Part shown: positions 1-54,032 of the stretch, piece after piece
How the letters are laid out: each line of letters begins with the position of its first letter
Position numbering within the stretch: position 1 is the first letter of the stretch
Assembly: GCA_021324155.1 (NCBI GenBank)
Contig: JAJPJQ010000052.1
Location: 1-54,032, forward strand
Length of the DNA stretch: 54,032 nt
Source of the DNA: Pseudomonadota bacterium
GTDB taxonomy: Bacteria > Desulfobacterota > Binatia > UBA9968
Direction: 5' to 3'
Program-made: the position numbers and the translations under genes
The notes under the pieces: generated by a model
The model's input: the letters and a program-made list of their open reading frames with translations, nothing else
Told to the model about the DNA's origin: nothing
The model's database searches: none

Positions 1-1269
1 GCTCCGCGCTATAAAAGCCTCTCCGCATCGAGTCGCAGCCCGGAGGAAGCCCTGCTACGCGTTTTTCGTCCGCTCTCGTATAGGAACTACGCGATCTTTC
101 TGTCGTGCGATTTCTCGACCTCCCTCGGCCAATTCATTCAAGAGGTGGTTTTTTACTGGCTCGCGTACGAGATCACGAATTCCGCGATGGCGCTCGGCAT
201 CCTGGGCGTGTGCGAGGCCGGCCCGCGGCTCGTGCTGAGCGCGATCGGCGGTGCGATCGTCGACCGATATAATCGCAAGCGGCTTTTGATCCTGATTCAA
301 TACCTGACGGCGCTGCCGGTCTTCGCTTTGATCTTGCTCTACGCCGGCGGCCATCTGGTTTTCTGGCACATGGTCGTGTTCAATCTGCTCACGTCGGTAA
401 TTCGCGCCGTGAATCCGTCAGCATCGCAATCGTTGATTCGCGACCTGGTGCCGACGAGCGTTCTGCTGAGCGCGGTGGCGCTGTTCTCGATGGAATTCAA
501 TCTCGCGCGCGTAATCGGTCCATCGATCGGGGGCGTGTTGCTGGTATGGATGAGCCCGAACAACTGCTTCCTCATCTATGCCGTGACGCTGATTATTTCC
601 GGCCTGGTGATGACGCGCATCGAATTGCCGGAACAGCCCGCGGAGAGGAGGCCGGAGAATCTGATGACGGAGCTGAAGGAAGGCTTCAGCTACATTCAGA
701 ACGCGCCGGTCATCCTCGCGAGCATCGCCGCGGCGTACATCATCAGCATCTTCGTCGGCACGTATAACCGCTTTTTACCGGTCTTTGCCAAGGAAATTCT
801 CAACGTCGGCCCGCAGGGATTAGGTATTTTGATGGCGGCGCCGGGCGCGGGCGCGATCACTTCATTGTTTTTCCTCGGCAACTCTGGAGAAAACTGGCGC
901 AAAGACGTCATGCTGTGGCTGAGCTCGGCCGCGACGCCGATCTTTTTAATCCTTTTCTGCCTCTCCAAATCCTTTTGGCTGTCGGCGGGCCTGCTCACGC
1001 TCGTCGGCGCGGGGCAGATCGCCTTTCGCACGGTGAGCCGGCTCATCATCCAGCTCGAGGTTCCGCATGCGCTCTTGGGGCGCGTCATCAGCGTCTTCCT
1101 TATGGATCAGGGAATGCGCTCCGTCGGCTCGCTGGTGATGGGCGCGTTCGCGACTTTCTTCGGCGCCGACGTGGGACTCGCGCTCACTTCGGTCGTGTCG
1201 CTTTCGCTGACGTCCGCAGTTTTCTATTCCCTTCTGCGTACAAAACCGAACACTGTAGCGTCAGTGTAA
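1..1269 (+). CDS. MFS transporter, 5' end outside the window
   Basis: The frame is open from base 1, and the residues before the first possible internal start (GTG at 145) already look like family sequence (FRPLSYRNYAIFL, then SLGQFIQEVVFYWLAYEITNSAMALG). The gene therefore begins upstream and its N-terminus is missing. The pattern is that of the major facilitator group that includes EntS-like exporters: around ten hydrophobic segments remain, and the loop between helices 2 and 3 reads GAIVDRYNRKRLL, the usual G-x3-D-R-x-x-R-[RK] motif. The role would be proton-driven export of a small molecule across the inner membrane. The substrate cannot be told from sequence. The next gene follows after 133 bases with its own ribosome site, so it is probably a separate unit. 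Confidence 0.85.
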   Translation, partial: APRYKSLSASSRSPEEALLRVFRPLSYRNYAIFLSCDFSTSLGQFIQEVVFYWLAYEITNSAMALGILGVCEAGPRLVLSAIGGAIVDRYNRKRLLILIQYLTALPVFALILLYAGGHLVFWHMVVFNLLTSVIRAVNPSASQSLIRDLVPTSVLLSAVALFSMEFNLARVIGPSIGGVLLVWMSPNNCFLIYAVTLIISGLVMTRIELPEQPAERRPENLMTELKEGFSYIQNAPVILASIAAAYIISIFVGTYNRFLPVFAKEILNVGPQGLGILMAAPGAGAITSLFFLGNSGENWRKDVMLWLSSAATPIFLILFCLSKSFWLSAGLLTLVGAGQIAFRTVSRLIIQLEVPHALLGRVISVFLMDQGMRSVGSLVMGAFATFFGADVGLALTSVVSLSLTSAVFYSLLRTKPNTVASV

Positions 1270-1402
1270 GTTTGTGCCACCTCGCGGGCGTGGTGTGTCT
1301 TGTCCATCCGTGGAATATCCAGGCACCGCTAGGATCGTCTATGCAGTGGCATAATGCTTGCTCCATTAAGCGGTTGACCGTTAAACGGCTCTGGGAGGTT
1401 TT

Positions 1403-1681
1403 ATGGAAAGTCTGTTCGACCTAGGGTCTGTGAATCTCACGGTACCCGCTTGGCAGTTGGCGCTCTACATCGGCGTCGTCGCCTTCTACATGATCTGGGG
1501 GCGAATCAAACTCTGCCTCTTGACCACGTTCGGCTTTGCCTTTTACATGGCCTATTACCTCTTCTCGGCCGAATTTCTCCATGTGATAAACGGCAAGCCG
1601 AGCGCCGAAAGCGCATACTTCGGCTTCGGCCTGGTGCTGATTGCCTTCAATCTCATCGCCTTGTTCTATGAGGAGCGCTGA
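1403..1681 (+). CDS. small three-helix membrane protein, unknown function
   Basis: A 92-residue protein preceded by GGGAGG seven bases before the ATG. It has three hydrophobic stretches at about residues 14-32, 37-55 and 70-88, with charged turns between them (GRIK, NGKPSAES) and an acidic end (YEER). No enzymatic motif is visible. It resembles short hypothetical inner-membrane proteins of soil bacteria, but I do not recognise a named family. It lies between the MFS gene and the bicupin gene on the same strand, 66 bases before the latter. Confidence 0.65.
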   Translation: MESLFDLGSVNLTVPAWQLALYIGVVAFYMIWGRIKLCLLTTFGFAFYMAYYLFSAEFLHVINGKPSAESAYFGFGLVLIAFNLIALFYEER

Positions 1682-1747
1682 CGCTCACCGGCGGCTTGCT
1701 CTTTCGTCCCAAAGCCAATATGGATTTGGGGCAAAGGAGGAGCCGTC

Positions 1748-2821
1748 GTGGAAAGCGTCAAGGACTCGTGGAAACAACGCGCCGGTAAAAAATCACCGTT
1801 CCATGAATGGTGCGACAACGAAGGGCTGAAGGTCGTCGGCGGGTTCGGCGTCGCGGACCTGCGAACGCTGCCGCTCGAGCACTGGGAGCGCATGGGCGGC
1901 CCGGCGGCGTATTGCCATCTCGAAGGCTCGCAGGGCTTCGTCGGGGCGATGGCGGGCGAGATCCCGCCGGGAAAAAGCCTCAAGCCGATGCGCCATCTAT
2001 ACGAAGAGCAGATCCTCATCCTGGAAGGGCGCGGCGCGACGCAGTTCTGGAGCCAAGAAGGGCAGGTGACGCTGGAATGGCAGGCGGGCAGTTTGTTCTC
2101 GCCCCCGCTCAATACGAAGCATCAGCACTTCAACGGTTCGTCCACCGAGCCGGTGCGCTTCGTCGCGGTCAACAACGCGCCGCTGATCGTCAACATCTTC
2201 AAACTGCCTGAGTTCATCTTCGACGCGCCGTACGATTTTACCAACCGCTTCAGCGGCCAGCGCGATTTTTTCAGCAGCGACTTCAAGCCGAGCGACCTCG
2301 AAGACACCGCGGTGAATTTCATTCCCGACGTCGAGGCCGTGGTGCTCAACGATCATCCAGAGCGCGGCGCCGGCTTCAGCCGGCTCGGCATTCATTTGTC
2401 CGGCAACTCGATGGTCGGCCACATCATGGCGATCAAGTCCGGAACTTATAAAAAAGCGCACCGCCATCACGCCGGCGCGCAGGTCATCGTGCTGCGCGGC
2501 AAGGGCTACAGTCTCATGTGGCAGCCCGGCGGCGATTTCATCCGCGTCGACTGGCAGCGCGGCAGCCTGCTCGTGCCGCCGGAGGGATGGTATCACCACC
2601 ACTTCACGACGAGCCGCGAGGCAGCGCGCCACCTGGCGCTTCGGCGCGGGCTCAAGGGCATCGGCCACAACTGGCAGCCTTCGCTCAGCGAGCATGACGG
2701 CGGCAATATGCTCGAGCACGAGGACGAGCCGCCGGAAATCCGGCGCATGTACGAAGCGGAGCTTGCTAAAGAAGGCATTCCGTTCCAGATGCCGCCGCTC
2801 GCCCGCGCTCGCGCCAATTAG
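1748..2821 (+). CDS. bicupin protein (possible ring-cleaving dioxygenase relative)
   Basis: The GTG start is chosen because AAAGGAGG sits eight bases upstream. The 357-residue product has two cupin barrels. The first, at about residues 75-150, contains MRHLYEEQILILEGRG and a second strand motif ending in H. The second, at about 235-310, contains KKAHRHHAGAQVIVLRGKGY and PPEGWYHHHF, with the histidines expected to hold a metal ion. Length and layout recall gentisate/1-hydroxy-2-naphthoate dioxygenases and other two-domain cupins. The first barrel has weaker histidine ligands (EEQ instead of HxH), so one barrel may be structural. An oxygenase role would suit the aromatic or xenobiotic flavour of nearby amidohydrolase and GST genes, but this is inference. 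Confidence 0.75.
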   Translation: MESVKDSWKQRAGKKSPFHEWCDNEGLKVVGGFGVADLRTLPLEHWERMGGPAAYCHLEGSQGFVGAMAGEIPPGKSLKPMRHLYEEQILILEGRGATQFWSQEGQVTLEWQAGSLFSPPLNTKHQHFNGSSTEPVRFVAVNNAPLIVNIFKLPEFIFDAPYDFTNRFSGQRDFFSSDFKPSDLEDTAVNFIPDVEAVVLNDHPERGAGFSRLGIHLSGNSMVGHIMAIKSGTYKKAHRHHAGAQVIVLRGKGYSLMWQPGGDFIRVDWQRGSLLVPPEGWYHHHFTTSREAARHLALRRGLKGIGHNWQPSLSEHDGGNMLEHEDEPPEIRRMYEAELAKEGIPFQMPPLARARAN

Positions 2822-2872
2822 TCCGCACGCCGCTGCGGTCGCCGCGATGCATCTAAAAAAGGAGAACTGCGG

Positions 2873-3880
2873 ATGAAGGTCGCAGCGATCGCGCTCTTGC
2901 TCGACGGTAAATTGGCAGGCGACGGCGAGAAGGAAATCGCCGGCATCGCCGGTGTGGAGAGCGCCGGTCCGGCAGATCTTACGTTCGCCGACGGCGAACG
3001 CGCGCTCAATCGCGCGTCGGCCTCCGCCGCCGGCTGCATCCTGATACCCGCTTCGGCCGCGCTGCCGGGAAAAACGGCGATCGCGGTGAAGCATCCCAAG
3101 CTCGCGCTCATCCGGGCAGCCGAGGCGCTCCTCGCGAAGCCGCGCGTCGAAGCCGGACGGCATACCAGCGCGCTCATAGCTGAAACCGCGCAGCTCGCAT
3201 CGGACGTCGCCGTCGGACCGAACGCGGTCATCGAAGAGCGCGTCAAGGTCGGCGAACGAACGGTCATGGGCGCCGGTGTCGTTGTCGGACGCGATGTCGA
3301 GATCGGCGCCGATTGCATTCTCCATCCGCGCGTCACGATCTATCCGCGCGTCCGCATCGGCGCGCGCGTGATCGTTCATAGCGGCACGGTGATCGGCGCC
3401 GACGGCTTCGGGTACGTTTTCGCCGACGGCCGCCACCATAAATTTCCCCAGCTGGGGCGGGTGATCATCGAAGACGATGTCGAGATCGGCGCCAACGCGA
3501 CGATCGATCGCGGCTCGTTGGGGGATACGATCATCGGCGCCGGCACGAAGATCGACAATCTCGTCCAAATCGCGCACAACGTGCATATCGGCCGCCACGC
3601 GGTGATCGCGGCGCAGACGGGCATCTCCGGCAGCACCGTCATCGGCGACTACGTCGTATTAGGCGGCCAGGTTGGCGTCGGCGACCGTGTGAGAATCGAG
3701 ACACAATCGGTCGTGGGCGCGCAGGCAGGAATTCCTTCGGGCAAGATCATCCGGCGCGGCAGTGCGGTCTGGGGCACGCCGGCGCGGCCGATGGCGGAGT
3801 TCAAAAAAACTCATGCGGCGATCAAAAGCCTGCCGCGTCTCGCGCAGAAGCTGAAAGAGCTGCAAGCGAAAGTCGGCTAG
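2873..3880 (+). CDS. lpxD: UDP-3-O-acylglucosamine N-acyltransferase (LpxD)
   Basis: LpxD adds the second hydroxyacyl chain, from acyl-ACP, to UDP-3-O-acylglucosamine in lipid A synthesis, in the cytoplasm at the inner membrane. The 335-residue protein has the usual N-terminal uridine-binding domain (about 1-100, with GPADLTFAD), a long left-handed beta helix of hexapeptide repeats (about 105-300), and a helical C-terminus. The conserved GADGFGYVF segment and the catalytic-histidine segment IAHNVHIG are both present, and length is normal. GGAG precedes the ATG. It is odd that the gene stands alone: the usual bamA-ompH-lpxD-fabZ-lpxA neighbours are absent, so it may be a second copy or a paralogue acting on another sugar. 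Confidence 0.9.
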
Positions 3881-3959
3881 CTGCCTGTCGCTATGTCTCT
3901 GGCGAAATGGCTTTCGGAACTTAATCTGTAGCCAATTTATTATGCAGAAAGGAGCCAAA

Positions 3960-4973
3960 ATGAAGAGAAGCCGCTCGTTTTTGGTAATCCTGTTTGTCTT
4001 AATGACTGGCGTTAGCTCGGGCGCCGCCCAGGAGCCGATCAAGCTGCGCGTCGGCCTCGGCGACGTTTCGCTCAACAAAATTCCTTTCGTCGCCGCCTAC
4101 GAGGCCGGCATCTACAAGAAGAACGGCCTCGACGTCGAGCAGTCGGTCACGCCCGCCGCGGCCGAGGTGGCGCGTCGCACCGGCGTGATCGTTCCTCCTG
4201 AGATGGTCCGCTCGGGCGGCAAGGATACGGCGATTGTCATCGGCGGCGGAAGCCCGTTGATCGTCCGCTGGACCAGCGACGCGCAGGCCGACGACCGCGT
4301 GATCGTCGGCTGCACCGACCAGGTCGTGCGCTGGCGCATCATCGGCCGGTCGGAGATAGCAAGCGTCGAGCAGCTCAAGGGCAAGCGCCTCGGCTACTCG
4401 GGCTTCGGTGCGGTGACGCATTACGTCGCGCTCGTTTTTTCGGGTCTCATGCACTGGAATCCGCAGCAGGATTTGTCCTTGATGTCCGGCGCGAACACGA
4501 TGGATGCGCTGAAGAGCGGGCGTGTGGACGCGATCATCGCGAGCGAATTGCACGAGACGCTGGCGCTCGCAGCGGGTTACAAGATGCTCGTCGACCTGGC
4601 GAAATATAATCTCCCCAACGCCGGCTCGGGCGTGAATGTCTCGCGGGCCTACTTGAAGAATAACCAGGAGGCTGTGCGCCGCTTCGTCAAATCGACCGTC
4701 GAAGCGATCGCGCTGGTCAAGCGCGACAAGCAGGCGGCATTTCACGCGATGGCGAAGTGGTACAACGTCACCGATCCAAAACAGCAAGAATATTTCTATC
4801 GTGAAATCGCTAATTTACCGCGGAAGCCTTATCCATCGATTGATGGTATTAAGAAGGTGATGGAGGTCTACAACTCGCACGAGATGCGGAAGTACAAGGC
4901 GGAGGACTTCTACGACGCGAGCTTCATGCGGGAGCTCGACCAGAGCAAATTCATCGACGGCTTGTACGACTGA
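3960..4973 (+). CDS. ABC transporter substrate-binding protein, NitT/TauT (SsuA/THI5-like)
   Basis: A secreted periplasmic binding protein. The start at 3960 is preferred over an ATG 18 bases earlier because AAAGGAG lies just before it. Residues 1-24 form a signal peptide (KRSR, hydrophobic core, GAAQ). The mature part begins IKLRVGLGDVSLNKIPFVAAYEAGIYKKNGLDVE, the typical first lobe of this family, which binds sulfonates, pyrimidine precursors, nitrate and similar ligands. A hinge region GKRLGYSGFG and the late motif RKPYPSIDGIKKVMEVY also fit. There is no permease or ATPase gene next to it. The ligand is unknown; the closing pattern DQSKFIDGLYD is like its seven relatives in this window. 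Confidence 0.85.
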   Translation: MKRSRSFLVILFVLMTGVSSGAAQEPIKLRVGLGDVSLNKIPFVAAYEAGIYKKNGLDVEQSVTPAAAEVARRTGVIVPPEMVRSGGKDTAIVIGGGSPLIVRWTSDAQADDRVIVGCTDQVVRWRIIGRSEIASVEQLKGKRLGYSGFGAVTHYVALVFSGLMHWNPQQDLSLMSGANTMDALKSGRVDAIIASELHETLALAAGYKMLVDLAKYNLPNAGSGVNVSRAYLKNNQEAVRRFVKSTVEAIALVKRDKQAAFHAMAKWYNVTDPKQQEYFYREIANLPRKPYPSIDGIKKVMEVYNSHEMRKYKAEDFYDASFMRELDQSKFIDGLYD

Positions 4974-5033
4974 CGCGCCGTTCCGCTCATGGCGTAGGGG
5001 CGGTTCGCGAGTGCCCTACATTCATTCTAATAA

Positions 5034-5867
5034 TCAGGCGTGCCGGCGGATGAATGCCGTGATGGCGTCGACGAAGCGCATCGTCTCCGGCTTATCCGGC
5101 GACGGCACGATGCGATGCTCCGGCAATCCGTCGAAGGTGTCCACCTCGATCGTCCCGCCGCGCTTGCGATACGTCGCGATGAAGCGCTCTTCCATCTCGA
5201 GCGGATGATTGCGGTCGTTGGTTTTTAACGCGACATAGATCGGCGGCAGCGCCTGCTGCTCGCCGCGCTCGACGATCTTCTGCGGGTTGCCGTCGATCAT
5301 CGCCGCCTCGGTGCCCCAATACTCGTTGTGGGCGCTCACCAGCTCCTCGCGGTTGAACTCCTTGGCGTAGTTGTAGCGATAAAGCGGATCGATCACAGGC
5401 CACGCGGCGATCACGTATTTGATCGACGCGTCGACGTCGGGATGGCCTGGAAGCTGCAAGGAAGTGTAAGCCGGGTGGCGCGCGCGGATCGCGCTCAGCA
5501 CGGCCTGATGGCCGCCGCTGGAATTGCCGAACGCGCCGACGCTGGTAGTCGCGCGCAATTCGCGCGCGTGCGCTTTGAGCCAGCGCGTCGCGAGATTGAT
5601 GTCGCAGACCGACGCCGGATAGCCCGCCTCCGGCGGCTGGCGGAAATCGACAGCTGCGACGACGATGCCGCGCTCGGCCAGCGCCTGATCGACGCCGCCG
5701 TTGGTGGTGCGGTCGCCGTTGTGCCATGCGCCGCCGTGCACGTCGACGATCGCCGGGAACGGCCCGTCGCCCTTCGGCTGGTAGAGGCGAATCAGCCACG
5801 GCTTTCCCGCGATGCGCTGATACTCGACATCGCGGACCTCGACCTCATATCGGCGATTATTTTCCAT
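5034..5867 (-). CDS. alpha/beta-hydrolase (esterase/lipase type)
   Basis: A 277-residue cytoplasmic hydrolase with no signal peptide. The oxyanion-hole motif is DVHGGAW (HGG), the nucleophile elbow is GNSSGG (GxSxG), and the acid and histidine of the triad are plausibly the D in KTNDRNHPLE and the H in LPEHRIV near the end. This is the hormone-sensitive lipase/BD-FAE-like branch that cleaves short carboxyl esters. A gene for a glutathione transferase lies 37 bases upstream on the same strand, so the two are probably co-transcribed. The real substrate cannot be read from the sequence. Confidence 0.85.
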   Translation of the reverse strand: MENNRRYEVEVRDVEYQRIAGKPWLIRLYQPKGDGPFPAIVDVHGGAWHNGDRTTNGGVDQALAERGIVVAAVDFRQPPEAGYPASVCDINLATRWLKAHARELRATTSVGAFGNSSGGHQAVLSAIRARHPAYTSLQLPGHPDVDASIKYVIAAWPVIDPLYRYNYAKEFNREELVSAHNEYWGTEAAMIDGNPQKIVERGEQQALPPIYVALKTNDRNHPLEMEERFIATYRKRGGTIEVDTFDGLPEHRIVPSPDKPETMRFVDAITAFIRRHA

Positions 5868-5904
5868 TGCGAACCTCCTGGTTCGGAATTTCGACTATGG
5901 ATCA

Positions 5905-6531
5905 TTAGCCCGCTACTTTCGCTTCCATCTCCACGCTTTTCTTCACCGCCGGGCGCTGCATCATGCGCTCCCGCCACGCGGTGTAATTCTTCAGCTCCTG
6001 CATCGGGAAACCGCCGTTGACGCCCCAGCCGTAAAAGACGAGCGCATAGGGGTCGACGACCGTGAACTGGTTGCCCATGACCCAGTCGTGTCCCTGGATC
6101 ATGGAATCGATTTCCTGGCAGTTCTCCCAATAGGATTTCTTGCCGTTCTCCTTGATCGATTCGTGCGCGGCGGGGTCGGCGGCGAAGCGTTCCGGCCGGC
6201 GGCTGCGCTGGTACGACGGATGCACGATGCTGGAAAACCAGCACATCGTTGAGATGCATCGCGCCGCCTCGGCCTCCTCGGCGGGCAGAAGTTTTTTCTC
6301 CGGAAAGCGCCGAGCGATGTAGGTGAGAATCGCGGTGTTCTCGACCAACGATTTGCCGTCGATGCTGAGCGTCGGCACCTTGCCGCGCGGGTTGATCTTG
6401 AGATATTCCGCCGTGCGCTGCTGACCTTTGGCGAGCACGACGGGCTCGAGCTCGTAAGCCGCGCCGCTTTCTTCGAGACCGATGTGCGACGCGAGCGAGC
6501 ACGCGCCGGGACTGAAATAAAGTTTAAGCAT
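5905..6531 (-). CDS. glutathione S-transferase (beta-class-like)
   Basis: The start at 6531 (MLKLYFSPGACSLA) is chosen over an upstream ATG because AGGAGG lies seven bases before it and because the thioredoxin-fold N-terminus begins directly there. The 208-residue protein has the bacterial SPGACSLA motif, whose cysteine is the glutathione-contacting residue in beta-class enzymes. It also has the glutathione-binding turn NPRGKVPTLSIDG and ENTAILTYIARRFP at about 40-75, followed by an all-helical C-terminal domain. It probably conjugates or reduces electrophiles with glutathione in the cytoplasm. It precedes the esterase gene in the same direction. Confidence 0.88.
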   Translation of the reverse strand: MLKLYFSPGACSLASHIGLEESGAAYELEPVVLAKGQQRTAEYLKINPRGKVPTLSIDGKSLVENTAILTYIARRFPEKKLLPAEEAEAARCISTMCWFSSIVHPSYQRSRRPERFAADPAAHESIKENGKKSYWENCQEIDSMIQGHDWVMGNQFTVVDPYALVFYGWGVNGGFPMQELKNYTAWRERMMQRPAVKKSVEMEAKVAG

Positions 6532-6614
6532 CGTCGTACCTCCTGATGGTTTGTGCGGACGCAAGCGACCCTAAACGACTATGCCAAGCGGAGCAGAACC
6601 TCAATAGACGCCGG

Positions 6615-6642
6615 TTGACACATCCCGGCGCGGTGCTAGGAT
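6615..6642 (+). promoter_or_regulatory. sigma70-type promoter for the amidohydrolase gene at 6680
   Basis: TTGACA at 6615-6620 and TAGGAT at 6637-6642 are separated by 16 bases, with TGC directly before the -10 box (extended -10). The expected transcript starts near 6650, about 30 bases ahead of the ATG at 6680. The region lies between two divergent genes. Confidence 0.6.
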
Positions 6643-6679
6643 GCCCACCGCGAAAACGATCCTTTCCTAGGAGGCTCCC

Positions 6680-7756
6680 ATGGTTGATTGGCCGCCGACG
6701 ATCGATGCCGATGGACATGTGCTGGAGCGCCAGCAGGACATCCGAAAATATTTGGAAGCGCCGTGGAACCGCCGGCAGACGAGCCTATGGCCGTCGGACC
6801 AGCCGTTCGATACCGAGCTTTTCGATACGCTCGGCTACCGCGGCTACGAACGCGGGATGAGCCCGGCGCAGCAGGTCGAGACCTGGCTCAAGATCATGGA
6901 CGAATACAACATGGAGCAGGCGGTGCTGTTTCCCACCGGCTCGGGCAACATCGCGAAGCTCCGCGAGCCCGAGTTCTGCGTCGCCGCGTGCCGCGCCGCC
7001 AACGATCACTTCGCCAAAGAGTATAACGCGCTCTCCGACCGCATTCATTGTGTCGGCGTGCTGCCGCTGAAGCAGCCGCAGGAAGCCGCGAAAGAATTGC
7101 GCCGCGCCGTCACGGAGCGGGGAATGATCAGCTTCGAGCTTTTATCGATGGGGCTGCCGACGGCGCTCGGCGATCCGATGTACGATCCGATTTACGAAGA
7201 AGCCCAGCGGCTCGACGTGCCGATCTCGATCCACGGCAATCGCAGCGCCTCGCACGAGGTCGGCGCCGGCGCGCTCCGCACCTTCGCCGAGGTGCACACC
7301 TATACGTTTCCTGTCGGCATGTTCCTCCACTTCACCAGCATGATCTTTCAAGGCGTGCCGGTGCGCTTTCCCAAGCTTCGCATTGCGTTCCTCGAGATCG
7401 GCGCGACCTGGCTGCCGTACTGGCTCGACCGCATGGACGAGCACTGGGAGCTGCGTGGCGAATTCGAGGCGCCGCACTTGAAGAAAAAGCCGAGCGAGGT
7501 GGTGCGCGAGTCGCCGATTTATTTTAGCCTGGAATCCGAGGAGCGGCTGCTGCCGCAGACGATCGACTACATCGGCGACAATCATTTCCTCTACGCGTCC
7601 GACATTCCGCACTGGGACGGCGAGTTTCCGAAGAATCTCGAATACCTATGGAAGCATCCCGATCTCTCGCGCGCGACAAAGGAGAAGATCGCGTACCACA
7701 ACGGCAAAGAATACTTTAAGCTCAACGGCGCCGGCGCGGTGCGGGCGAGCGCTTAA
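6680..7756 (+). CDS. amidohydrolase family 2 protein (TIM-barrel metal-dependent hydrolase)
   Basis: A 358-residue protein behind AGGAGG. The N-terminal metal motif is IDADGHVLE. Later family signatures are SIHGNRS at about 190, FLEIGATWLPYWLDRMDEHWE at about 240, and the aspartate-containing ASDIPHWDGEFP near 315. Members of this family (ACMSD, gamma-resorcylate decarboxylase, LigW/LigY-like) decarboxylate or hydrolyse aromatic or ring-cleavage compounds with Zn or Mn. The protein has no signal peptide, so it should be cytoplasmic. It opens a same-strand run of binding proteins and two further amidohydrolases (up to 13.1 kb), which suggests uptake and breakdown of one compound class. Confidence 0.85.
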   Translation: MVDWPPTIDADGHVLERQQDIRKYLEAPWNRRQTSLWPSDQPFDTELFDTLGYRGYERGMSPAQQVETWLKIMDEYNMEQAVLFPTGSGNIAKLREPEFCVAACRAANDHFAKEYNALSDRIHCVGVLPLKQPQEAAKELRRAVTERGMISFELLSMGLPTALGDPMYDPIYEEAQRLDVPISIHGNRSASHEVGAGALRTFAEVHTYTFPVGMFLHFTSMIFQGVPVRFPKLRIAFLEIGATWLPYWLDRMDEHWELRGEFEAPHLKKKPSEVVRESPIYFSLESEERLLPQTIDYIGDNHFLYASDIPHWDGEFPKNLEYLWKHPDLSRATKEKIAYHNGKEYFKLNGAGAVRASA

Positions 7757-7782
7757 TACCGAATCCTTCGCGAGGGGCGATC

Positions 7783-8817
7783 ATGAACCGCAGACACCGC
7801 TCAACCGCCCTTTTGCTCGCGCTGTCACCTTTCCTGGCGCTGCAGCTTGCACCGGCCTCGGTTTTTGCCGCGCAGCCGGCGAAGGTCGTCATCGCCTACG
7901 CCGCAGTGACCGCGCGCATCATGCCGCTCTTGATCGCGCAGGACCAGGGGTTTTTCGCGAAATACGGCCTCGATTCGCAGCCGGTGCTCGTCCGCGGCGC
8001 TACGCCGCTCGTGACCGGCCTCGCAGCCGGCGATGTTCAGATCGGCCGGACTGCCGGCGCGGGGATTTTATCCGCGGTCGCGGGCGGCCACGATTTCAAA
8101 ATGGTCGCGACGTTTACCGCGCGAAATTCCTACAACGTCGTCGTCAAGCCGACGATCAAGCGACCGGAGGACATCCGCGGCAAACGCGTCGCTATCAATA
8201 GCTACGGCGGCGGCACCTGGGTGGGAGCGATGCTGTGGTTCGAGCACTTTGGCCTCGATCCGCAGCGCGACAATATTCTGATGCAATCGTTCGGCGATCA
8301 GAGCATACAGGCGCAGGCGCTCGAAAGCGGGGCCGTCGACGTCGTCTTCCTTGACACTTTCTACGCGAACTACCTCAAGGCGAAAGGCATGACGATCCTA
8401 GCCGACTACACCGAGCTGAAACAGCCGCTCGTCAGCCAATCGACGGTCGTGCAGCGTGCCTTCCTACAGCAGCGCGAGGATGTTATCGAGAGTTATCTCA
8501 AGGCGGAGATCGAAGCGATGGCGTTCGCCTGCGGTCCGAAAAACAAACCGACGACGATGAAGCTGTTCATGCGCCGGCTGCGCATCGATGCGGCGGCGGC
8601 CGAAGAAGCCTACGCCGACCTGCTGCGCGGCGTCGAGCGGAAGCCTGTCCCTTCGCTCGAGGGCATGCGCAATCTGCAGAGACTGCTCAAAGGCAGCAAT
8701 CCAAAGCTCGGCGCGCTGAAAGTCGAAGATATCGTCGACAACCGCATCATGCGCCGGCTCGACGAGAGCGGCTTTATCGAGCGCGTTTATGCGGCGCAGG
8801 GTGCCAGCCTTAAATGA
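7783..8817 (+). CDS. ABC transporter substrate-binding protein (SsuA/THI5-like), tandem copy 1
   Basis: A 344-residue periplasmic binding protein with a signal peptide of about 30 residues (ending VFAAQPA). The first lobe reads VVIAYAAVTARIMPLLIAQDQGFFAKYGLDSQPVLVRG, typical of NitT/TauT-type receptors. The body shares its plan with the next gene: both contain ATFTxRxxxNVVxxPxIKxPxDxRGK, WxxAxLWxEHFGLDxxRDNIL, and end in LDESGFIERxxAAQGxSxK. Its stop overlaps the start of that copy (ATGA). No transporter subunits are nearby. Confidence 0.85.
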   Translation: MNRRHRSTALLLALSPFLALQLAPASVFAAQPAKVVIAYAAVTARIMPLLIAQDQGFFAKYGLDSQPVLVRGATPLVTGLAAGDVQIGRTAGAGILSAVAGGHDFKMVATFTARNSYNVVVKPTIKRPEDIRGKRVAINSYGGGTWVGAMLWFEHFGLDPQRDNILMQSFGDQSIQAQALESGAVDVVFLDTFYANYLKAKGMTILADYTELKQPLVSQSTVVQRAFLQQREDVIESYLKAEIEAMAFACGPKNKPTTMKLFMRRLRIDAAAAEEAYADLLRGVERKPVPSLEGMRNLQRLLKGSNPKLGALKVEDIVDNRIMRRLDESGFIERVYAAQGASLK

Positions 8818-9827
8818 AGCCGATGCTCGCAGCACTGCTCGCGCTCGCGCTGCTAGCGATGGAAGCGGCCGTTTCTCTAGCGGCGACCAAGCTCACCATC
8901 GCGCATCCAACCGTCAATCCGCGCCTCGGTCCGCTGTGGATCGCCGACGTGAACGGCTTGTTCAAGAAATACGGCATCGACGCGACGATCCTGTTCGTAC
9001 GCAACGCGCCGCTCATGATCGCGGCGATGAAGACAGGAGCGATCCCGATCGCCTATGGCGGCGGCAGCGGCATCGTCGGCGCTTCGTCGGCCGAGATCGA
9101 CATGCGCGTGCTGGCGACGTTTACCGGCCGCATGACCAACAACGTGGTCGCGCGGCCGGGGATCAAGACGCCGCAGGATCTCCGCGGCAAGACGCTGGAT
9201 ATTCAAGGCGTCGGTGGTACCAACTGGATGGCGGCGCTCCTCTGGCTCGAGCACTTCGGACTCGACACGCGGCGCGACAATATCCTATTAAAGGGCACCG
9301 GCGAGCAGGTCGTGCGCGCGCAGGCGCTCGAAGCGGGACGGGTCGACGCCGCGGTGATCGACATGGCGTTCAGCAAGAAGCTCGCGGCGCGCGGCTTCAA
9401 TATCATCGGCGATTCGGACAAGACGGAGATCCCGTTCACCGGCGTCGACATCGTCGCGACGCGCGGCTATATCGAAGGGCAGCCCGAGCTGATCGAGAAT
9501 ATGCTAAAGGCGATCATCGAAGGCGAGGCGTATATGATCGCGCCCGCGAACCGCGCCGCGGTGATCGACCTGATCGTCAAGAAAATGCGCCTTAAGGAAC
9601 CCCTGACCGCCGAAGAAGGATATAACGAGACCGTGCGCACGCTCGCGCGCAAGCCTTACCCGGCGCTGCAGGGCATGCGCAACGTGCAGCGGCTTCTGAA
9701 AACGCAGAACCCGCGCATCGGCGACGTCAACATCGAAGACCTGGTCGACAGCCGGTTCATCAAGAAGCTCGATGAGAGCGGTTTCATCGAGCGCGCCTTC
9801 GCCGCGCAGGGTCTGAGCGCCAAGTAA
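8814..9827 (+). CDS. ABC transporter substrate-binding protein (SsuA/THI5-like), tandem copy 2
   Basis: A 337-residue protein starting within the stop of the preceding gene (4-base ATGA overlap), so translation is likely coupled. The signal peptide covers about residues 1-23 (ending SLAATK). The sequence is a clear paralogue of copy 1 along its whole length, which points to local duplication followed by divergence, possibly to bind related ligands. Conserved pieces are HPTVNPRLGPLWIADVNGLFKKYGID, the hinge segment LRGKTLDIQGVGGTNWMA and RKPYPALQGMRNVQRLLKTQNP. It sits 19 bases before a third, more distant binding protein. Confidence 0.85.
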   Translation: MKPMLAALLALALLAMEAAVSLAATKLTIAHPTVNPRLGPLWIADVNGLFKKYGIDATILFVRNAPLMIAAMKTGAIPIAYGGGSGIVGASSAEIDMRVLATFTGRMTNNVVARPGIKTPQDLRGKTLDIQGVGGTNWMAALLWLEHFGLDTRRDNILLKGTGEQVVRAQALEAGRVDAAVIDMAFSKKLAARGFNIIGDSDKTEIPFTGVDIVATRGYIEGQPELIENMLKAIIEGEAYMIAPANRAAVIDLIVKKMRLKEPLTAEEGYNETVRTLARKPYPALQGMRNVQRLLKTQNPRIGDVNIEDLVDSRFIKKLDESGFIERAFAAQGLSAK

Positions 9828-9846
9828 GTTTACGGAGGAACGAAGG

Positions 9847-10812
9847 ATGAAAAAAGTTATTTTATTGCTGATCGCGATTCTCTTCAGCGTTCTGCCATCC
9901 GCCTTCGCCCTCGACAAGATCAATATCACGCTGCCGTCGAAATCTTTCCAGTTCATCGTCTTCCCGCTGGCGCAGGAGCGCGGCTATGCGCGCGAAGAGG
10001 GGCTCGAATTCAACACCGTTGTGATGTCGTCGACAGCGGGGCTTCAGGCGGTGGTGGCGGGCGAGATGGATTTCACCGGATCGGGCAGCAGCGCGCTCGT
10101 CGCCGTGGCGCAGAGCGGCGCACCGCTCAAGACCGTGTTCGCCGTCAACGATCAGGTGCTCCAGTGGCTCATGGCGCGTCCGCCGTATGCGAGCTTGAAG
10201 GACCTCAAAGGCAAGAAGATCTCCGTCACCGGCATCGCGGCCGCCGCGACGTATATGCTCAAGAAAGTCGCTGCGAAGCAGGGCCTCGACCCGAACAAGG
10301 ATTTCACTTTCCTCGCCATGCCTCCGGGGCAGCGGCTCCCGGCCGTGCTGTCGGGAACCGTCGATGCGGGTTTATTGAGCTCCGAGGAGCGCTTCCCAGC
10401 GCTTGACCACGGCATGAAAGACATCTTGTATCTCGGCAAAGAGGTGAAGAATTCCTGGGGCACGATCGCGACGAACGATACATTCATCAAGACAAAGCCC
10501 AAGCAGATGATGGGCTTCATGCGCGCGACAATCAAAGCGCTGCGGTTGATTAAGCACAACCGCGAGGTCGCGATTGCGTCGATGATGAAGTTCTCCGAAT
10601 TGGACCGCGATCTCGCCACCCGCACCTACGAAGGCATGATTGCATCGTTCACGAGCAACGGCATCGTCGACGAGGAGACGCAGAAAAACGATCTCGACAT
10701 TGTCCGCGACACGCTGAACCAAAAACGGGACGTGCCGATTTCTGCCGCCTACGACTTCAGCTTCGCCAGGAAAGCCGACGCCGAGTTGACGCAGGCGGGG
10801 TGGAAGCCGTAA
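9847..10812 (+). CDS. ABC transporter substrate-binding protein (NitT/TauT type)
   Basis: A 321-residue periplasmic receptor with ACGGAGG before its ATG. The signal peptide is residues 1-22 (KKVILLLIAILFSVLPSAFA). The first lobe (INITLPSKSFQFIVFPLAQERGYAREEGLEFNTVVMSSTAGLQAVVAGEMDFTGSGSSAL) and the second (LKDLKGKKISVTGIAAAATYMLKKVAAKQGLDPNKDFTFL) fit the family. It is more distant from the tandem pair than they are from each other, so it probably binds a different ligand. It belongs to the same-strand run from 6680 to 13129. Confidence 0.83.
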   Translation: MKKVILLLIAILFSVLPSAFALDKINITLPSKSFQFIVFPLAQERGYAREEGLEFNTVVMSSTAGLQAVVAGEMDFTGSGSSALVAVAQSGAPLKTVFAVNDQVLQWLMARPPYASLKDLKGKKISVTGIAAAATYMLKKVAAKQGLDPNKDFTFLAMPPGQRLPAVLSGTVDAGLLSSEERFPALDHGMKDILYLGKEVKNSWGTIATNDTFIKTKPKQMMGFMRATIKALRLIKHNREVAIASMMKFSELDRDLATRTYEGMIASFTSNGIVDEETQKNDLDIVRDTLNQKRDVPISAAYDFSFARKADAELTQAGWKP

Positions 10813-10868
10813 AAGGTTGGTGATAAAACCAGGGTCGAATGAAACTCTAGCGCGAAAGGAAGAAAGCC

Positions 10869-11954
10869 ATGGCCTTCATCGAACGCACCTACGGGAAAAA
10901 CGACGGCAATACCGTCGTCAACGAGCTGTTGATCTCATCAGACTCGCACGTGATCGAGCCGGAGGGGTTGTGGAAGAAAAATATGTCGCAGGCGTTTCGC
11001 GACCGCGCGCCCGACTACGGCGGCCATCGGCCGACCGACGCGCCCGGCGCGATGGACAAAAACCTGCGCGTCTCCGAGATGAAGGCCGACGGCGTCAGCG
11101 GCGAGGTGCTCTATCCCACGCACGGCTTGAAGTGCCTGAGCCTCGACGATCCCGAATTAGAAGCTGCCTGCTGCCGCGTGTATAACGACTGGCTGATCGA
11201 CTACTGCAGCGCGGCGCCGGACCGCCTGATCGGCATCGCGATGCTGTCGATGTATGACATCGACGGTGCGATTAAGGAACAGGCGCGCTGCCGCGAGGCC
11301 GGGCTCCGCGGCACGGTCATCTGGCAGGTGCCGCCGCCCGAGCTCTCCTTCGCCGGGGACCATTATGAGAAGTTCTGGGCCGCCGCGCAGGAACTCGACA
11401 TGCCGGTCAACGTGCACATTCTCAGCGGCCACGGCTATAGCCGCTCGCGCAGCTTCGGTGCCGACCCGGCGAAGGAAGCCGGCTTCAGCAGACAGAGCAA
11501 CAGCGTCAACATGAAGCTCTTCCAGTCGATGAACAGCCTTTACGAGATCATCTTCTCCGGCGTGCTGGAGCGCTTCCCCCGCCTCAAGTTCGTGCTGGTC
11601 GAGAACGAGATCGGCTGGATCCCGTTCGTGCTCGAGCAGTGGGACTATTATTTCAAGCGCCACGGCGTCAACAACGGCGGCACCGAGCTGAAGATGCTCC
11701 CGAGCGAATATTTCAATCGCCAGGTTTATACGACGTTTTTCAACGATGCGGTCGGCGGCCACATTCTCTCCTGGTGGGGCGCCGACAACTGCATGTGGTC
11801 GAACGATTTCCCGCACGGTAACTCGACCTGGCCGGAGTCGCGCAAGGTCGTCGCGCGCGACTTGGGCAATTTGCCGGCCGGCGTGCGCGCCAAATTGGTG
11901 CGCGAAAACGTCGCGAAGCTTTACAAGATGCCCATTCCGGCTCCCGTGGCGTAG
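10869..11954 (+). CDS. amidohydrolase family 2 protein
   Basis: A 361-residue cytoplasmic TIM-barrel hydrolase with GGAAG before the ATG. The N-terminal metal motif is ISSDSHVIEP, a central histidine is in VNVHILSGHGY at about 180, the middle signature is FPRLKFVLVENEIGWIPFVLEQWDYYFKRH, and the C-terminal aspartate is in WSNDFPHGNSTWPESR. Decarboxylases or hydrolases of carboxylated aromatics are the closest functional group. It is 14 bases upstream of another family member that is clearly distinct in sequence, so the pair may catalyse successive steps. Confidence 0.85.
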   Translation: MAFIERTYGKNDGNTVVNELLISSDSHVIEPEGLWKKNMSQAFRDRAPDYGGHRPTDAPGAMDKNLRVSEMKADGVSGEVLYPTHGLKCLSLDDPELEAACCRVYNDWLIDYCSAAPDRLIGIAMLSMYDIDGAIKEQARCREAGLRGTVIWQVPPPELSFAGDHYEKFWAAAQELDMPVNVHILSGHGYSRSRSFGADPAKEAGFSRQSNSVNMKLFQSMNSLYEIIFSGVLERFPRLKFVLVENEIGWIPFVLEQWDYYFKRHGVNNGGTELKMLPSEYFNRQVYTTFFNDAVGGHILSWWGADNCMWSNDFPHGNSTWPESRKVVARDLGNLPAGVRAKLVRENVAKLYKMPIPAPVA

Positions 11955-11968
11955 CGGCGCGTCCGTCG

Positions 11969-13129
11969 ATGCGCAACGGCTACAAAATCTACGACACCGA
12001 CACGCACATCGCGCCGATGGCGGAGACTCTGGCGCCGTACTTCGATCCGGACATACGCGCGCGGCTGCCGGAATGGGAACAGTTCAAGGTCCCGTTTCGC
12101 GTCGGCTGGGCCGGCGAAAAGCTCGAGCCGCCGTTCCGCCACCGCTACTCGTTCGTGAAGCGGGACGGCTGGCGCGAGCAGTTGAGAATTTTGGGCGAAG
12201 CCGCTCCGAGAGAAACGGCGAGAAAGCACTTCACTGCGTTCATGGGAACGCGCTATCCGACGCCCGGCAGCTCGGACGACGACGCCGAGGCGCGCATCCG
12301 CGACATGGACGAGGAGGGCGTCGACGTCCAGCTCATGATGCCGAGCCAGCCGCCGGCGACCGACGACATCGAGATCCAGCTCGCCTTCATCCGCGCTAAC
12401 CACCGCTATACGGAAGACTTCTGCGGTAAATACCCCGGGCGGCTGAAATCGCTGATTGTCGTGACGAACCGCGCGATCGCCGAGTCGGTCGAAGAGATCC
12501 GACGCTGGAGCCGCTCGCGCTGGGCGGTCGGCATCCAGGCGCATCTCACGATCGGATTTCCGCTCGACCATCCCGATCTGGAGCCGATCTGGAAAGCCGC
12601 CGACGAAGCGGGGCTCGCGGTCGCGCACCACAGCTTCACGACCGGCTACCCTGGCTACCGCGATCTGTGGGACAATCCGTTCATCGGCCGCACGGCGTCC
12701 CACCCGTGGGCGGCGATGCGCGCGGTGAGCGCGTTTTTCGGCGCGGGTATCATGGACCGCCATCCGAACCTCCGCTTCTGCGTTCTCGAATCGGGCTTCG
12801 GCTGGCTGCCGTTCTGGGCGGCGCGCATGGACGATCAGGCGGTGTATTTGTCTTACGCCGTGCCCGAGAATCTCGCGCGCAAGCCCAGCGAGTACATGAC
12901 GAGCGGTAGATTCTTCGCCAGCCTGGTGATCCACGAGGGCGAGAAGATGGCGAGGATGGTCAGCGATTTTCTCGGCGACGGGATTATCATGTATTCGAGC
13001 GATTATCCCCACGCGGAGTCGCGCTTCCCCGAATCGACGGACCGAGTGCTCGCGTGGAAGTCGCTCGGCGATCAGGCGATCCGCAAGATGCTCTGGGACA
13101 ACGCCGTCGCGTGCTTCGGCGAGCCGTAG
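11969..13129 (+). CDS. amidohydrolase family 2 protein
   Basis: A 386-residue TIM-barrel metal-dependent hydrolase. The motifs are YDTDTHIAPMAETL at the start, VAHHSFTTGYPGYRD in the middle, HPNLRFCVLESGFGWLPFWAARMDDQ at about 270, and YSSDYPHAESRFPESTD at about 345. It begins only 14 bases after the preceding amidohydrolase, without a strong ribosome site of its own, so it is probably translated from the same message. An N-terminal extension rich in charged residues (about 25-110) is longer than in its neighbour. The substrate is unknown. Confidence 0.85.
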   Translation: MRNGYKIYDTDTHIAPMAETLAPYFDPDIRARLPEWEQFKVPFRVGWAGEKLEPPFRHRYSFVKRDGWREQLRILGEAAPRETARKHFTAFMGTRYPTPGSSDDDAEARIRDMDEEGVDVQLMMPSQPPATDDIEIQLAFIRANHRYTEDFCGKYPGRLKSLIVVTNRAIAESVEEIRRWSRSRWAVGIQAHLTIGFPLDHPDLEPIWKAADEAGLAVAHHSFTTGYPGYRDLWDNPFIGRTASHPWAAMRAVSAFFGAGIMDRHPNLRFCVLESGFGWLPFWAARMDDQAVYLSYAVPENLARKPSEYMTSGRFFASLVIHEGEKMARMVSDFLGDGIIMYSSDYPHAESRFPESTDRVLAWKSLGDQAIRKMLWDNAVACFGEP

Positions 13130-13136
13130 GGAAGAA

Positions 13137-13490
13137 GTGAAATTAGCATGTCATTTTTTCACGTGCTGCCTTTTCGCGACAATCGCGACTGCTGCGGAGC
13201 CCATCACTGAAATTAACTGGCAGAACCATCCGGAGGTAATGAAAATCCGAATTCTTTACAACGATGTCAATGCTGCCGAGAAAATTAAGAAGTTAGAAAA
13301 ACAAGCGAAGAACTGCGTCAGTAACAGCGGCACGCACGCGCTCAGCCAAGAGCTTTACGGGGACCGGAATAGTATCATAAGGAAATACGTTGTAGATGTA
13401 AGCTCCGAAGATTCCCGAGGAAGAGCCGAATACTACTATGATGAAAACGGAATCCTTCGATTCACCTATCGCGCTTGCATGCGACGGTGA
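13137..13490 (+). CDS. small secreted protein, unknown
   Basis: A 117-residue frame with a GTG start shortly after GGAAG. Residues 1-20 are a plausible signal peptide (KLACHFFTCCLFATIATAAEP). The mature part is hydrophilic and charged (EKIKKLEKQAKNCVSNSG, SSEDSRGRAEYYYDENGILRFTYRACMRR) with two cysteines that could pair. The base composition is visibly richer in A and T than the genes on either side, which suggests recent acquisition. I do not recognise a family. Confidence 0.5.
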   Translation: MKLACHFFTCCLFATIATAAEPITEINWQNHPEVMKIRILYNDVNAAEKIKKLEKQAKNCVSNSGTHALSQELYGDRNSIIRKYVVDVSSEDSRGRAEYYYDENGILRFTYRACMRR

Positions 13491-13908
13491 ACGGAACAAG
13501 CACAGAAGAACGCATTTACTTCAGTGAAAGGGTCAACTTCTCTACACGAACTCCAAAACAAAAGGGATAGATATCGGCAGTACCGGCCTACCTGACAAAA
13601 TCGATAATCCTCGTTCGGACTATATGCTTCCATGTAGTGCCTACCTCAGCGAAGTAAAAGGCCACCGATGACCATGTGAGCGGGGTCCGCGGCGCCGCGG
13701 CGGACTACCCGTCGATCGCCGTCCTTGCCAGTCGCGTCGCGCAGTCGCTGGTGCACGTCTCGTTTGTGCAGACGAATGCCGTCGTGTCGGTCCGGTTCAC
13801 GTCTTTTTCGATGCAGCTCGCCTGTTTTTTGTGGCTGGTCGCGCTGCTTGTCCGCCAGATGGTAATACGATAGAGCAGTATTAGATATCGTCCATGCGCG
13901 GAGGGGTT
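13491..13908. other. about 420 bases without a convincing gene
   Basis: An AT-richer first half (to about 13670) is followed by a GC-rich second half. A 65-codon open frame (13676-13873) starts without a ribosome site and has no recognisable features, so I do not call it. A cysteine-containing open stretch on the minus strand over the same bases lacks a usable start. No clear promoter pair was found by eye. Confidence 0.4.
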
Positions 13909-14406
13909 ATGAGCAAGGGACTGTTGATCGGGTTTTTTGTCGTTTGCCTGACTGCGGCGGCCGGGCGCGCCGTTGCCGGGGACTACTACACTTATCGCGA
14001 CGCGAGCGGGCGCGTAGTGCTGTCCAACAGCCCGCCGCCGGCGAGCGGCAAAGTCGTGAAAAAAGAGACGCTCGACGAGGTCACCGATCAGCAGGTCGCC
14101 GAGGCCAAGGCGCGCGAAGAAGCGGCCGCTGTGGACAACAGGATTACGAGCCTGGAAAGGACCGTCGACGAGCTCGAATACCGGCTTCGCAATCAGTCCG
14201 CTAATTCCGCCGCCGACTACGCGCAGCCTGCCTACGGCAACGACGTTTTCATCGGCGTGACGAACGGGTTCGTGTGGCCCTCACACAGGCCGCCGCCGAG
14301 ACCCAGACCGAATCCCAATCCCGGTGCGCGGTCGCCGACGCCGCCGTCGACGCTTCCCGGCGGGACGCTTCCCGGCGGGTCGCTTCCCGGCGGAAAGATG
14401 GGTTGA
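13909..14406 (+). CDS. DUF4124-like secreted protein with coiled coil and proline/glycine-rich tail
   Basis: The start at 13909 is preferred over an ATG at 13894 because GGAGGGG lies just before it. The 165-residue product has a signal peptide (about 1-22), then DYYTYRDASGRVVLSNSPPP, the short beta-hairpin signature of DUF4124 proteins. A heptad-rich helix follows at about 60-100 (VDNRITSLERTVDELEYRLRNQ), then a low-complexity proline-rich tail ending in three LPGG[TSK] units. It is probably a periplasmic or cell-envelope protein. The function of DUF4124 is not known. The gene is monocistronic and convergent with the next operon. Confidence 0.65.
   Translation: MSKGLLIGFFVVCLTAAAGRAVAGDYYTYRDASGRVVLSNSPPPASGKVVKKETLDEVTDQQVAEAKAREEAAAVDNRITSLERTVDELEYRLRNQSANSAADYAQPAYGNDVFIGVTNGFVWPSHRPPPRPRPNPNPGARSPTPPSTLPGGTLPGGSLPGGKMG
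14353..14397 (+). repeat. three tandem copies of a 15-base unit encoding LPGG-x
   Basis: CTTCCCGGCGGGACG, CTTCCCGGCGGGTCG and CTTCCCGGCGGAAAG follow each other directly at the end of the DUF4124-like gene. They give LPGGT, LPGGS and LPGGK. In-frame units like this can change in number by slippage. Confidence 0.8.
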
Positions 14407-14447
14407 GTCGCGCGCCGCTTGCGCTGAAAACAGAGATTAGAGGGCGA

Positions 14448-14837
14448 TCAGTACTTCGCCCTGATCTCCGCGTCCATGCGCGTGAGTTGGTCTGCGACGG
14501 CCTGCTGGTCGATCGTCGCGGCGATTTCCTCGTAACCTGCCTGTCTAACAAGCGAGGGGAAACGGGTCTTGAGCTGGTCGAGCGCCCAGCGGACGGGATC
14601 GTCGATGCCTTCGTCTTTCATCTTTCGGTTTCTGTAATCGCCGGACATGCCGATGTGGTAGTGGGGGTCTTTGTAGAAGCAGTCGATGCGGACGATGCGT
14701 TTGCCCGCGTCCGCGCCGGTGGTCGTGACGTCAAACGTGAGCCCCTCGTCGTTGCCGCCGAGACCATGGCGGTGCTCGATGGTCATTTTCATGCCCGGCT
14801 GCTCGATGATGATCGCGTCGCCCGTCATTTTTTCCAT
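14448..14837 (-). CDS. conserved hypothetical protein, 129 residues
   Basis: The start at 14837 (MEKMTGDAIII) follows AGGAGG by seven bases; a longer open frame upstream runs antiphase through the neighbouring gene and is not real. The protein is soluble and mixed alpha/beta. The first half is beta-rich (AIIIEQPGMKMTIEHRHGLGGNDEGLTFDVTTTG, RIVRIDCFYKDPHYHIG) and ends in helices (DPVRWALDQLKTRFPSLVRQAGYEEIAATIDQQAVADQLTRMDAEI). Several histidines and the DCFYKDPHYH stretch could bind a metal, but I do not recognise the family. It is the last gene of a minus-strand group with a maleate-isomerase-like enzyme and a serine hydrolase. Confidence 0.7.
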   Translation of the reverse strand: MEKMTGDAIIIEQPGMKMTIEHRHGLGGNDEGLTFDVTTTGADAGKRIVRIDCFYKDPHYHIGMSGDYRNRKMKDEGIDDPVRWALDQLKTRFPSLVRQAGYEEIAATIDQQAVADQLTRMDAEIRAKY

Positions 14838-14884
14838 CGTCGGCCCTCCTGTGACTGAAGTCATTACATCTTCTTTGTCAACCG

Positions 14885-15607
14885 TCAAAGCGGCAGCTTG
14901 GGCCATTCGCTCAGCAATCGCCCGTAGCCGGCGATGGGATCGCGGCGCCCGAGGCTGGAAAGAATGTACCAGAGCATCGCGGGATTGCTCGCAATCGCCG
15001 TCATGCCGAGCTCGCCCTCGATGCGGTCGAGAACTTTGATCGGGTCGAGCACGGCGCCCTGAAAATAAATCGCGTCGACTTTGCTGGCGGCGTCGATGGT
15101 TTTGCGCGTTAACTCGAAGACCTCGTCGCCGCTCATTTTCTGCGGCACGCGGAGCTCGTCGAACGAATGCGGCGCGACTGCGGTCACGCCGGCATTCTCC
15201 AGATGCCGCACGATCAGTTCGTTCAGGCGCGCGTCGAACGGCGTGAGCAGCAGCACGCGCTTGTAGCCGTATACGCGAAGCGCGGCGACGCAGGCGTGCA
15301 GCGCGGTCGTGAACGGGATCGCGAGCGCAGCCTTCAGCGCGTCGTAAAGCCCGGGATTCAGCACTTCCGTCGGCGCGGCGGTGACGATGACGCCGTTCCA
15401 TCCGTGCTGCCCCGCCAGTTCTGTTACGCGCCGGACGATCGTCTCTTTCTGATTACCGATCTCGTACAGCGAAGCGCCGTAAAGGCCGAGCCCTTCGTGA
15501 TCGATGCGCACGTCTTTTGAAACTAGCGGCGTGAAACTCGCATAGTGCGGCATGGATTGCTTGCCGCCGCTCACGAAGCCGATTTTGGTCGTTATCGATT
15601 TGGTCAT
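14885..15607 (-). CDS. maleate cis-trans isomerase/arylmalonate decarboxylase-like protein, without the catalytic cysteines
   Basis: A 240-residue member of the Asp/Glu racemase superfamily. The fold markers are the N-terminal KIGFVSGGKQ, the middle YGYKRVLLLTPFDARLNELIVRHLENAGVTAV at about 115-145, and IYFQGAVLDPIKVLDRIEGELGMTAIASNPAMLWYILSSLG near the end. In active maleate isomerases and racemases two cysteines flank the active site. Here the first site reads VIVTAAPTEV and the second IASNPAML, so neither cysteine is present. Related arylmalonate decarboxylases keep at least one cysteine. The protein may therefore catalyse a cysteine-independent reaction or act as a binding protein. It starts 15 bases after the serine hydrolase gene in the same direction. 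Confidence 0.75.
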   Translation of the reverse strand: MTKSITTKIGFVSGGKQSMPHYASFTPLVSKDVRIDHEGLGLYGASLYEIGNQKETIVRRVTELAGQHGWNGVIVTAAPTEVLNPGLYDALKAALAIPFTTALHACVAALRVYGYKRVLLLTPFDARLNELIVRHLENAGVTAVAPHSFDELRVPQKMSGDEVFELTRKTIDAASKVDAIYFQGAVLDPIKVLDRIEGELGMTAIASNPAMLWYILSSLGRRDPIAGYGRLLSEWPKLPL

Positions 15608-15622
15608 TCGGTCGTCTGAGGT

Positions 15623-16738
15623 TTACTCAGTGAGAAGGTCGGGAATAAAACGCCCAGCGACTCCTTTAGTCAATCCCCACGCGTTCACTTTCGTACTACT
15701 GAGACGAGCGCCAAGGTTCGTCAGTACGATCACAGTCAGTTTATCATCCGGAAATCGCGTGTACTCGGTCCCTGTAACGCCAGCATGGGAGATCATTCTG
15801 TGCCCGCGAACCTCGCCCAATTGCCAGCCGAAGCCGTACAGATACGATCCGCCGCTGTTCAATCTCACCGGCGTCCACATTTGTTCCAGGCTCGACGGCT
15901 TCACCACTTTTGCTGTCGCGAGTGCATTATCCCATTTGACCAAATCTTTGACGCTCGAGAAAACGCCGCCATAAGAAGCCAATTCGACTTGTGTGACGCG
16001 TCGGATATTGACGACCTCGTGGTCTCGCAAAGTATATCCGGCGGCTCGGTTCTTTAGAATCGCCCACTGATCGAGGGCGGAAGTCGAAGTCATCGACAGC
16101 GGAGCGAAGAAGCGATCGGTCAGAAAATCGCCGTATTTCCGGCCGCCGGCTTTTTCAATGATCATGCCCAGCAGAAAATAGCCGACGTCGCTGTACTGCC
16201 ATTGGTCCCCAGGCGGAAAACTCAGCGAATCCTTGGTAGCGGCTTCGAACATCTGCGCAGTCGTGAGGTTCAACCGGCCGCCGTCTCCCCGCAAGGCCTT
16301 AAAACCTTCCTGTAAACCGGGAAGACCCGCGGTGTGCGTAAGCAGATGCCGGATCGTAATGGCTTTCCACTGTTCGGGCGATCTCGGCAAATAGCCAGTG
16401 ATCGAGTCGTTTACCTTGATCTTTCCGTCTTCTATCAAAGCCATGATGGCGGTTGCAGTGAATTGTTTGGTTACCGAGGCCAGTTCGAAGACGGTGTCAG
16501 GAGTTGCCCGTACATCAAGTTCGAGGTTGGCGAACCCGTAGCCGCTTATTTTTACGGCCACAGAGCTTTTTATCACCGCGAGGGCGAGCCCGGGGATCTT
16601 GCGCGTCCTCATCTCATTTTGAATGTAGCTGTCGATCGCATCGGTTTGCGCCCAGAGAAATATTACGCCGAACGGATAAAACAAAAGTCCGCTGATGAGA
16701 GCCAGGTAACCCAACGCGATGTGCGTTTTTTCAGCCAT
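15623..16738 (-). CDS. serine hydrolase, class C beta-lactamase family (esterase/DD-peptidase-like)
   Basis: A 371-residue protein with an N-terminal hydrophobic segment (about 8-30, signal or anchor), so it acts in the periplasm or at the membrane. The family motifs are present: SVTK (SxxK nucleophile, about residue 88), YSDVGYFLLG (the YxN motif, here YSD), and SHAGVTG (HxG, replacing KTG) near the end. These variants are common in esterases and D-amino acid amidases of this fold, so antibiotic hydrolysis is not implied. HLLTHTAGLPG is a further typical stretch. It is the first gene of a three-gene minus-strand operon. Confidence 0.85.
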   Translation of the reverse strand: MAEKTHIALGYLALISGLLFYPFGVIFLWAQTDAIDSYIQNEMRTRKIPGLALAVIKSSVAVKISGYGFANLELDVRATPDTVFELASVTKQFTATAIMALIEDGKIKVNDSITGYLPRSPEQWKAITIRHLLTHTAGLPGLQEGFKALRGDGGRLNLTTAQMFEAATKDSLSFPPGDQWQYSDVGYFLLGMIIEKAGGRKYGDFLTDRFFAPLSMTSTSALDQWAILKNRAAGYTLRDHEVVNIRRVTQVELASYGGVFSSVKDLVKWDNALATAKVVKPSSLEQMWTPVRLNSGGSYLYGFGWQLGEVRGHRMISHAGVTGTEYTRFPDDKLTVIVLTNLGARLSSTKVNAWGLTKGVAGRFIPDLLTE

Positions 16739-16752
16739 GGAAAATTCCGCGC

Positions 16753-16878
16753 CTATTTCTTCGACGCCGCGCGCGCCGCTGCGAGGGTCGCCTGGTCGCC
16801 GTGAATGCCGACGATCGTCGCGAGGTTGACGCGGAGGTTGTCGATGGCGGGGACGAATAAGTCCACGCGCGGGGCGCG
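16753..16878 (-). pseudogene. 3' remnant of an MBL-fold hydrolase gene
   Basis: Read on the minus strand, this stretch encodes a 41-residue C-terminus followed by a stop. It aligns without gaps to the end of the intact MBL-fold protein at 19815: by hand, 27 of the last 38 residues are identical, including TIVGIHGDQATL. The reading frame hits a TAA three codons before the homologous part and has no start. The rest of the gene (over 450 codons) is missing, so this is a leftover of deletion or duplication. Confidence 0.8.
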
Positions 16879-16975
16879 TCTCTCTTAGTCGATGCCATGG
16901 CGATAATCATATAGTAACAGGCGATCCCGGCGCAGGTCCAGGAAAACTTGCCAGCCCTCGTCTGCTGCGCGTCGT

Positions 16976-17004
16976 TTGACCGGAACGCCGTGTCGGGATA
17001 GATT
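16976..17004 (+). promoter_or_regulatory. sigma70-type promoter for the amidohydrolase gene at 17032
   Basis: TTGACC at 16976-16981 and TAGATT at 16999-17004, 17 bases apart, end 27 bases before the ATG. The position just upstream of a long same-strand pair of genes supports it. Confidence 0.55.
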
Positions 17005-17031
17005 CCGCCCATTCATGACGGGAGAACGAAG

Positions 17032-18732
17032 ATGATCGACCATCGGATGAGAACTCTAATCTTCGGCTGCGTCCTTTTCACCGCGCTCGCTTTACCGGCG
17101 GCCGCTCAGACCCAAAAACCGGTGCCGCTGGTCATCCAGGGCGGCACTTTGATCGACGCGACCGGCCGTCCGCCGCTCGAAAATGCAGTCATCGTTGTCG
17201 AAGGAGAACGCATCAAAGCCGTAGGAAAGCGCGGCGAAGTCGCCGTGCCGCGCGGCGCGCGCATCGTCGATGTCGGCGGCAAAACAATTCTTCCCGGATT
17301 GATCGACGGCCACTGCCACCTGCTCGACTTCATGGGCGAGATCTATCTCCACCTCGGCATCACGACCTGTCCCGATATCACGCAAAACGACGACGAGTGG
17401 ACCTTGGCACAGCGCGCCGGTACCAATCTCGGAAAAATCCGCGGGCCGCGCATCTGGTCGACCGGCGCGCGTTTGATCGGGCCGGCGCCGGAGTGGGCGC
17501 TGCGCGGCGAGCGCGGCTACCTGATTAAAACGCCGGACGAGGCGGTCGCCGCCGTGCGCAAAAAGCAAGCGGCGGGCATCGAGATCATCAAGTTCAACGA
17601 ATACGTCGCTCCCGACACGGTCAGAGCGGGCGCCGCGGAGGCCAATCGCCTGGGTCTGCCTGTCACCTGCCACTGTCTCGACGCGTTTCTCGCCGCTGAA
17701 GCGGGCTTCGCCGGCGTCGAGCACCACTGGGGATTGGGCATGACTTCGGTCGGCGACGTGAAGAAGCGCTGGGAGATCCACGAGCGGCGCATGACCGGCA
17801 AGATCAACACCGCCGACCTCGCGTACTACTATGAGCCGGAAAACTTCGACAAAATCGTCAAAGCGGTGGTTGAGAAAAACGTGAGCTGGGCCCCGACCAT
17901 TGCCACCTGGTACCGGCCGCTGTCGCCAAGCGCCGCGCGCTTCAAGGATCGCGAGCTGTCGATTCTCGATCGCAAGGAAGCCCAGTACTTGCCGGGGGTG
18001 CTGCGCGAGCAGGCGCTCGGGCAATACGAGCGCTACGCCAAGTTTCCGCCCGAGCGGTTGAGCAACGCGCGCGAGGGCTACCGGAAGCTCGAGGATCTCA
18101 TCCGGCGCTTCGTTCAGGCGGGTGGCATCGTCCGCGCCGGCTCCGACCCGAACAACGGCCTGCCGGGTCTCGGCGTCCATCAAGAGCTGGTGATGTTCGT
18201 CGAAGCCGGCCTCACGCCGATGCAGGCGCTCCAGGCCGCGACGATCAACGTCGCCAAGACATTCCGCAAGGACAAAGACTTCGGCACCGTCGAGCCCGGC
18301 AAAGTCGCCGACTTGATCGCCGTCGACGGCGATCCATTGAAAGACATATGGGCGACACAAAACGTCAAACTAGTCGTGCTCGGCGGCAAGGTGGTCGATC
18401 ACGACTTCCATGCCGATCACAGGAATCCGATTCCCGCTCTCCGTCCGTGGCGCGCGACGCCGCAGGAAATCGAGATCGCGCCGCGCTCGGTGGTCCAGGG
18501 CTCGGGCGCTAAGGTGAAAATTACCGCCCGCCGCGGTTTCGATCGCTTTCACAAAGCGACCCTGGCCGGCAAGGAATTAGAGACCCGATTCGTGAGCCCC
18601 AGCGAGCTCGAAGCGACCGTTCCGCCGCAAATGACGAAGGCGGTAGGGACCTATCCGATCGTGGTGGTCGGCAAAGGCGACTTCGCCTCCAGGTCTCAAC
18701 CGGCCTATTTTATCGTGGCTTTCAAGCCATAA
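17032..18732 (+). CDS. exported amidohydrolase (imidazolonepropionase/prolidase-like) with C-terminal IPT/TIG-like domain
   Basis: A 566-residue protein with a signal peptide (about residues 6-27, ending AAAQT). It is the cyclic-amidohydrolase type rather than family 2: LVIQGGTLIDATGRPPLENAVIVVEGERIKAVG, then the first metal motif LPGLIDGHCHL. The later histidines are in TCHCLDAF and VEHHWG, the aspartate is in RAGSDPNNGLPG, and the closing signature is VEPGKVADLIAVDGDPLKDI. About residues 480-566 look like an immunoglobulin-like IPT/TIG domain (GFDRFHKATLAGKELETRFVSPSELEATVPPQM), an unusual addition to this enzyme. It probably hydrolyses cyclic amides or peptides in the periplasm. A binding-protein gene follows 9 bases later. 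Confidence 0.85.
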   Translation: MIDHRMRTLIFGCVLFTALALPAAAQTQKPVPLVIQGGTLIDATGRPPLENAVIVVEGERIKAVGKRGEVAVPRGARIVDVGGKTILPGLIDGHCHLLDFMGEIYLHLGITTCPDITQNDDEWTLAQRAGTNLGKIRGPRIWSTGARLIGPAPEWALRGERGYLIKTPDEAVAAVRKKQAAGIEIIKFNEYVAPDTVRAGAAEANRLGLPVTCHCLDAFLAAEAGFAGVEHHWGLGMTSVGDVKKRWEIHERRMTGKINTADLAYYYEPENFDKIVKAVVEKNVSWAPTIATWYRPLSPSAARFKDRELSILDRKEAQYLPGVLREQALGQYERYAKFPPERLSNAREGYRKLEDLIRRFVQAGGIVRAGSDPNNGLPGLGVHQELVMFVEAGLTPMQALQAATINVAKTFRKDKDFGTVEPGKVADLIAVDGDPLKDIWATQNVKLVVLGGKVVDHDFHADHRNPIPALRPWRATPQEIEIAPRSVVQGSGAKVKITARRGFDRFHKATLAGKELETRFVSPSELEATVPPQMTKAVGTYPIVVVGKGDFASRSQPAYFIVAFKP

Positions 18733-18741
18733 GGGCGCGCC

Positions 18742-19740
18742 GTGCGGCAACGGATTCTCATCGCGTTCGCGCTGCTCTCGTGGCTGTCCGGCACCGCCGC
18801 CGCGGAAACCGACAGCGTCCGCGTCCTATACTATCCGCCGTGGAACATCAGCAAGCTGCCGATGTATCTCGCGCGCGACGCGGGCATCTTCGAGCGCGCC
18901 GGCCTCAAAATCGCCTGGACCGATCCCGGCTCGAACGACAAGTCGGTCGCGGCGCTCAAAACCGGCGCGGCCGATATCGCGGTCGTGAGTTCGAATCAAG
19001 CCATTGTCAGCATGGCCACCGGCGGCGCGCCGATGACTTTTATCGGCAACACGGGCTACAACTATTCCGTCTTTCTCGCTGCGGCTTCGATCCGGAGCGC
19101 CGCCGAATTAAAGGGCAGGAAGATCGGTACGGGCGAGCCCGGCAGCACGCCCGATCAGTTGACGCGACTCGCCCTCAGAAGGCTCGGCGTCGATCCCGAA
19201 AAGGATGTGACCCTGGTCCCCTTCGACGAGGGCCGCAACTCGGATCGGGTCAAGAGTCTGCTTGCCGGCGACATAGCAGCGATGATCGTTACGGCCGAGG
19301 CGCTTTTCGATCTGGAAAAATCCGGACAGATCGGCCGCTTCAACAAGCTCACGGATAACCGGCAATTGAAAATCTACGCCGGCGGCGGCGCCGACTATGC
19401 CGTGGCGAACTCGTTTCTGAAAGCCCGCCGCGAAGAGGCGAAAAAATTCATGGCTGGGATCTGCGAAGGCATCGCGCGGGCGAGAAAAGACAAGGCAAAG
19501 GCGTTGGAGTTTGTCGCTAGGAGCGGGCGCGGCTTGGACCTCCCCAAGATCGAGTATCTCTATCAACTCTACATCACCGAAGTCATCCCGGCGCGGCCGC
19601 ATCTAAAGATCGAAGGCATCGAACTCGGTGTTCAGATGGCGGGATCGATGGCTCCTGCGGCGCGGGCGCTGAAGGCGCAAGAACTGGTTGACGCGGCTCT
19701 GGTTCCGGAGCTTGAGAGAGAAGGGCGCTGCAATTTCTAG
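18742..19740 (+). CDS. ABC transporter substrate-binding protein (NitT/TauT type)
   Basis: A 332-residue receptor with a GTG start nine bases after the amidohydrolase gene, so the two are probably one operon. The signal peptide is residues 1-21 (ending GTAAAE). The first lobe is VRVLYYPPWNISKLPMYLARDAGIFERAGLKIAWTDPGSNDKSVAALKTGAADIAVVSSNQA; the second begins LKGRKIGTGEPGSTPDQLTRLALRRLGVDPEKDVTL. It may capture the product or substrate of the upstream periplasmic amidohydrolase, an inference from position only. No permease gene follows. Confidence 0.84.
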   Translation: MRQRILIAFALLSWLSGTAAAETDSVRVLYYPPWNISKLPMYLARDAGIFERAGLKIAWTDPGSNDKSVAALKTGAADIAVVSSNQAIVSMATGGAPMTFIGNTGYNYSVFLAAASIRSAAELKGRKIGTGEPGSTPDQLTRLALRRLGVDPEKDVTLVPFDEGRNSDRVKSLLAGDIAAMIVTAEALFDLEKSGQIGRFNKLTDNRQLKIYAGGGADYAVANSFLKARREEAKKFMAGICEGIARARKDKAKALEFVARSGRGLDLPKIEYLYQLYITEVIPARPHLKIEGIELGVQMAGSMAPAARALKAQELVDAALVPELEREGRCNF

Positions 19741-19814
19741 CCGCAGCTTCGATGCACTGGGGCAACGCTTCTTCCCCATTCCACCGGGTTTCCTCCGCCG
19801 GTTGAAGTAAATCT

Positions 19815-21365
19815 CTATTTCTTGACGGCCGCCCGCGCAGCTTCAAGCGTCGCCTGGTCGCCGTGGATGCCGACGATCGTCGCGACATCGAGGTGGAGCT
19901 TGTCGAGGGCCGGGATAAATTCGTCGAGCCGCGGCCCCGGCCGCACCTTACCGTCGCGCGGGCTCACGTGGTCGGCCTCGATGAGCAGCTTTTCCTTGGG
20001 CAGATAGACGACGATGAGATCGTCCGCGTGGGGCAGCGGCAGGGGATGGACCTCGACGGAATGGGTTCCATCGCCGATGATCTTGGCGCCGCCGCCGAAC
20101 CCCTCGATCGTCACGACCGTTTTCTTCAACTCCAGACTGTCGGGGCGGCGCGTGTGCGGCGCGCGCGCGACCTTCTGGTAGAACGACTCCGCATTGAATG
20201 GGACGACGACGATCGCGCCTTCCGCCATGAACGCGCGGATACCGCCGGCATGATCGAGATGGTGGTGCGTCGGGATGATATACCGGATCGGTTTGTCTGG
20301 GAATTTCTCCTTGATCGATCTGATCACCGGCGCGGTGCGCTCTTCGTAAAGCGGCCCTTCCACGGCGACGAGATAGTCTTTCATCTCGACGACGATCGTG
20401 GCGTGCGAGCTGCCCTGGATTTTGTGCACGCCGGGCGCGAGCTCGCGCCACTGAATCACGGCCGGCCGGCCCATGTCCTCGTAACTCACGCCGCCGGCTA
20501 CACGGCGCAGAATCCATTGCGACGCGATGGGCTTCGCGTCGGTTTTTTGATTGTAGACGGAGGGAGGAATCTGGAAGACATCGTTGGTGAGGGGGACGTT
20601 CTGGCGGATCGACTTGACCTGTTCTTCCTGCAGCGCGCGGCCGTTGAGCTCATAACGCAGGCCGAACGGCAGCATGACGCCGTCGATTTTGCGCCAATCA
20701 GCGTACTTCAGCATGTAGCTGCTGTCGCCTTCGAGCGGATCGTCTTCGAGAATCTCGGTTTGCACCGGCAGCCACTTCTGCGCTTCGAGATAGACGCGAA
20801 ACTTGTCGCCACCGTGCGAGAAGGACACGACGTTGCAAGTCTTGTCGTCGCACGCGACGTCATTGATGCGTTTAAGATCATTGCTTTTCAAGGCCGTCAG
20901 GATCAGCTTCGGCGGATTGCTAATCTCGTCGCGCATGCGCGTCGCCAGCCGCCCGGGATGCAGGCGCGTCGGCTTGGCCGCCTGTCCCTCGACGCGGCGC
21001 CCCGACTCTTCCTGGAGCATGCCGACATCGCCGTTGATCGTCTCGACCCAGCGCGTCGGCGGATTGCCGGTCAGGCTGTGCGCCTCCCATTGCAGCCGCA
21101 GGCGCGGCTGCAGCAAGTGGCGCGTGAGTGTGTAGTGAAACGTGTTGATTTGCCGTGTCGGGCCGAGCGGCTGCTGCGTCGAGGACGAATCGAACTGTTT
21201 GCCCTCGCTTTCTACCACCTGGTTTTGCAGGGCCTGCAGGGCCTTGAGGCCGCCCATGGCCGCGGCCGATTGCCGGAGCAAGTCCGCCGCCGACTGCGCA
21301 TACGATCGCGCCGGCGAAAATACGAAAAATATCGTCAGGAGCGCAAAACGAATCCGTCGACCCAT
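19815..21365 (-). CDS. exported MBL-fold metallo-hydrolase
   Basis: The start at 21365 follows GGAGG and gives a signal peptide (GRRIRFALLTIFFVFSPARSYAQ); an upstream in-frame ATG is ignored. The 516-residue protein has an N-terminal domain of about 290 residues resembling LolA-type outer-membrane lipoprotein carriers (AADLLRQSAAAMGGLKALQALQ, later DWRKIDGVMLPFGLRYELNG). A metallo-beta-lactamase domain follows, with THHHLDHAGG (HxHxDH) for two metal ions, and DHVSPRDGKVRPGPRLDEF and GIHGDQATLEAA near the end. It probably hydrolyses an ester, lactone or thioester in the periplasm. It is the last gene of a five-gene operon, 17 bases after the binding protein. A 3' remnant of a relative lies at 16753. 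Confidence 0.82.
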   Translation of the reverse strand: MGRRIRFALLTIFFVFSPARSYAQSAADLLRQSAAAMGGLKALQALQNQVVESEGKQFDSSSTQQPLGPTRQINTFHYTLTRHLLQPRLRLQWEAHSLTGNPPTRWVETINGDVGMLQEESGRRVEGQAAKPTRLHPGRLATRMRDEISNPPKLILTALKSNDLKRINDVACDDKTCNVVSFSHGGDKFRVYLEAQKWLPVQTEILEDDPLEGDSSYMLKYADWRKIDGVMLPFGLRYELNGRALQEEQVKSIRQNVPLTNDVFQIPPSVYNQKTDAKPIASQWILRRVAGGVSYEDMGRPAVIQWRELAPGVHKIQGSSHATIVVEMKDYLVAVEGPLYEERTAPVIRSIKEKFPDKPIRYIIPTHHHLDHAGGIRAFMAEGAIVVVPFNAESFYQKVARAPHTRRPDSLELKKTVVTIEGFGGGAKIIGDGTHSVEVHPLPLPHADDLIVVYLPKEKLLIEADHVSPRDGKVRPGPRLDEFIPALDKLHLDVATIVGIHGDQATLEAARAAVKK

Positions 21366-21382
21366 ATGACCTCCGTTAGGGT

Positions 21383-22444
21383 TTACTTGTGCAGCAGACT
21401 GGTGAGCTGCACGAGCTCTTCGAAGCGCGCGCCCCATTTCTCCGCGTCCGGAACGACGGTCTTCCGGTTGCCGACTTCGTCGGGGCTGCCGGTCGCGAAC
21501 TCCTTATGAGCGGGCCAGCGATTTTGCCGGTAGGCGATGTCCTGGCCTTTCTTCGAGATCATGAAATCGACCAGCAGCGCGGCGGCGTGCGGATGCGGCG
21601 GATGCGATGACAGCACAAACATCGAGACGGCTTTCACCGGGACGAACGGCTCGGGAAAGACGTAATCGACAGGCGCGCCGGCTTTTTTGAGCGCGACCGC
21701 CTCGTGATGGTGCCCGTCGATCTGCAGCGGAAATTCACCCGCCGCGACAAGCTGCGCGACGAGGGTTCGTCCTTTGCGTATGTTGAGATGCTGCGCGCCC
21801 AGCGCGCGGGCGATCTCCTTGCCGCGCGCGTCGCCGTAATAGTCCATGACCGCGGCGAGCCAGTCGTCGGCGTCCTCGTCCATGCCGAGCTTGTCTTTCC
21901 ATTTCGGTTGCAGGAGATCGTCGATCGATTTCGGCGCCTGCGCTCGTGGCACTTGGTTTACGTTGAACATGTAGACGAGCAGGGATGCCCACAGACCGTT
22001 CAGGTAACCATCCTTATCCGCGAAGCCCGCGCGCAGCGCGCGGCGGTTCGGCGATTCGAAGCGCATGACCGCGCCGGCTTTTTTCAGCGTGTAAAGCGCA
22101 GAGCTGCGCACGTTCATGGTGTCGAAATTGTATTTTCCCGCGCGCGTCTCTGTGAGGATGCGGTTTAGCAGCGTCTGCGGCCCGCCGGTCAGGATGTCAA
22201 CCTTGAGGAAGGGGTATTCCGCCTCGAACGCGGTCGTGAACTGGCGCAGGTTCTCGCGGTTTATCGGCGCGTACCACACGACGCTGCGCTCGTTCTTCGC
22301 CCCGCGCACGAGCGCGGCCTGGCGCTCGGCCAGCGGCAGCTTATTGATTTGCGCAAGCGTCTCTTCCGACGTTGCAGCCGGAAGAATGCGCGCGAATAAA
22401 ACTGCGAGCGCGAAGAGCATTAATAAGATCGCGCGGCGCTGCAT
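21383..22444 (-). CDS. extracellular solute-binding protein, family 1 (iron(III)/small-molecule type)
   Basis: A 353-residue periplasmic binding protein of a different class from the other receptors here. The signal peptide is residues 1-26 (ending ILPAAT). The mature part has RQAALVRGAKNERSVVWYAPINRENLRQFTTAFEAEYPFLKVDILTGGPQTLLNRILTETRAGKYNFDTM, which is the AfuA/FbpA/PotD-like first lobe, and VFPEPFVPVKAVSMFVLSSHPPHPHAAALLVDFMISKKGQDI near the end, also typical. The QIDGHHHEA stretch may line the ligand pocket. It lies in a tight operon with a flavin reductase-like gene (12 bases apart). Transport subunits are absent. Confidence 0.84.
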   Translation of the reverse strand: MQRRAILLMLFALAVLFARILPAATSEETLAQINKLPLAERQAALVRGAKNERSVVWYAPINRENLRQFTTAFEAEYPFLKVDILTGGPQTLLNRILTETRAGKYNFDTMNVRSSALYTLKKAGAVMRFESPNRRALRAGFADKDGYLNGLWASLLVYMFNVNQVPRAQAPKSIDDLLQPKWKDKLGMDEDADDWLAAVMDYYGDARGKEIARALGAQHLNIRKGRTLVAQLVAAGEFPLQIDGHHHEAVALKKAGAPVDYVFPEPFVPVKAVSMFVLSSHPPHPHAAALLVDFMISKKGQDIAYRQNRWPAHKEFATGSPDEVGNRKTVVPDAEKWGARFEELVQLTSLLHK

Positions 22445-22459
22445 CAAGTTTGCCTCGCT

Positions 22460-22957
22460 TTAAATCGGCTCCATGCGAAAGTTCTTGCCGGCAAGCCGCG
22501 AGATCGCCTTTAGTTGATCGTCCTGGTGCGCAGCGACCACGCGCCCGACAAAGAGATGGAGTCCCGGCAACTCAAGCTCTTTCTCCAGCTTGCACTCGAC
22601 GTTCGCGTGGCAGCCGGCGACCAGCGGCGCCTTGACCTGTTTGGCCGGCAGCGTTTCGAGCCCGAGCGCGACGAATTTATCTTCGACGTCGCGTCCGCTG
22701 AGCGAGCGGCTCTTGTCGACGGCGAAGAGCTGCTTTTCCGAGCAGACGTTGACGACGAACTCGCCGCTTTTCTGGATGATGCCGCGGCTGAAGTTGTCGG
22801 CCTGGATCCCGATCGCGATGAGTGGCGGCTCGTCGGTAAGGCCGAGCGCGCGAAACGCGAACTGCACGTTGCGCTTACCCTCAAACGCGGTCGAGATGAG
22901 ATAGAGGCCGGTCGGTGTGACGCGATAGGCCTGCGCCAGTGCGATTTCTTTAACCAT
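22460..22957 (-). CDS. flavin reductase-like (FMN-binding split-barrel) protein
   Basis: A 165-residue cytoplasmic protein of the flavin-reductase-like domain family: YRVTPTGLYLISTAFEGKRNVQFAFRALGLTDEPPLIAIGI, GIIQKSGEFVVNVCSEKQLFAVDK and a helical end. Such proteins use NAD(P)H to reduce FMN or FAD for a partner monooxygenase, or act on their own as oxidoreductases. No monooxygenase partner is encoded nearby. The usual nucleotide-binding N-x-x-T-x-S segment is degenerate (KRNVQFAF), so flavin or NADH binding may differ. It lies 9 bases after the lyase gene in the operon. Confidence 0.78.
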   Translation of the reverse strand: MVKEIALAQAYRVTPTGLYLISTAFEGKRNVQFAFRALGLTDEPPLIAIGIQADNFSRGIIQKSGEFVVNVCSEKQLFAVDKSRSLSGRDVEDKFVALGLETLPAKQVKAPLVAGCHANVECKLEKELELPGLHLFVGRVVAAHQDDQLKAISRLAGKNFRMEPI

Positions 22958-22966
22958 CGAATTCTC

Positions 22967-23797
22967 CTAACGCGATTTGTCGGAGCCGAGCCGCTTGTAC
23001 CATTTCTCCGCTGCGGCGAATTCCCTCTGCCGCGCGAAATATTGGCGCTCGGTGCCGGTCTCTTTCAATTCCAACAGTAGCTCGCGCATGGAAGCCGCGG
23101 CGGCGAGCGGCAGGCTCGAGGGCATGAGCGCGATCTTGACGCCGAGACGAAAAAATTCAAACGCGCTCACTTTATCGCGTGGCCACAGCGTGACCAGGGG
23201 CACCGCCGCGACCGCGGCAAATTCCGTCACATCCTCGAGCTGAACGCCGACGGCGTCGGCATCGGCTTCGACGTAGGCGCTCAGTCGTTCGCGCACCCGC
23301 GCGAGCGATTCCAGCGGCCGCGAATCGCAGCGGGCGATCAAAACGAGCGTATCGTCGCGGCGCGTAGCCACCGCAGCCTTGATCCGCTCGACGACCAATT
23401 CCTTCGGCGCGATCGCGAGCTCGCGCACATCCGCGCCGTATTCGTTCTTCAAGCAGTCCTCGAACCGCAGCGCCGAGGCGCCGGCCTCTTCATAGAGCGC
23501 GACCGTGCGCGCCAGCGCGGCCGTCTCGACGCAGATCGGGCCGGCGTCGACGATCAGCGGAATGTCCGCCGCCGCGGAAATCTCCGCGACCCGCGCGGCG
23601 ATCTGCGCTGCATCCAAAAGATTGCGGTCCGGCAGGCAGAAATTTTTATGGATCGCGTTGCCCGAGAGATGTGCCACGGCGTAGCCGCAGTCCTGGGCAA
23701 GGCGCGCCATGAACGCGTCCGTTACTCCCGGCGCGATCTGGCCCTTTGGACCGGCCAGCATCTCACGCAGACGCGCGCGCTTTTGTCCCGCGTTCAC
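22967..23797 (-). CDS. isocitrate lyase/PEP mutase family protein (oxaloacetate decarboxylase or carboxyvinyl lyase type)
   Basis: The GTG at 23797 is chosen as start: it gives MNAGQKRARLREMLAGPKGQIAPGVTDAFMARLAQDCGY, the standard beginning of this family, and lies two bases after the stop of the VOC gene. The 276-residue TIM barrel has IPLIVDAGPICVETAALARTVALYEEAGASALRFEDCLKNEYG, where the family usually has DADTGYG and EDQ; here the metal region reads VDAGPI and RFEDC. LIARCDSR fits the TDAR position. The KKCGH loop of true isocitrate lyases is missing. It probably cleaves or decarboxylates a 2-oxo acid such as oxaloacetate, but altered residues make the substrate uncertain. Confidence 0.8.
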   Translation of the reverse strand: MNAGQKRARLREMLAGPKGQIAPGVTDAFMARLAQDCGYAVAHLSGNAIHKNFCLPDRNLLDAAQIAARVAEISAAADIPLIVDAGPICVETAALARTVALYEEAGASALRFEDCLKNEYGADVRELAIAPKELVVERIKAAVATRRDDTLVLIARCDSRPLESLARVRERLSAYVEADADAVGVQLEDVTEFAAVAAVPLVTLWPRDKVSAFEFFRLGVKIALMPSSLPLAAAASMRELLLELKETGTERQYFARQREFAAAEKWYKRLGSDKSR

Positions 23798-23799
23798 GT

Positions 23800-24618
23800 C
23801 TATTCCATGCCGTCGGTGATGAACTGGATCACGTAGCCCGCCGGGTCGTCCATGTAGGTGCCGCTCTCGGTGCCGGTGCGCTCTTTCGCCGCGCCGCGAT
23901 CGCCGTTCTCGATCCCGAGCCCTTCCCAGTGGGCGAGCGCGGCCTTCCAATTCGCGCCGCGAACATAGAAGGCGATGTGCGGCCCCGGCACCTTTCGGCT
24001 CATGATGAGGCCTTTCGGCGAGAAGGGCGCCTCCGTGAGGATCAGCGTCTGGCCGCTCGCCATTTTAAGCGTGGCCCGGTTTTTCGCGCGGCTCTGCGTC
24101 TCGAAGCCGAGGACCTTCTCGTAAAATGAAATGGAGTCGTCGACCGACGGCGACTCGAGCTCGATATAGCCGACTCCGGTCATGCGTCCAGTCGCGCCGT
24201 TCGAGCGCGCGCCCTCTTTCGGCGTGTAGACCGCGTAATGGTTGCCGGCGGGATCGTGAAAAAAGATCGTGCTTGTCGCGAAAGAATGCGCGTTCGCGAC
24301 GCGCTCGTAGCGCGTGCCGATTTCGTCGAGATCCTGCGCCAACGCTTCGAGCCCTTCGTCGCTCGTCGTGAAGGAATAGGTCGGCAGCCCGCGCGCGCCG
24401 GCCGGTTCGGGACGGTGATCGCTCTGGAGATAGACGCCCATGCGCTTGCCGCCGATTTCGATGAATGTGTGCGGGACGGCGCCGCGCTTGCGCTGCCGGA
24501 CATTCAAGCCGTTTCGCTTTGTAACGAGCCCGTCGAAGACGCGCACGTAGAACTCTTCGGCGACGACAAGATCATCGACCGGCACGACGAAATGATCCAG
24601 CGATTCCGCGATCGGCAT
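23800..24618 (-). CDS. two-domain VOC (glyoxalase/extradiol dioxygenase-fold) protein
   Basis: The start at 24618 (MPIAESLDHFVVPVDDL) is preferred because the first beta-alpha-beta module begins there; the longer open frame upstream runs into the divergent promoter region. The 272-residue protein has two vicinal oxygen chelate modules. Module one is about 5-135 (LDHFVVPVDDLVVAEEFYVRVF through HDPAGNHYAVYTP). Module two is about 145-272 (GVGYIELESPSVDDSISFYEKVLGFE through DDPAGYVIQFITDG). H and E positions suited to a metal site are present. It could be a dioxygenase or glyoxalase and is the first gene of the operon running to 19815. Confidence 0.82.
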   Translation of the reverse strand: MPIAESLDHFVVPVDDLVVAEEFYVRVFDGLVTKRNGLNVRQRKRGAVPHTFIEIGGKRMGVYLQSDHRPEPAGARGLPTYSFTTSDEGLEALAQDLDEIGTRYERVANAHSFATSTIFFHDPAGNHYAVYTPKEGARSNGATGRMTGVGYIELESPSVDDSISFYEKVLGFETQSRAKNRATLKMASGQTLILTEAPFSPKGLIMSRKVPGPHIAFYVRGANWKAALAHWEGLGIENGDRGAAKERTGTESGTYMDDPAGYVIQFITDGME

Positions 24619-24721
24619 GACCGGGAATCTATCGCCGCGGCACACGGCCTGCAAGGGGGGAAAGCCACTTGTCGGTGCAACACATTGATGCGAACATGCC
24701 TTGATCGGACAGGAGAGCACG

Positions 24722-25111
24722 ATGGCGGTTCATCTCGATCATTTAATGGTTCCGGCGCGCGATAAGCTCGCTTCTGCGAAACTTTTGGCCGAGCTGCTCG
24801 GAGTTCCCTGGTCGGAGACGGGCGTCGGCCCGTTCGCCCCGGTTTATCTAAACAACGGCCTGACGCTCGATTTCGACGAATGGGAGGAGCCGTTTCCGTT
24901 GATTCATTTTTGTTTTCGCGTGAGCGAGGAAGAATTCGACGCGATTCTCGGCCGCATCAAAGCCGCGGGGATTGCCTATCGCAGCAGCGTTCACGGCCCC
25001 GTCGATTTCCAAATCGACGCGCAGCACGGCGGCAAAATTGTCTACTGGAACGAGCCCGACGGGCACCAATGGGAAATGCTGACCGAAAGCTACGCGCGCC
25101 GACCGGCGTGA
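24722..25111 (+). CDS. VOC family protein, single domain
   Basis: A 129-residue protein; the start at 24722 follows AGGAG. It has one VOC module: VHLDHLMVPARDKLASAKLLAELLGV at the start, HFCFRVSEEEFDAILGRIKAAGIAYRS in the middle, and GGKIVYWNEPDGHQWEMLTESY at the end, with H4 and the terminal E as possible metal ligands. It is divergent from the two-domain VOC gene, 103 bases away, so the two may share control. Many such proteins are glyoxalase or fosfomycin-resistance relatives, but the function cannot be assigned here. Confidence 0.8.
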   Translation: MAVHLDHLMVPARDKLASAKLLAELLGVPWSETGVGPFAPVYLNNGLTLDFDEWEEPFPLIHFCFRVSEEEFDAILGRIKAAGIAYRSSVHGPVDFQIDAQHGGKIVYWNEPDGHQWEMLTESYARRPA

Positions 25112-25243
25112 ATCGGAATTACCTGGCGTCGGAAGCGCCGGTACGGCGAGACCGAGTGAGCCGAGGAGCGGCATACCGACACAACGGACCTGCCGCCGGC
25201 GGCGAAAACTCGAACGCGCCCAGGCGCGGCTGAAGTCGGCCGG

Positions 25244-26290
25244 CTACTTCCAAAGCTCCTTGAAGAATCCCGAGCGCCGCAATTCCTCTACGTACCGGTT
25301 GTCGTAGTAGGCGCTCATCGGCGTCGCGGCGGCGGCTTTCGCGTCGACCAAATTCGCCTGAACCATTTCCTTGACGATGTCGCGAATCGCCGCTTCGGGA
25401 ACGAGCGGCTCTTTCGCGAAGCTCTCGGCCGCGAACGCCGCGATCCGGTCAGCTAGAACGGCGTCCTTCACCGGCATCCATTTGTTCATCACTTTCTTTG
25501 TGAATTCCCGGTCCGTGACGATCACCTTCGTGGCCTGTGCGACGCTCTTGAGCAAACGCAGCAGGCCGTCGGGGTTCTTTTCCACGGCCGAGCGCTTCGC
25601 GACGATGCCGTTGGTGATGAAATTGGCCCCGCCTTTTTGCAGATCGGCGGGCGTAACCAGCTCGTTGAATCCCTGAGACTTCAATTGAAAATTGTACGGC
25701 GGGCTCACTACGGCGGCGTCAATAGTACCGTTCACGAGCCCCGCGGCCTCCTCCGGCTGCCCGCCCATTTGCAGGATAGTGACGCCTTTTAGACCGTAAA
25801 CGTCCATGGCCGTCTGCAGAGCAAAATGGGTCACAGTGCCGAGACGGCTCACGCCGATTTTTTTGCCGGAGAGATCCTGCGGCTTTGCGATCTCCGCCTT
25901 TGTCATGACCGATTGCGTGAAGCGCGGCACGGTGGCCGCGACTTGAATGATGTCGCCGCCTCTCAAGACATTTGAGATGACCGCCGGCCCGCCCGAGCCG
26001 GCGACGTCGGCAGCGCCGGAGAGCATAGCTTGAAACAGCGCCGATGAAGCGCCGATGAATATAACATCGACGTCGATGCCATTCTTCTCGTAGAGGTGCG
26101 CTTCGCGCGCCACGAACAAAGGCAGGCTGTTTATGCCGACAGGCGAGAAGGGCACAGGGACCTTTTTCAGCGCCTGCGCATCAACGGGTGGCGGCGTGCA
26201 AAACAGCGCCAGAAGAAGCGCGGGCAGACATTTTCTCACGACGCGTATTGCGTGTGAGGGTAGAACCCATCGCTTGCAAACATCGTTCAT
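25244..26290 (-). CDS. ABC transporter substrate-binding protein (NitT/TauT type)
   Basis: The start at 26290 follows AAGGAGG by eight bases; an earlier in-frame start is rejected. The 348-residue protein has a long signal region (about 1-38, with LPALLLALFCTPPPVDAQ). The first lobe is VPVPFSPVGINSLPLFVAREAHLYEKNGIDVDVIFIGASSALFQAMLSGAADVAGSGG, and the hinge is LSGKKIGVSRLGTVTHFALQTAMDVYG. It is divergent from another receptor gene at 26515. Their shared upstream region is 224 bases long. Confidence 0.85.
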   Translation of the reverse strand: MNDVCKRWVLPSHAIRVVRKCLPALLLALFCTPPPVDAQALKKVPVPFSPVGINSLPLFVAREAHLYEKNGIDVDVIFIGASSALFQAMLSGAADVAGSGGPAVISNVLRGGDIIQVAATVPRFTQSVMTKAEIAKPQDLSGKKIGVSRLGTVTHFALQTAMDVYGLKGVTILQMGGQPEEAAGLVNGTIDAAVVSPPYNFQLKSQGFNELVTPADLQKGGANFITNGIVAKRSAVEKNPDGLLRLLKSVAQATKVIVTDREFTKKVMNKWMPVKDAVLADRIAAFAAESFAKEPLVPEAAIRDIVKEMVQANLVDAKAAAATPMSAYYDNRYVEELRRSGFFKELWK

Positions 26291-26439
26291 GGCAAAGCCT
26301 CCTTTTTCGGACTTGCCGCCGCAATCAATCGACGGCGCCGCCACGAAGTGATCCCAAAACGCGGGTCAATAGCCCGACGGCAAATCTACAAGGCCGGCGG
26401 AAAGCCTGCAAGGGTGAAAAGATTGATCAAAAGGCCGGA

Positions 26440-26469
26440 TTGACGTTTCAGCGACGACGGCGATATGAT
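26440..26469 (+). promoter_or_regulatory. sigma70-type promoter for the binding-protein gene at 26515
   Basis: TTGACG at 26440-26445 and TATGAT at 26464-26469 are 18 bases apart. The transcript would start near 26476, leaving a leader of about 40 bases before the ATG. Confidence 0.6.
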
Positions 26470-26514
26470 CCGCGTATCTTCGCTATAGTGCCGCGTTGCG
26501 TCTGGAGACGATCC

Positions 26515-27504
26515 ATGAAGCGGTTGCCGCTCGTAACGATCGCCACGGCTTTAATAGCTTTCCTCTGCGGCGGGACTTTGCTTGCGCAGGAGCGGATGCG
26601 CATGGCGTGGGCCGGAACCTCACCGTCGAACACGCCGATCTGGGTCGCCGATCAGAAAGGCTTCTTCAAGAACAACGGGCTCAGCGCCGAAGTTATCGCG
26701 ATCAGCGCCAGCACGATCGCCATCCAGGCGCTGCTCACGGGGGAAGTCGAGTTCATTATCGCGCCTTCCGCGACGCTGGTCACGTCGCGCCTGGCAGGCG
26801 CCGACGCGATCATGGTCTCGACCAATCTGCCCTGGTTCATCGATCATATCGTGTCGATCGCCGATATCACGACGATGGAACAGCTGAAGGGCAAGATCGG
26901 TGGCGTCAATCGCCTCGGCACGACATCCGATATGACGCTGCGCCTCGCGCTCAGGCGCTTCGGTATCGACCCGGAGAAGGACACGAAGATCATCGCCACC
27001 GGCGAAAATCCCCAGCGCCTCGCCGCGCTATCGCGCAACGTCACGCAATTCACTCTGTTGAGCGAGCCTCTGGTGCGGGAAGCCGAGAAGATGGGATTCA
27101 GAGATTTGGCGGACATCGGCCCGCTCAAAATTCCCTATCACGTGAACGCGGTAGTGACGCGCGAGAAGACCGTCAAGGAGCGTCGGCCGCTCGTCCTCAA
27201 AGTCGTGCGCGCTTTCGCCGAAGCGCTGCACTTCATCAAGACCAACAAAGAAGAAACCAAGGCCCTGATCGGCAAGAATCTCAAAGTCAAGGATCCCGAA
27301 GGGCTAGAGCGCGCCTATCGCGCCTTCAGCGCTGCATTTCCGGAAATTCCGTATCCCAGCGCCGAAGGCGTCAAAACCCTGCTCGACGACATGGCGCCGC
27401 GGACGCCGAAAGCGGCGGCGGCCGACGCTAAAAGCTTCGTCGATATGAGTGTCGTACAGGAACTCGAGGCTTCGGGGTTCTTCAAACAGCTCTACAAAAA
27501 ATAA
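26515..27504 (+). CDS. ABC transporter substrate-binding protein (NitT/TauT type)
   Basis: The ATG at 26515 gives a proper signal peptide (KRLPLVTIATALIAFLCGGTLLAQE); a much longer open frame upstream lacks this and is not used. The 329-residue protein has the first lobe MRMAWAGTSPSNTPIWVADQKGFFKNNGLSAEVIAISASTIAIQALLTGEVEFI, a hinge LKGKIGGVNRLGTTSDMTLRLALRRFGIDPEKD, and the family closing DMSVVQELEASGFFKQLYKK. It has its own promoter and a terminator-like hairpin directly after the stop, so it appears to be a single-gene unit. Confidence 0.85.
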   Translation: MKRLPLVTIATALIAFLCGGTLLAQERMRMAWAGTSPSNTPIWVADQKGFFKNNGLSAEVIAISASTIAIQALLTGEVEFIIAPSATLVTSRLAGADAIMVSTNLPWFIDHIVSIADITTMEQLKGKIGGVNRLGTTSDMTLRLALRRFGIDPEKDTKIIATGENPQRLAALSRNVTQFTLLSEPLVREAEKMGFRDLADIGPLKIPYHVNAVVTREKTVKERRPLVLKVVRAFAEALHFIKTNKEETKALIGKNLKVKDPEGLERAYRAFSAAFPEIPYPSAEGVKTLLDDMAPRTPKAAAADAKSFVDMSVVQELEASGFFKQLYKK

Positions 27505-27507
27505 AAA

Positions 27508-27523
27508 GACGGCTTTCGCCGTC
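27508..27523 (+). terminator. hairpin between convergent genes
   Basis: GACGGC and GCCGTC form a six-pair stem around TTTC, four bases after the stop of the binding-protein gene. The following bases (CCTTTG) are only moderately T-rich, so termination may be partial or bidirectional with the convergent amidohydrolase gene. Confidence 0.5.
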
Positions 27524-27553
27524 CCTTTGAAAATATCAGCTCTCGCTCGCGGT

Positions 27554-28636
27554 CTACGTCAGCCCGTAAAATTTCCGCGGGTTGTCCTCGACGATCTTCG
27601 TATGCTGCCCGGCGGTGATTCCGCCGCTGTCCTTAAGCGTCTTGAGCGCGCCCAGCTCGGTCGACGAGTCGGCGTGGCCGTAATCGGTGCCGATCATCAA
27701 GGTATTTTCGCCCATGCAGCTCTTGATGAGATAGGGGACGTCGTCGCCGATCTGGCAGGTGACGAAAATGCCGCAGCGCTCGAGGAGATCGTCGGGCAGT
27801 CGGCTCCCGACTTTGTCGAGGCGCCGGCGCAGCTCGTAAATCACCCAGGGCACCCACGACGCCGCGGTCTCGATGAAACCAAAGCGCAGCTTGGGAAACA
27901 TTTTCGGGATGCCGCAGTTGATGATGCGGAACAGCGCCCCGACATTGAAGATACGGTATTGGTTGAAAAAATCCCGGCTGCCGTCGGGGTTGACCATCAT
28001 ATCGACGGCCGCCGCGCTGCCGTTCGACTGGTGCAACCCGATGCACAAGTCGATCTTTTGGGCTTCGTCGTACAACGGGAAAAAATAGGGATCGCTGATC
28101 TGGCGCGTTCCTTCCAATGGCCGCATGAAGATGCCGCACGCGCCGTTCTCCTTCGCGAAACGCAATTGATCGAGCGCGTCCCGCATGCTGAGGAGCGGCA
28201 GCGTCGCCATCCAGCGGAGCCGTCCGCCGCTGGTTTTCCAGACATCCGCCAGCCAGCGGTTATACGCGCCGCAGAGCGCGACTTCCGTGTCCGTGCGCTC
28301 GGTGCACTGATCGAGGAAAATGCTCGGGTAGAGCACCTGGATGTCGATGCCGAGCTCGTCCATATGCTCGATGCGCGCGTGCACGTCCGCCAGGTCGCGC
28401 GTCGCCATAGTCGTCGCGATGTCGCGGCCGATCTCGGCCGATCTTTTTTGCAGATCTTCCTTGCTGTTGAGGAAGCGAAACAGTCCGCGAATCTTGCCGT
28501 CAATGACCCAATGCGCCCGCTGGCTGCCGTCTTCGGGATGAAACAGCATCGGCCGGAATTTTTGCTCCGAAGGCGTCAAGTAATCCCAGGTCCGCGGGCT
28601 TTCGACCACATGAGCGTCGGCGTCGATCCATCCCAT
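27554..28636 (-). CDS. amidohydrolase family 2 protein
   Basis: A 360-residue cytoplasmic TIM-barrel hydrolase. The motifs are MGWIDADAHVVESPRTWDYL at the start, CIGLHQSNGS in the middle, FPKLRFGFIETAASWVPWVIYELRRRL at about 245, and IGTDYGHADSSTELG near the end. It lies 13 bases after the SDR gene on the same strand, so the pair is probably co-transcribed. A decarboxylase or hydrolase of a cyclic carboxylic acid, with the SDR acting on an alcohol or keto group of the same compound, would fit; this is inference. Confidence 0.85.
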   Translation of the reverse strand: MGWIDADAHVVESPRTWDYLTPSEQKFRPMLFHPEDGSQRAHWVIDGKIRGLFRFLNSKEDLQKRSAEIGRDIATTMATRDLADVHARIEHMDELGIDIQVLYPSIFLDQCTERTDTEVALCGAYNRWLADVWKTSGGRLRWMATLPLLSMRDALDQLRFAKENGACGIFMRPLEGTRQISDPYFFPLYDEAQKIDLCIGLHQSNGSAAAVDMMVNPDGSRDFFNQYRIFNVGALFRIINCGIPKMFPKLRFGFIETAASWVPWVIYELRRRLDKVGSRLPDDLLERCGIFVTCQIGDDVPYLIKSCMGENTLMIGTDYGHADSSTELGALKTLKDSGGITAGQHTKIVEDNPRKFYGLT

Positions 28637-28649
28637 GATGCCTCCGTGC

Positions 28650-29414
28650 CTAGTGCAGCACCGCGCCGCCGTTGACGAGAATCGTCTGGCCCGTCACGAA
28701 GGCGCTCAGGTCCGACAACAAATACAGCGCTGTGCCGACCAGATCTTCCGGCTGCTCAATGCGCTTGAGAATCCGCGTCGAGGCGGAGCGTTCGTAATTC
28801 TTCACGGCCGCTTCAGTAGCTTTTTCCTCGCTCATCGTCGCGCCGGGCGCGAGCGTATTCACGCGGATGTTGTCCGGCCCCAACTCGCGCGCGAGCGCGC
28901 GGCTGAAGCCGACGACCGCGGCTTTGGAAGTCACGTAGTGCATCATTGTCAAGCCGCCGTTGAACGCCATATTGGAGGAAATATTGACCACGCTGCCTTG
29001 CTTGTGCCGCTGCATTGCCGGCACGATCGCGCGGCTCGCCAGCCACAGGCCCTTGACGTTGACGGCGAACATTCGATCCCACGCTTCCTCGGTGATGTCC
29101 TGCCAGCTTCCCTTTTCCGCCGGCACGCTCATGAAGACCGCCGCGTTGTTGATCAGGCCGTCGATCTTGCCGTAAGCGTCGAGCGTTTTCTGCGCCATCT
29201 CCTGGCAGCTGGCGAAATTCGATACATCCAATGTAGTGGCGAGCGCCTTGCCGCCGCTGTCCTGAATCGCCTTGGCGACCCCTTCCGCCGCTCGGCCGTC
29301 GATGTCGCCGACAACGGCGGACCCGCCTTCGCGCGCGATGCCCAGGCAATAAGCTTTGCCGATGCCGTGCCCTCCGCCGGTCACGATAACGACTTTGCCG
29401 TCCAATAATCCCAT
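28650..29414 (-). CDS. short-chain dehydrogenase/reductase (SDR)
   Basis: A 254-residue classical SDR of the FabG/glucose-dehydrogenase type. The cofactor motif is VTGGGHGIG (TGxxxGIG) at about 10-18. D36/D60-type positions are GDIDGRAAEG and TLDVSNF, the NNA motif is INNAAVF, the catalytic serine is in NISSNMAF, and the YxxxK pair is YVTSK. The acidic residue after strand 2 (VVGDID) suggests NAD rather than NADP. The end LSAFVTGQTILVNGG is standard. It is cytoplasmic, with an unknown alcohol/ketone substrate, and probably heads a two-gene operon with the amidohydrolase. Confidence 0.88.
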   Translation of the reverse strand: MGLLDGKVVIVTGGGHGIGKAYCLGIAREGGSAVVGDIDGRAAEGVAKAIQDSGGKALATTLDVSNFASCQEMAQKTLDAYGKIDGLINNAAVFMSVPAEKGSWQDITEEAWDRMFAVNVKGLWLASRAIVPAMQRHKQGSVVNISSNMAFNGGLTMMHYVTSKAAVVGFSRALARELGPDNIRVNTLAPGATMSEEKATEAAVKNYERSASTRILKRIEQPEDLVGTALYLLSDLSAFVTGQTILVNGGAVLH

Positions 29415-29621
29415 CGCAGCGTCTCCCGGAAATCACCTACCGCGCTTAACATGGCCTGTCAAATACCTGTGGAAGCGTGTAATTGCAGCGATTCCGGCGC
29501 TGTGATCGATGCGTTGCGCCGTCCGCCGCTCCAGACCAAGAGATGCTTGCGAAATAGCAGCGACCTTCTTTCGCCTTCACGCCGTCCGCTGGTTATCTCT
29601 TAAATCATTCTTTCACACCGC

Positions 29622-29649
29622 TTGCGGACGGTTCGGCGCGTGCTAGGTC
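29622..29649 (+). promoter_or_regulatory. possible extended -10 promoter for the AhpD-like selenoprotein gene
   Basis: TTGCGG at 29622-29627 and TAGGTC at 29644-29649 are 16 bases apart, with TGC just before the -10. The arrangement resembles the one at 6615. The -10 match is modest. Confidence 0.35.
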
Positions 29650-29684
29650 TTATTCGTACGAGCATCCGAAAGGAGGGTTGTAAA

Positions 29685-30281
29685 ATGGCTTGGATTAAAA
29701 CGTTCGAGGAGAGCGAAGCGCGGGGCTTGCTTGCGTGGGTTTACCGGGTGATGCGCTGGACGCAGGGACGGGTACCGAACATCGTCAAAGTATCCAGCCT
29801 GCACCCGAGACTTCTGGTCACGCTGGGGCCATTGTTCCGCACGCTGATGGAAGGGCCGTCGCCGCTCAGCCGCGCGGAGCGGAAGATGGTCGCGATCGTC
29901 TCGTCCAGGGTGAACAACTGCTTCTATTGAACGGAGTCCAACGGAGAGTTTCTCCGTCAAGAGCTGAACGACGCTGAACTGGCCGATGCGCTGATGAAAG
30001 ACTATCGCAAAGCTGCGGTTACACCCGAGATCATGGAGCTGTTGTCCTTCGCCGAAAATGTGACGCGCGATGCGAGGCGAATTAGCTCGGACGACATCGC
30101 GCGGCTGCGCGCAGCCGGTTTCCCGGACCGTGCGATCCTCGACGCGGCGCACATTGCGGGCTTTTTCTGCTACATGAACCGTGTCGTGCAGGCACTCGGC
30201 GCGGATACCCGGCCCGATGTTGGCGACACTGTGGGAGAAAAACTCCGCAAAATTATGGTGAGCAAGCCGTTGCAGATTTGA
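29685..30281 (+). CDS. AhpD-like (carboxymuconolactone decarboxylase family) protein with in-frame UGA, probable selenocysteine (CxxU)
   Basis: AGGAGGG precedes the ATG at 29685. The frame reads MAWIKTFEESEARGLLAWVYRVMRW through SRAERKMVAIVSSRVNNCFY, meets TGA at 29928-29930, then continues without another stop for 116 codons (TESNGEFLRQELNDAELADALMKDYRKAAVTPEIMELLSFAENVTRDARRIS, and a typical FPDRAILDAAHIAGFFCYMNRVVQALG). Related peroxidase-like proteins have CFYC here, so TGA replaces the second cysteine of the redox CxxC (C79 and position 82). AhpD-like selenoproteins with a CxxU centre are known. A hairpin with a G-led loop stands at the right distance after the UGA. With Sec the product is 198 residues and would reduce peroxides or act in thiol redox chemistry. 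A sequencing error or true pseudogene is the alternative. Confidence 0.8.
29941..29957 (+). promoter_or_regulatory. candidate bacterial SECIS hairpin
   Basis: ACGGAGA and TCTCCGT form a perfect seven-pair stem around the three-base loop GTT. The loop begins 17 bases after the UGA at 29928-29930 and its first base is G. Both points agree with the general bacterial SECIS rules (apical loop roughly 16-37 bases downstream with a G among the first loop bases). An upstream ACGGAG copy at 29931 could form an alternative pairing. Confidence 0.65.
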
Positions 30282-30593
30282 GACGGTTTGTTTCTGCAGA
30301 AACTCAACATACCCCACAGAGACGCAGGGATACGCCGTCACTTCCGAAGCCGAATGGTCGCCATGAATTACGGCGATGTTTGGCCGTAAGTTCCTTCGGA
30401 GATTACCCGGGACTACAGCGGCGGAGGCGACGGTCCATCCCTGGCGAAAGCGATCAGGAATAGAGTGTTATTAAATGGTGTAATCCGAGACGCGAATGGC
30501 AACTGCAGCAAGCTGCCTCACGCCAATGTTTTAACATTGTCGGATAATGATTGCTCAAATCGGGCGAAGAGCGAAGGTCAGTCTAAAACCGTC
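30282..30593. other. about 310 bases between convergent genes, no gene seen
   Basis: A 61-codon open frame starting at 30278 has no ribosome site and a low-complexity charged sequence, so I do not call it. No clean terminator with a T-run was found. Confidence 0.4.
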
Positions 30594-31958
30594 TTATTTC
30601 CAGCACCCTTCCGCCGCGATTAGATCGAACACTTCCGTGAGGATGCCCGCCGCAGTGTCGACAGTTTCTTTGTCGATGGTGAGCGCGGGCTGAATGCGAA
30701 AGCGCGGCGCGTAGGCCATCGTGAGGAGACCCCGGCGGAGACATTCGTCGAAGATGCGGCGGCAGGTTTGTTGCCCGAGCGGCTCCTTGCTCTGTTTGTC
30801 GCGGACAAGGTCGATACCGATGAAAAGCCCGGCGCCGCGCACGTCTCCGACGAAGGGGTAGCGCTCGGTCCAGTTCGATAGCAATTCTAAAAAATGCGTG
30901 CCGACCCGGCGCGAGTTCTCGACCAGATCCTCGTCATCGATGATCCTGAGCGCGGCGGCGGCCGCCGCTGCAGCTAATGGATTGCCGCCGTAGCTCGACG
31001 AGGAGCCAGAGGGATTGGACCACGGTTTCGCCTGCACGATCTCGTCCGTCGAAATAATTCCGCTTATGGGCAAGCCGCCGCCGAACTGCTTGCCGATGGC
31101 GACGATATCGGGCTCGACGCCGGTGTGGTCGGTAGCCCAGAATTTCCCGGTGCGGCCGAATCCGGTGATCATCTCGTCCGCGATGAGCAGGGCGCCGAAG
31201 TCGCGTGCGACCTCCTTGATCGCTGGTAGGTATTCCGCCGGCGGGATGACGTTCCCGGCGGTGCCCTGCATCGGCTCGATCAGGAATGCGGCGACGGCGC
31301 CGGAGCTGTTCTGCTTCACTTGCGCGCGGGTCGCCTCGACGCAGGCGAGCCCGCAGGAAGGATATTTCAGCTTCAGCGGGCAGCGGTAGCAATCGCCGTA
31401 GGGGGCGATGTGCACGCCGGGAACCATCGGTCCGTAACCGTTCTTGAAGTCCGATCCCATCAGCGAGAGAACGCCCATCGTTTTTCCGTGAAAACCGCCG
31501 CTGAAGCTCACGAACTCGAATTTGCCTGTGTATGATTTCGCGAGCCGCAGCGCCGACTCGACCGCCTCGGCTCCACTCGAATAGAGCTGCGCGCGGTGCA
31601 GCGCGGCCGCGGGAGGGTGCGCGGCGAGGCGCTCGAAGAGCTCGACGCGCGCCGCGCTCGTGAAGCTTCCGACCGAGGCTTGCTCGACTTGCGCCTGCAC
31701 CGCTTTGACGTATTCGGGATGGCTGTGGCCGAGAGCGTTGACTCCGATGCCGCCGATGAGATCGAGCAGCGTGTTGCCGTCGGCGTCCGTGACGGCGCTG
31801 CCGCGCGCCTCTTTGACCGCGATGCCTGAGTAAAGCGCGAACCCTTGCAATCCCGGCGCGAGATGCGCGTCTTCGCGCGCGCGCAGCGCGCGACTTTTCG
31901 GTCCCGGAATCGGAGTTTGAATATGCGGCTTTTGATTCTTCGGCTGCTGGTGGCCCAC
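30594..31958 (-). CDS. class III aminotransferase (PLP-dependent, aspartate aminotransferase family)
   Basis: The GTG at 31958, seven bases after the GtrA stop, is taken as the start; the open frame extends further but into GtrA coding sequence. The 454-residue enzyme has TDADGNTLLDLIGGIGVNALGHSHP, the phosphate-binding SSGAEAVESALRLAKSYTG, LIADEMITGFGRTGKFWATDHTGVEPDIVAIGKQFGGGLPISG with the PLP lysine in GKQFGGG, and RIQPALTIDKE near the end. A four-cysteine insertion (CYRCPLKLKYPSCGLAC) occurs in GABA- and diamine-type members. It transfers an amino group between a 2-oxo acid and an omega-amino compound or keto sugar. Its operon partners suggest a head-group or lipid role. Confidence 0.85.
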   Translation of the reverse strand: MGHQQPKNQKPHIQTPIPGPKSRALRAREDAHLAPGLQGFALYSGIAVKEARGSAVTDADGNTLLDLIGGIGVNALGHSHPEYVKAVQAQVEQASVGSFTSAARVELFERLAAHPPAAALHRAQLYSSGAEAVESALRLAKSYTGKFEFVSFSGGFHGKTMGVLSLMGSDFKNGYGPMVPGVHIAPYGDCYRCPLKLKYPSCGLACVEATRAQVKQNSSGAVAAFLIEPMQGTAGNVIPPAEYLPAIKEVARDFGALLIADEMITGFGRTGKFWATDHTGVEPDIVAIGKQFGGGLPISGIISTDEIVQAKPWSNPSGSSSSYGGNPLAAAAAAAALRIIDDEDLVENSRRVGTHFLELLSNWTERYPFVGDVRGAGLFIGIDLVRDKQSKEPLGQQTCRRIFDECLRRGLLTMAYAPRFRIQPALTIDKETVDTAAGILTEVFDLIAAEGCWK

Positions 31959-31965
31959 AGTATCG

Positions 31966-32382
31966 TCAGGCGTAGGTTTGACGGTTAAAGACGAAGTGCC
32001 GATGCAGGGGAAAATTGAACAGAAGGCCCACTGATATCGCAACGATGAGGCGCGAGAGCGCGTAGTGCAGATGAACGTAATCGGTCAGCAAGTACACGCC
32101 CGCAGTGTTGAGCGCGAGACTGACCGCTGAGACCACGGCGTAGCGGACGACCTGTCCGTGAAGGGCCTCGTGCTCCGCCGTAAAGGTCCAATGTCGCCCG
32201 AGAAGGAAGTTGACGACGGCGCCGATGAACGCGCCGCTCGCCGTGGCCGCGACGTACCAGACGCGGGCGACTTCGGCCAAGAAAACCATCGAGCTGAAAT
32301 CGACGAGAGTCGCCGTGAGCGACGCGACCTGCGAGCGCCTGAGCGACACCAGCAGCGGCGGCGGCGGAAGCCGTCGTTTCAT
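31966..32382 (-). CDS. GtrA-family membrane protein
   Basis: A 138-residue protein with four hydrophobic helices and the family pattern SQVASLTATLVDFSSMVFLAEVARVWYVAATASGAFIGAVVNFLLGRHWTF through LLFNFPLHRHFVFNR. GtrA-type proteins are thought to flip polyprenyl-linked sugars or otherwise assist cell-surface glycan synthesis in the inner membrane. The start overlaps the stop of the CDP-alcohol phosphatidyltransferase gene (ATGA), so the two are translationally coupled. Confidence 0.85.
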   Translation of the reverse strand: MKRRLPPPPLLVSLRRSQVASLTATLVDFSSMVFLAEVARVWYVAATASGAFIGAVVNFLLGRHWTFTAEHEALHGQVVRYAVVSAVSLALNTAGVYLLTDYVHLHYALSRLIVAISVGLLFNFPLHRHFVFNRQTYA

Positions 32383-33230
32383 CGCGAGTGCTCCATACCG
32401 GCGGAGCGGCGAGGCTCCACCGCTTCGACGATCGTCGGTTCCTCCAGCGTTTTAGCGCGTGGCTCCTCCCGCGCGCGCAGCGCTCGCGCGATCGACCACA
32501 ATCGAGCGACCGCGGAGATATTCGCAGCGACCGCGACGATGGCGAGAGCTACGAGCATCGGATATCCAATGGGGACGGCGCCGGCGGGCGGCGCTTCCAG
32601 CCAAGGTATTGTGATCGCCGACAGCATGGCGCCGCCATCAAGATAGACGGCGCGTTCCGGCCGTCGCATGTTGCCCCTCGGCGGTTCGATATTCATCGCT
32701 TCCGCCTTCGCGCTCGAATAGCTCACCATAAAGCTCCCGAGGAGCGCGAACAGCGCTAGCAGCTGCAGCGCGGGATGGGCGCGATAATAAACGATGAGGC
32801 CGGCGAGAAAGAAAAATTCGGCATAGCGGTCGACGGTCGCGTCGAGCAGCTCCCCAGCGTCCGAATTGGCCTTAGTGATTCGCGCGACCATGCCGTCGAG
32901 GCAATCGAGCGCGCTGGAGAGCGCCGCGCACACCGCGGCGAAGCCGAAATGGCCGACGCTCAAACAAGCGCCCGCCGCGAAGCCGAACGCGAGCGAGGCC
33001 CACGAGACCTGATTGGGGCTGATTTGCATGGAAGCGAGGAACTGTGCGGCGGGCAGAAATCCCCAGTAGCCCAGCTCCATGACACCTTTGCCGAGCAGCC
33101 AGCTCCCGCCTTGCCGATCGGTGCGCTCGAAACGGGCGCGACCCTTGACAACGAGCCTTAGGATATAAGCCGCGGCGATCGATAAAATAAGCAGAGTGAG
33201 AGTCAAGGCGTATTTGCCATCCGCATTCAT
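32379..33230 (-). CDS. CDP-alcohol phosphatidyltransferase family protein
   Basis: The start at 33230 follows GGAG. The 283-residue inner-membrane enzyme contains the full signature DGMVARITKANSDAGELLDATVDR, matching D-G-x2-A-R-x8-G-x3-D-x3-D, at about residues 135-160. Six or so hydrophobic segments surround it. Such enzymes join a CDP-activated lipid or alcohol to a second alcohol (inositol, glycerol phosphate, serine). An extra N-terminal helix with a charged loop, and a basic/acidic tail of about 40 residues, go beyond the core. Next to an oxidoreductase and an aminotransferase it may make a non-standard phospholipid or phosphodiester. Confidence 0.87.
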   Translation of the reverse strand: MNADGKYALTLTLLILSIAAAYILRLVVKGRARFERTDRQGGSWLLGKGVMELGYWGFLPAAQFLASMQISPNQVSWASLAFGFAAGACLSVGHFGFAAVCAALSSALDCLDGMVARITKANSDAGELLDATVDRYAEFFFLAGLIVYYRAHPALQLLALFALLGSFMVSYSSAKAEAMNIEPPRGNMRRPERAVYLDGGAMLSAITIPWLEAPPAGAVPIGYPMLVALAIVAVAANISAVARLWSIARALRAREEPRAKTLEEPTIVEAVEPRRSAGMEHSR

Positions 33231-33300
33231 CTTCCGCTCCCTAAGCCCGTCCGCCCCGGTCATTCATCGCCATGTCGAAGGCGCAGGCGGCAATTGTCGC

Positions 33301-34347
33301 CTAATCGGTGATCGGCAGCTCGCGCGATTCCTCGCGCGCCGAGCGATACGCGGTGTCGATCACTTGCACGCAGAGCACGGCTTGCTCGGCCTCTTTTCCG
33401 GCGAAATCGCCGCACTCGATCGCTTCGCGAAAATCGTCGAAGAGCGAATTGAACCAGCTCGCATGGCTCGAGTCGGCGAAATGCAGCGGCATCGTAAGCC
33501 TCTCGACGGCGCCGTCCGCCGTCTCGATGGCGAGATGGTCGTCGTGCATCGTAATCACGCCGGCTTCGCCGTGCAGGGTGTAGACGAGCCGGCGCGTTCC
33601 AGCCGTCCAGGTGAGATGCAAGTGGGCGAGGCCGGTCGGGAAGGTCACGATCGCCGCGAAGTCGTCCTCGGTGTCGTACCGGCCGGGCTGCAGGTTGCTC
33701 ACCTTCGCGGTAACGGCTGTCGGGTACGAGCCGAGCCACTCGAAGGCGAGATAAAAGCTGTGGCTTCCGTGATCGACGCCGATACCCCCGCCGCTGTAGC
33801 GCCGGTAGCGGCGCCAGTCGGAGTTCCACTCCGCGACGCCTTTGGCGTGCGTGTCGCGGTAGGTATTGAGCGTCACGGAGCGCACCTTGCCGATGCGCCC
33901 TGAGCGGACGATCTCACGGATTTTCTTGATCATCGGTGCGTGCTTGTAGTTGTGACACGGGTAGAGCACGCGCTCGGTGCTTTTGGCGTGGTTGAGCAGC
34001 AGCCGCGCCTCCTCGACGGTAAATGTCAGCGGCTTTTCGCAGAGGACGTGCAAGCCGGCGCTGAGCGCCGCGTCGGCGATCGCCGCGTGATACAAAGGCG
34101 GAGTCGCAATGTCGAGGAAATCCAGGTTCGACGCCTCGGCGCGCACAAGGGCCTCATAGTCGCCGTATATTCGGGCGCCGGGTAGCGTCTGTTGGGCGAG
34201 CTTGCGCCGCTCGGGGGAGACGTCGGCCAGCGCCACGATTTCGACGTCGCCGACTTCCTGGCTGCGCTTGAGATAGGCGGGAATGTGGCCTGCAGACGAG
34301 ATAAAACCGTACCCAACCACCGCCCCACGTAGCTTTGTTCGGCTCAT
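33301..34347 (-). CDS. Gfo/Idh/MocA-family oxidoreductase
   Basis: The ATG at 34347 (MSRTKLRGAVVGYG) is taken as the start; a TTG 33 bases earlier is possible, and neither has a strong ribosome site. The 348-residue enzyme has an N-terminal Rossmann fold (RGAVVGYGFISSAGHIPAYL, EIVALADVSPERRK), the family motif HVLCEKPLTFT at about 95-105, and a C-terminal alpha/beta substrate domain with GIGVDHGSHSFYL. Known members oxidise or reduce myo-inositol, glucose and other sugars with NAD(P). It is first in the group with CDP-alcohol phosphatidyltransferase, GtrA and aminotransferase genes. Confidence 0.85.
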   Translation of the reverse strand: MSRTKLRGAVVGYGFISSAGHIPAYLKRSQEVGDVEIVALADVSPERRKLAQQTLPGARIYGDYEALVRAEASNLDFLDIATPPLYHAAIADAALSAGLHVLCEKPLTFTVEEARLLLNHAKSTERVLYPCHNYKHAPMIKKIREIVRSGRIGKVRSVTLNTYRDTHAKGVAEWNSDWRRYRRYSGGGIGVDHGSHSFYLAFEWLGSYPTAVTAKVSNLQPGRYDTEDDFAAIVTFPTGLAHLHLTWTAGTRRLVYTLHGEAGVITMHDDHLAIETADGAVERLTMPLHFADSSHASWFNSLFDDFREAIECGDFAGKEAEQAVLCVQVIDTAYRSAREESRELPITD

Positions 34348-34445
34348 AAGATGGTGTATGAAGCCACGTTTCTCTCCCAATAAATTCTAGTGAAATCTAT
34401 AATTTCTGCAAGATACCGTCCGGACTCATATCACCCTAAACATAG

Positions 34446-35243
34446 TTAATCGCTGCAGATGCGGAAGTCCGCGTAATCGCCCTCGGCCGACGACTGCGTA
34501 TCGTCGGCGTCGGTCAGTATCGCGATTCCGATGGGATTCAGTAGCTTTCCGCCGCCGAAATACTTGCGGTAGTCGGCGGCGAGATCGACCCGCTCCTCGA
34601 CCCATTGGCCGGGGTTCGACGGCCGACCGCTCTGCAGGACTTTGACGGTTTTGCGTGCGCGCTCGAATTCCAAGTCTTTCGGTAGCCGCTCGCTCCAGAT
34701 GTACTTCAACGAGCCGATGCCTTTGGAGAAAAACATCTTCGTTATCGACAGGCTATCCGACCAACCGAGCTGCCCTTTGACGGACCGCTCGCAGAAAGCC
34801 TTATCCTCGGGAGGGCAGAAGCCGATGTAAACGCCGAGCGCACTGTCCTCTTTGCCTTTGTGCTCTTCGGCTCCGCGGGGAAATATCTGTGGGCGCCAGC
34901 GCCACCGGAGGATCGGGTATTTCTCGATATTCCAGCTTGACGGCCGATCCGCCTCGACGCCGTTGCCTTTCGACTTCGGACCCTCCGCATGCGCATGGAT
35001 GAAGAGCTTGCCGTCTTCCTTTTGGACGGTGTAAACGCCCGTTCCGGATTTATCGCGCGGTACCCAGCCTTTAGGAAATTCCCCCGGCGTAGAGTTCGAG
35101 AAGTCGTCCAAAACTATGCATTCTTCTGCGCCAATCGATACGGCCCACTCGACGGCGAAAGCGCTTAGCGCGGCGCAGAAAAGCCGTGCGCGAAAACCAT
35201 GAGATGCGATAGACATGGCGAGTCGGTTCAGCATGGCGTTCAC
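34446..35243 (-). CDS. DUF3047 secreted protein
   Basis: A 265-residue protein with a possible long signal region at residues 1-38 (FRARLFCAALSAFAVEWAVSIGAEE). The start is unsure: GTG at 35243, ATG at 35234 or ATG at 35216. The mature part has the DUF3047 pattern CIVLDDFSNSTPGEFPKGWVPRDKSGTGVYTVQKEDGKLFIHAHAEG, ILRWRWRPQIFPRGAEEHKGKEDSALGVYIGF and NPIGIAILTDADDTQSSAEGDYADFRI. It is predicted to be a beta-sandwich, perhaps carbohydrate-binding. The biological role of the family is unknown. It appears monocistronic. Confidence 0.8.
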   Translation of the reverse strand: MNAMLNRLAMSIASHGFRARLFCAALSAFAVEWAVSIGAEECIVLDDFSNSTPGEFPKGWVPRDKSGTGVYTVQKEDGKLFIHAHAEGPKSKGNGVEADRPSSWNIEKYPILRWRWRPQIFPRGAEEHKGKEDSALGVYIGFCPPEDKAFCERSVKGQLGWSDSLSITKMFFSKGIGSLKYIWSERLPKDLEFERARKTVKVLQSGRPSNPGQWVEERVDLAADYRKYFGGGKLLNPIGIAILTDADDTQSSAEGDYADFRICSD

Positions 35244-35379
35244 AAACCGGCGATAGAGTGTATGCCTTTCACCGGATTTTACTAGATGGTGGTGAGCCTC
35301 CGTGATTGTGGGTTAGGGCTGCCGGCTTTGGAAACAAACGACGCCATTTCGAGCGTGTGAAACGGCGACTCCAGACGGC

Positions 35380-35853
35380 CTACAAGCTGCGATCGAGGCT
35401 GCGGTACTGAATCGCTTCGGAAACGTGCGCGGGCTGGATGTCTTCAGCGCCGTCGAGATCGGCGATCGTGCGCGCGACTTTCAGCACGCGGCTATAAGCG
35501 CGCGCGCTCAAGCCCAGTCGGTTGATCGCGACTTCAAGCAGCTTTTCCGCTTCCGGCTTGACCGCGCAGTATTTTTTGATGTCGCGCGTGCTCATCTGCG
35601 CGTTGGCGTGGATGCCCTTTTTCTGAAAGCGCACGAGCTGGACCTGCCGCGCGCGGTTGACCCTCTCGCGAATGTTCGCCGAAGTCTCTCCTGCGTCTTT
35701 GCTCGCGAGCTCCTGATAACGCAGCGCCGGGACCTCGACCTGGATGTCGATGCGATCGAGCAGCGGGCCGGACACGCGCGAGCGGTAGCGCTGGATCTGC
35801 ATCGGCGTGCAGCCGCATTCTTTCTGCGGATCGGTGAAAAAGCCGCACGGGCA
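35380..35853 (-). pseudogene. YifB/ComM Mg-chelatase-like AAA ATPase, C-terminal fragment only
   Basis: The homology begins abruptly at the cysteine motif (CPCGFFTDPQKECGCTPMQIQRYRSRVSGPLLDRIDIQVEVP) and runs through the normal C-terminus (STRDIKKYCAVKPEAEKLLEVAINRLGLSARAYSRVLKVARTIADLDGAEDIQPAHVSEAIQYRSLD). That is about 157 of the usual roughly 500 residues. The Lon-like N-terminal domain and the Walker A and B motifs, which should precede CPCG, are absent. Upstream of base 35854 the sequence is unrelated. An ATG at 35802 could express a 140-residue stub without ATPase function. This break marks the left edge of the accessory region. Confidence 0.8.
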
Positions 35854-35861
35854 TCCCCGCG

Positions 35862-36321
35862 TTGCCTTTTTGCCATCTGCATCTAAGTGCCGAAAAACCC
35901 AACGATTTCGCTTATCCCAAGGAACTCAAGACCTTAGGCGATCATATGAGAACGCGCCGGCTCGCATTAGGTCTTTTTCAGCGAGAAGCAGCGCAAAAAC
36001 TGGGGGTCCATCAGGGTACAGTCTTTAACTGGGAGAAAAATGAAACCGCCCCGCCAGCCCGCTATATGCCAAGAATAGTAAAATTCCTTGCCTATAATCC
36101 GTTTCCGCCGGCCGAGGCATTGTCGGAAAAGCTTAATCGGACGGAAGCTCCTACGCCTTTCCCAGAGAGCCATGGCCAAGCGGCTAGGAATAGATCCGAT
36201 GACCCTGATGAAATGGGAGAGGAAACGAAGACCGTCGAGGGACGTAGCAAGACAAACTGAAAGGTCTCTGTGGAACATTGCGACCCGTCCATACAGATAC
36301 TCGTTTTTCAACTGGGCATGA
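35862..36321 (+). pseudogene. double-HTH (XRE-type) regulator, split by a frameshift
   Basis: The first frame (35862-36260) encodes NDFAYPKELKTLGDHMRTRRLALGLFQREAAQKLGVHQGTVFNWEKNETAPPARYMPRIVKFLAYNPFPPAEALSEKL. This is the first helix-turn-helix of a familiar two-HTH protein. The expected second HTH (IGRKLLRLSQRAMAKRLGIDPMTLMKWERKRRPS) continues in the next forward frame from about 36137 to 36321. One base must be skipped near the AAAAGCTTAA run (36129-36138) to join them. Either the gene is inactive, or the base is a sequencing error, or the first half alone is made. The 5' end overlaps the broken YifB junction, so the native start is unclear. Confidence 0.65.
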
Positions 36322-36371
36322 GCAGTGCTAAGGAATACCAGCACACCTACGAGAGCGGCTAGCAGCTTCAT
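35967..36371 (-). CDS. small exported protein, probably with a recombined C-terminus
   Basis: The ATG at 36371 overlaps the stop of the 115-residue gene (ATGA), and residues 1-20 are a clean signal peptide (KLLAALVGVLVFLSTAHAQ). The short following part (LKNEYLYGRVAMFHRDLSVCLATS) looks natural. From about residue 45 onward the frame runs antisense through the HTH gene and ends in a basic, arginine-rich stretch with no recognisable pattern. The start of a real secreted-protein gene may have been joined here to foreign DNA. Confidence is for the start, not the end. Confidence 0.4.
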   Translation of the reverse strand: MKLLAALVGVLVFLSTAHAQLKNEYLYGRVAMFHRDLSVCLATSLDGLRFLSHFIRVIGSIPSRLAMALWERRRSFRPIKLFRQCLGRRKRIIGKEFYYSWHIAGWRGGFIFLPVKDCTLMDPQFLRCFSLKKT

Positions 36372-36715
36372 CGAAAACCCCGTCGTACCCATGCGATTGC
36401 CCATCCTATCGCGTAGAGAACGACTGATGGGTAAAACCACCAAGCGATGCCCTGCCGTATTTTTTGGATACGTGCTGAGTAAAGTGCGGTAGTAAAACCA
36501 GGGGAGGCTCGCCATTTCTCCTTTAACGTGGAGAGAACGATATCCTGCTCGCTGGTATCGAGCTTCAGGAAATCAGGGTCTTTGAAAGCATTCAGAGTTA
36601 AAGCAATCGGTTCGTCTACATGAGTAGGAAAGTCTAGCCAAGTTGCAAACAAAACTAGCATCAGCCAAAGGGCTGACATGAACACCCACAGCCTCTGCCA
36701 ACCGTTAAGTCTCAT
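36368..36715 (-). CDS. small membrane protein with two transmembrane segments
   Basis: A 115-residue protein with hydrophobic helices at about 10-28 (LWVFMSALWLMLVLFATWL) and 90-108 (WWFYPSVVLYAIGWAIAWV), and a soluble middle (DPDFLKLDTSEQDIVLSTLKEKW). It looks like small inner-membrane proteins in which a short periplasmic loop lies between the helices. No catalytic motif is seen. It is five bases after the 138-residue gene and overlaps the next start, so it belongs to a minus-strand run of four genes. Confidence 0.55.
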   Translation of the reverse strand: MRLNGWQRLWVFMSALWLMLVLFATWLDFPTHVDEPIALTLNAFKDPDFLKLDTSEQDIVLSTLKEKWRASPGFTTALYSARIQKIRQGIAWWFYPSVVLYAIGWAIAWVRRGFR

Positions 36716-36720
36716 TCGAA

Positions 36721-37137
36721 CTATCTTAATGAGGCCCTACAGCCATCAGCTACAGCGTCAGCAGGTGTAACGTAGCAGGCTTCCGGTTTTGTTCTGCTGT
36801 AGAACTGACCACCCGGCACATGATAGATGCACCTCTCCCCGCTGTAGGTCGTGAAATTTCCTTTGATCGGGTGTGAATTAGGGCATTGATACGGCGTGAT
36901 GGGAGCAACTTTCGACGGTACGGATTGCGCTGCCTGATATCGCTGGACGAAAGTGGCATCACACGCCCTACGCTGGACTGAGCCCATCCACATCGAGCCA
37001 CAGGTTGTTACATAGGCATTGTTACAGGCCCGCCATTCTTCAGTGTTGTTCTGATATGGGCAAGGCACCTGCGCCTCTGCCTTGTCGATTACAAACAGGA
37101 AAAGTATGAAGCCAAGCGGGACAAGATATTTCCACAT
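36721..37137 (-). CDS. cysteine-rich secreted protein, unknown
   Basis: A 138-residue protein with a signal peptide (about 1-22, ending DKAEAQ). The mature part has nine cysteines (VPCPYQN, WRACNNAYVTTCGSM, RRACDATF, YQCPNSHP, ERCIYHV, EACYVT, DGCRASLR) that probably form disulfides in the periplasm or outside the cell. The C-terminal half (IKGNFTTYSGERCIYHVPGGQFYSRTKPEACYVTPADAVADGCRAS) resembles the short calcium-independent SCP-like or Excalibur-type beta repeats, but the match is not firm. It follows the zinc-ribbon membrane protein gene by two bases. Confidence 0.6.
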   Translation of the reverse strand: MWKYLVPLGFILFLFVIDKAEAQVPCPYQNNTEEWRACNNAYVTTCGSMWMGSVQRRACDATFVQRYQAAQSVPSKVAPITPYQCPNSHPIKGNFTTYSGERCIYHVPGGQFYSRTKPEACYVTPADAVADGCRASLR

Positions 37138-37139
37138 GG

Positions 37140-37436
37140 TTATCTTCCTCCCAAGTGACTGACGCTTGTTCTAAAACGAATATAAGACATCATGTTTTCG
37201 ACGGTATAAATCACGGTTAGAAAAGCAGAAAACGGACTCCACCATCCAAGTAACAGATTATGCCGCGTGATCCGCCAGAAATGAAAGTTGAGGCAATATG
37301 GGCAAAGATATGCATTGAGACAGGACTCGTAGCGAGCTATTACGGCGCCGGTAGTCTGTTTTAACGAAACGAATGCAGTCGGATGTTGGCGTCCGCATGA
37401 TTGACAGGGTGATGTTTGTTCTAGCTTGCCGCGCAT
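37140..37436 (-). CDS. zinc-ribbon membrane protein
   Basis: A 98-residue protein with CQSCG at about 13-17 and CPYC at about 46-49, which together make a four-cysteine zinc ribbon. A membrane segment follows (LLLGWWSPFSAFLTVIYTVENMM, about 61-83). The NLLLGWWSPFSAF stretch is common in short bacterial proteins of this design. The function is unknown. It is the first gene of the four-gene minus-strand run. No clear ribosome site was seen before the ATG. Confidence 0.55.
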   Translation of the reverse strand: MRGKLEQTSPCQSCGRQHPTAFVSLKQTTGAVIARYESCLNAYLCPYCLNFHFWRITRHNLLLGWWSPFSAFLTVIYTVENMMSYIRFRTSVSHLGGR

Positions 37437-37670
37437 CGTGACTACTTAAAGTTAAAGCAATCAGCATGCCCCGACCTAAGCTCTTGAATTATCGATTCCC
37501 GGCCGACGACGGAGTGACAAAATTGGATACCTAATGCCCCTTTCTGTAACGTTTAGGAACGCAAATGCGCTACTGCCTATCTTCTCAATTGACAGTAGGC
37601 ATTTCACGGTGAGACAATGCGCTCCATGATTTTAACTGCACCTTACGAGGGGAGCTGACTAGCAAAGTCA

Positions 37671-37844
37671 ATGGCTAAATATCTTGCCCGAACATGTCCG
37701 CGCTGTGGCGATTACCTCGGCGTCGTCGTGCCCGAAGTGGAGGATACGCCAAAGACTAACATCTCGGCGGTATGTGCTTCGTGCGGTTATGAGTTGCGCT
37801 GGACCGTTGTGGAGGGTGGCAAAACAGATGAGATTGCGAAGTAG
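37671..37844 (+). CDS. 57-residue zinc-ribbon microprotein
   Basis: The frame MAKYLARTCPRCGDYLGVVVPEVEDTPKTNISAVCASCGYELRWTVVEGGKTDEIAK has two CxxCG knuckles 24 residues apart, a classic zinc ribbon. Such short proteins often bind nucleic acid or another protein. A GGGGAG sequence lies about 17 bases before the ATG, which is far. Its last 17 bases overlap the start of the secreted nuclease gene, so translation could be coupled; a regulatory or immunity-like partner of the nuclease is possible, but that is inference. Confidence 0.55.
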   Translation: MAKYLARTCPRCGDYLGVVVPEVEDTPKTNISAVCASCGYELRWTVVEGGKTDEIAK

Positions 37845-38748
37845 CTTTTACTTTCCAGTTCTCGTCCTCGCTGTATCACTTCTTCCGCTGCCTCTTGCAG
37901 CAGAAATTTGCAAGTTCAATCAAGTCTCGAAAGCCGACTTAGAGACCTTTGACAAAAAGTTGCCAGTCTCGGAAAGTGCTCGGATTCACGCCGAGAAGCT
38001 ACACTTTCCATGGGGGTTGCCAGGGCACACACATCTCCTCCACCAACGAGAGTTTATTATTTCGTATGACCGAGAGCGGCGCGTGCCGGCATGGGTGGGT
38101 TATCGACTTACCGCACAGGACCTTGTAAAAGCACGGCGAAAAAATAGTTTTCGAACTGACCCAAGAGTAGCCGACGACGAGAGCTCAACCTGTGACGATT
38201 ATCAAAAGAACCGCGATGAAAAAGTCACGTTATTTGACAGGGGACACTTAGCGCCGAACGCTGATATGCTCCGTAGTCCGCAAGCTCAGGCGTATACATT
38301 TTATCTCTCGAACATGGCCCCCCAGTTCAGCCCATTCAATCAACACTTGTGGGCGCACTTCGAGGCTCTGGTAAGGAATTGGACGAAATCGAGAAAGATT
38401 CTTTATATCATTACGGGAAGCGTGTTTGACCGGGACGGTGACGGTCTACCCGATCCTTTGTCACTGACACAATTCATGACGCCCACAGGTCGTGTCGGCA
38501 TTGCCACGCACTTCTATAAAATCCTATTGCACGAGAACGACGATGGGATACTGGAAGCGCTCTCCGTCTTGGTGCCGCACGAGGCAAAGCAGCCAACGAA
38601 CTTCGACGCCCACTTGAAAGCGAACTTGGTCAACATCGAAAAAATCGAGAAGCTGACCGGCCTAACATTCATTCCTGACCTGAGTGCCGGAGCGCAGGAA
38701 TCAGTAAAGAAACCGACACCAACATCGTTGTGGGCATGGCAAAACTAG
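37828..38748 (+). CDS. secreted DNA/RNA non-specific endonuclease (DRGH type)
   Basis: The ATG at 37828 gives a signal peptide (RLRSSFYFPVLVLAVSLLPLPLAAE); the longer frame upstream reads through the zinc-ribbon gene. The 306-residue enzyme has the beta-beta-alpha-metal active site LFDRGHLAPNADM (catalytic H, DRGH) and the metal asparagine in YLSNMAPQFSPFNQHLW, as in Serratia/NUC1-type nucleases. FDRDGDGLPDP has an EF-hand-like DxDxDG loop that may bind calcium. It would cut DNA and RNA in the periplasm or outside. No immunity protein is obvious except possibly the overlapping microprotein. Confidence 0.82.
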   Translation: MRLRSSFYFPVLVLAVSLLPLPLAAEICKFNQVSKADLETFDKKLPVSESARIHAEKLHFPWGLPGHTHLLHQREFIISYDRERRVPAWVGYRLTAQDLVKARRKNSFRTDPRVADDESSTCDDYQKNRDEKVTLFDRGHLAPNADMLRSPQAQAYTFYLSNMAPQFSPFNQHLWAHFEALVRNWTKSRKILYIITGSVFDRDGDGLPDPLSLTQFMTPTGRVGIATHFYKILLHENDDGILEALSVLVPHEAKQPTNFDAHLKANLVNIEKIEKLTGLTFIPDLSAGAQESVKKPTPTSLWAWQN

Positions 38749-38812
38749 CGGAAGGGACGATGAGTGAGCCGTACAAGATTCTGCCGGTTGAAGTGATAGT
38801 TGAAAACCTTCG

Positions 38813-40537
38813 TTATTGCTCGACTCTTAACATACCTTTGCTGTCAATTTTTTCCCACATTTGGACGTACGCTTCAGCTGAATGAAAGAGGGGGGCTAGA
38901 TCCGAGTCAGTTAAGCCGATATTTGTCAGGTCTTGTATGAAATCGGGCATCATTCCAGCATGCGCGAGACCGTCGGTATTAAAGTCCCATAGTCGATCGC
39001 CGGTTTTGTCCTGCGTAAAGAGGACATTGTATTCTCCGTGACCTTTGAATGGATATATAACTGGATTTTTCTGGTTGCTCTGCGCCTGAAAAAACCGTGG
39101 GCTTACATGATGAATCATGCCGTTAAAATCAGAGCCTAGCGCGACTGCCGGGACTTGGTTTGTTCCATCTTTCATTAATTCTACGGCATGCAAATAGCGC
39201 TGCGCCCATTCCTTTGAGCAATAATCACAGTCAAGTTTGATTTTGCTGCTCTGAACTGTTTGTTTGCGTTTAAAGGTTTGAAGGATCGGCGCGATCAGAC
39301 CACCGAGATCGCGAATTCTTTTAAGCTGCGCATCTGTTTTATGAAACTCGGATTGCTGGTTGTCCTTTTTTGTCTTTCTTGCTGTTGCCAAAAACGTGCT
39401 GTGACTGGAAATTACTGGATAGCGTCGCTCCTCGGCGATGGTTAGTGTCTCGTTCGTTGCTTTGTTTGACATGTGATCGACATCGACAATCATGTGCTTG
39501 TCCATCATTCTGCCGATGAGATATTTCCCGAGTGGTGTCAGTCCTAATCGGTTGCAATCCGCTCTGCCCGGGTAATGCGGTGCATCATTCCAGATGTCAG
39601 TGCCCGTATAGAACTTTAAAAACATATCGCCCAGTGTGGGTTTGAACTTGTAGCTGAAGCCGTCGCCGCTGCAGTCCTCAGCTTCGAAGTATTTCTTTGT
39701 TGCCTTGAAGTTCCCGAAGTTCAGAGCATTTAGGAAAATTGCCGCGCCACTGAACGCGTTGTTGAATTCATGAACCGCGAGAACCTGCCTGACACCTTTT
39801 TCATGATAAGCATGGAGTTTTCGATCAACGTCAGCCTCGGTGCAGTTTTGGTTCATGCAATCGAAAAGGTCCGACACCTCTATTCCCAGGACAACGACGA
39901 GCTTTCCTTCATTTAGAATCGACCGGGCTTCGCGGGAGGACCGCGCAATCCTGTACCAGCCTTTGCCGGCGCCACCATCTTTTTTATCGATGTAAGCTTC
40001 GAGATCGACCGCAGCTTGAATTTGCCGATCTACCGCTTCCATGTCACTACAGGAAGGAAAAACTTTTTGTCCCTTTTTTTCCTGTAGCAACTCACATAAA
40101 ACGGTATTGCTTACCGCTAAGACCGACAGCAATCGTAAGCCGCCATCGTATGCTCGCTTCAGCCATTCATAATAGACCTGCTGGTGATCTATTGACGACC
40201 AGTTCGGCCAGCCTTGGAAATCGGGATACCCGCCATTACCGATCATGCCGGGCCGCGGACCGTCGAAGAGCGAAATCGGATCGCCAAGATGCCATAAACC
40301 GTGCACCGGAGTGTCGGGCGCGAGCGAAGTCGCGATCGAGTCATCCGGACTGAACGCGGTTCCGACCACCGCCAGACCGCCAAAACCTAGATAGGCGAAT
40401 TGATGGTTATGAACGTCTGCATAACCAAAAACTCCAGTCGAAGCTGTTCGGAGACCTGATGACGGACCCTTAACGCACGCGGGCATCGAGACGGCTGCAA
40501 TCAGCGATAGGACTGTTGAGAGAAGACAAGTCTTCAT
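38813..40537 (-). CDS. membrane dipeptidase-like (M19-related) lipoprotein or exported metallohydrolase
   Basis: The start at 40537 follows AAGGAGA. The 574-residue protein has an export signal ending in MPAC (possible lipobox). The TIM-barrel metal site begins DVHNHQFAYLGFGG. Later conserved points are VVLGIEVSDLF (the bridging glutamate), DVDHMSNKATNETLTIAEERRYPVISSHS (histidines) and ALGSDFNGM (aspartate), as in renal dipeptidase-like enzymes. It is longer than typical M19 enzymes because of insertions at about 75-140 and 270-330. It probably acts on dipeptides or related amides in the periplasm. Confidence 0.78.
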   Translation of the reverse strand: MKTCLLSTVLSLIAAVSMPACVKGPSSGLRTASTGVFGYADVHNHQFAYLGFGGLAVVGTAFSPDDSIATSLAPDTPVHGLWHLGDPISLFDGPRPGMIGNGGYPDFQGWPNWSSIDHQQVYYEWLKRAYDGGLRLLSVLAVSNTVLCELLQEKKGQKVFPSCSDMEAVDRQIQAAVDLEAYIDKKDGGAGKGWYRIARSSREARSILNEGKLVVVLGIEVSDLFDCMNQNCTEADVDRKLHAYHEKGVRQVLAVHEFNNAFSGAAIFLNALNFGNFKATKKYFEAEDCSGDGFSYKFKPTLGDMFLKFYTGTDIWNDAPHYPGRADCNRLGLTPLGKYLIGRMMDKHMIVDVDHMSNKATNETLTIAEERRYPVISSHSTFLATARKTKKDNQQSEFHKTDAQLKRIRDLGGLIAPILQTFKRKQTVQSSKIKLDCDYCSKEWAQRYLHAVELMKDGTNQVPAVALGSDFNGMIHHVSPRFFQAQSNQKNPVIYPFKGHGEYNVLFTQDKTGDRLWDFNTDGLAHAGMMPDFIQDLTNIGLTDSDLAPLFHSAEAYVQMWEKIDSKGMLRVEQ

Positions 40538-40715
40538 GTTGTCTCCTTGAAGGAAATCCGTTGGGTGAAGCATCTGAGTACGCACCCGATGCTCTCGGCC
40601 CGAAATAGGTAATCATGCTTACGTCGCATGCATAACTGCTCAGCTGATGCCATGCCCGCAACTAGCGAGGCTACATGAAGCGAGTGTAAGTGTCGCCGGC
40701 CGGAGGAAAGCGCAA

Positions 40716-41054
40716 CTATTTGGCGGGCGAGGGCGCAAGGATTCCGGCCAAGGCTCCTATTGCGGCTGACCCGAGCGCTGTCAAAATATCCGGAATCTGT
40801 ACAGTCGGACTCGCGGACTTGACCGTCAGGTAAATCGTTCCGAAGACTACCGCAATAACTACGATGCCCAGGGACCCGACGACCATCCGATATATTAACC
40901 TGTCCTGTTCAAAAGCCCGCGGAAGCTGTTGAATGACTTGTGTTTCCAGCTTTTTTAGCGTTTCCTCTGGTTTTGTCTTTAGTTCATCTAAGACTCCCGG
41001 GGTCGCGAGAGCAGTTTTCACTAGAAGCTCGGCTGACCGAATTTGTTCCGCCAT
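40716..41054 (-). CDS. small two-helix membrane protein
   Basis: A 112-residue protein behind AGGAGGAGG. The N-terminal 50 residues are soluble and helical (AEQIRSAELLVKTALATPGVLDELKTKPEETLKKLETQVIQQLPRA). Two hydrophobic helices follow (about 55-78 and 88-108) and a short tail. The soluble part has a helical repeat typical of proteins that sense or oligomerise. The family is unknown. It lies upstream of the dipeptidase-like gene, 178 bases away. Confidence 0.6.
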   Translation of the reverse strand: MAEQIRSAELLVKTALATPGVLDELKTKPEETLKKLETQVIQQLPRAFEQDRLIYRMVVGSLGIVVIAVVFGTIYLTVKSASPTVQIPDILTALGSAAIGALAGILAPSPAK

Positions 41055-41376
41055 ATGTCCTCCTCCTTTGATTGGAAGTAACGCAATCCTCTACGTCCTA
41101 TGGTCGCGAAGTAACCCGAAAGAAAGCAACTGCCGATGCTGAATTGATGACAGAAGGGATGAGAAGATCCGAGCCGAGGCGCCACGGCCATCCGATGAGA
41201 TTTGAGGCAAAGCCATTGAACTAGCCTTCCATAGGGCGATCCCTAATAGGAGGATTAGAGCTATATCCTATACGCTTGGCGCATAAGACGCGTCAAGTGA
41301 TATCTTCCGAAGCGCATTCCGCATGGCCTTTCCTTGGTAGTAGCGAAGTTTTAGCCGGAATCGTATGTTAGCCGTC
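41055..41376. other. about 320 bases without a gene
   Basis: No convincing frame is present. On the minus strand a weak promoter-like pair (TTGACG, complement of 41291-41296, and TATAGG, complement of 41267-41272, 18 bases apart) could serve the gene ending at 40716, but its leader would be long. Confidence 0.35.
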
Positions 41377-42798
41377 CTACGATGGTTTCCTCTTTTTTCG
41401 CTGAGGTTTCTTCTGCTTTGCCGTGGCTGCCCCTGATATTACGTTCTTAGGCTCGTTCCCAGAATCGGAGGCAAGTTGCAGATGAACAAGTTGAGGAAAC
41501 TTGACCAAGGCTTGTACTCGGTCATGCGCCAAAAGTTGTTCACCGGCGACTTTAAATGCCTTTTGGTTTTCGTTTAAGAAGGGTTGCGTTGTTAAAAGTA
41601 CTTGTGGAACTGTAATTGAAGTACTAGGTGCAACCGGAACATCTTGACGTGCCGACTGTTGGAGGACTGCCGAAAGACTACCAATGCCCTGGTCCCGGCG
41701 GCGGGTGACGTCATCTGAATATTTCTTTGGATCCGCTGTAAACTTCTCGGCCAATAGCTGCAGGATCGAAGTATGATCGAGGGGGCCATTGTACGACGTG
41801 CCGCTCTGTACAAACGGAGAGATAATAATCGCCGGTACTCGAACTCCGGTGGTTGCAAAGGCCTCTTGATATGTAGCTCCTGAAGGCACTGGCATTTTAA
41901 CTGGTAATGGCGGGACGTGATCAAAAAATCCACCATGCTCATCATAGGTCACAATAAGCATGGTTCGAGGCCAACGGGGGCTCTTCGTTACCGCCGTGTA
42001 GATTTGTCGTAAAAATTCCTCACCTGGCCCAATCGGCAGAGGAGGGTGATTGTCATTGGGCTGGAATCCAAAGTGAACTGGCGAGTCGTTGTATTCTGGT
42101 TCGACAAAAATGACCTCAGGTACGTTGTCAGTTGCATCGTGCAGGTCGCCGGCAAACCGTAGAATGCTTCGAAAGTTATCTCCTAAAGGTTCATCCACAA
42201 GTCCGAATAAAAGAAAAAACGACAGGCCGGAGTGATAAACGCGCCAGTGGACATTGTGTTGAGTCAGCCAGTCAAACACAAGGTTCCGGTAGGGGATGAG
42301 CCGTCCTTTGGTGTCGTCAATAAGTGACGAGCCGGTATAGGCCATTGCTCGGTTTGGCTGCGTATCGGCAGGCAGTGGAGCAAACCAATGGTCACAGACG
42401 AGGTAGTTTCTCGCTAGAAAATTAGTCATGGGTACGGAATCAGCCGCGCAGTACCCCATGGGGGGCGGCTGATTTACAACGCTGTGGGTAGCGTCGACAT
42501 AGGCTTGGACAAAGCCGCTCATGGTGGCGATGTTGCCAGTAAAGGCAAGCTCAGTTCGGACCTCAGCACGTCCATGGGGTAGATCATGCAACAGCGGTCC
42601 GTCAGATATTGGAAATGGACGGTAAATCTGGTGATCGTATTCGTTGGCAAACTTTGGATCAGAATCAGCATTCAAAAGCCCATCAATGTCAGTGCGTCCT
42701 CCAAACCTCGGCAGCTGGAGATATCCGAGAACGTGATCGAAAGAACGGTTTTCCATCATCACTATGACAATCGTGTCAATCTGATCGAGCGGAGCCAT
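41377..42798 (-). CDS. phosphoesterase family protein (phospholipase C/acid phosphatase AcpA type)
   Basis: A 473-residue alkaline-phosphatase-fold enzyme. It starts MAPLDQIDTIVIVMMENRSFDHVLGYL, the family motif in which E-N-R-S-F-D-H bind metal and phosphate. NFLARNYLVCDHWFAPLPADTQPNRAMAYTG, VTYDEHGGFFDHVPPL and GVRVPAIIISPFVQSG are further signatures. No signal or Tat peptide is present, which is unusual for this mostly exported family; the native N-terminus may be different or the protein is cytoplasmic. The tail is basic and lysine-rich (AKQKKPQRKKRKPS). It probably hydrolyses phospholipid head groups or phosphomonoesters. Confidence 0.82.
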   Translation of the reverse strand: MAPLDQIDTIVIVMMENRSFDHVLGYLQLPRFGGRTDIDGLLNADSDPKFANEYDHQIYRPFPISDGPLLHDLPHGRAEVRTELAFTGNIATMSGFVQAYVDATHSVVNQPPPMGYCAADSVPMTNFLARNYLVCDHWFAPLPADTQPNRAMAYTGSSLIDDTKGRLIPYRNLVFDWLTQHNVHWRVYHSGLSFFLLFGLVDEPLGDNFRSILRFAGDLHDATDNVPEVIFVEPEYNDSPVHFGFQPNDNHPPLPIGPGEEFLRQIYTAVTKSPRWPRTMLIVTYDEHGGFFDHVPPLPVKMPVPSGATYQEAFATTGVRVPAIIISPFVQSGTSYNGPLDHTSILQLLAEKFTADPKKYSDDVTRRRDQGIGSLSAVLQQSARQDVPVAPSTSITVPQVLLTTQPFLNENQKAFKVAGEQLLAHDRVQALVKFPQLVHLQLASDSGNEPKNVISGAATAKQKKPQRKKRKPS

Positions 42799-42803
42799 AA
42801 GTT

Positions 42804-43430
42804 TTATTCTCCACAGGAAAATGCGATCTTGAACGTTAGTCGACTTGTGATCGATTGAAGCGCCTCATCGCAAGTCTCATTATTGAGTAATGGAAAGCTG
42901 AGCCTCCAGACGCCCGTAACTTGTTGATTCGCGAATTCGGATACAGACTCTCCCGCCGATACCGTTGCCTGTATGTTGCCCTTGGTTATTTCCACCTGCC
43001 GCCGGTTCATATTCGTCACGGACTGAACCTTTAGCGTGGGCGCGACCTGCGAGTCGGTAAGTGAAACCGATACGATGATTGAGTGATCCGAAAACGAACA
43101 TGTTGCTAGCCCACCAAACTCCAACGCGGGAGGGATAACGGCAACGTCGGCCTCCGCCGTTTTCGACGAGAAAAGGCTGTTAACTATTAACGTAAACCGT
43201 GTATCGAGAGTTGGATTGAATTGTTCTGAACCCGAAGGAGATTTGTGCCCTTCATTGGGTAAATGAGGAGTAGCGGCAAGAACAACATTTCCTGTGGCGT
43301 CCCAAGTCACAGACACAGCATCGCCGAGACAGAGATTCCGTGGTTTGGCCTGGAAAGACTGAATATCAGCGCAGCTTGTGATGGATAATGTCACGGCGGC
43401 TGCGGCAATGATTTCACCCAAGACTCTCAT
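42804..43430 (-). CDS. lipoprotein with beta-sandwich-like domain, unknown
   Basis: A 208-residue protein with a lipobox (ITSC, cysteine at about 20) after a hydrophobic segment. The mature part alternates short beta-strand-like segments (NLCLGDAVSVTWDATGNVVLAATP, RFTLIVNSLFSSKTAEADVAVI, HSIIVSVSLTDSQVAPTLKVQSV), like an immunoglobulin-type fold. The gene ends five bases upstream of the phosphoesterase start, so the two are probably co-transcribed. The function is unknown. Confidence 0.6.
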   Translation of the reverse strand: MRVLGEIIAAAAVTLSITSCADIQSFQAKPRNLCLGDAVSVTWDATGNVVLAATPHLPNEGHKSPSGSEQFNPTLDTRFTLIVNSLFSSKTAEADVAVIPPALEFGGLATCSFSDHSIIVSVSLTDSQVAPTLKVQSVTNMNRRQVEITKGNIQATVSAGESVSEFANQQVTGVWRLSFPLLNNETCDEALQSITSRLTFKIAFSCGE

Positions 43431-43473
43431 ACTGCTTATGCCTCCCTTTTCTTACCTTATGATGGGCGAAGTC

Positions 43474-46400
43474 TTAGGACCTCGTCGATTGTAATCTTTT
43501 CATTGCTTGCACAATCGTCTTCGCGATTGCTTGCTTTCGCGTCTTTACCTCCGCCGCATTGGTCGCTCGATAATTAACTCTGACTTTGTAGCCTTTCGTT
43601 CGTATATCTTTCCCTGCCGCTTCAGCTTCCAGGCCTTCGAGGAAGGGAAGAACTTCTTCAGGATGACATAGCGTCAATCTCCGAATTTGTTCTTCGCTCA
43701 AGATATCAACGACGAGCACTTTCATTGCGTTGAGCGTCTTTTGTTCCGACGCAACAGCGATGATGCGCTGAAAGCCGGCCGCGAAGCACTTCTGAATATT
43801 CTCAAGCTCATGCTCAACGGTAGTAGTTATACAAATCTCACACGCGATAGCCGTCTCGTCCTTTTCTAAAGCCACGTCGACGCTGCCGAGCCCGCCCAGA
43901 ATCTGCTTCTCAATGGTTACCTGATATCCCTTCGACTCGCCCATGCGTTTAATCAGGCTCTGGAGGTACTTATGCTGTTGGCCACCACGCCCGTGCGGTG
44001 CTGGCTGCTGAGAAGCCGGAAGAGTTCGCGATGACTTTTTAGCATTTCTCGACTCCTGTTTTGCCGCATCTTGCGGCTTGTCTTGCCTGTCGCCGACAAA
44101 CTTTCTTGGCATCGATGGGGGTGTCTCTGCTTTCGGCTCTGCCATCGAAAACTCGGCCTCCACTTCCTTGCGCTGACGAGCATATTTCTCACGTGATAGG
44201 ACCGTCAGCAGGCCTCGACGTTGGCGGGCAAGGTCAGAATCAATATCTGGCACTGGAAGCGCGTGAAGATTAAAATCATAATCGCTGCGGTCGATCCTAC
44301 AGATCGCTTCTCCGACGCTTAGGTTTTGAAGGTCGGCGGCCGTAAATGAAGAGAATCCCTGTTCCAGTTTTCTCGCGTCGAAGTCGCCAAGCCGGAAACA
44401 CACCCGTGTGCCCGGATTGGAAATGACGGAATTTGCCACCTCGCTGTCGCGCTTCCAGAGCTGTTCGAGGTCCTGGTGCGAGAGGATCAAACCGAGATGG
44501 TACTTCCGGGCGCCGGAGAGCACTGCCGCCATGGAAGGCGTGATGAAATTTTGAAATTCATCGATGTAGAGATAAAAGTCCCGGCGATCCTTTTCTCCCA
44601 ACTCTTGGCGGCCCATCACGACTTGATGGACCTTGGAGACAATAAAAGCGCCGAGCAGGTAAGAGTTTTCCTCTCCGATGAGTCCCTGCGACAGCTTTAC
44701 GAGCACGATCTTGCCCTGATTTAAAATTTCGTCGAAGTTTATGCGGTTCTCCTTCTGCGAGACGATGTTGCGGATGATTTTCGGCCGCAAGAAGGTATCC
44801 AGACGAGTAAGAATCGACGCTTGCGGCTTCCCGGAAAGGATCGGGAACTCGTTTTGCCAGAAATAGATGACCTCTGGATCCTGGACAGTCTTCAAAAAGG
44901 TAGTTCGAAATTCGGGCTCAATGAGAAAACGACGCAAGTCGAGGAGGGTGCCACCCTGACTGCTTTCAAGAAATGCCAAAATCGCATTTCCCAGAACCGA
45001 GGTCATTTGATCTCCCCAGCTGGTAGAAAGTCGACGGAAGACCGCCCCGAGATCGGAAGCCAAAATGTTTTTCTCGATTTCTGAATGAGCTGAGAGGATG
45101 TTGAATCCGATAGGATAGTTGGTCGCCGCTGGGTCAAATAGCATCACGTCATCGAATCGGTTCTCCGGCACATGCTCCAGAATACGGTCTATCAAGTCTC
45201 CATGTGGATCAATGACGCCTACACCGTTACCGTTTTGCATGTCCTGACGAATGAGATTGAGAAGAAGCGTTGACTTGCCGGTTCCGGTCGCGCCGATCAC
45301 GTGCATGTGACGGAGGCGTTGCTCCGGGCTGAGCGAGACCTGGACTCGTCGTTCCCGATGGACATTTTCGCCGAGGATTAACTGATGGCCGAGAGCAGAT
45401 TGTGGCGCGGCTTTTGTTCTTCCGGTTGCGCGCTTTAGTTTCTCTGTTCTGACGGAGTTGGACGGTATGTGAACGAGGGACACCAGTTCGCGGCTGTTTA
45501 AAATCATCCCGCTTCGGTACGTTGAGCGGGCTAGAAAACTCAATTCATGCGAATTGTCATCATAATCCTCGTTATCGAGCGGGATAAACTCGTTTGAGCC
45601 GGGATTTGAATACTGCGCGAGCGCGCCAGCTATATTTTGCAGAATTGCTCCTGACCGTGCGAGATCGGCGCTGACTGCGCCGGCACGAATCACCGCGGCA
45701 AAAAGGGGCCGCTCAATCTTTTCTTTGCAGAGCGCGGACATCTCGGGCGCGTCCAGAAAAAAGGAATGTCCCTCGCCGTCGGTTACCGCGCGCATAATAT
45801 TGTCTGCCCAGGGCTGTTGGGCAGCGTGAAAGAGAATTTGCAGCGCAGCCATTTCACCGTCGCGGAGAGAACCGAGAGCACCTGTAATCGCTATCAGTGG
45901 ATCGACGTCAAACGTTTTGTACGTCCGGATAGGCCGCATAAACTCATCCGAGAGGGCAAAATCGATGACAAGCGATTCATCGCCATTCCAGTATTTCGTT
46001 AGGCTCTCCTCGTCAGGTTCCAGCCGCTCTAATATGATATCGGGAAAGTACGCCCGCAGTTGCTCCGAGACGAGAGTATAATCAGCGTCCCTACAGACGA
46101 TCTGAAACGTTATTACGTCCGCCAGACCAATAACCTCAAAGGCGATCAGGCAAATCGCGCGGCTAAGAGCTAGCAGGAACTTCTCGCTCGTGTCCTTATC
46201 GATGATTAAGTCAGGGGGCAGTGTGATCTTGATGTGAACAAGCGTGTACGTTTCTTGCGAATACTGTGGCTCCGGCTCGGAGCAGATCAAATCGGGTGTA
46301 GAATTCGCTGTTGTCGCCGTTTCCGGCTGTCGCCCGACGATTTTCTTTACGAAGCTACTCATGACGGTCGGTTTATGACCATCGTCGAAAGTCGGGTTTG

Positions 46401-46533
46401 AACGCGTGTAATGATGGTAAAAAGGCTCGAAGGGAGGCTCCAGCTCGACCGGTGAAGTCCAGACTTGCCAGCCGCGCCCGCGCCTCTCCCAGCGGTAGAA
46501 ATTGTCCGTCAGCGATTCGAAGAGAGAGCTCAT
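43474..46533 (-). CDS. VirD4/HerA-like DNA-translocase ATPase fused to a C-terminal PD-(D/E)XK-like domain
   Basis: A 1019-residue protein. The N-terminal 390 residues are an unrecognised region with hydrophobic stretches at about 125-145. The ATPase domain follows: Walker A GATGTGKS at 414-421, Walker B YLYIDEF with D658-E659, and the FDARKLEQGFSSFTAADLQNLSVGEAI region of type IV secretion coupling and DUF87 proteins. After a charged, proline-containing linker (about 790-850), residues 860-970 resemble a restriction-like nuclease: MGESKGYQVTIEKQILGGLGSVDVALEKDETAIACEICITTTVEHELENIQKCFAAGF, with D886 and E899. The usual lysine is a cysteine (E-x-C), so catalysis is uncertain. It may move or process DNA in a mobile element or defence system. 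Confidence 0.8.
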   Translation of the reverse strand: MSSLFESLTDNFYRWERRGRGWQVWTSPVELEPPFEPFYHHYTRSNPTFDDGHKPTVMSSFVKKIVGRQPETATTANSTPDLICSEPEPQYSQETYTLVHIKITLPPDLIIDKDTSEKFLLALSRAICLIAFEVIGLADVITFQIVCRDADYTLVSEQLRAYFPDIILERLEPDEESLTKYWNGDESLVIDFALSDEFMRPIRTYKTFDVDPLIAITGALGSLRDGEMAALQILFHAAQQPWADNIMRAVTDGEGHSFFLDAPEMSALCKEKIERPLFAAVIRAGAVSADLARSGAILQNIAGALAQYSNPGSNEFIPLDNEDYDDNSHELSFLARSTYRSGMILNSRELVSLVHIPSNSVRTEKLKRATGRTKAAPQSALGHQLILGENVHRERRVQVSLSPEQRLRHMHVIGATGTGKSTLLLNLIRQDMQNGNGVGVIDPHGDLIDRILEHVPENRFDDVMLFDPAATNYPIGFNILSAHSEIEKNILASDLGAVFRRLSTSWGDQMTSVLGNAILAFLESSQGGTLLDLRRFLIEPEFRTTFLKTVQDPEVIYFWQNEFPILSGKPQASILTRLDTFLRPKIIRNIVSQKENRINFDEILNQGKIVLVKLSQGLIGEENSYLLGAFIVSKVHQVVMGRQELGEKDRRDFYLYIDEFQNFITPSMAAVLSGARKYHLGLILSHQDLEQLWKRDSEVANSVISNPGTRVCFRLGDFDARKLEQGFSSFTAADLQNLSVGEAICRIDRSDYDFNLHALPVPDIDSDLARQRRGLLTVLSREKYARQRKEVEAEFSMAEPKAETPPSMPRKFVGDRQDKPQDAAKQESRNAKKSSRTLPASQQPAPHGRGGQQHKYLQSLIKRMGESKGYQVTIEKQILGGLGSVDVALEKDETAIACEICITTTVEHELENIQKCFAAGFQRIIAVASEQKTLNAMKVLVVDILSEEQIRRLTLCHPEEVLPFLEGLEAEAAGKDIRTKGYKVRVNYRATNAAEVKTRKQAIAKTIVQAMKRLQSTRS

Positions 46534-46542
46534 CGGTGCCGT

Positions 46543-47202
46543 TTAATGAAATTCTTTCAGAATCGGCTTTCGCTCTGTCTCGGAAAGGGAACGCAACCCC
46601 TTGGCCTTTGTCATGCCGTCAATTACTTCCATGACAGCGGCGTGAACTGCCTGCTGGAACATGAGTGCTGTATCGATCCGATAATACGTGTCCGGCAAAA
46701 AAAAGCGTTCAAGTACCCAGCCGATGACCGGTACCGCCAAGACATAGGAGACCCACTCTTCCTCGCTCATCTGACTCATGAGCGCGCCCAGAAAAATGAA
46801 GGCAAGCAGGAGAACGAGAGGTGTTAGGAAGAATGCTCCGACAGCCCCGAATATGCCGCGCAAGATGAGCCAGATAATGAAAAGGCCCGCTATCGCGCCG
46901 AGCGTCGGACCTAACGCGGACGGCCGCGGCTTGCCCAACCACCAGGAAACAAAAAACCCGTGTCCGAATGGAGCTCCGCAGATATCAAAGATGTGCTGGC
47001 CCCGGCTTATCCGAAGGTACTCTCGCATCGCGGAGAAGGCACCGCCCTCGTGATAATCTACTTGCGACGGACTTGCGCCGGGGAGATCGCGCCTTTTCAC
47101 GGCCTCAACCACAGACGCGTAGAACTCGCGCGGGGACGCCTCGAGATTTTCTATTAAGTTGTACCAGTGCGAGATTACGGCCGTAGCGAGGGGTTTTGCC
47201 AT
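46543..47202 (-). CDS. membrane protein between two translocase ATPase genes
   Basis: The second ATG of ATGGCCATGG (47202) is taken as start, since AAGGAGG lies seven bases before it. The 219-residue protein has a soluble N-terminal part (about 1-95), two or three hydrophobic helices at about 98-150 (LGAIAGLFIIWLILRGIFGAVGAFFLTPLVLLLAFIFLGALM), then an acidic stretch and a helical tail (FQQAVHAAVMEVIDGMTKAKGLRS). I do not recognise the family. It starts a tight unit with the large ATPase gene (nine bases apart), so it may anchor that protein at the membrane. Confidence 0.7.
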   Translation of the reverse strand: MAKPLATAVISHWYNLIENLEASPREFYASVVEAVKRRDLPGASPSQVDYHEGGAFSAMREYLRISRGQHIFDICGAPFGHGFFVSWWLGKPRPSALGPTLGAIAGLFIIWLILRGIFGAVGAFFLTPLVLLLAFIFLGALMSQMSEEEWVSYVLAVPVIGWVLERFFLPDTYYRIDTALMFQQAVHAAVMEVIDGMTKAKGLRSLSETERKPILKEFH

Positions 47203-47292
47203 GGCCATTCCTCCTTTGAGCTAGTTCTAGGTAAGCGGGCGGATTCTATGTCAGGTTGGCTGATATTATCAAGCCATTCCTTATGGAGACCA

Positions 47293-48474
47293 TTATCCCT
47301 CTGCCTTCATGGTCGTTGCGCTAAACGGTGTCGAGACATGACCGTCGACCATCAGTTTTAAATACACGTGGTAATTCGGTAGGCGCGTTAAATCCGTTGC
47401 CGTGAACTCCGGATAAAATTCCTTCTCAAGCAACTCAGCATCTGAAGATCCGAGACGGAAGGATATAATTGTTCCGACGTTCCCCAGAATAGCTTCCCGG
47501 ACGAGCGGGTCGAGTTGTGCTAAAAATTGATTTGCGAGAATCATGTTTACGCCGTATTTCCGCAGCTCAGATAGATTGTTTGCCAGGCTTAATGTGGTGA
47601 AGTTTTGGAACTCATCGAGGTAAACGTAGAAATCCCTTCTGTCGTCTTCAGGAATATTCGTCCGGGTAAGGCCAGCAAGACCGATCCTGGAGACGATCAA
47701 AGCGCCTAACAGCGCGGCCGTATCTTCGCCGATCTTTCCTTTCGCCAGGTTGACCAAAAGAATCTTTCCCTCATCCATCAGTGGGCGCAACTTAAAGCTG
47801 CTCTTCGGGCGCACCAAGATATTGCGTAACAGTGGATTCGAGAGAAACGCTCCCACTTTGTTTTGAATCGGCGCGACGACTTCCGCGCGGAGTCGCGCCG
47901 GATAGCTTTCGAATTCCTTCTGCCAAAACTCACGCACCTGTGGATCGCGTAGCCAAAACATTGTGCTTTTCCGAAAAGCTTTGTCATTTAGCAGCCGGAG
48001 AACATCGGCAAGCGTGGAGTCCGGTTTTTCAAATAGCGTAACAAGCACATTTCTTAGTATGTGTTCAAGGCGTGGTCCCCAGGAATCGCTCCAGATCTTC
48101 TTGAACACCTCGATCAGTCCCGAAACCGCTAACGGCCGCTTGTCCTGGGACACCGCCTCAAGCGGATTAAAGCCGAGTGGCTGCTTCGGATCAGGAACAT
48201 TGAAATAAATCAGATCGCCGCTTCTCGACAGCGGGAGTTCCCAAAGCACTTTCTCGACGAGATCGCCGTGCGGGTCTAGAACGGCGAGTCCGGCGCCGGC
48301 CGCTAGATCCTGCTTAATCATCGTTTCTAACAGTGTTGATTTCCCCGCGCCGGTCTTTCCGATGACGTACATATGTGCGCGACGATCTTTCTTTTTGATG
48401 CCGAAGATCCTTCGATCATCGCGAAAGTTGATGCGAGCAACATATGTGACCGGATTCTCGTGGGGCGAGGCCAT
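47293..48474 (-). CDS. VirD4/HerA-like ATPase, short form
   Basis: A 393-residue ATPase of the type IV coupling-protein/DUF87 group. Walker A is GKTGAGKS at residues 39-46 and Walker B is YVYLDEF with D287-E288; GVNMILANQFLAQLDPLVREAILGNVGTIISFRLG carries the arginine-finger-like end. It lacks the N-terminal region and the nuclease-like tail of the larger ATPase at 43474 but matches its core (for example RAHMYVIG, AVLDPHGDLVEKVL, and FLSNPLLRNILVRPKSSF compared with TFLRPKIIRNIV). Two such ATPases, one plain and one nuclease-fused, in one cluster are unusual. The gene is divergent from the small-protein genes at 48626. Confidence 0.8.
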   Translation of the reverse strand: MASPHENPVTYVARINFRDDRRIFGIKKKDRRAHMYVIGKTGAGKSTLLETMIKQDLAAGAGLAVLDPHGDLVEKVLWELPLSRSGDLIYFNVPDPKQPLGFNPLEAVSQDKRPLAVSGLIEVFKKIWSDSWGPRLEHILRNVLVTLFEKPDSTLADVLRLLNDKAFRKSTMFWLRDPQVREFWQKEFESYPARLRAEVVAPIQNKVGAFLSNPLLRNILVRPKSSFKLRPLMDEGKILLVNLAKGKIGEDTAALLGALIVSRIGLAGLTRTNIPEDDRRDFYVYLDEFQNFTTLSLANNLSELRKYGVNMILANQFLAQLDPLVREAILGNVGTIISFRLGSSDAELLEKEFYPEFTATDLTRLPNYHVYLKLMVDGHVSTPFSATTMKAEG

Positions 48475-48625
48475 TTCATTATGCTGCCGCGTTGGAAATC
48501 ATCCGCAAAGGTTCAACTTCCTGCCGTATCCGCATGTTTTTTATTCTTTTCAGAAATTGTCGCTCCTTTACGCTGAGGACAAAGTTTCTTTTACAACCGC
48601 CGACTCACGGAAAGGAGGATCGCTT

Positions 48626-48799
48626 ATGCGAACGGGTGTGATCTCGTTCAGAAGGATTTCCGAAGAGCTTTGTCCGAACGGCCATCGATTGTGCCTAAGC
48701 GCCCGCTGCTGGCTTTCAAGCGAAGGCCATCCCAGAGTGAAGAATTCTGGACGAATGAAGCGGAAGAGGGCGCAGAGAAAAGAGGATCCGGATGTATAG
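48626..48799 (+). CDS. small zinc-ribbon-like protein
   Basis: A 57-residue frame with AAAGGAGG ahead of the ATG, the only upstream start supported by a ribosome site. It reads MRTGVISFRRISEELCPNGHRLCLSARCWLSSEGHP, then a basic tail. Cysteines at 16, 23 and 28 with histidines at 20 and 35 could bind zinc. Its stop overlaps the start of the ribbon-helix-helix-like gene (ATGTATAG). The function is unknown; a DNA-binding accessory protein is possible. Confidence 0.5.
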   Translation: MRTGVISFRRISEELCPNGHRLCLSARCWLSSEGHPRVKNSGRMKRKRAQRKEDPDV

Positions 48800-48974
48800 C
48801 CCGAAGATTCGGGAGGAACTCATTCCGAAGATCTATCGAGCGGCGAAGAACGCGGGTGTTCACATGACCACCTGGGTTAATGACGTTTTGGCTCGGGCGC
48901 TTTCAGATATTGAAGATTCCGACGAGCGATCGACAAACGAAAGAAAGGAGGTTGATGGTAATGGAGCGATTTGA
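48792..48974 (+). CDS. ribbon-helix-helix-like small protein
   Basis: A 60-residue protein: MYSPKIREELIPKIYRAAKNAGVHMTTWVNDVLARALSDIED, then an acidic tail. The short strand followed by two helices, with MTTWVNDVLARAL in the second, matches RHH (CopG/Arc-like) DNA-binding proteins. It overlaps the preceding gene by eight bases and the nuclease gene by 14, so all three are translated from one message. It could repress this operon. Confidence 0.6.
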   Translation: MYSPKIREELIPKIYRAAKNAGVHMTTWVNDVLARALSDIEDSDERSTNERKEVDGNGAI

Positions 48975-49872
48975 TCGTGAGTTCCACCAGAGCGATTTCG
49001 ATAAATTCAAACTCTGTCCGCGGATGTTCTACTACCGGGAAGTATTAGGTATCGATCCCGAGAGAACATCGGAACCGGCACTCGCAGGAACCGCCCTACA
49101 TTCGACTATCGACAGGGCGCATCGCGACCAGATTTGGGAAGAAGAGGCACTCTTTCAAATTTGGCAGAAGGAATTCGAGGCGGAGATTACCCGCGTACTT
49201 TCCGCCGGAGTCGAGCTGCCACGAGGCACCATCGACGCCGGAATCTATCGAGCTATGATCGCCGGGTATGCGAGGAAACCGTGGAATCGTGAAGCTACTA
49301 TTGTGCTTTCGGAGAGAGAGTTCTTCTTCGAGATCAGGCCGGCTTCGAAGACCTACGAGTTTGCCGGGCGTATTGATCAGCTCATAGAGGTCCCTACGGA
49401 CCTTCTGCTTCCCGACTTTCCGGAGCTTCGAGATATAGGAAAGCCAAGTGTGATTATCCACCGCGATCTTAAGACGGGGCAGAAAAAAGGCATCAGTGCT
49501 TTTGAACTTATGCTCAACGATCAGATCTCGATTTACGCTTATGCGCTAAAGTACGGCGTCTTTGATGTCGATTGCGATGGCGTGTCGGAAACCTATCTCG
49601 ACATCTTGCCAGATCTTCACGCGCTCTACTTTCTACAGGACCACATTCCCTACAAACGGCCGCCGAAAGATAAGACAGTTCGGGGGCCGGGAATGTATCT
49701 GACTCAGAGACCGCTGGGACGGCTGCAAAGCATTCCGCGAGAGCTCATGCCCACGTGCACAAGTATCCGGCGCGGCGAATATCCGAGAGAAGGAGCCGCA
49801 CGAGGTTTTTGCGAAAAATATTGTTCAGTCAGATCTCACTGTGAGTCTGACCTACTTCAAGAAGTTGCCTGA
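48961..49872 (+). CDS. PD-(D/E)XK nuclease with iron-sulfur cysteines (RecB/AddB/Cas4-like)
   Basis: AGGAGG lies nine bases before the ATG at 48961; another ATG six bases earlier is too close to it. The 303-residue protein has the nuclease core: H47 in GTALHSTIDRAH, D139 in FAGRIDQLIE, D169-x-K171 in HRDLKTGQKKG, and the QxxxY element Q188-Y192 (NDQISIYAYAL). One early cysteine (C19, KLCPRMFYY) and three late cysteines (C284, C288, C294) suit a 4Fe-4S cluster as in AddB and Cas4. It probably trims DNA ends in recombination or defence. It is followed after 14 bases by a phage-type zinc-finger gene. Confidence 0.82.
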   Translation: MERFDREFHQSDFDKFKLCPRMFYYREVLGIDPERTSEPALAGTALHSTIDRAHRDQIWEEEALFQIWQKEFEAEITRVLSAGVELPRGTIDAGIYRAMIAGYARKPWNREATIVLSEREFFFEIRPASKTYEFAGRIDQLIEVPTDLLLPDFPELRDIGKPSVIIHRDLKTGQKKGISAFELMLNDQISIYAYALKYGVFDVDCDGVSETYLDILPDLHALYFLQDHIPYKRPPKDKTVRGPGMYLTQRPLGRLQSIPRELMPTCTSIRRGEYPREGAARGFCEKYCSVRSHCESDLLQEVA

Positions 49873-49886
49873 AAGGAGGCACAATC

Positions 49887-50654
49887 ATGGGACGAAAAAA
49901 CGGGCAAGGACAGCAGGAGGCAAAAGCGGTCAAGCCGGCGGGAGTTCCTGCCGACTTGCCGGCTGGCGCTGGCTTGGAGCAGTTGGGGCCAAGTGACCTT
50001 ATCATCCCCCGGCTTACGCTGGTGCAGCCGACGAGCCAGATTGACGGAGTGGAGGCCGGTAAGTTCTACATGAACCTGACCGGCGAGGAATTCAGCGAAT
50101 TGGACGTCGTGTTTCTGAAGGTGATGAAAGGCAGAATCTACTTCGCCGAGGACGGCGCGGACAGAAAGGCCGTCTGCGGTTCCTCTGACCGCGTCAAGCC
50201 GTCTCCTCGGTTCCAGCCGCCGATGGCGCCGGCATGCGCTGAATGCTCTTCGGCACGCTGGAATGGCAAAGAGCCGCCGGACTGCAGCGAGACGTACAAT
50301 CTCTTGGGAGTTACGGTAGAGACCGGACTCCCGTTCTGGTGGTCGGTCAAATCAACCGCCATCGCGCCGACGAAACGATTTCTTTCGGCTATCGCGCTTC
50401 GCGCGCATACCGGGAAGAACCTCTTTGACGCGCAGGTGTCGATGAAGGCTCAATTGGTCACGTCGCCGGGGAAGAAGTTTCACAAGCCGGTCTACTCAAT
50501 AACGTGGCTTAAGGATTCTTCTGCTTATCGTGCATTGTACGACCGCTATGCCAAGGAGGAAATCGAGCGCACGTTCATGGCCGAGGAGGCGATGAACGGT
50601 GGCGCGACCGACGTCGAGGGCTTCGACTGGAAAGGGGGCGAACAGAGAAGGTAA
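49887..50654 (+). CDS. zinc-finger protein of phage/recombination type (possible ssDNA-binding)
   Basis: A 255-residue protein with AAAGGAGG before its ATG. The N-terminal 35 residues are disordered and rich in A, G and P. A beta-rich core begins DLIIPRLTLVQPTSQIDGVEAGKFYMNLTGEEFSELDVVFLKVMKGRIYF. Four cysteines (C97, C117, C120, C133; APACAECSSARWNGKEPPDCSETYN) probably bind zinc. PFWWSVKSTAIAPTKRFLSAI follows. Similar proteins are found beside recombination nucleases in phages and plasmids, where ssDNA binding is suspected. A strong terminator follows the stop by six bases. Confidence 0.6.
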   Translation: MGRKNGQGQQEAKAVKPAGVPADLPAGAGLEQLGPSDLIIPRLTLVQPTSQIDGVEAGKFYMNLTGEEFSELDVVFLKVMKGRIYFAEDGADRKAVCGSSDRVKPSPRFQPPMAPACAECSSARWNGKEPPDCSETYNLLGVTVETGLPFWWSVKSTAIAPTKRFLSAIALRAHTGKNLFDAQVSMKAQLVTSPGKKFHKPVYSITWLKDSSAYRALYDRYAKEEIERTFMAEEAMNGGATDVEGFDWKGGEQRR

Positions 50655-50660
50655 CCAACA

Positions 50661-50700
50661 AAGAGCCAGATTGCATCAAAATCTGGCTCTTTTTTTTTCC
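50661..50700 (+). terminator. strong rho-independent terminator
   Basis: AAGAGCCAGAT and ATCTGGCTCTT form an 11-pair perfect stem around a nine-base loop, followed by a run of eight or more T residues. It closes the operon that starts at 48626. Confidence 0.92.
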
Positions 50701-50706
50701 GGCGCA

Positions 50707-50934
50707 TTAAAGCGCCGCGATTGAATTGTTGCTGGTAAGCACAGACCCGACACTGCTAACGGAATTCTTGACAAGGCGGAGTATCTCGCGCGTGAGACTG
50801 GGGCCGGGAGGTTCACCACCGGCCGGGAATGTGGTGCTGATGGCAAATTTTTTTGACGGTGTGTTTGGGAGATGAAGGTACAGCTGAGCAAAGTTAGTGA
50901 AGTTCGCAAGGTAGTTTGACAAAGCTAAGAACAA
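50707..50934 (-). CDS. possible small minus-strand protein, uncertain
   Basis: A 75-codon frame with a TTG start eight or nine bases after a GGAG: LALSNYLANFTNFAQLYLHLPNTPSKKFAISTTFPAGGEPPGPSLTREILRLVKNSVSSVGSVLTSNNSIAAL. The terminator beyond its stop could serve both strands. It has no recognisable domain, so coding is doubtful. Confidence 0.25.
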   Translation of the reverse strand: MFLALSNYLANFTNFAQLYLHLPNTPSKKFAISTTFPAGGEPPGPSLTREILRLVKNSVSSVGSVLTSNNSIAAL

Positions 50935-51006
50935 GATCGGATACTCCGGTCTGGCTCCTTATGACAAAGTCCCTCGCAAACACTGTGGATTTATCAGGTT
51001 TTACGC

Positions 51007-51012
51007 TATAAT
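51007..51012 (+). promoter_or_regulatory. TATAAT -10 box of the ubiquitin-like operon
   Basis: A perfect TATAAT stands 44 bases before the first ATG. No good -35 box lies 16-18 bases upstream (TGTGGA at 50984 is poor), so an activator or alternative arrangement may be needed. Confidence 0.5.
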
Positions 51013-51055
51013 AGGCTCCTAAAAGAGCTGCCGACTGGATAGCGAGGAGATAATC

Positions 51056-51316
51056 ATGGGTGAAGTTAAAGACAAAAAAGAAGATAAATTTTTCTATTTT
51101 GTCGATACTGTCAAGTATGAAACAACGCATTCAGTACTGACTGGAGCTCAAATAAAGGCATTGATACCGAATTTTGATCACTCCTACAGCCTTTTTCTTG
51201 AGGTACCAGGCGAAGATCCCGATCAATTAATTGGCGACGAAACTTCCGTTTCGCTTGAAAAAGACAAGGGGCCACGTAGATTATACACCGTCCCGCCAGC
51301 CACGTTTGGTTTTTAG
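51056..51316 (+). CDS. ubiquitin-like protein (multiubiquitin family, single domain)
   Basis: An 86-residue protein behind GAGGAG. It has FFYFVDTVKYETTHSVLTGAQIKALIPNFDHSYSLFLEVPGEDPDQLIGDETSVSLEKDKGPRRLYTVPPATFGF, which matches the multiubiquitin domain found in prokaryotic ubiquitin-like loci. The usual tandem repeats are reduced to one unit. The end TFGF keeps a glycine (85) followed by one phenylalanine, so a JAB-type protease would have to remove the last residue to expose the glycine. It would be activated by the E1 two genes downstream and transferred to a target. Its stop shares one base with the E2 start (TAGTG). Confidence 0.85.
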   Translation: MGEVKDKKEDKFFYFVDTVKYETTHSVLTGAQIKALIPNFDHSYSLFLEVPGEDPDQLIGDETSVSLEKDKGPRRLYTVPPATFGF

Positions 51317-51693
51317 TGACGCCGCTACAGGAACAGTTCGAAATTCTCAAAACATATTATCCCAATGCGACTTCAGAGGCATTGCCGAGCGGTGCCGTTC
51401 TGATTGTTATCCCGGACTTTCCTTTGCCCGAGGGTTGGTCGCACAATACAACGCAGGTGAAGTTCCTGGCGCCAATCGGTTATCCGTTTGCCAAACCGGA
51501 CTGTTTCTGGGCACATTCTGAACTGCGGCTCAAAAGTTCCGCGATGCCAGCAAGCGCAAATATTAGTCCGATTCCGGAAATTAGCCAGAGTCATTTATGG
51601 TTCTCATGGCACGTTGGGCAATGGAATCCCAGTCGCGATAGTCTTTTAACCTATGTAAGAGTAATTGAGACTAGGTTGAAGGATCCGCGGTGA
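51316..51693 (+). CDS. E2-like (UBC-fold) protein, Prok-E2 family E type
   Basis: A 125-residue protein with a GTG start overlapping the ubiquitin-like gene's stop by one base. It reads LQEQFEILKTYYPNATSEALPSGAVLIVIPDFPLPEGWSHNTTQVKFLAPIGYPFAKPDCFWAHSELRLKSSAMPASANISPIPEISQSHLWFSWHVGQWNPSRDSLLTYVRVIETRL. This is the pattern of prokaryotic E2-like proteins associated with ubiquitin-like operons. C63, in the FAKPDCFWAH turn, is the likely thioester cysteine; H100 and W104 are conserved. It is shorter than eukaryotic E2s. It would accept the ubiquitin-like protein from the E1. The stop overlaps the next start (GTGA). Confidence 0.82.
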   Translation: MTPLQEQFEILKTYYPNATSEALPSGAVLIVIPDFPLPEGWSHNTTQVKFLAPIGYPFAKPDCFWAHSELRLKSSAMPASANISPIPEISQSHLWFSWHVGQWNPSRDSLLTYVRVIETRLKDPR

Positions 51694-53021
51694 TTGACCT
51701 AATTTTTCCGAATAGAAGTTTCGAGGAACTACGGACGAGCTTGCTTAAGTCCAATTTAGAAACATGCACTCTATTATACACGAAGGTCATTGAAAGAAGC
51801 AGAGGGAAGAGGTTACTTATCAATGGAATACAGCAAGTCCCTGAAGATGCATATAGCCGAAGAAGCCCTGTAACTGCTCAGTTACATCCAAACTTTATTG
51901 CACCGATAATAAAAAAAGCCGAGGCTCAACGTCTCGGCCTAGTTTTCGTTCATACACATCCTCATGCAGATGGACATGTTCATTTCTCGGCTACGGATGA
52001 CGAAGGTGAATTTAAGATTGATCGGTTCCTTAAAGATCGTGCTCCGAGTCAGATCCATGCTTCGCTCGTAATAGGTCGCGATAGTGTGGCTGCCCGTGTA
52101 ATAGGCCCAGGTGAAAAAATCCGTGTAATCGAAGTTGGCAGCCGCTTCAGAATACTGTCAGATGACGGAAATATTTTGTCCGATGAAGGTATTTATGATC
52201 GACAGGTTCGTGCATTTGGTCCAACTGGTCAATCTGCATTGAAACGCATCCGCGTTGGAATCGTCGGGCTAGGCGGAACCGGATCGGTTATTGGTCAACT
52301 ACTCGCGCATCTAGGAGTCGAAGATTACTTGTTAATTGATCCAGATGTAATAGAAACGTCAAATCTTAACAGGCTGATTGGCGGGAGGGTAAATGATGTC
52401 GGAAGCTTTAAAGTGGATGTCGCGGCGCGGAATGTACAAGAAATTCGAAATGAAGCCCGGATTACAAAGATACGAGGAAGCGTGCTTGATGCTTCAGTCG
52501 CTAGGTCATTAACTGATTCCGACTTCTTTTTCTGCTGCACCGATTCACATGCGAGCCGCGCCGTCTTGAATCAACTAACATATCAATATTTCTTGCCGTC
52601 TATTGATGTGGGCGTAAGCATCAGCGCCAGTGAACTCAGAGTAAGTCATGTAACCGGCCGCGTTCAGATGCTCGCGCCGGGATTAGCGTGTTTGACATGC
52701 CTCGGCCTATTAAATGCGGATGCTATTCGCCACGAGTTCATGACGCCAGAGCGCCGGAACGCTGATCCTTATTTCACTGGGAATGGCGGGCCCCAGCCTG
52801 CAGTGATATCTCTTAACTCCACCATGGCGTCACTGGGAATTACGATGTTTTTAGGTGCAGTTACTGGTATTCCTGCGGAATCAAGATATCAAATCTATAA
52901 TGGAATCACTGGCAATGTACGTTCAGTTACTTCCTCTGTCGACCCGATATGTATTGTTTGTTCAAAACGAGGTGCCCTCGGTAGGGGAAACGAGTGGCCT
53001 TTGCCCGCACGACTTAAATGA
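51690..53021 (+). CDS. JAB metalloprotease-E1 (ThiF) fusion protein
   Basis: A 443-residue protein with GTG start. Residues 1-150 are a JAB/MPN protease: E24, H88-T-H90 and S100-x-x-D103 (VHTHPHADGHVHFSATDD), the zinc site of isopeptidases. Residues 165-440 are an E1/ThiF adenylating domain: GLGGTG (193-198), D217, R228 in NLNRL, K241, D285, and a zinc-type cysteine set C334-x-x-C337 and C421-x-x-C424. It can both process the ubiquitin-like C-terminus and adenylate it. No separate catalytic cysteine domain is visible beyond C282/C283, so thioester transfer to the E2 may occur directly. The stop overlaps the next start (ATGA). Confidence 0.85.
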   Translation: MIDLIFPNRSFEELRTSLLKSNLETCTLLYTKVIERSRGKRLLINGIQQVPEDAYSRRSPVTAQLHPNFIAPIIKKAEAQRLGLVFVHTHPHADGHVHFSATDDEGEFKIDRFLKDRAPSQIHASLVIGRDSVAARVIGPGEKIRVIEVGSRFRILSDDGNILSDEGIYDRQVRAFGPTGQSALKRIRVGIVGLGGTGSVIGQLLAHLGVEDYLLIDPDVIETSNLNRLIGGRVNDVGSFKVDVAARNVQEIRNEARITKIRGSVLDASVARSLTDSDFFFCCTDSHASRAVLNQLTYQYFLPSIDVGVSISASELRVSHVTGRVQMLAPGLACLTCLGLLNADAIRHEFMTPERRNADPYFTGNGGPQPAVISLNSTMASLGITMFLGAVTGIPAESRYQIYNGITGNVRSVTSSVDPICIVCSKRGALGRGNEWPLPARLK

Positions 53022-54032
53022 TCGGCTCGCATCGGCAAGAGATTATTTGGTTAGGGGAAAAACCGGCGGCCGCGGACCTTCTCGAGTTCGAGAGGAGGAA
53101 TCTGCATATCATCTGTTGTGATGAGAAAACATGCTTACAGCATTTGTCGACTTCGAGGGGCATTGTATTTAAATATAATTCACGGAAACCAGGAGCGTTC
53201 GGTAAGGATTGGAAAAATCTTGCAGCAACTGCGTTCAATCAAGGACTATTACTCTACGTTATAGCTGATGAAGTCGCTGCCGTTAATACGATTCACAGAA
53301 GCATAAAACTATCTGATCTAACGATTAATGACGCAGCCATTCGCCATCAGCCGCCTCTTTATGAAGTCGCAGAAGCTTTCGCTCGGCATGACTCTGGCCG
53401 CGAAGCGAATGTCACGCTCGAAATCTCACCTGTAAGTAAAAAAATCCTAGAACTTGATGATCCCAGAAGGTCGTTGCTTCAACGCGCATTCAATGACTGT
53501 AGATCAATTCTATTAGATCCATTAACGGGCGGATGGTCGGCAAAAGTCTTTTCCGTCCACGCCGTCTTCAAGGATTCACGTGTTGGTCCTCGCCCTTTGC
53601 CTTTCTTCGCGAAAATCGACAGTCGGAATAGGATTAACCAGGAAATAAAAAATTATAAAGAATTTTCCGCGCACTTTATCCCCTTTAATCTTCGCCCTAA
53701 TCTTGACGAGACGAGATGCTTTTGTGGTGCAGCAGAAGGCATTCTTGTTGGCAATTTTGTTGAGCAATCGGAATCGTTACGTGACGTCGCCATCCGTGGA
53801 GCTGCTCAACCGGCCATTCATTCACTTTTCGATAATACGCTCCGCGGCTGGCGGCAGCAGGCATCAAAAAGAGAGAAAATAATTGCAGAAGCCCTCTCGG
53901 GGGTCTTTGTACCAAGCCGCGTGACAAAGCCACGGTTCGAAATGGCTCGAAAATTAGGGGCCAGCAAACGTCCTGACGAATTACTTGCTATTGCCGAGAA
54001 CTTTCCCGTTCAAGGCTACTTAGAAGCACCCA
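53018..54032 (+). CDS. large protein with receiver-like N-terminus and kinase-like domain, cut by the window end
   Basis: The frame begins at an ATG that overlaps the JAB-E1 stop by four bases and stays open for 338 codons to the window end. Residues 1-95 alternate strands and helices (QEIIWLGEKPAAADLLEFERRNLHIIC, GIVFKYNSRKPGAFGKDW, GLLLYVIADEVAAVNTI), like a receiver or pseudo-receiver fold. From about 150 the pattern is that of a phosphotransferase-type kinase fold: a glycine-containing loop (LTGGWSAKVFSV, 169-180), a lysine in PLPFFAKID (K199), a helix glutamate (E209), and a hinge-like GILVGNFVEQ (241-250). This is a visual inference and the catalytic loop would lie beyond the window. 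Tight coupling to the ubiquitin-like genes suggests it is a target or effector. Confidence 0.65.
   Translation, partial: MIGSHRQEIIWLGEKPAAADLLEFERRNLHIICCDEKTCLQHLSTSRGIVFKYNSRKPGAFGKDWKNLAATAFNQGLLLYVIADEVAAVNTIHRSIKLSDLTINDAAIRHQPPLYEVAEAFARHDSGREANVTLEISPVSKKILELDDPRRSLLQRAFNDCRSILLDPLTGGWSAKVFSVHAVFKDSRVGPRPLPFFAKIDSRNRINQEIKNYKEFSAHFIPFNLRPNLDETRCFCGAAEGILVGNFVEQSESLRDVAIRGAAQPAIHSLFDNTLRGWRQQASKREKIIAEALSGVFVPSRVTKPRFEMARKLGASKRPDELLAIAENFPVQGYLEAP

Follow-up and report, generated by a model that had tools for sequence, protein, structure and literature searches.

Selenoproteins built on the AhpD fold are a known kind. An AhpD-like family with a CxxU redox motif was first listed from the Sargasso Sea set (PMC1088965), its representative is MCB9421940.1 (PMC13188914, PMC9312934), and the 2026 catalogue lists TIGR01926/COG2128 with CxxU among its selenoprotein families (PMC13188914). 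PMC2398784 also belongs to the literature basis of this work. The constraints published for the bacterial SECIS are a loop of 3-9 nt with a G in the first two loop positions, a stem of 4-16 bp, a spacing of 16-37 nt and a minimum free energy of -7.5 kcal/mol or below (PMC13188914). The proton relay of AhpD consists of Glu, Cys, a middle residue, Cys and His; both Cys and the His are invariant among the structures compared in PMC3141380, and the Glu is replaced by His in one of them.

The AhpD-like gene and its in-frame TGA

The window, by which we mean the whole stretch of 54,032 nucleotides analysed here, carries at 29685..30281 (+) what is almost certainly a bacterial selenoprotein gene of the AhpD fold and of the peroxidase-related type TIGR01926, with Sec insertion predicted from sequence. 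The gene, delimited by family scores and orthologues, encodes 198 residues followed by a TGA stop and is preceded by the ribosome-binding sequence AAGGAGG (29670..29676, +), 8 nt ahead of the ATG at 29685. Its translation, MAWIKTF...NNCFYUTESNGEFLRQ...PLQI, holds one internal TGA (29928..29930, +) at codon 82, three residues past Cys79 (29919..29921, +), and the frame stays open across this codon as far as the terminal TGA at 30279-30281. The redox motif reads C79-F-Y-U82, with U replacing the second Cys of CxxC and the spacing of the two redox residues preserved, and the TGA is indeed at the second residue of the motif, where the original prediction had put it. Four TGAs of the window have at least 30 open codons before them, at least 60 after them and a hairpin of at least six Watson-Crick pairs; CxxU occurs in this one alone.

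Family profiles were scored with the TGA read as Cys. The protein reaches 129.9 bits against TIGR01926 (peroxidase-related enzyme, cut-off 81.8), which makes it a member, and 32 bits against Pfam CMD for the whole protein (cut-off 23). A Pfam CMD search of the genome at E 0.001 listed four other genes of the same genome and not the window gene. PDB entries 2pfx, 3c1l, 2oyo and 6k40 are similar over query residues 22-178 (E 4e-26 to 2e-23), with weaker likeness to 2prr and 6e8l. TIGR01926 and the PDB homologues align on both sides of the TGA, in agreement with the earlier claim of a frame open on both sides with continuous homology, and the proposed alignment with Cys homologues places a Cys opposite the predicted Sec82 in 2pfx and 3c1l. 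An AlphaFold model made from four sequences (pLDDT 47.7) was too poor for use.

The terminal TGA was considered as a second Sec codon and rejected. It is judged an ordinary stop because the three full-length orthologues, whose lengths vary, end in TAA or TAG. The palindrome GTTTCTGCAGAAAC after it (window 30279-30310) was rejected as a SECIS, its loop lying 13 nt from the TGA, outside the range of 16-37 nt.

The predicted SECIS hairpin, its conservation and the Sec machinery

The putative bacterial SECIS at 29941..29957 (+), assigned from geometry, conservation and covariation, pairs ACGGAGA (29941-29947) with TCTCCGT (29951-29957) in a 7-bp stem around the loop GTT (29948-29950), all pairs being Watson-Crick. 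The hairpin starts 10 nt past the TGA and its loop lies 17 nt from it, so that the perfect seven-pair hairpin with a G-first loop announced 17 bases downstream was found in its place; with a 3-nt GUU loop, 7 bp, 17 nt of spacing and -9.1 kcal/mol it falls within the bacterial SECIS ranges given in the catalogue (PMC13188914). This energy is that of the 23-nt hairpin piece, for which z is -3.57 and 1 of 200 shuffles was equally good. A 61-nt fold starting before the TGA takes a different minimum-energy structure (z -0.19), and a 42-nt fold contains the hairpin without significance (z -0.33). Because neither of these two folds gave a significant z-score, the case for a SECIS rests on comparison and not on energy. 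As a feature of a single sequence the hairpin is only mildly unusual and alone constitutes weak evidence, a point that the original prediction missed: a G-loop hairpin of at least 7 bp at suitable spacing is found at 694 of 107,944 window positions on both strands, after 10 of the 1,599 TGA trinucleotides, and in 1,173 of 50,000 sequences that encode the same 20 residues with synonymous codons. The Rfam search of the window at gathering score found no family. A second copy of ACGGAG, directly 3' of the TGA, is not conserved among orthologues.

When 25 genomes of the family were searched, among them that of the window, 23 gave matches, 45 in all; one TGA lies inside 40 of these, and its position at CxxU was read in the loci examined. 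Orthologues are present in three other MAGs (L015, L016 and L017), with 74-80% identity in the search and 72-75% over full alignments, and L018 (68% identical) is a partial copy that starts just past the TGA at a contig end and has Asn86. Genes of this kind stand in VBLN01000214.1, VBKE01000019.1 and JACPDC010000047.1, three records titled as Deltaproteobacteria bacterium MAGs. The TGA occupies the identical codon in all four orthologues that span the site (the window gene and those of the three MAGs). Synonymous differences among these four amount to 0.63-0.91 per site, near saturation, and nonsynonymous ones to 0.08-0.19, on both sides of the TGA; the downstream half has a dN/dS of 0.03-0.16 over the six pairs, indicating purifying selection. 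The four genes share all six hairpin codons, versus 17 of 107 codons gene-wide (the six included), where the 107 are the degenerate codons with an invariant amino acid across the four; the nominal p of 7e-6 assumes independent codons. The longest identical stretch in the region compared covers 21 nt, those at 9 to 29 nt past the T of the TGA, and includes the hairpin. Further afield, a draw of 297 genomes of the phylum gave an orthologue-level match in the window's own genome only and three weaker ones (E 1e-25 or better); the three orthologue genomes are absent from these matches and are taken as not drawn. A draw of 148 genomes yielded 14 TIGR01926 matches in 12 genomes, four with a TGA (three in one genome and the window's) and ten without.

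Covariation was assessed in 25 Sec homologues of the TIGR01926 type, 24 of them distinct. All seven pairs are kept in 24 rows, G-U counted, and L060 breaks two. Pair 4 is GC in 16 distinct rows and CG in 8, the switch from Gly (GGA) to Ala (GCA/GCG) being accompanied by a synonymous Leu change from CTC to CTG; pair 7 shows one change on both sides. Stem cells are paired in 98.8% of cases, against 92.0% in shuffles and at most 66.1% with the partner slid, and in percentage paired, in the number of cells with both sides changed and in covariation score the stem is matched by none of 500 shuffles. Two of the five measures lack a clear excess over shuffles (pairs changed on both sides, 17 of 500; pair types, 489 of 500), and since the sequences are related the shuffle fractions are not probabilities. 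None of 11 Cys homologues (L041, L065-L074) has the 7-pair stem; counting G-U, between 2 and 5 of the 7 pairs can form in them. Given the TGA in four of four orthologues, the six identical hairpin codons and the compensatory pairs, we take the hairpin to be beyond chance.

The original prediction hung on the presence of Sel machinery in the genome, and the whole set is there. In this genome (98.1% complete, 3.3% contaminated), selA (71316-72650, 602.9 bits), selB (69325-71211, 412.3 bits) and selD (68287-69216, 391.6 bits) are adjacent on the minus strand of contig 16 and each scores over its cut-off; selD has one TGA of its own, reading AAG-U-AAK. The tRNA-Sec gene (selC) is at contig 16:257-347 (74.8 bits) and has the anticodon TCA. 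Because the sequence is conserved and the Sec machinery is in the genome, we infer that UGA codon 82 is decoded as selenocysteine, which SelB and tRNA-Sec would accomplish under the direction of the hairpin.

A pseudogene, in which the TGA is a true stop left by a nonsense mutation and the downstream part is decaying, is very improbable. The mechanical list of open reading frames under table 11 does give two shorter frames, 29622-29930 and 29994-30281, the split that had been expected of automatic annotation; but purifying selection acts on the downstream half, four MAGs retain the TGA at synonymous divergence close to saturation, and the genome has a Sec system. It is harder still to believe that TGC or TGT was misread as TGA in sequencing or assembly, as the same TGA stands in L015, L016 and L017, which carry many synonymous differences from the window gene and from one another, and paralogues whose hairpin matches have the TGA too. 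A genetic code in which TGA stands for Trp or Gly throughout the genome (code 4 or 25) would account for the several genes of this genome with a single in-frame TGA. We give it equally little credence: read under table 11, several genes of the window align with Pfam families over almost their whole length, the in-frame TGAs examined in the genome fall at redox sites that are known or of Cys type, the genome has selA/selB/selD and a tRNA-Sec with anticodon TCA, and the window gene itself stops at a TGA. The selenoprotein gene is the reading that we retain in what follows.

Relay residues, possible function and gene neighbourhood

In the alignments, Lys67 (29883..29885, +) takes the place of the AhpD relay Glu, 12 residues ahead of the first Cys, and Asn86 (29940..29942, +) that of the relay His, 7 residues past it. 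Both Lys67 and Asn86 are invariant in the four full-length orthologues, which accordingly have neither relay residue, a feature that the original prediction missed; 2pfx and 3c1l retain the Glu and the His. Among 33 Sec genes, 21 keep the relay His; the 12 without it are the four of the window clade (Lys and Asn at the two positions), seven YciW-like genes (His and Asn) and L004 (Glu and Arg). The Cys genes have the His in 11 of 11 and the Glu in 10 of 11, L069 having Gln. Fisher's test of His loss in Sec versus Cys genes gives p 0.02 with 11 Cys genes and 0.16 with five, uncorrected for kinship, and neither value is a fair probability because the genes are related and the 12 fall in about three groups. 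The sequences thus give a hint of His loss among Sec homologues, which we keep as an indication only. Sec by itself does not abolish the His, since the other 21 of the 25 TIGR01926-type Sec genes keep it.

Selenocysteine has a low pKa. This may make deprotonation by a Glu/His relay unnecessary, and Lys67 possibly stabilises the selenolate. The loss of the relay residues offers a natural test of whether Sec frees an enzyme from Cys-activating residues. In the mechanism that we propose, the Sec82 selenolate would attack a hydroperoxide or a disulfide, Cys79 would resolve the product by selenenylsulfide formation, and a cellular dithiol donor of the lipoyl or thioredoxin type would re-reduce the selenenylsulfide. 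We lean towards such peroxidase or disulfide-reductase action by a relay-free Sec, with putative catalysis, substrate and electron donor. Without the relay Glu and His, the protein could also be a poor peroxidase or none at all.

Because the relay residues are gone, a protein with Sec inserted that serves as a thiol-disulfide adaptor or peroxide sensor, and not as a peroxidase, has to be weighed; we hold it to be the less probable role, though a plausible one. The exchange of Glu and His for Lys67 and Asn86 in all four full-length orthologues fits this role, and M. tuberculosis AhpD, an adaptor between lipoyl E2 and AhpC, offers a parallel. Neighbours point the same way at two of the five orthologue loci compared (the window, L056, L057, L058 and L079): genes for E1 alpha, E1 beta and a lipoyl-E2 end about 600 bp upstream of the AhpD orthologue in L057, and a gene resembling dihydrolipoyl (lipoamide) dehydrogenase ends about 210 bp upstream of it in L056. 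Against an adaptor, these neighbours are not conserved, each gene type being found at one locus of five and none in the window. A tblastn search for E1/E2/E3-like genes found none in the other fetched regions or the window, and a conserved 2-oxoacid-dehydrogenase operon was rejected, E1/E2 being near L057 only and the E3-like gene near L056 only. Peroxidase or disulfide-reductase action remains the role that we prefer.

The context of the window gene gives no partner, because it stands alone between genes of the opposite strand, an SDR gene upstream (28650-29414) and a class-III aminotransferase gene downstream (30594-32042), both minus. A B12-binding radical SAM gene follows the Sec gene on the opposite strand in L057 and is present in pieces in L079. 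Elsewhere in the window, three frames within 9 kb (18742-19740, 25244-26344 and 26188-27504) match NMT1/THI5-like substrate-binding proteins.

Other predicted selenoproteins and comparison with known families

A second predicted selenoprotein, of a type missed in the original prediction, is the dihydrolipoyl-dehydrogenase-like neighbour at L056:824-2164 (+), where reading through the TGA at 956-958 gives a 447-residue flavoprotein with the sequence GTCLARG-U-IPKK. U falls at the second Cys of the disulfide-reductase CxxxxC motif, a predicted CxxxxU. This type is found in six of the 25 genomes of the family, at least 69% identical to the L056 copy and with one TGA each. The copy of the window's own genome is at contig 41:184045-185382 (L102), and the others are L100, L101, L103 and L104, the copy of genome G015 being partial. 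A 6-bp stem (GGTGCT / AGCACC) with its loop 17 nt past the TGA is present in all six, and differences in the hairpin are confined to the loop. The draw of 297 genomes of the phylum contained the Sec flavoprotein at E 1e-110 in the window's own genome only. Its nearest NCBIfam model is dihydrolipoyl dehydrogenase (356.9 and 369.7 bits, cut-off 408.8), and the best 25 of 70 and of 84 NCBIfam matches include no selenoprotein model. Table 1 of the catalogue, which covers 119 families, holds no CxxxxU flavoprotein (PMC13188914); its 'putative mercuric reductase' selenoprotein has UxxU, a motif that differs from CxxxxU. A literature search pairing selenoprotein with CXXXXU returned nothing, and titles and abstract openings of the papers listed on lipoamide dehydrogenase and mercuric reductase mention no such Sec protein. 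The predicted Sec flavoprotein is a more novel item than the AhpD-like gene. Should it be confirmed, a central superfamily of disulfide reductases would have selenium at its active site, in a position that this table of the catalogue does not include (PMC13188914).

The Sec flavoprotein gene is directly upstream of the AhpD orthologue in VBLN01000214.1. It is conceivable, but unlikely, that the window clade is a Sec-dependent AhpD variant which discarded the relay as selenium made it unnecessary, and which is fed by the Sec flavoprotein reductase (dihydrolipoyl-dehydrogenase-like, C-x-x-x-x-U) in a selenium-to-selenium electron chain. Within the neighbourhoods scanned, an AhpD-like neighbour is seen at only one of the six Sec flavoprotein loci (L056), the two genes are on different contigs in the window's own genome, and the ten neighbouring proteins scanned in L130-L133 are of other kinds.

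The same genome has a distant flavoprotein gene on contig 46 (L129:2915-4318) with a TGA at the second active-site Cys, GACVNYG-U-TPTK. Its nearest NCBIfam models are PRK06370.1-4 (523.6 bits, cut-off 629), and, with G-U allowed, seven pairs form a hairpin whose loop is 24 nt past the TGA.

The window's own genome contains two other CMD-fold genes with one TGA each, L003:1381-1968 (contig 48, CPYU) and L004:1372-1956 (contig 3, CEYU), both without the relay His and both nearest to NF053654 at scores below its cut-off. Relatives have tandem arrays of two or three AhpD-like genes (G010:C271, G014:C119, G002:C30 and G002:C108), with an in-frame TGA in seven of nine; in the window's bacterial family, AhpD-like selenoproteins seem to have multiplied. 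A further CMD-fold paralogue of the genome (L002, contig 32:175433-175684) reads CEYV, with Val at the position of the second redox Cys and the His retained.

Two NCBIfam selenoprotein models border on the window protein. NF041238 (AhpD_rel_CFYUT, alkylhydroperoxidase-related (seleno)protein, Sargasso hypothetical protein 1) bears CFYUT in its name, and its 357 positions show a weak profile similarity to the window protein over the C-terminal part; the score is 50.9 bits for a cut-off of 175 and the window protein is therefore not a member. Nor does it belong to NF053654 (YciW-related (seleno)protein), with 12.1 bits for a cut-off of 310; this model is the best match of the paralogue L003 (164.9 bits), whose motif is CxxU and whose relay positions hold His and Asn. 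The closest relatives are the catalogued TIGR01926 CxxU selenoproteins, compared here through the family's listing and not through the sequence of its representative. They share with the window protein an NCBIfam score over the cut-off, the CxxU motif and a SECIS just downstream, and the window clade stands apart by Lys and Asn at the positions of the relay Glu and His. The original prediction that the gene extends rather than founds a family agrees with this catalogue entry (PMC13188914), and the window gene adds a well-supported member to a catalogued selenoprotein family.
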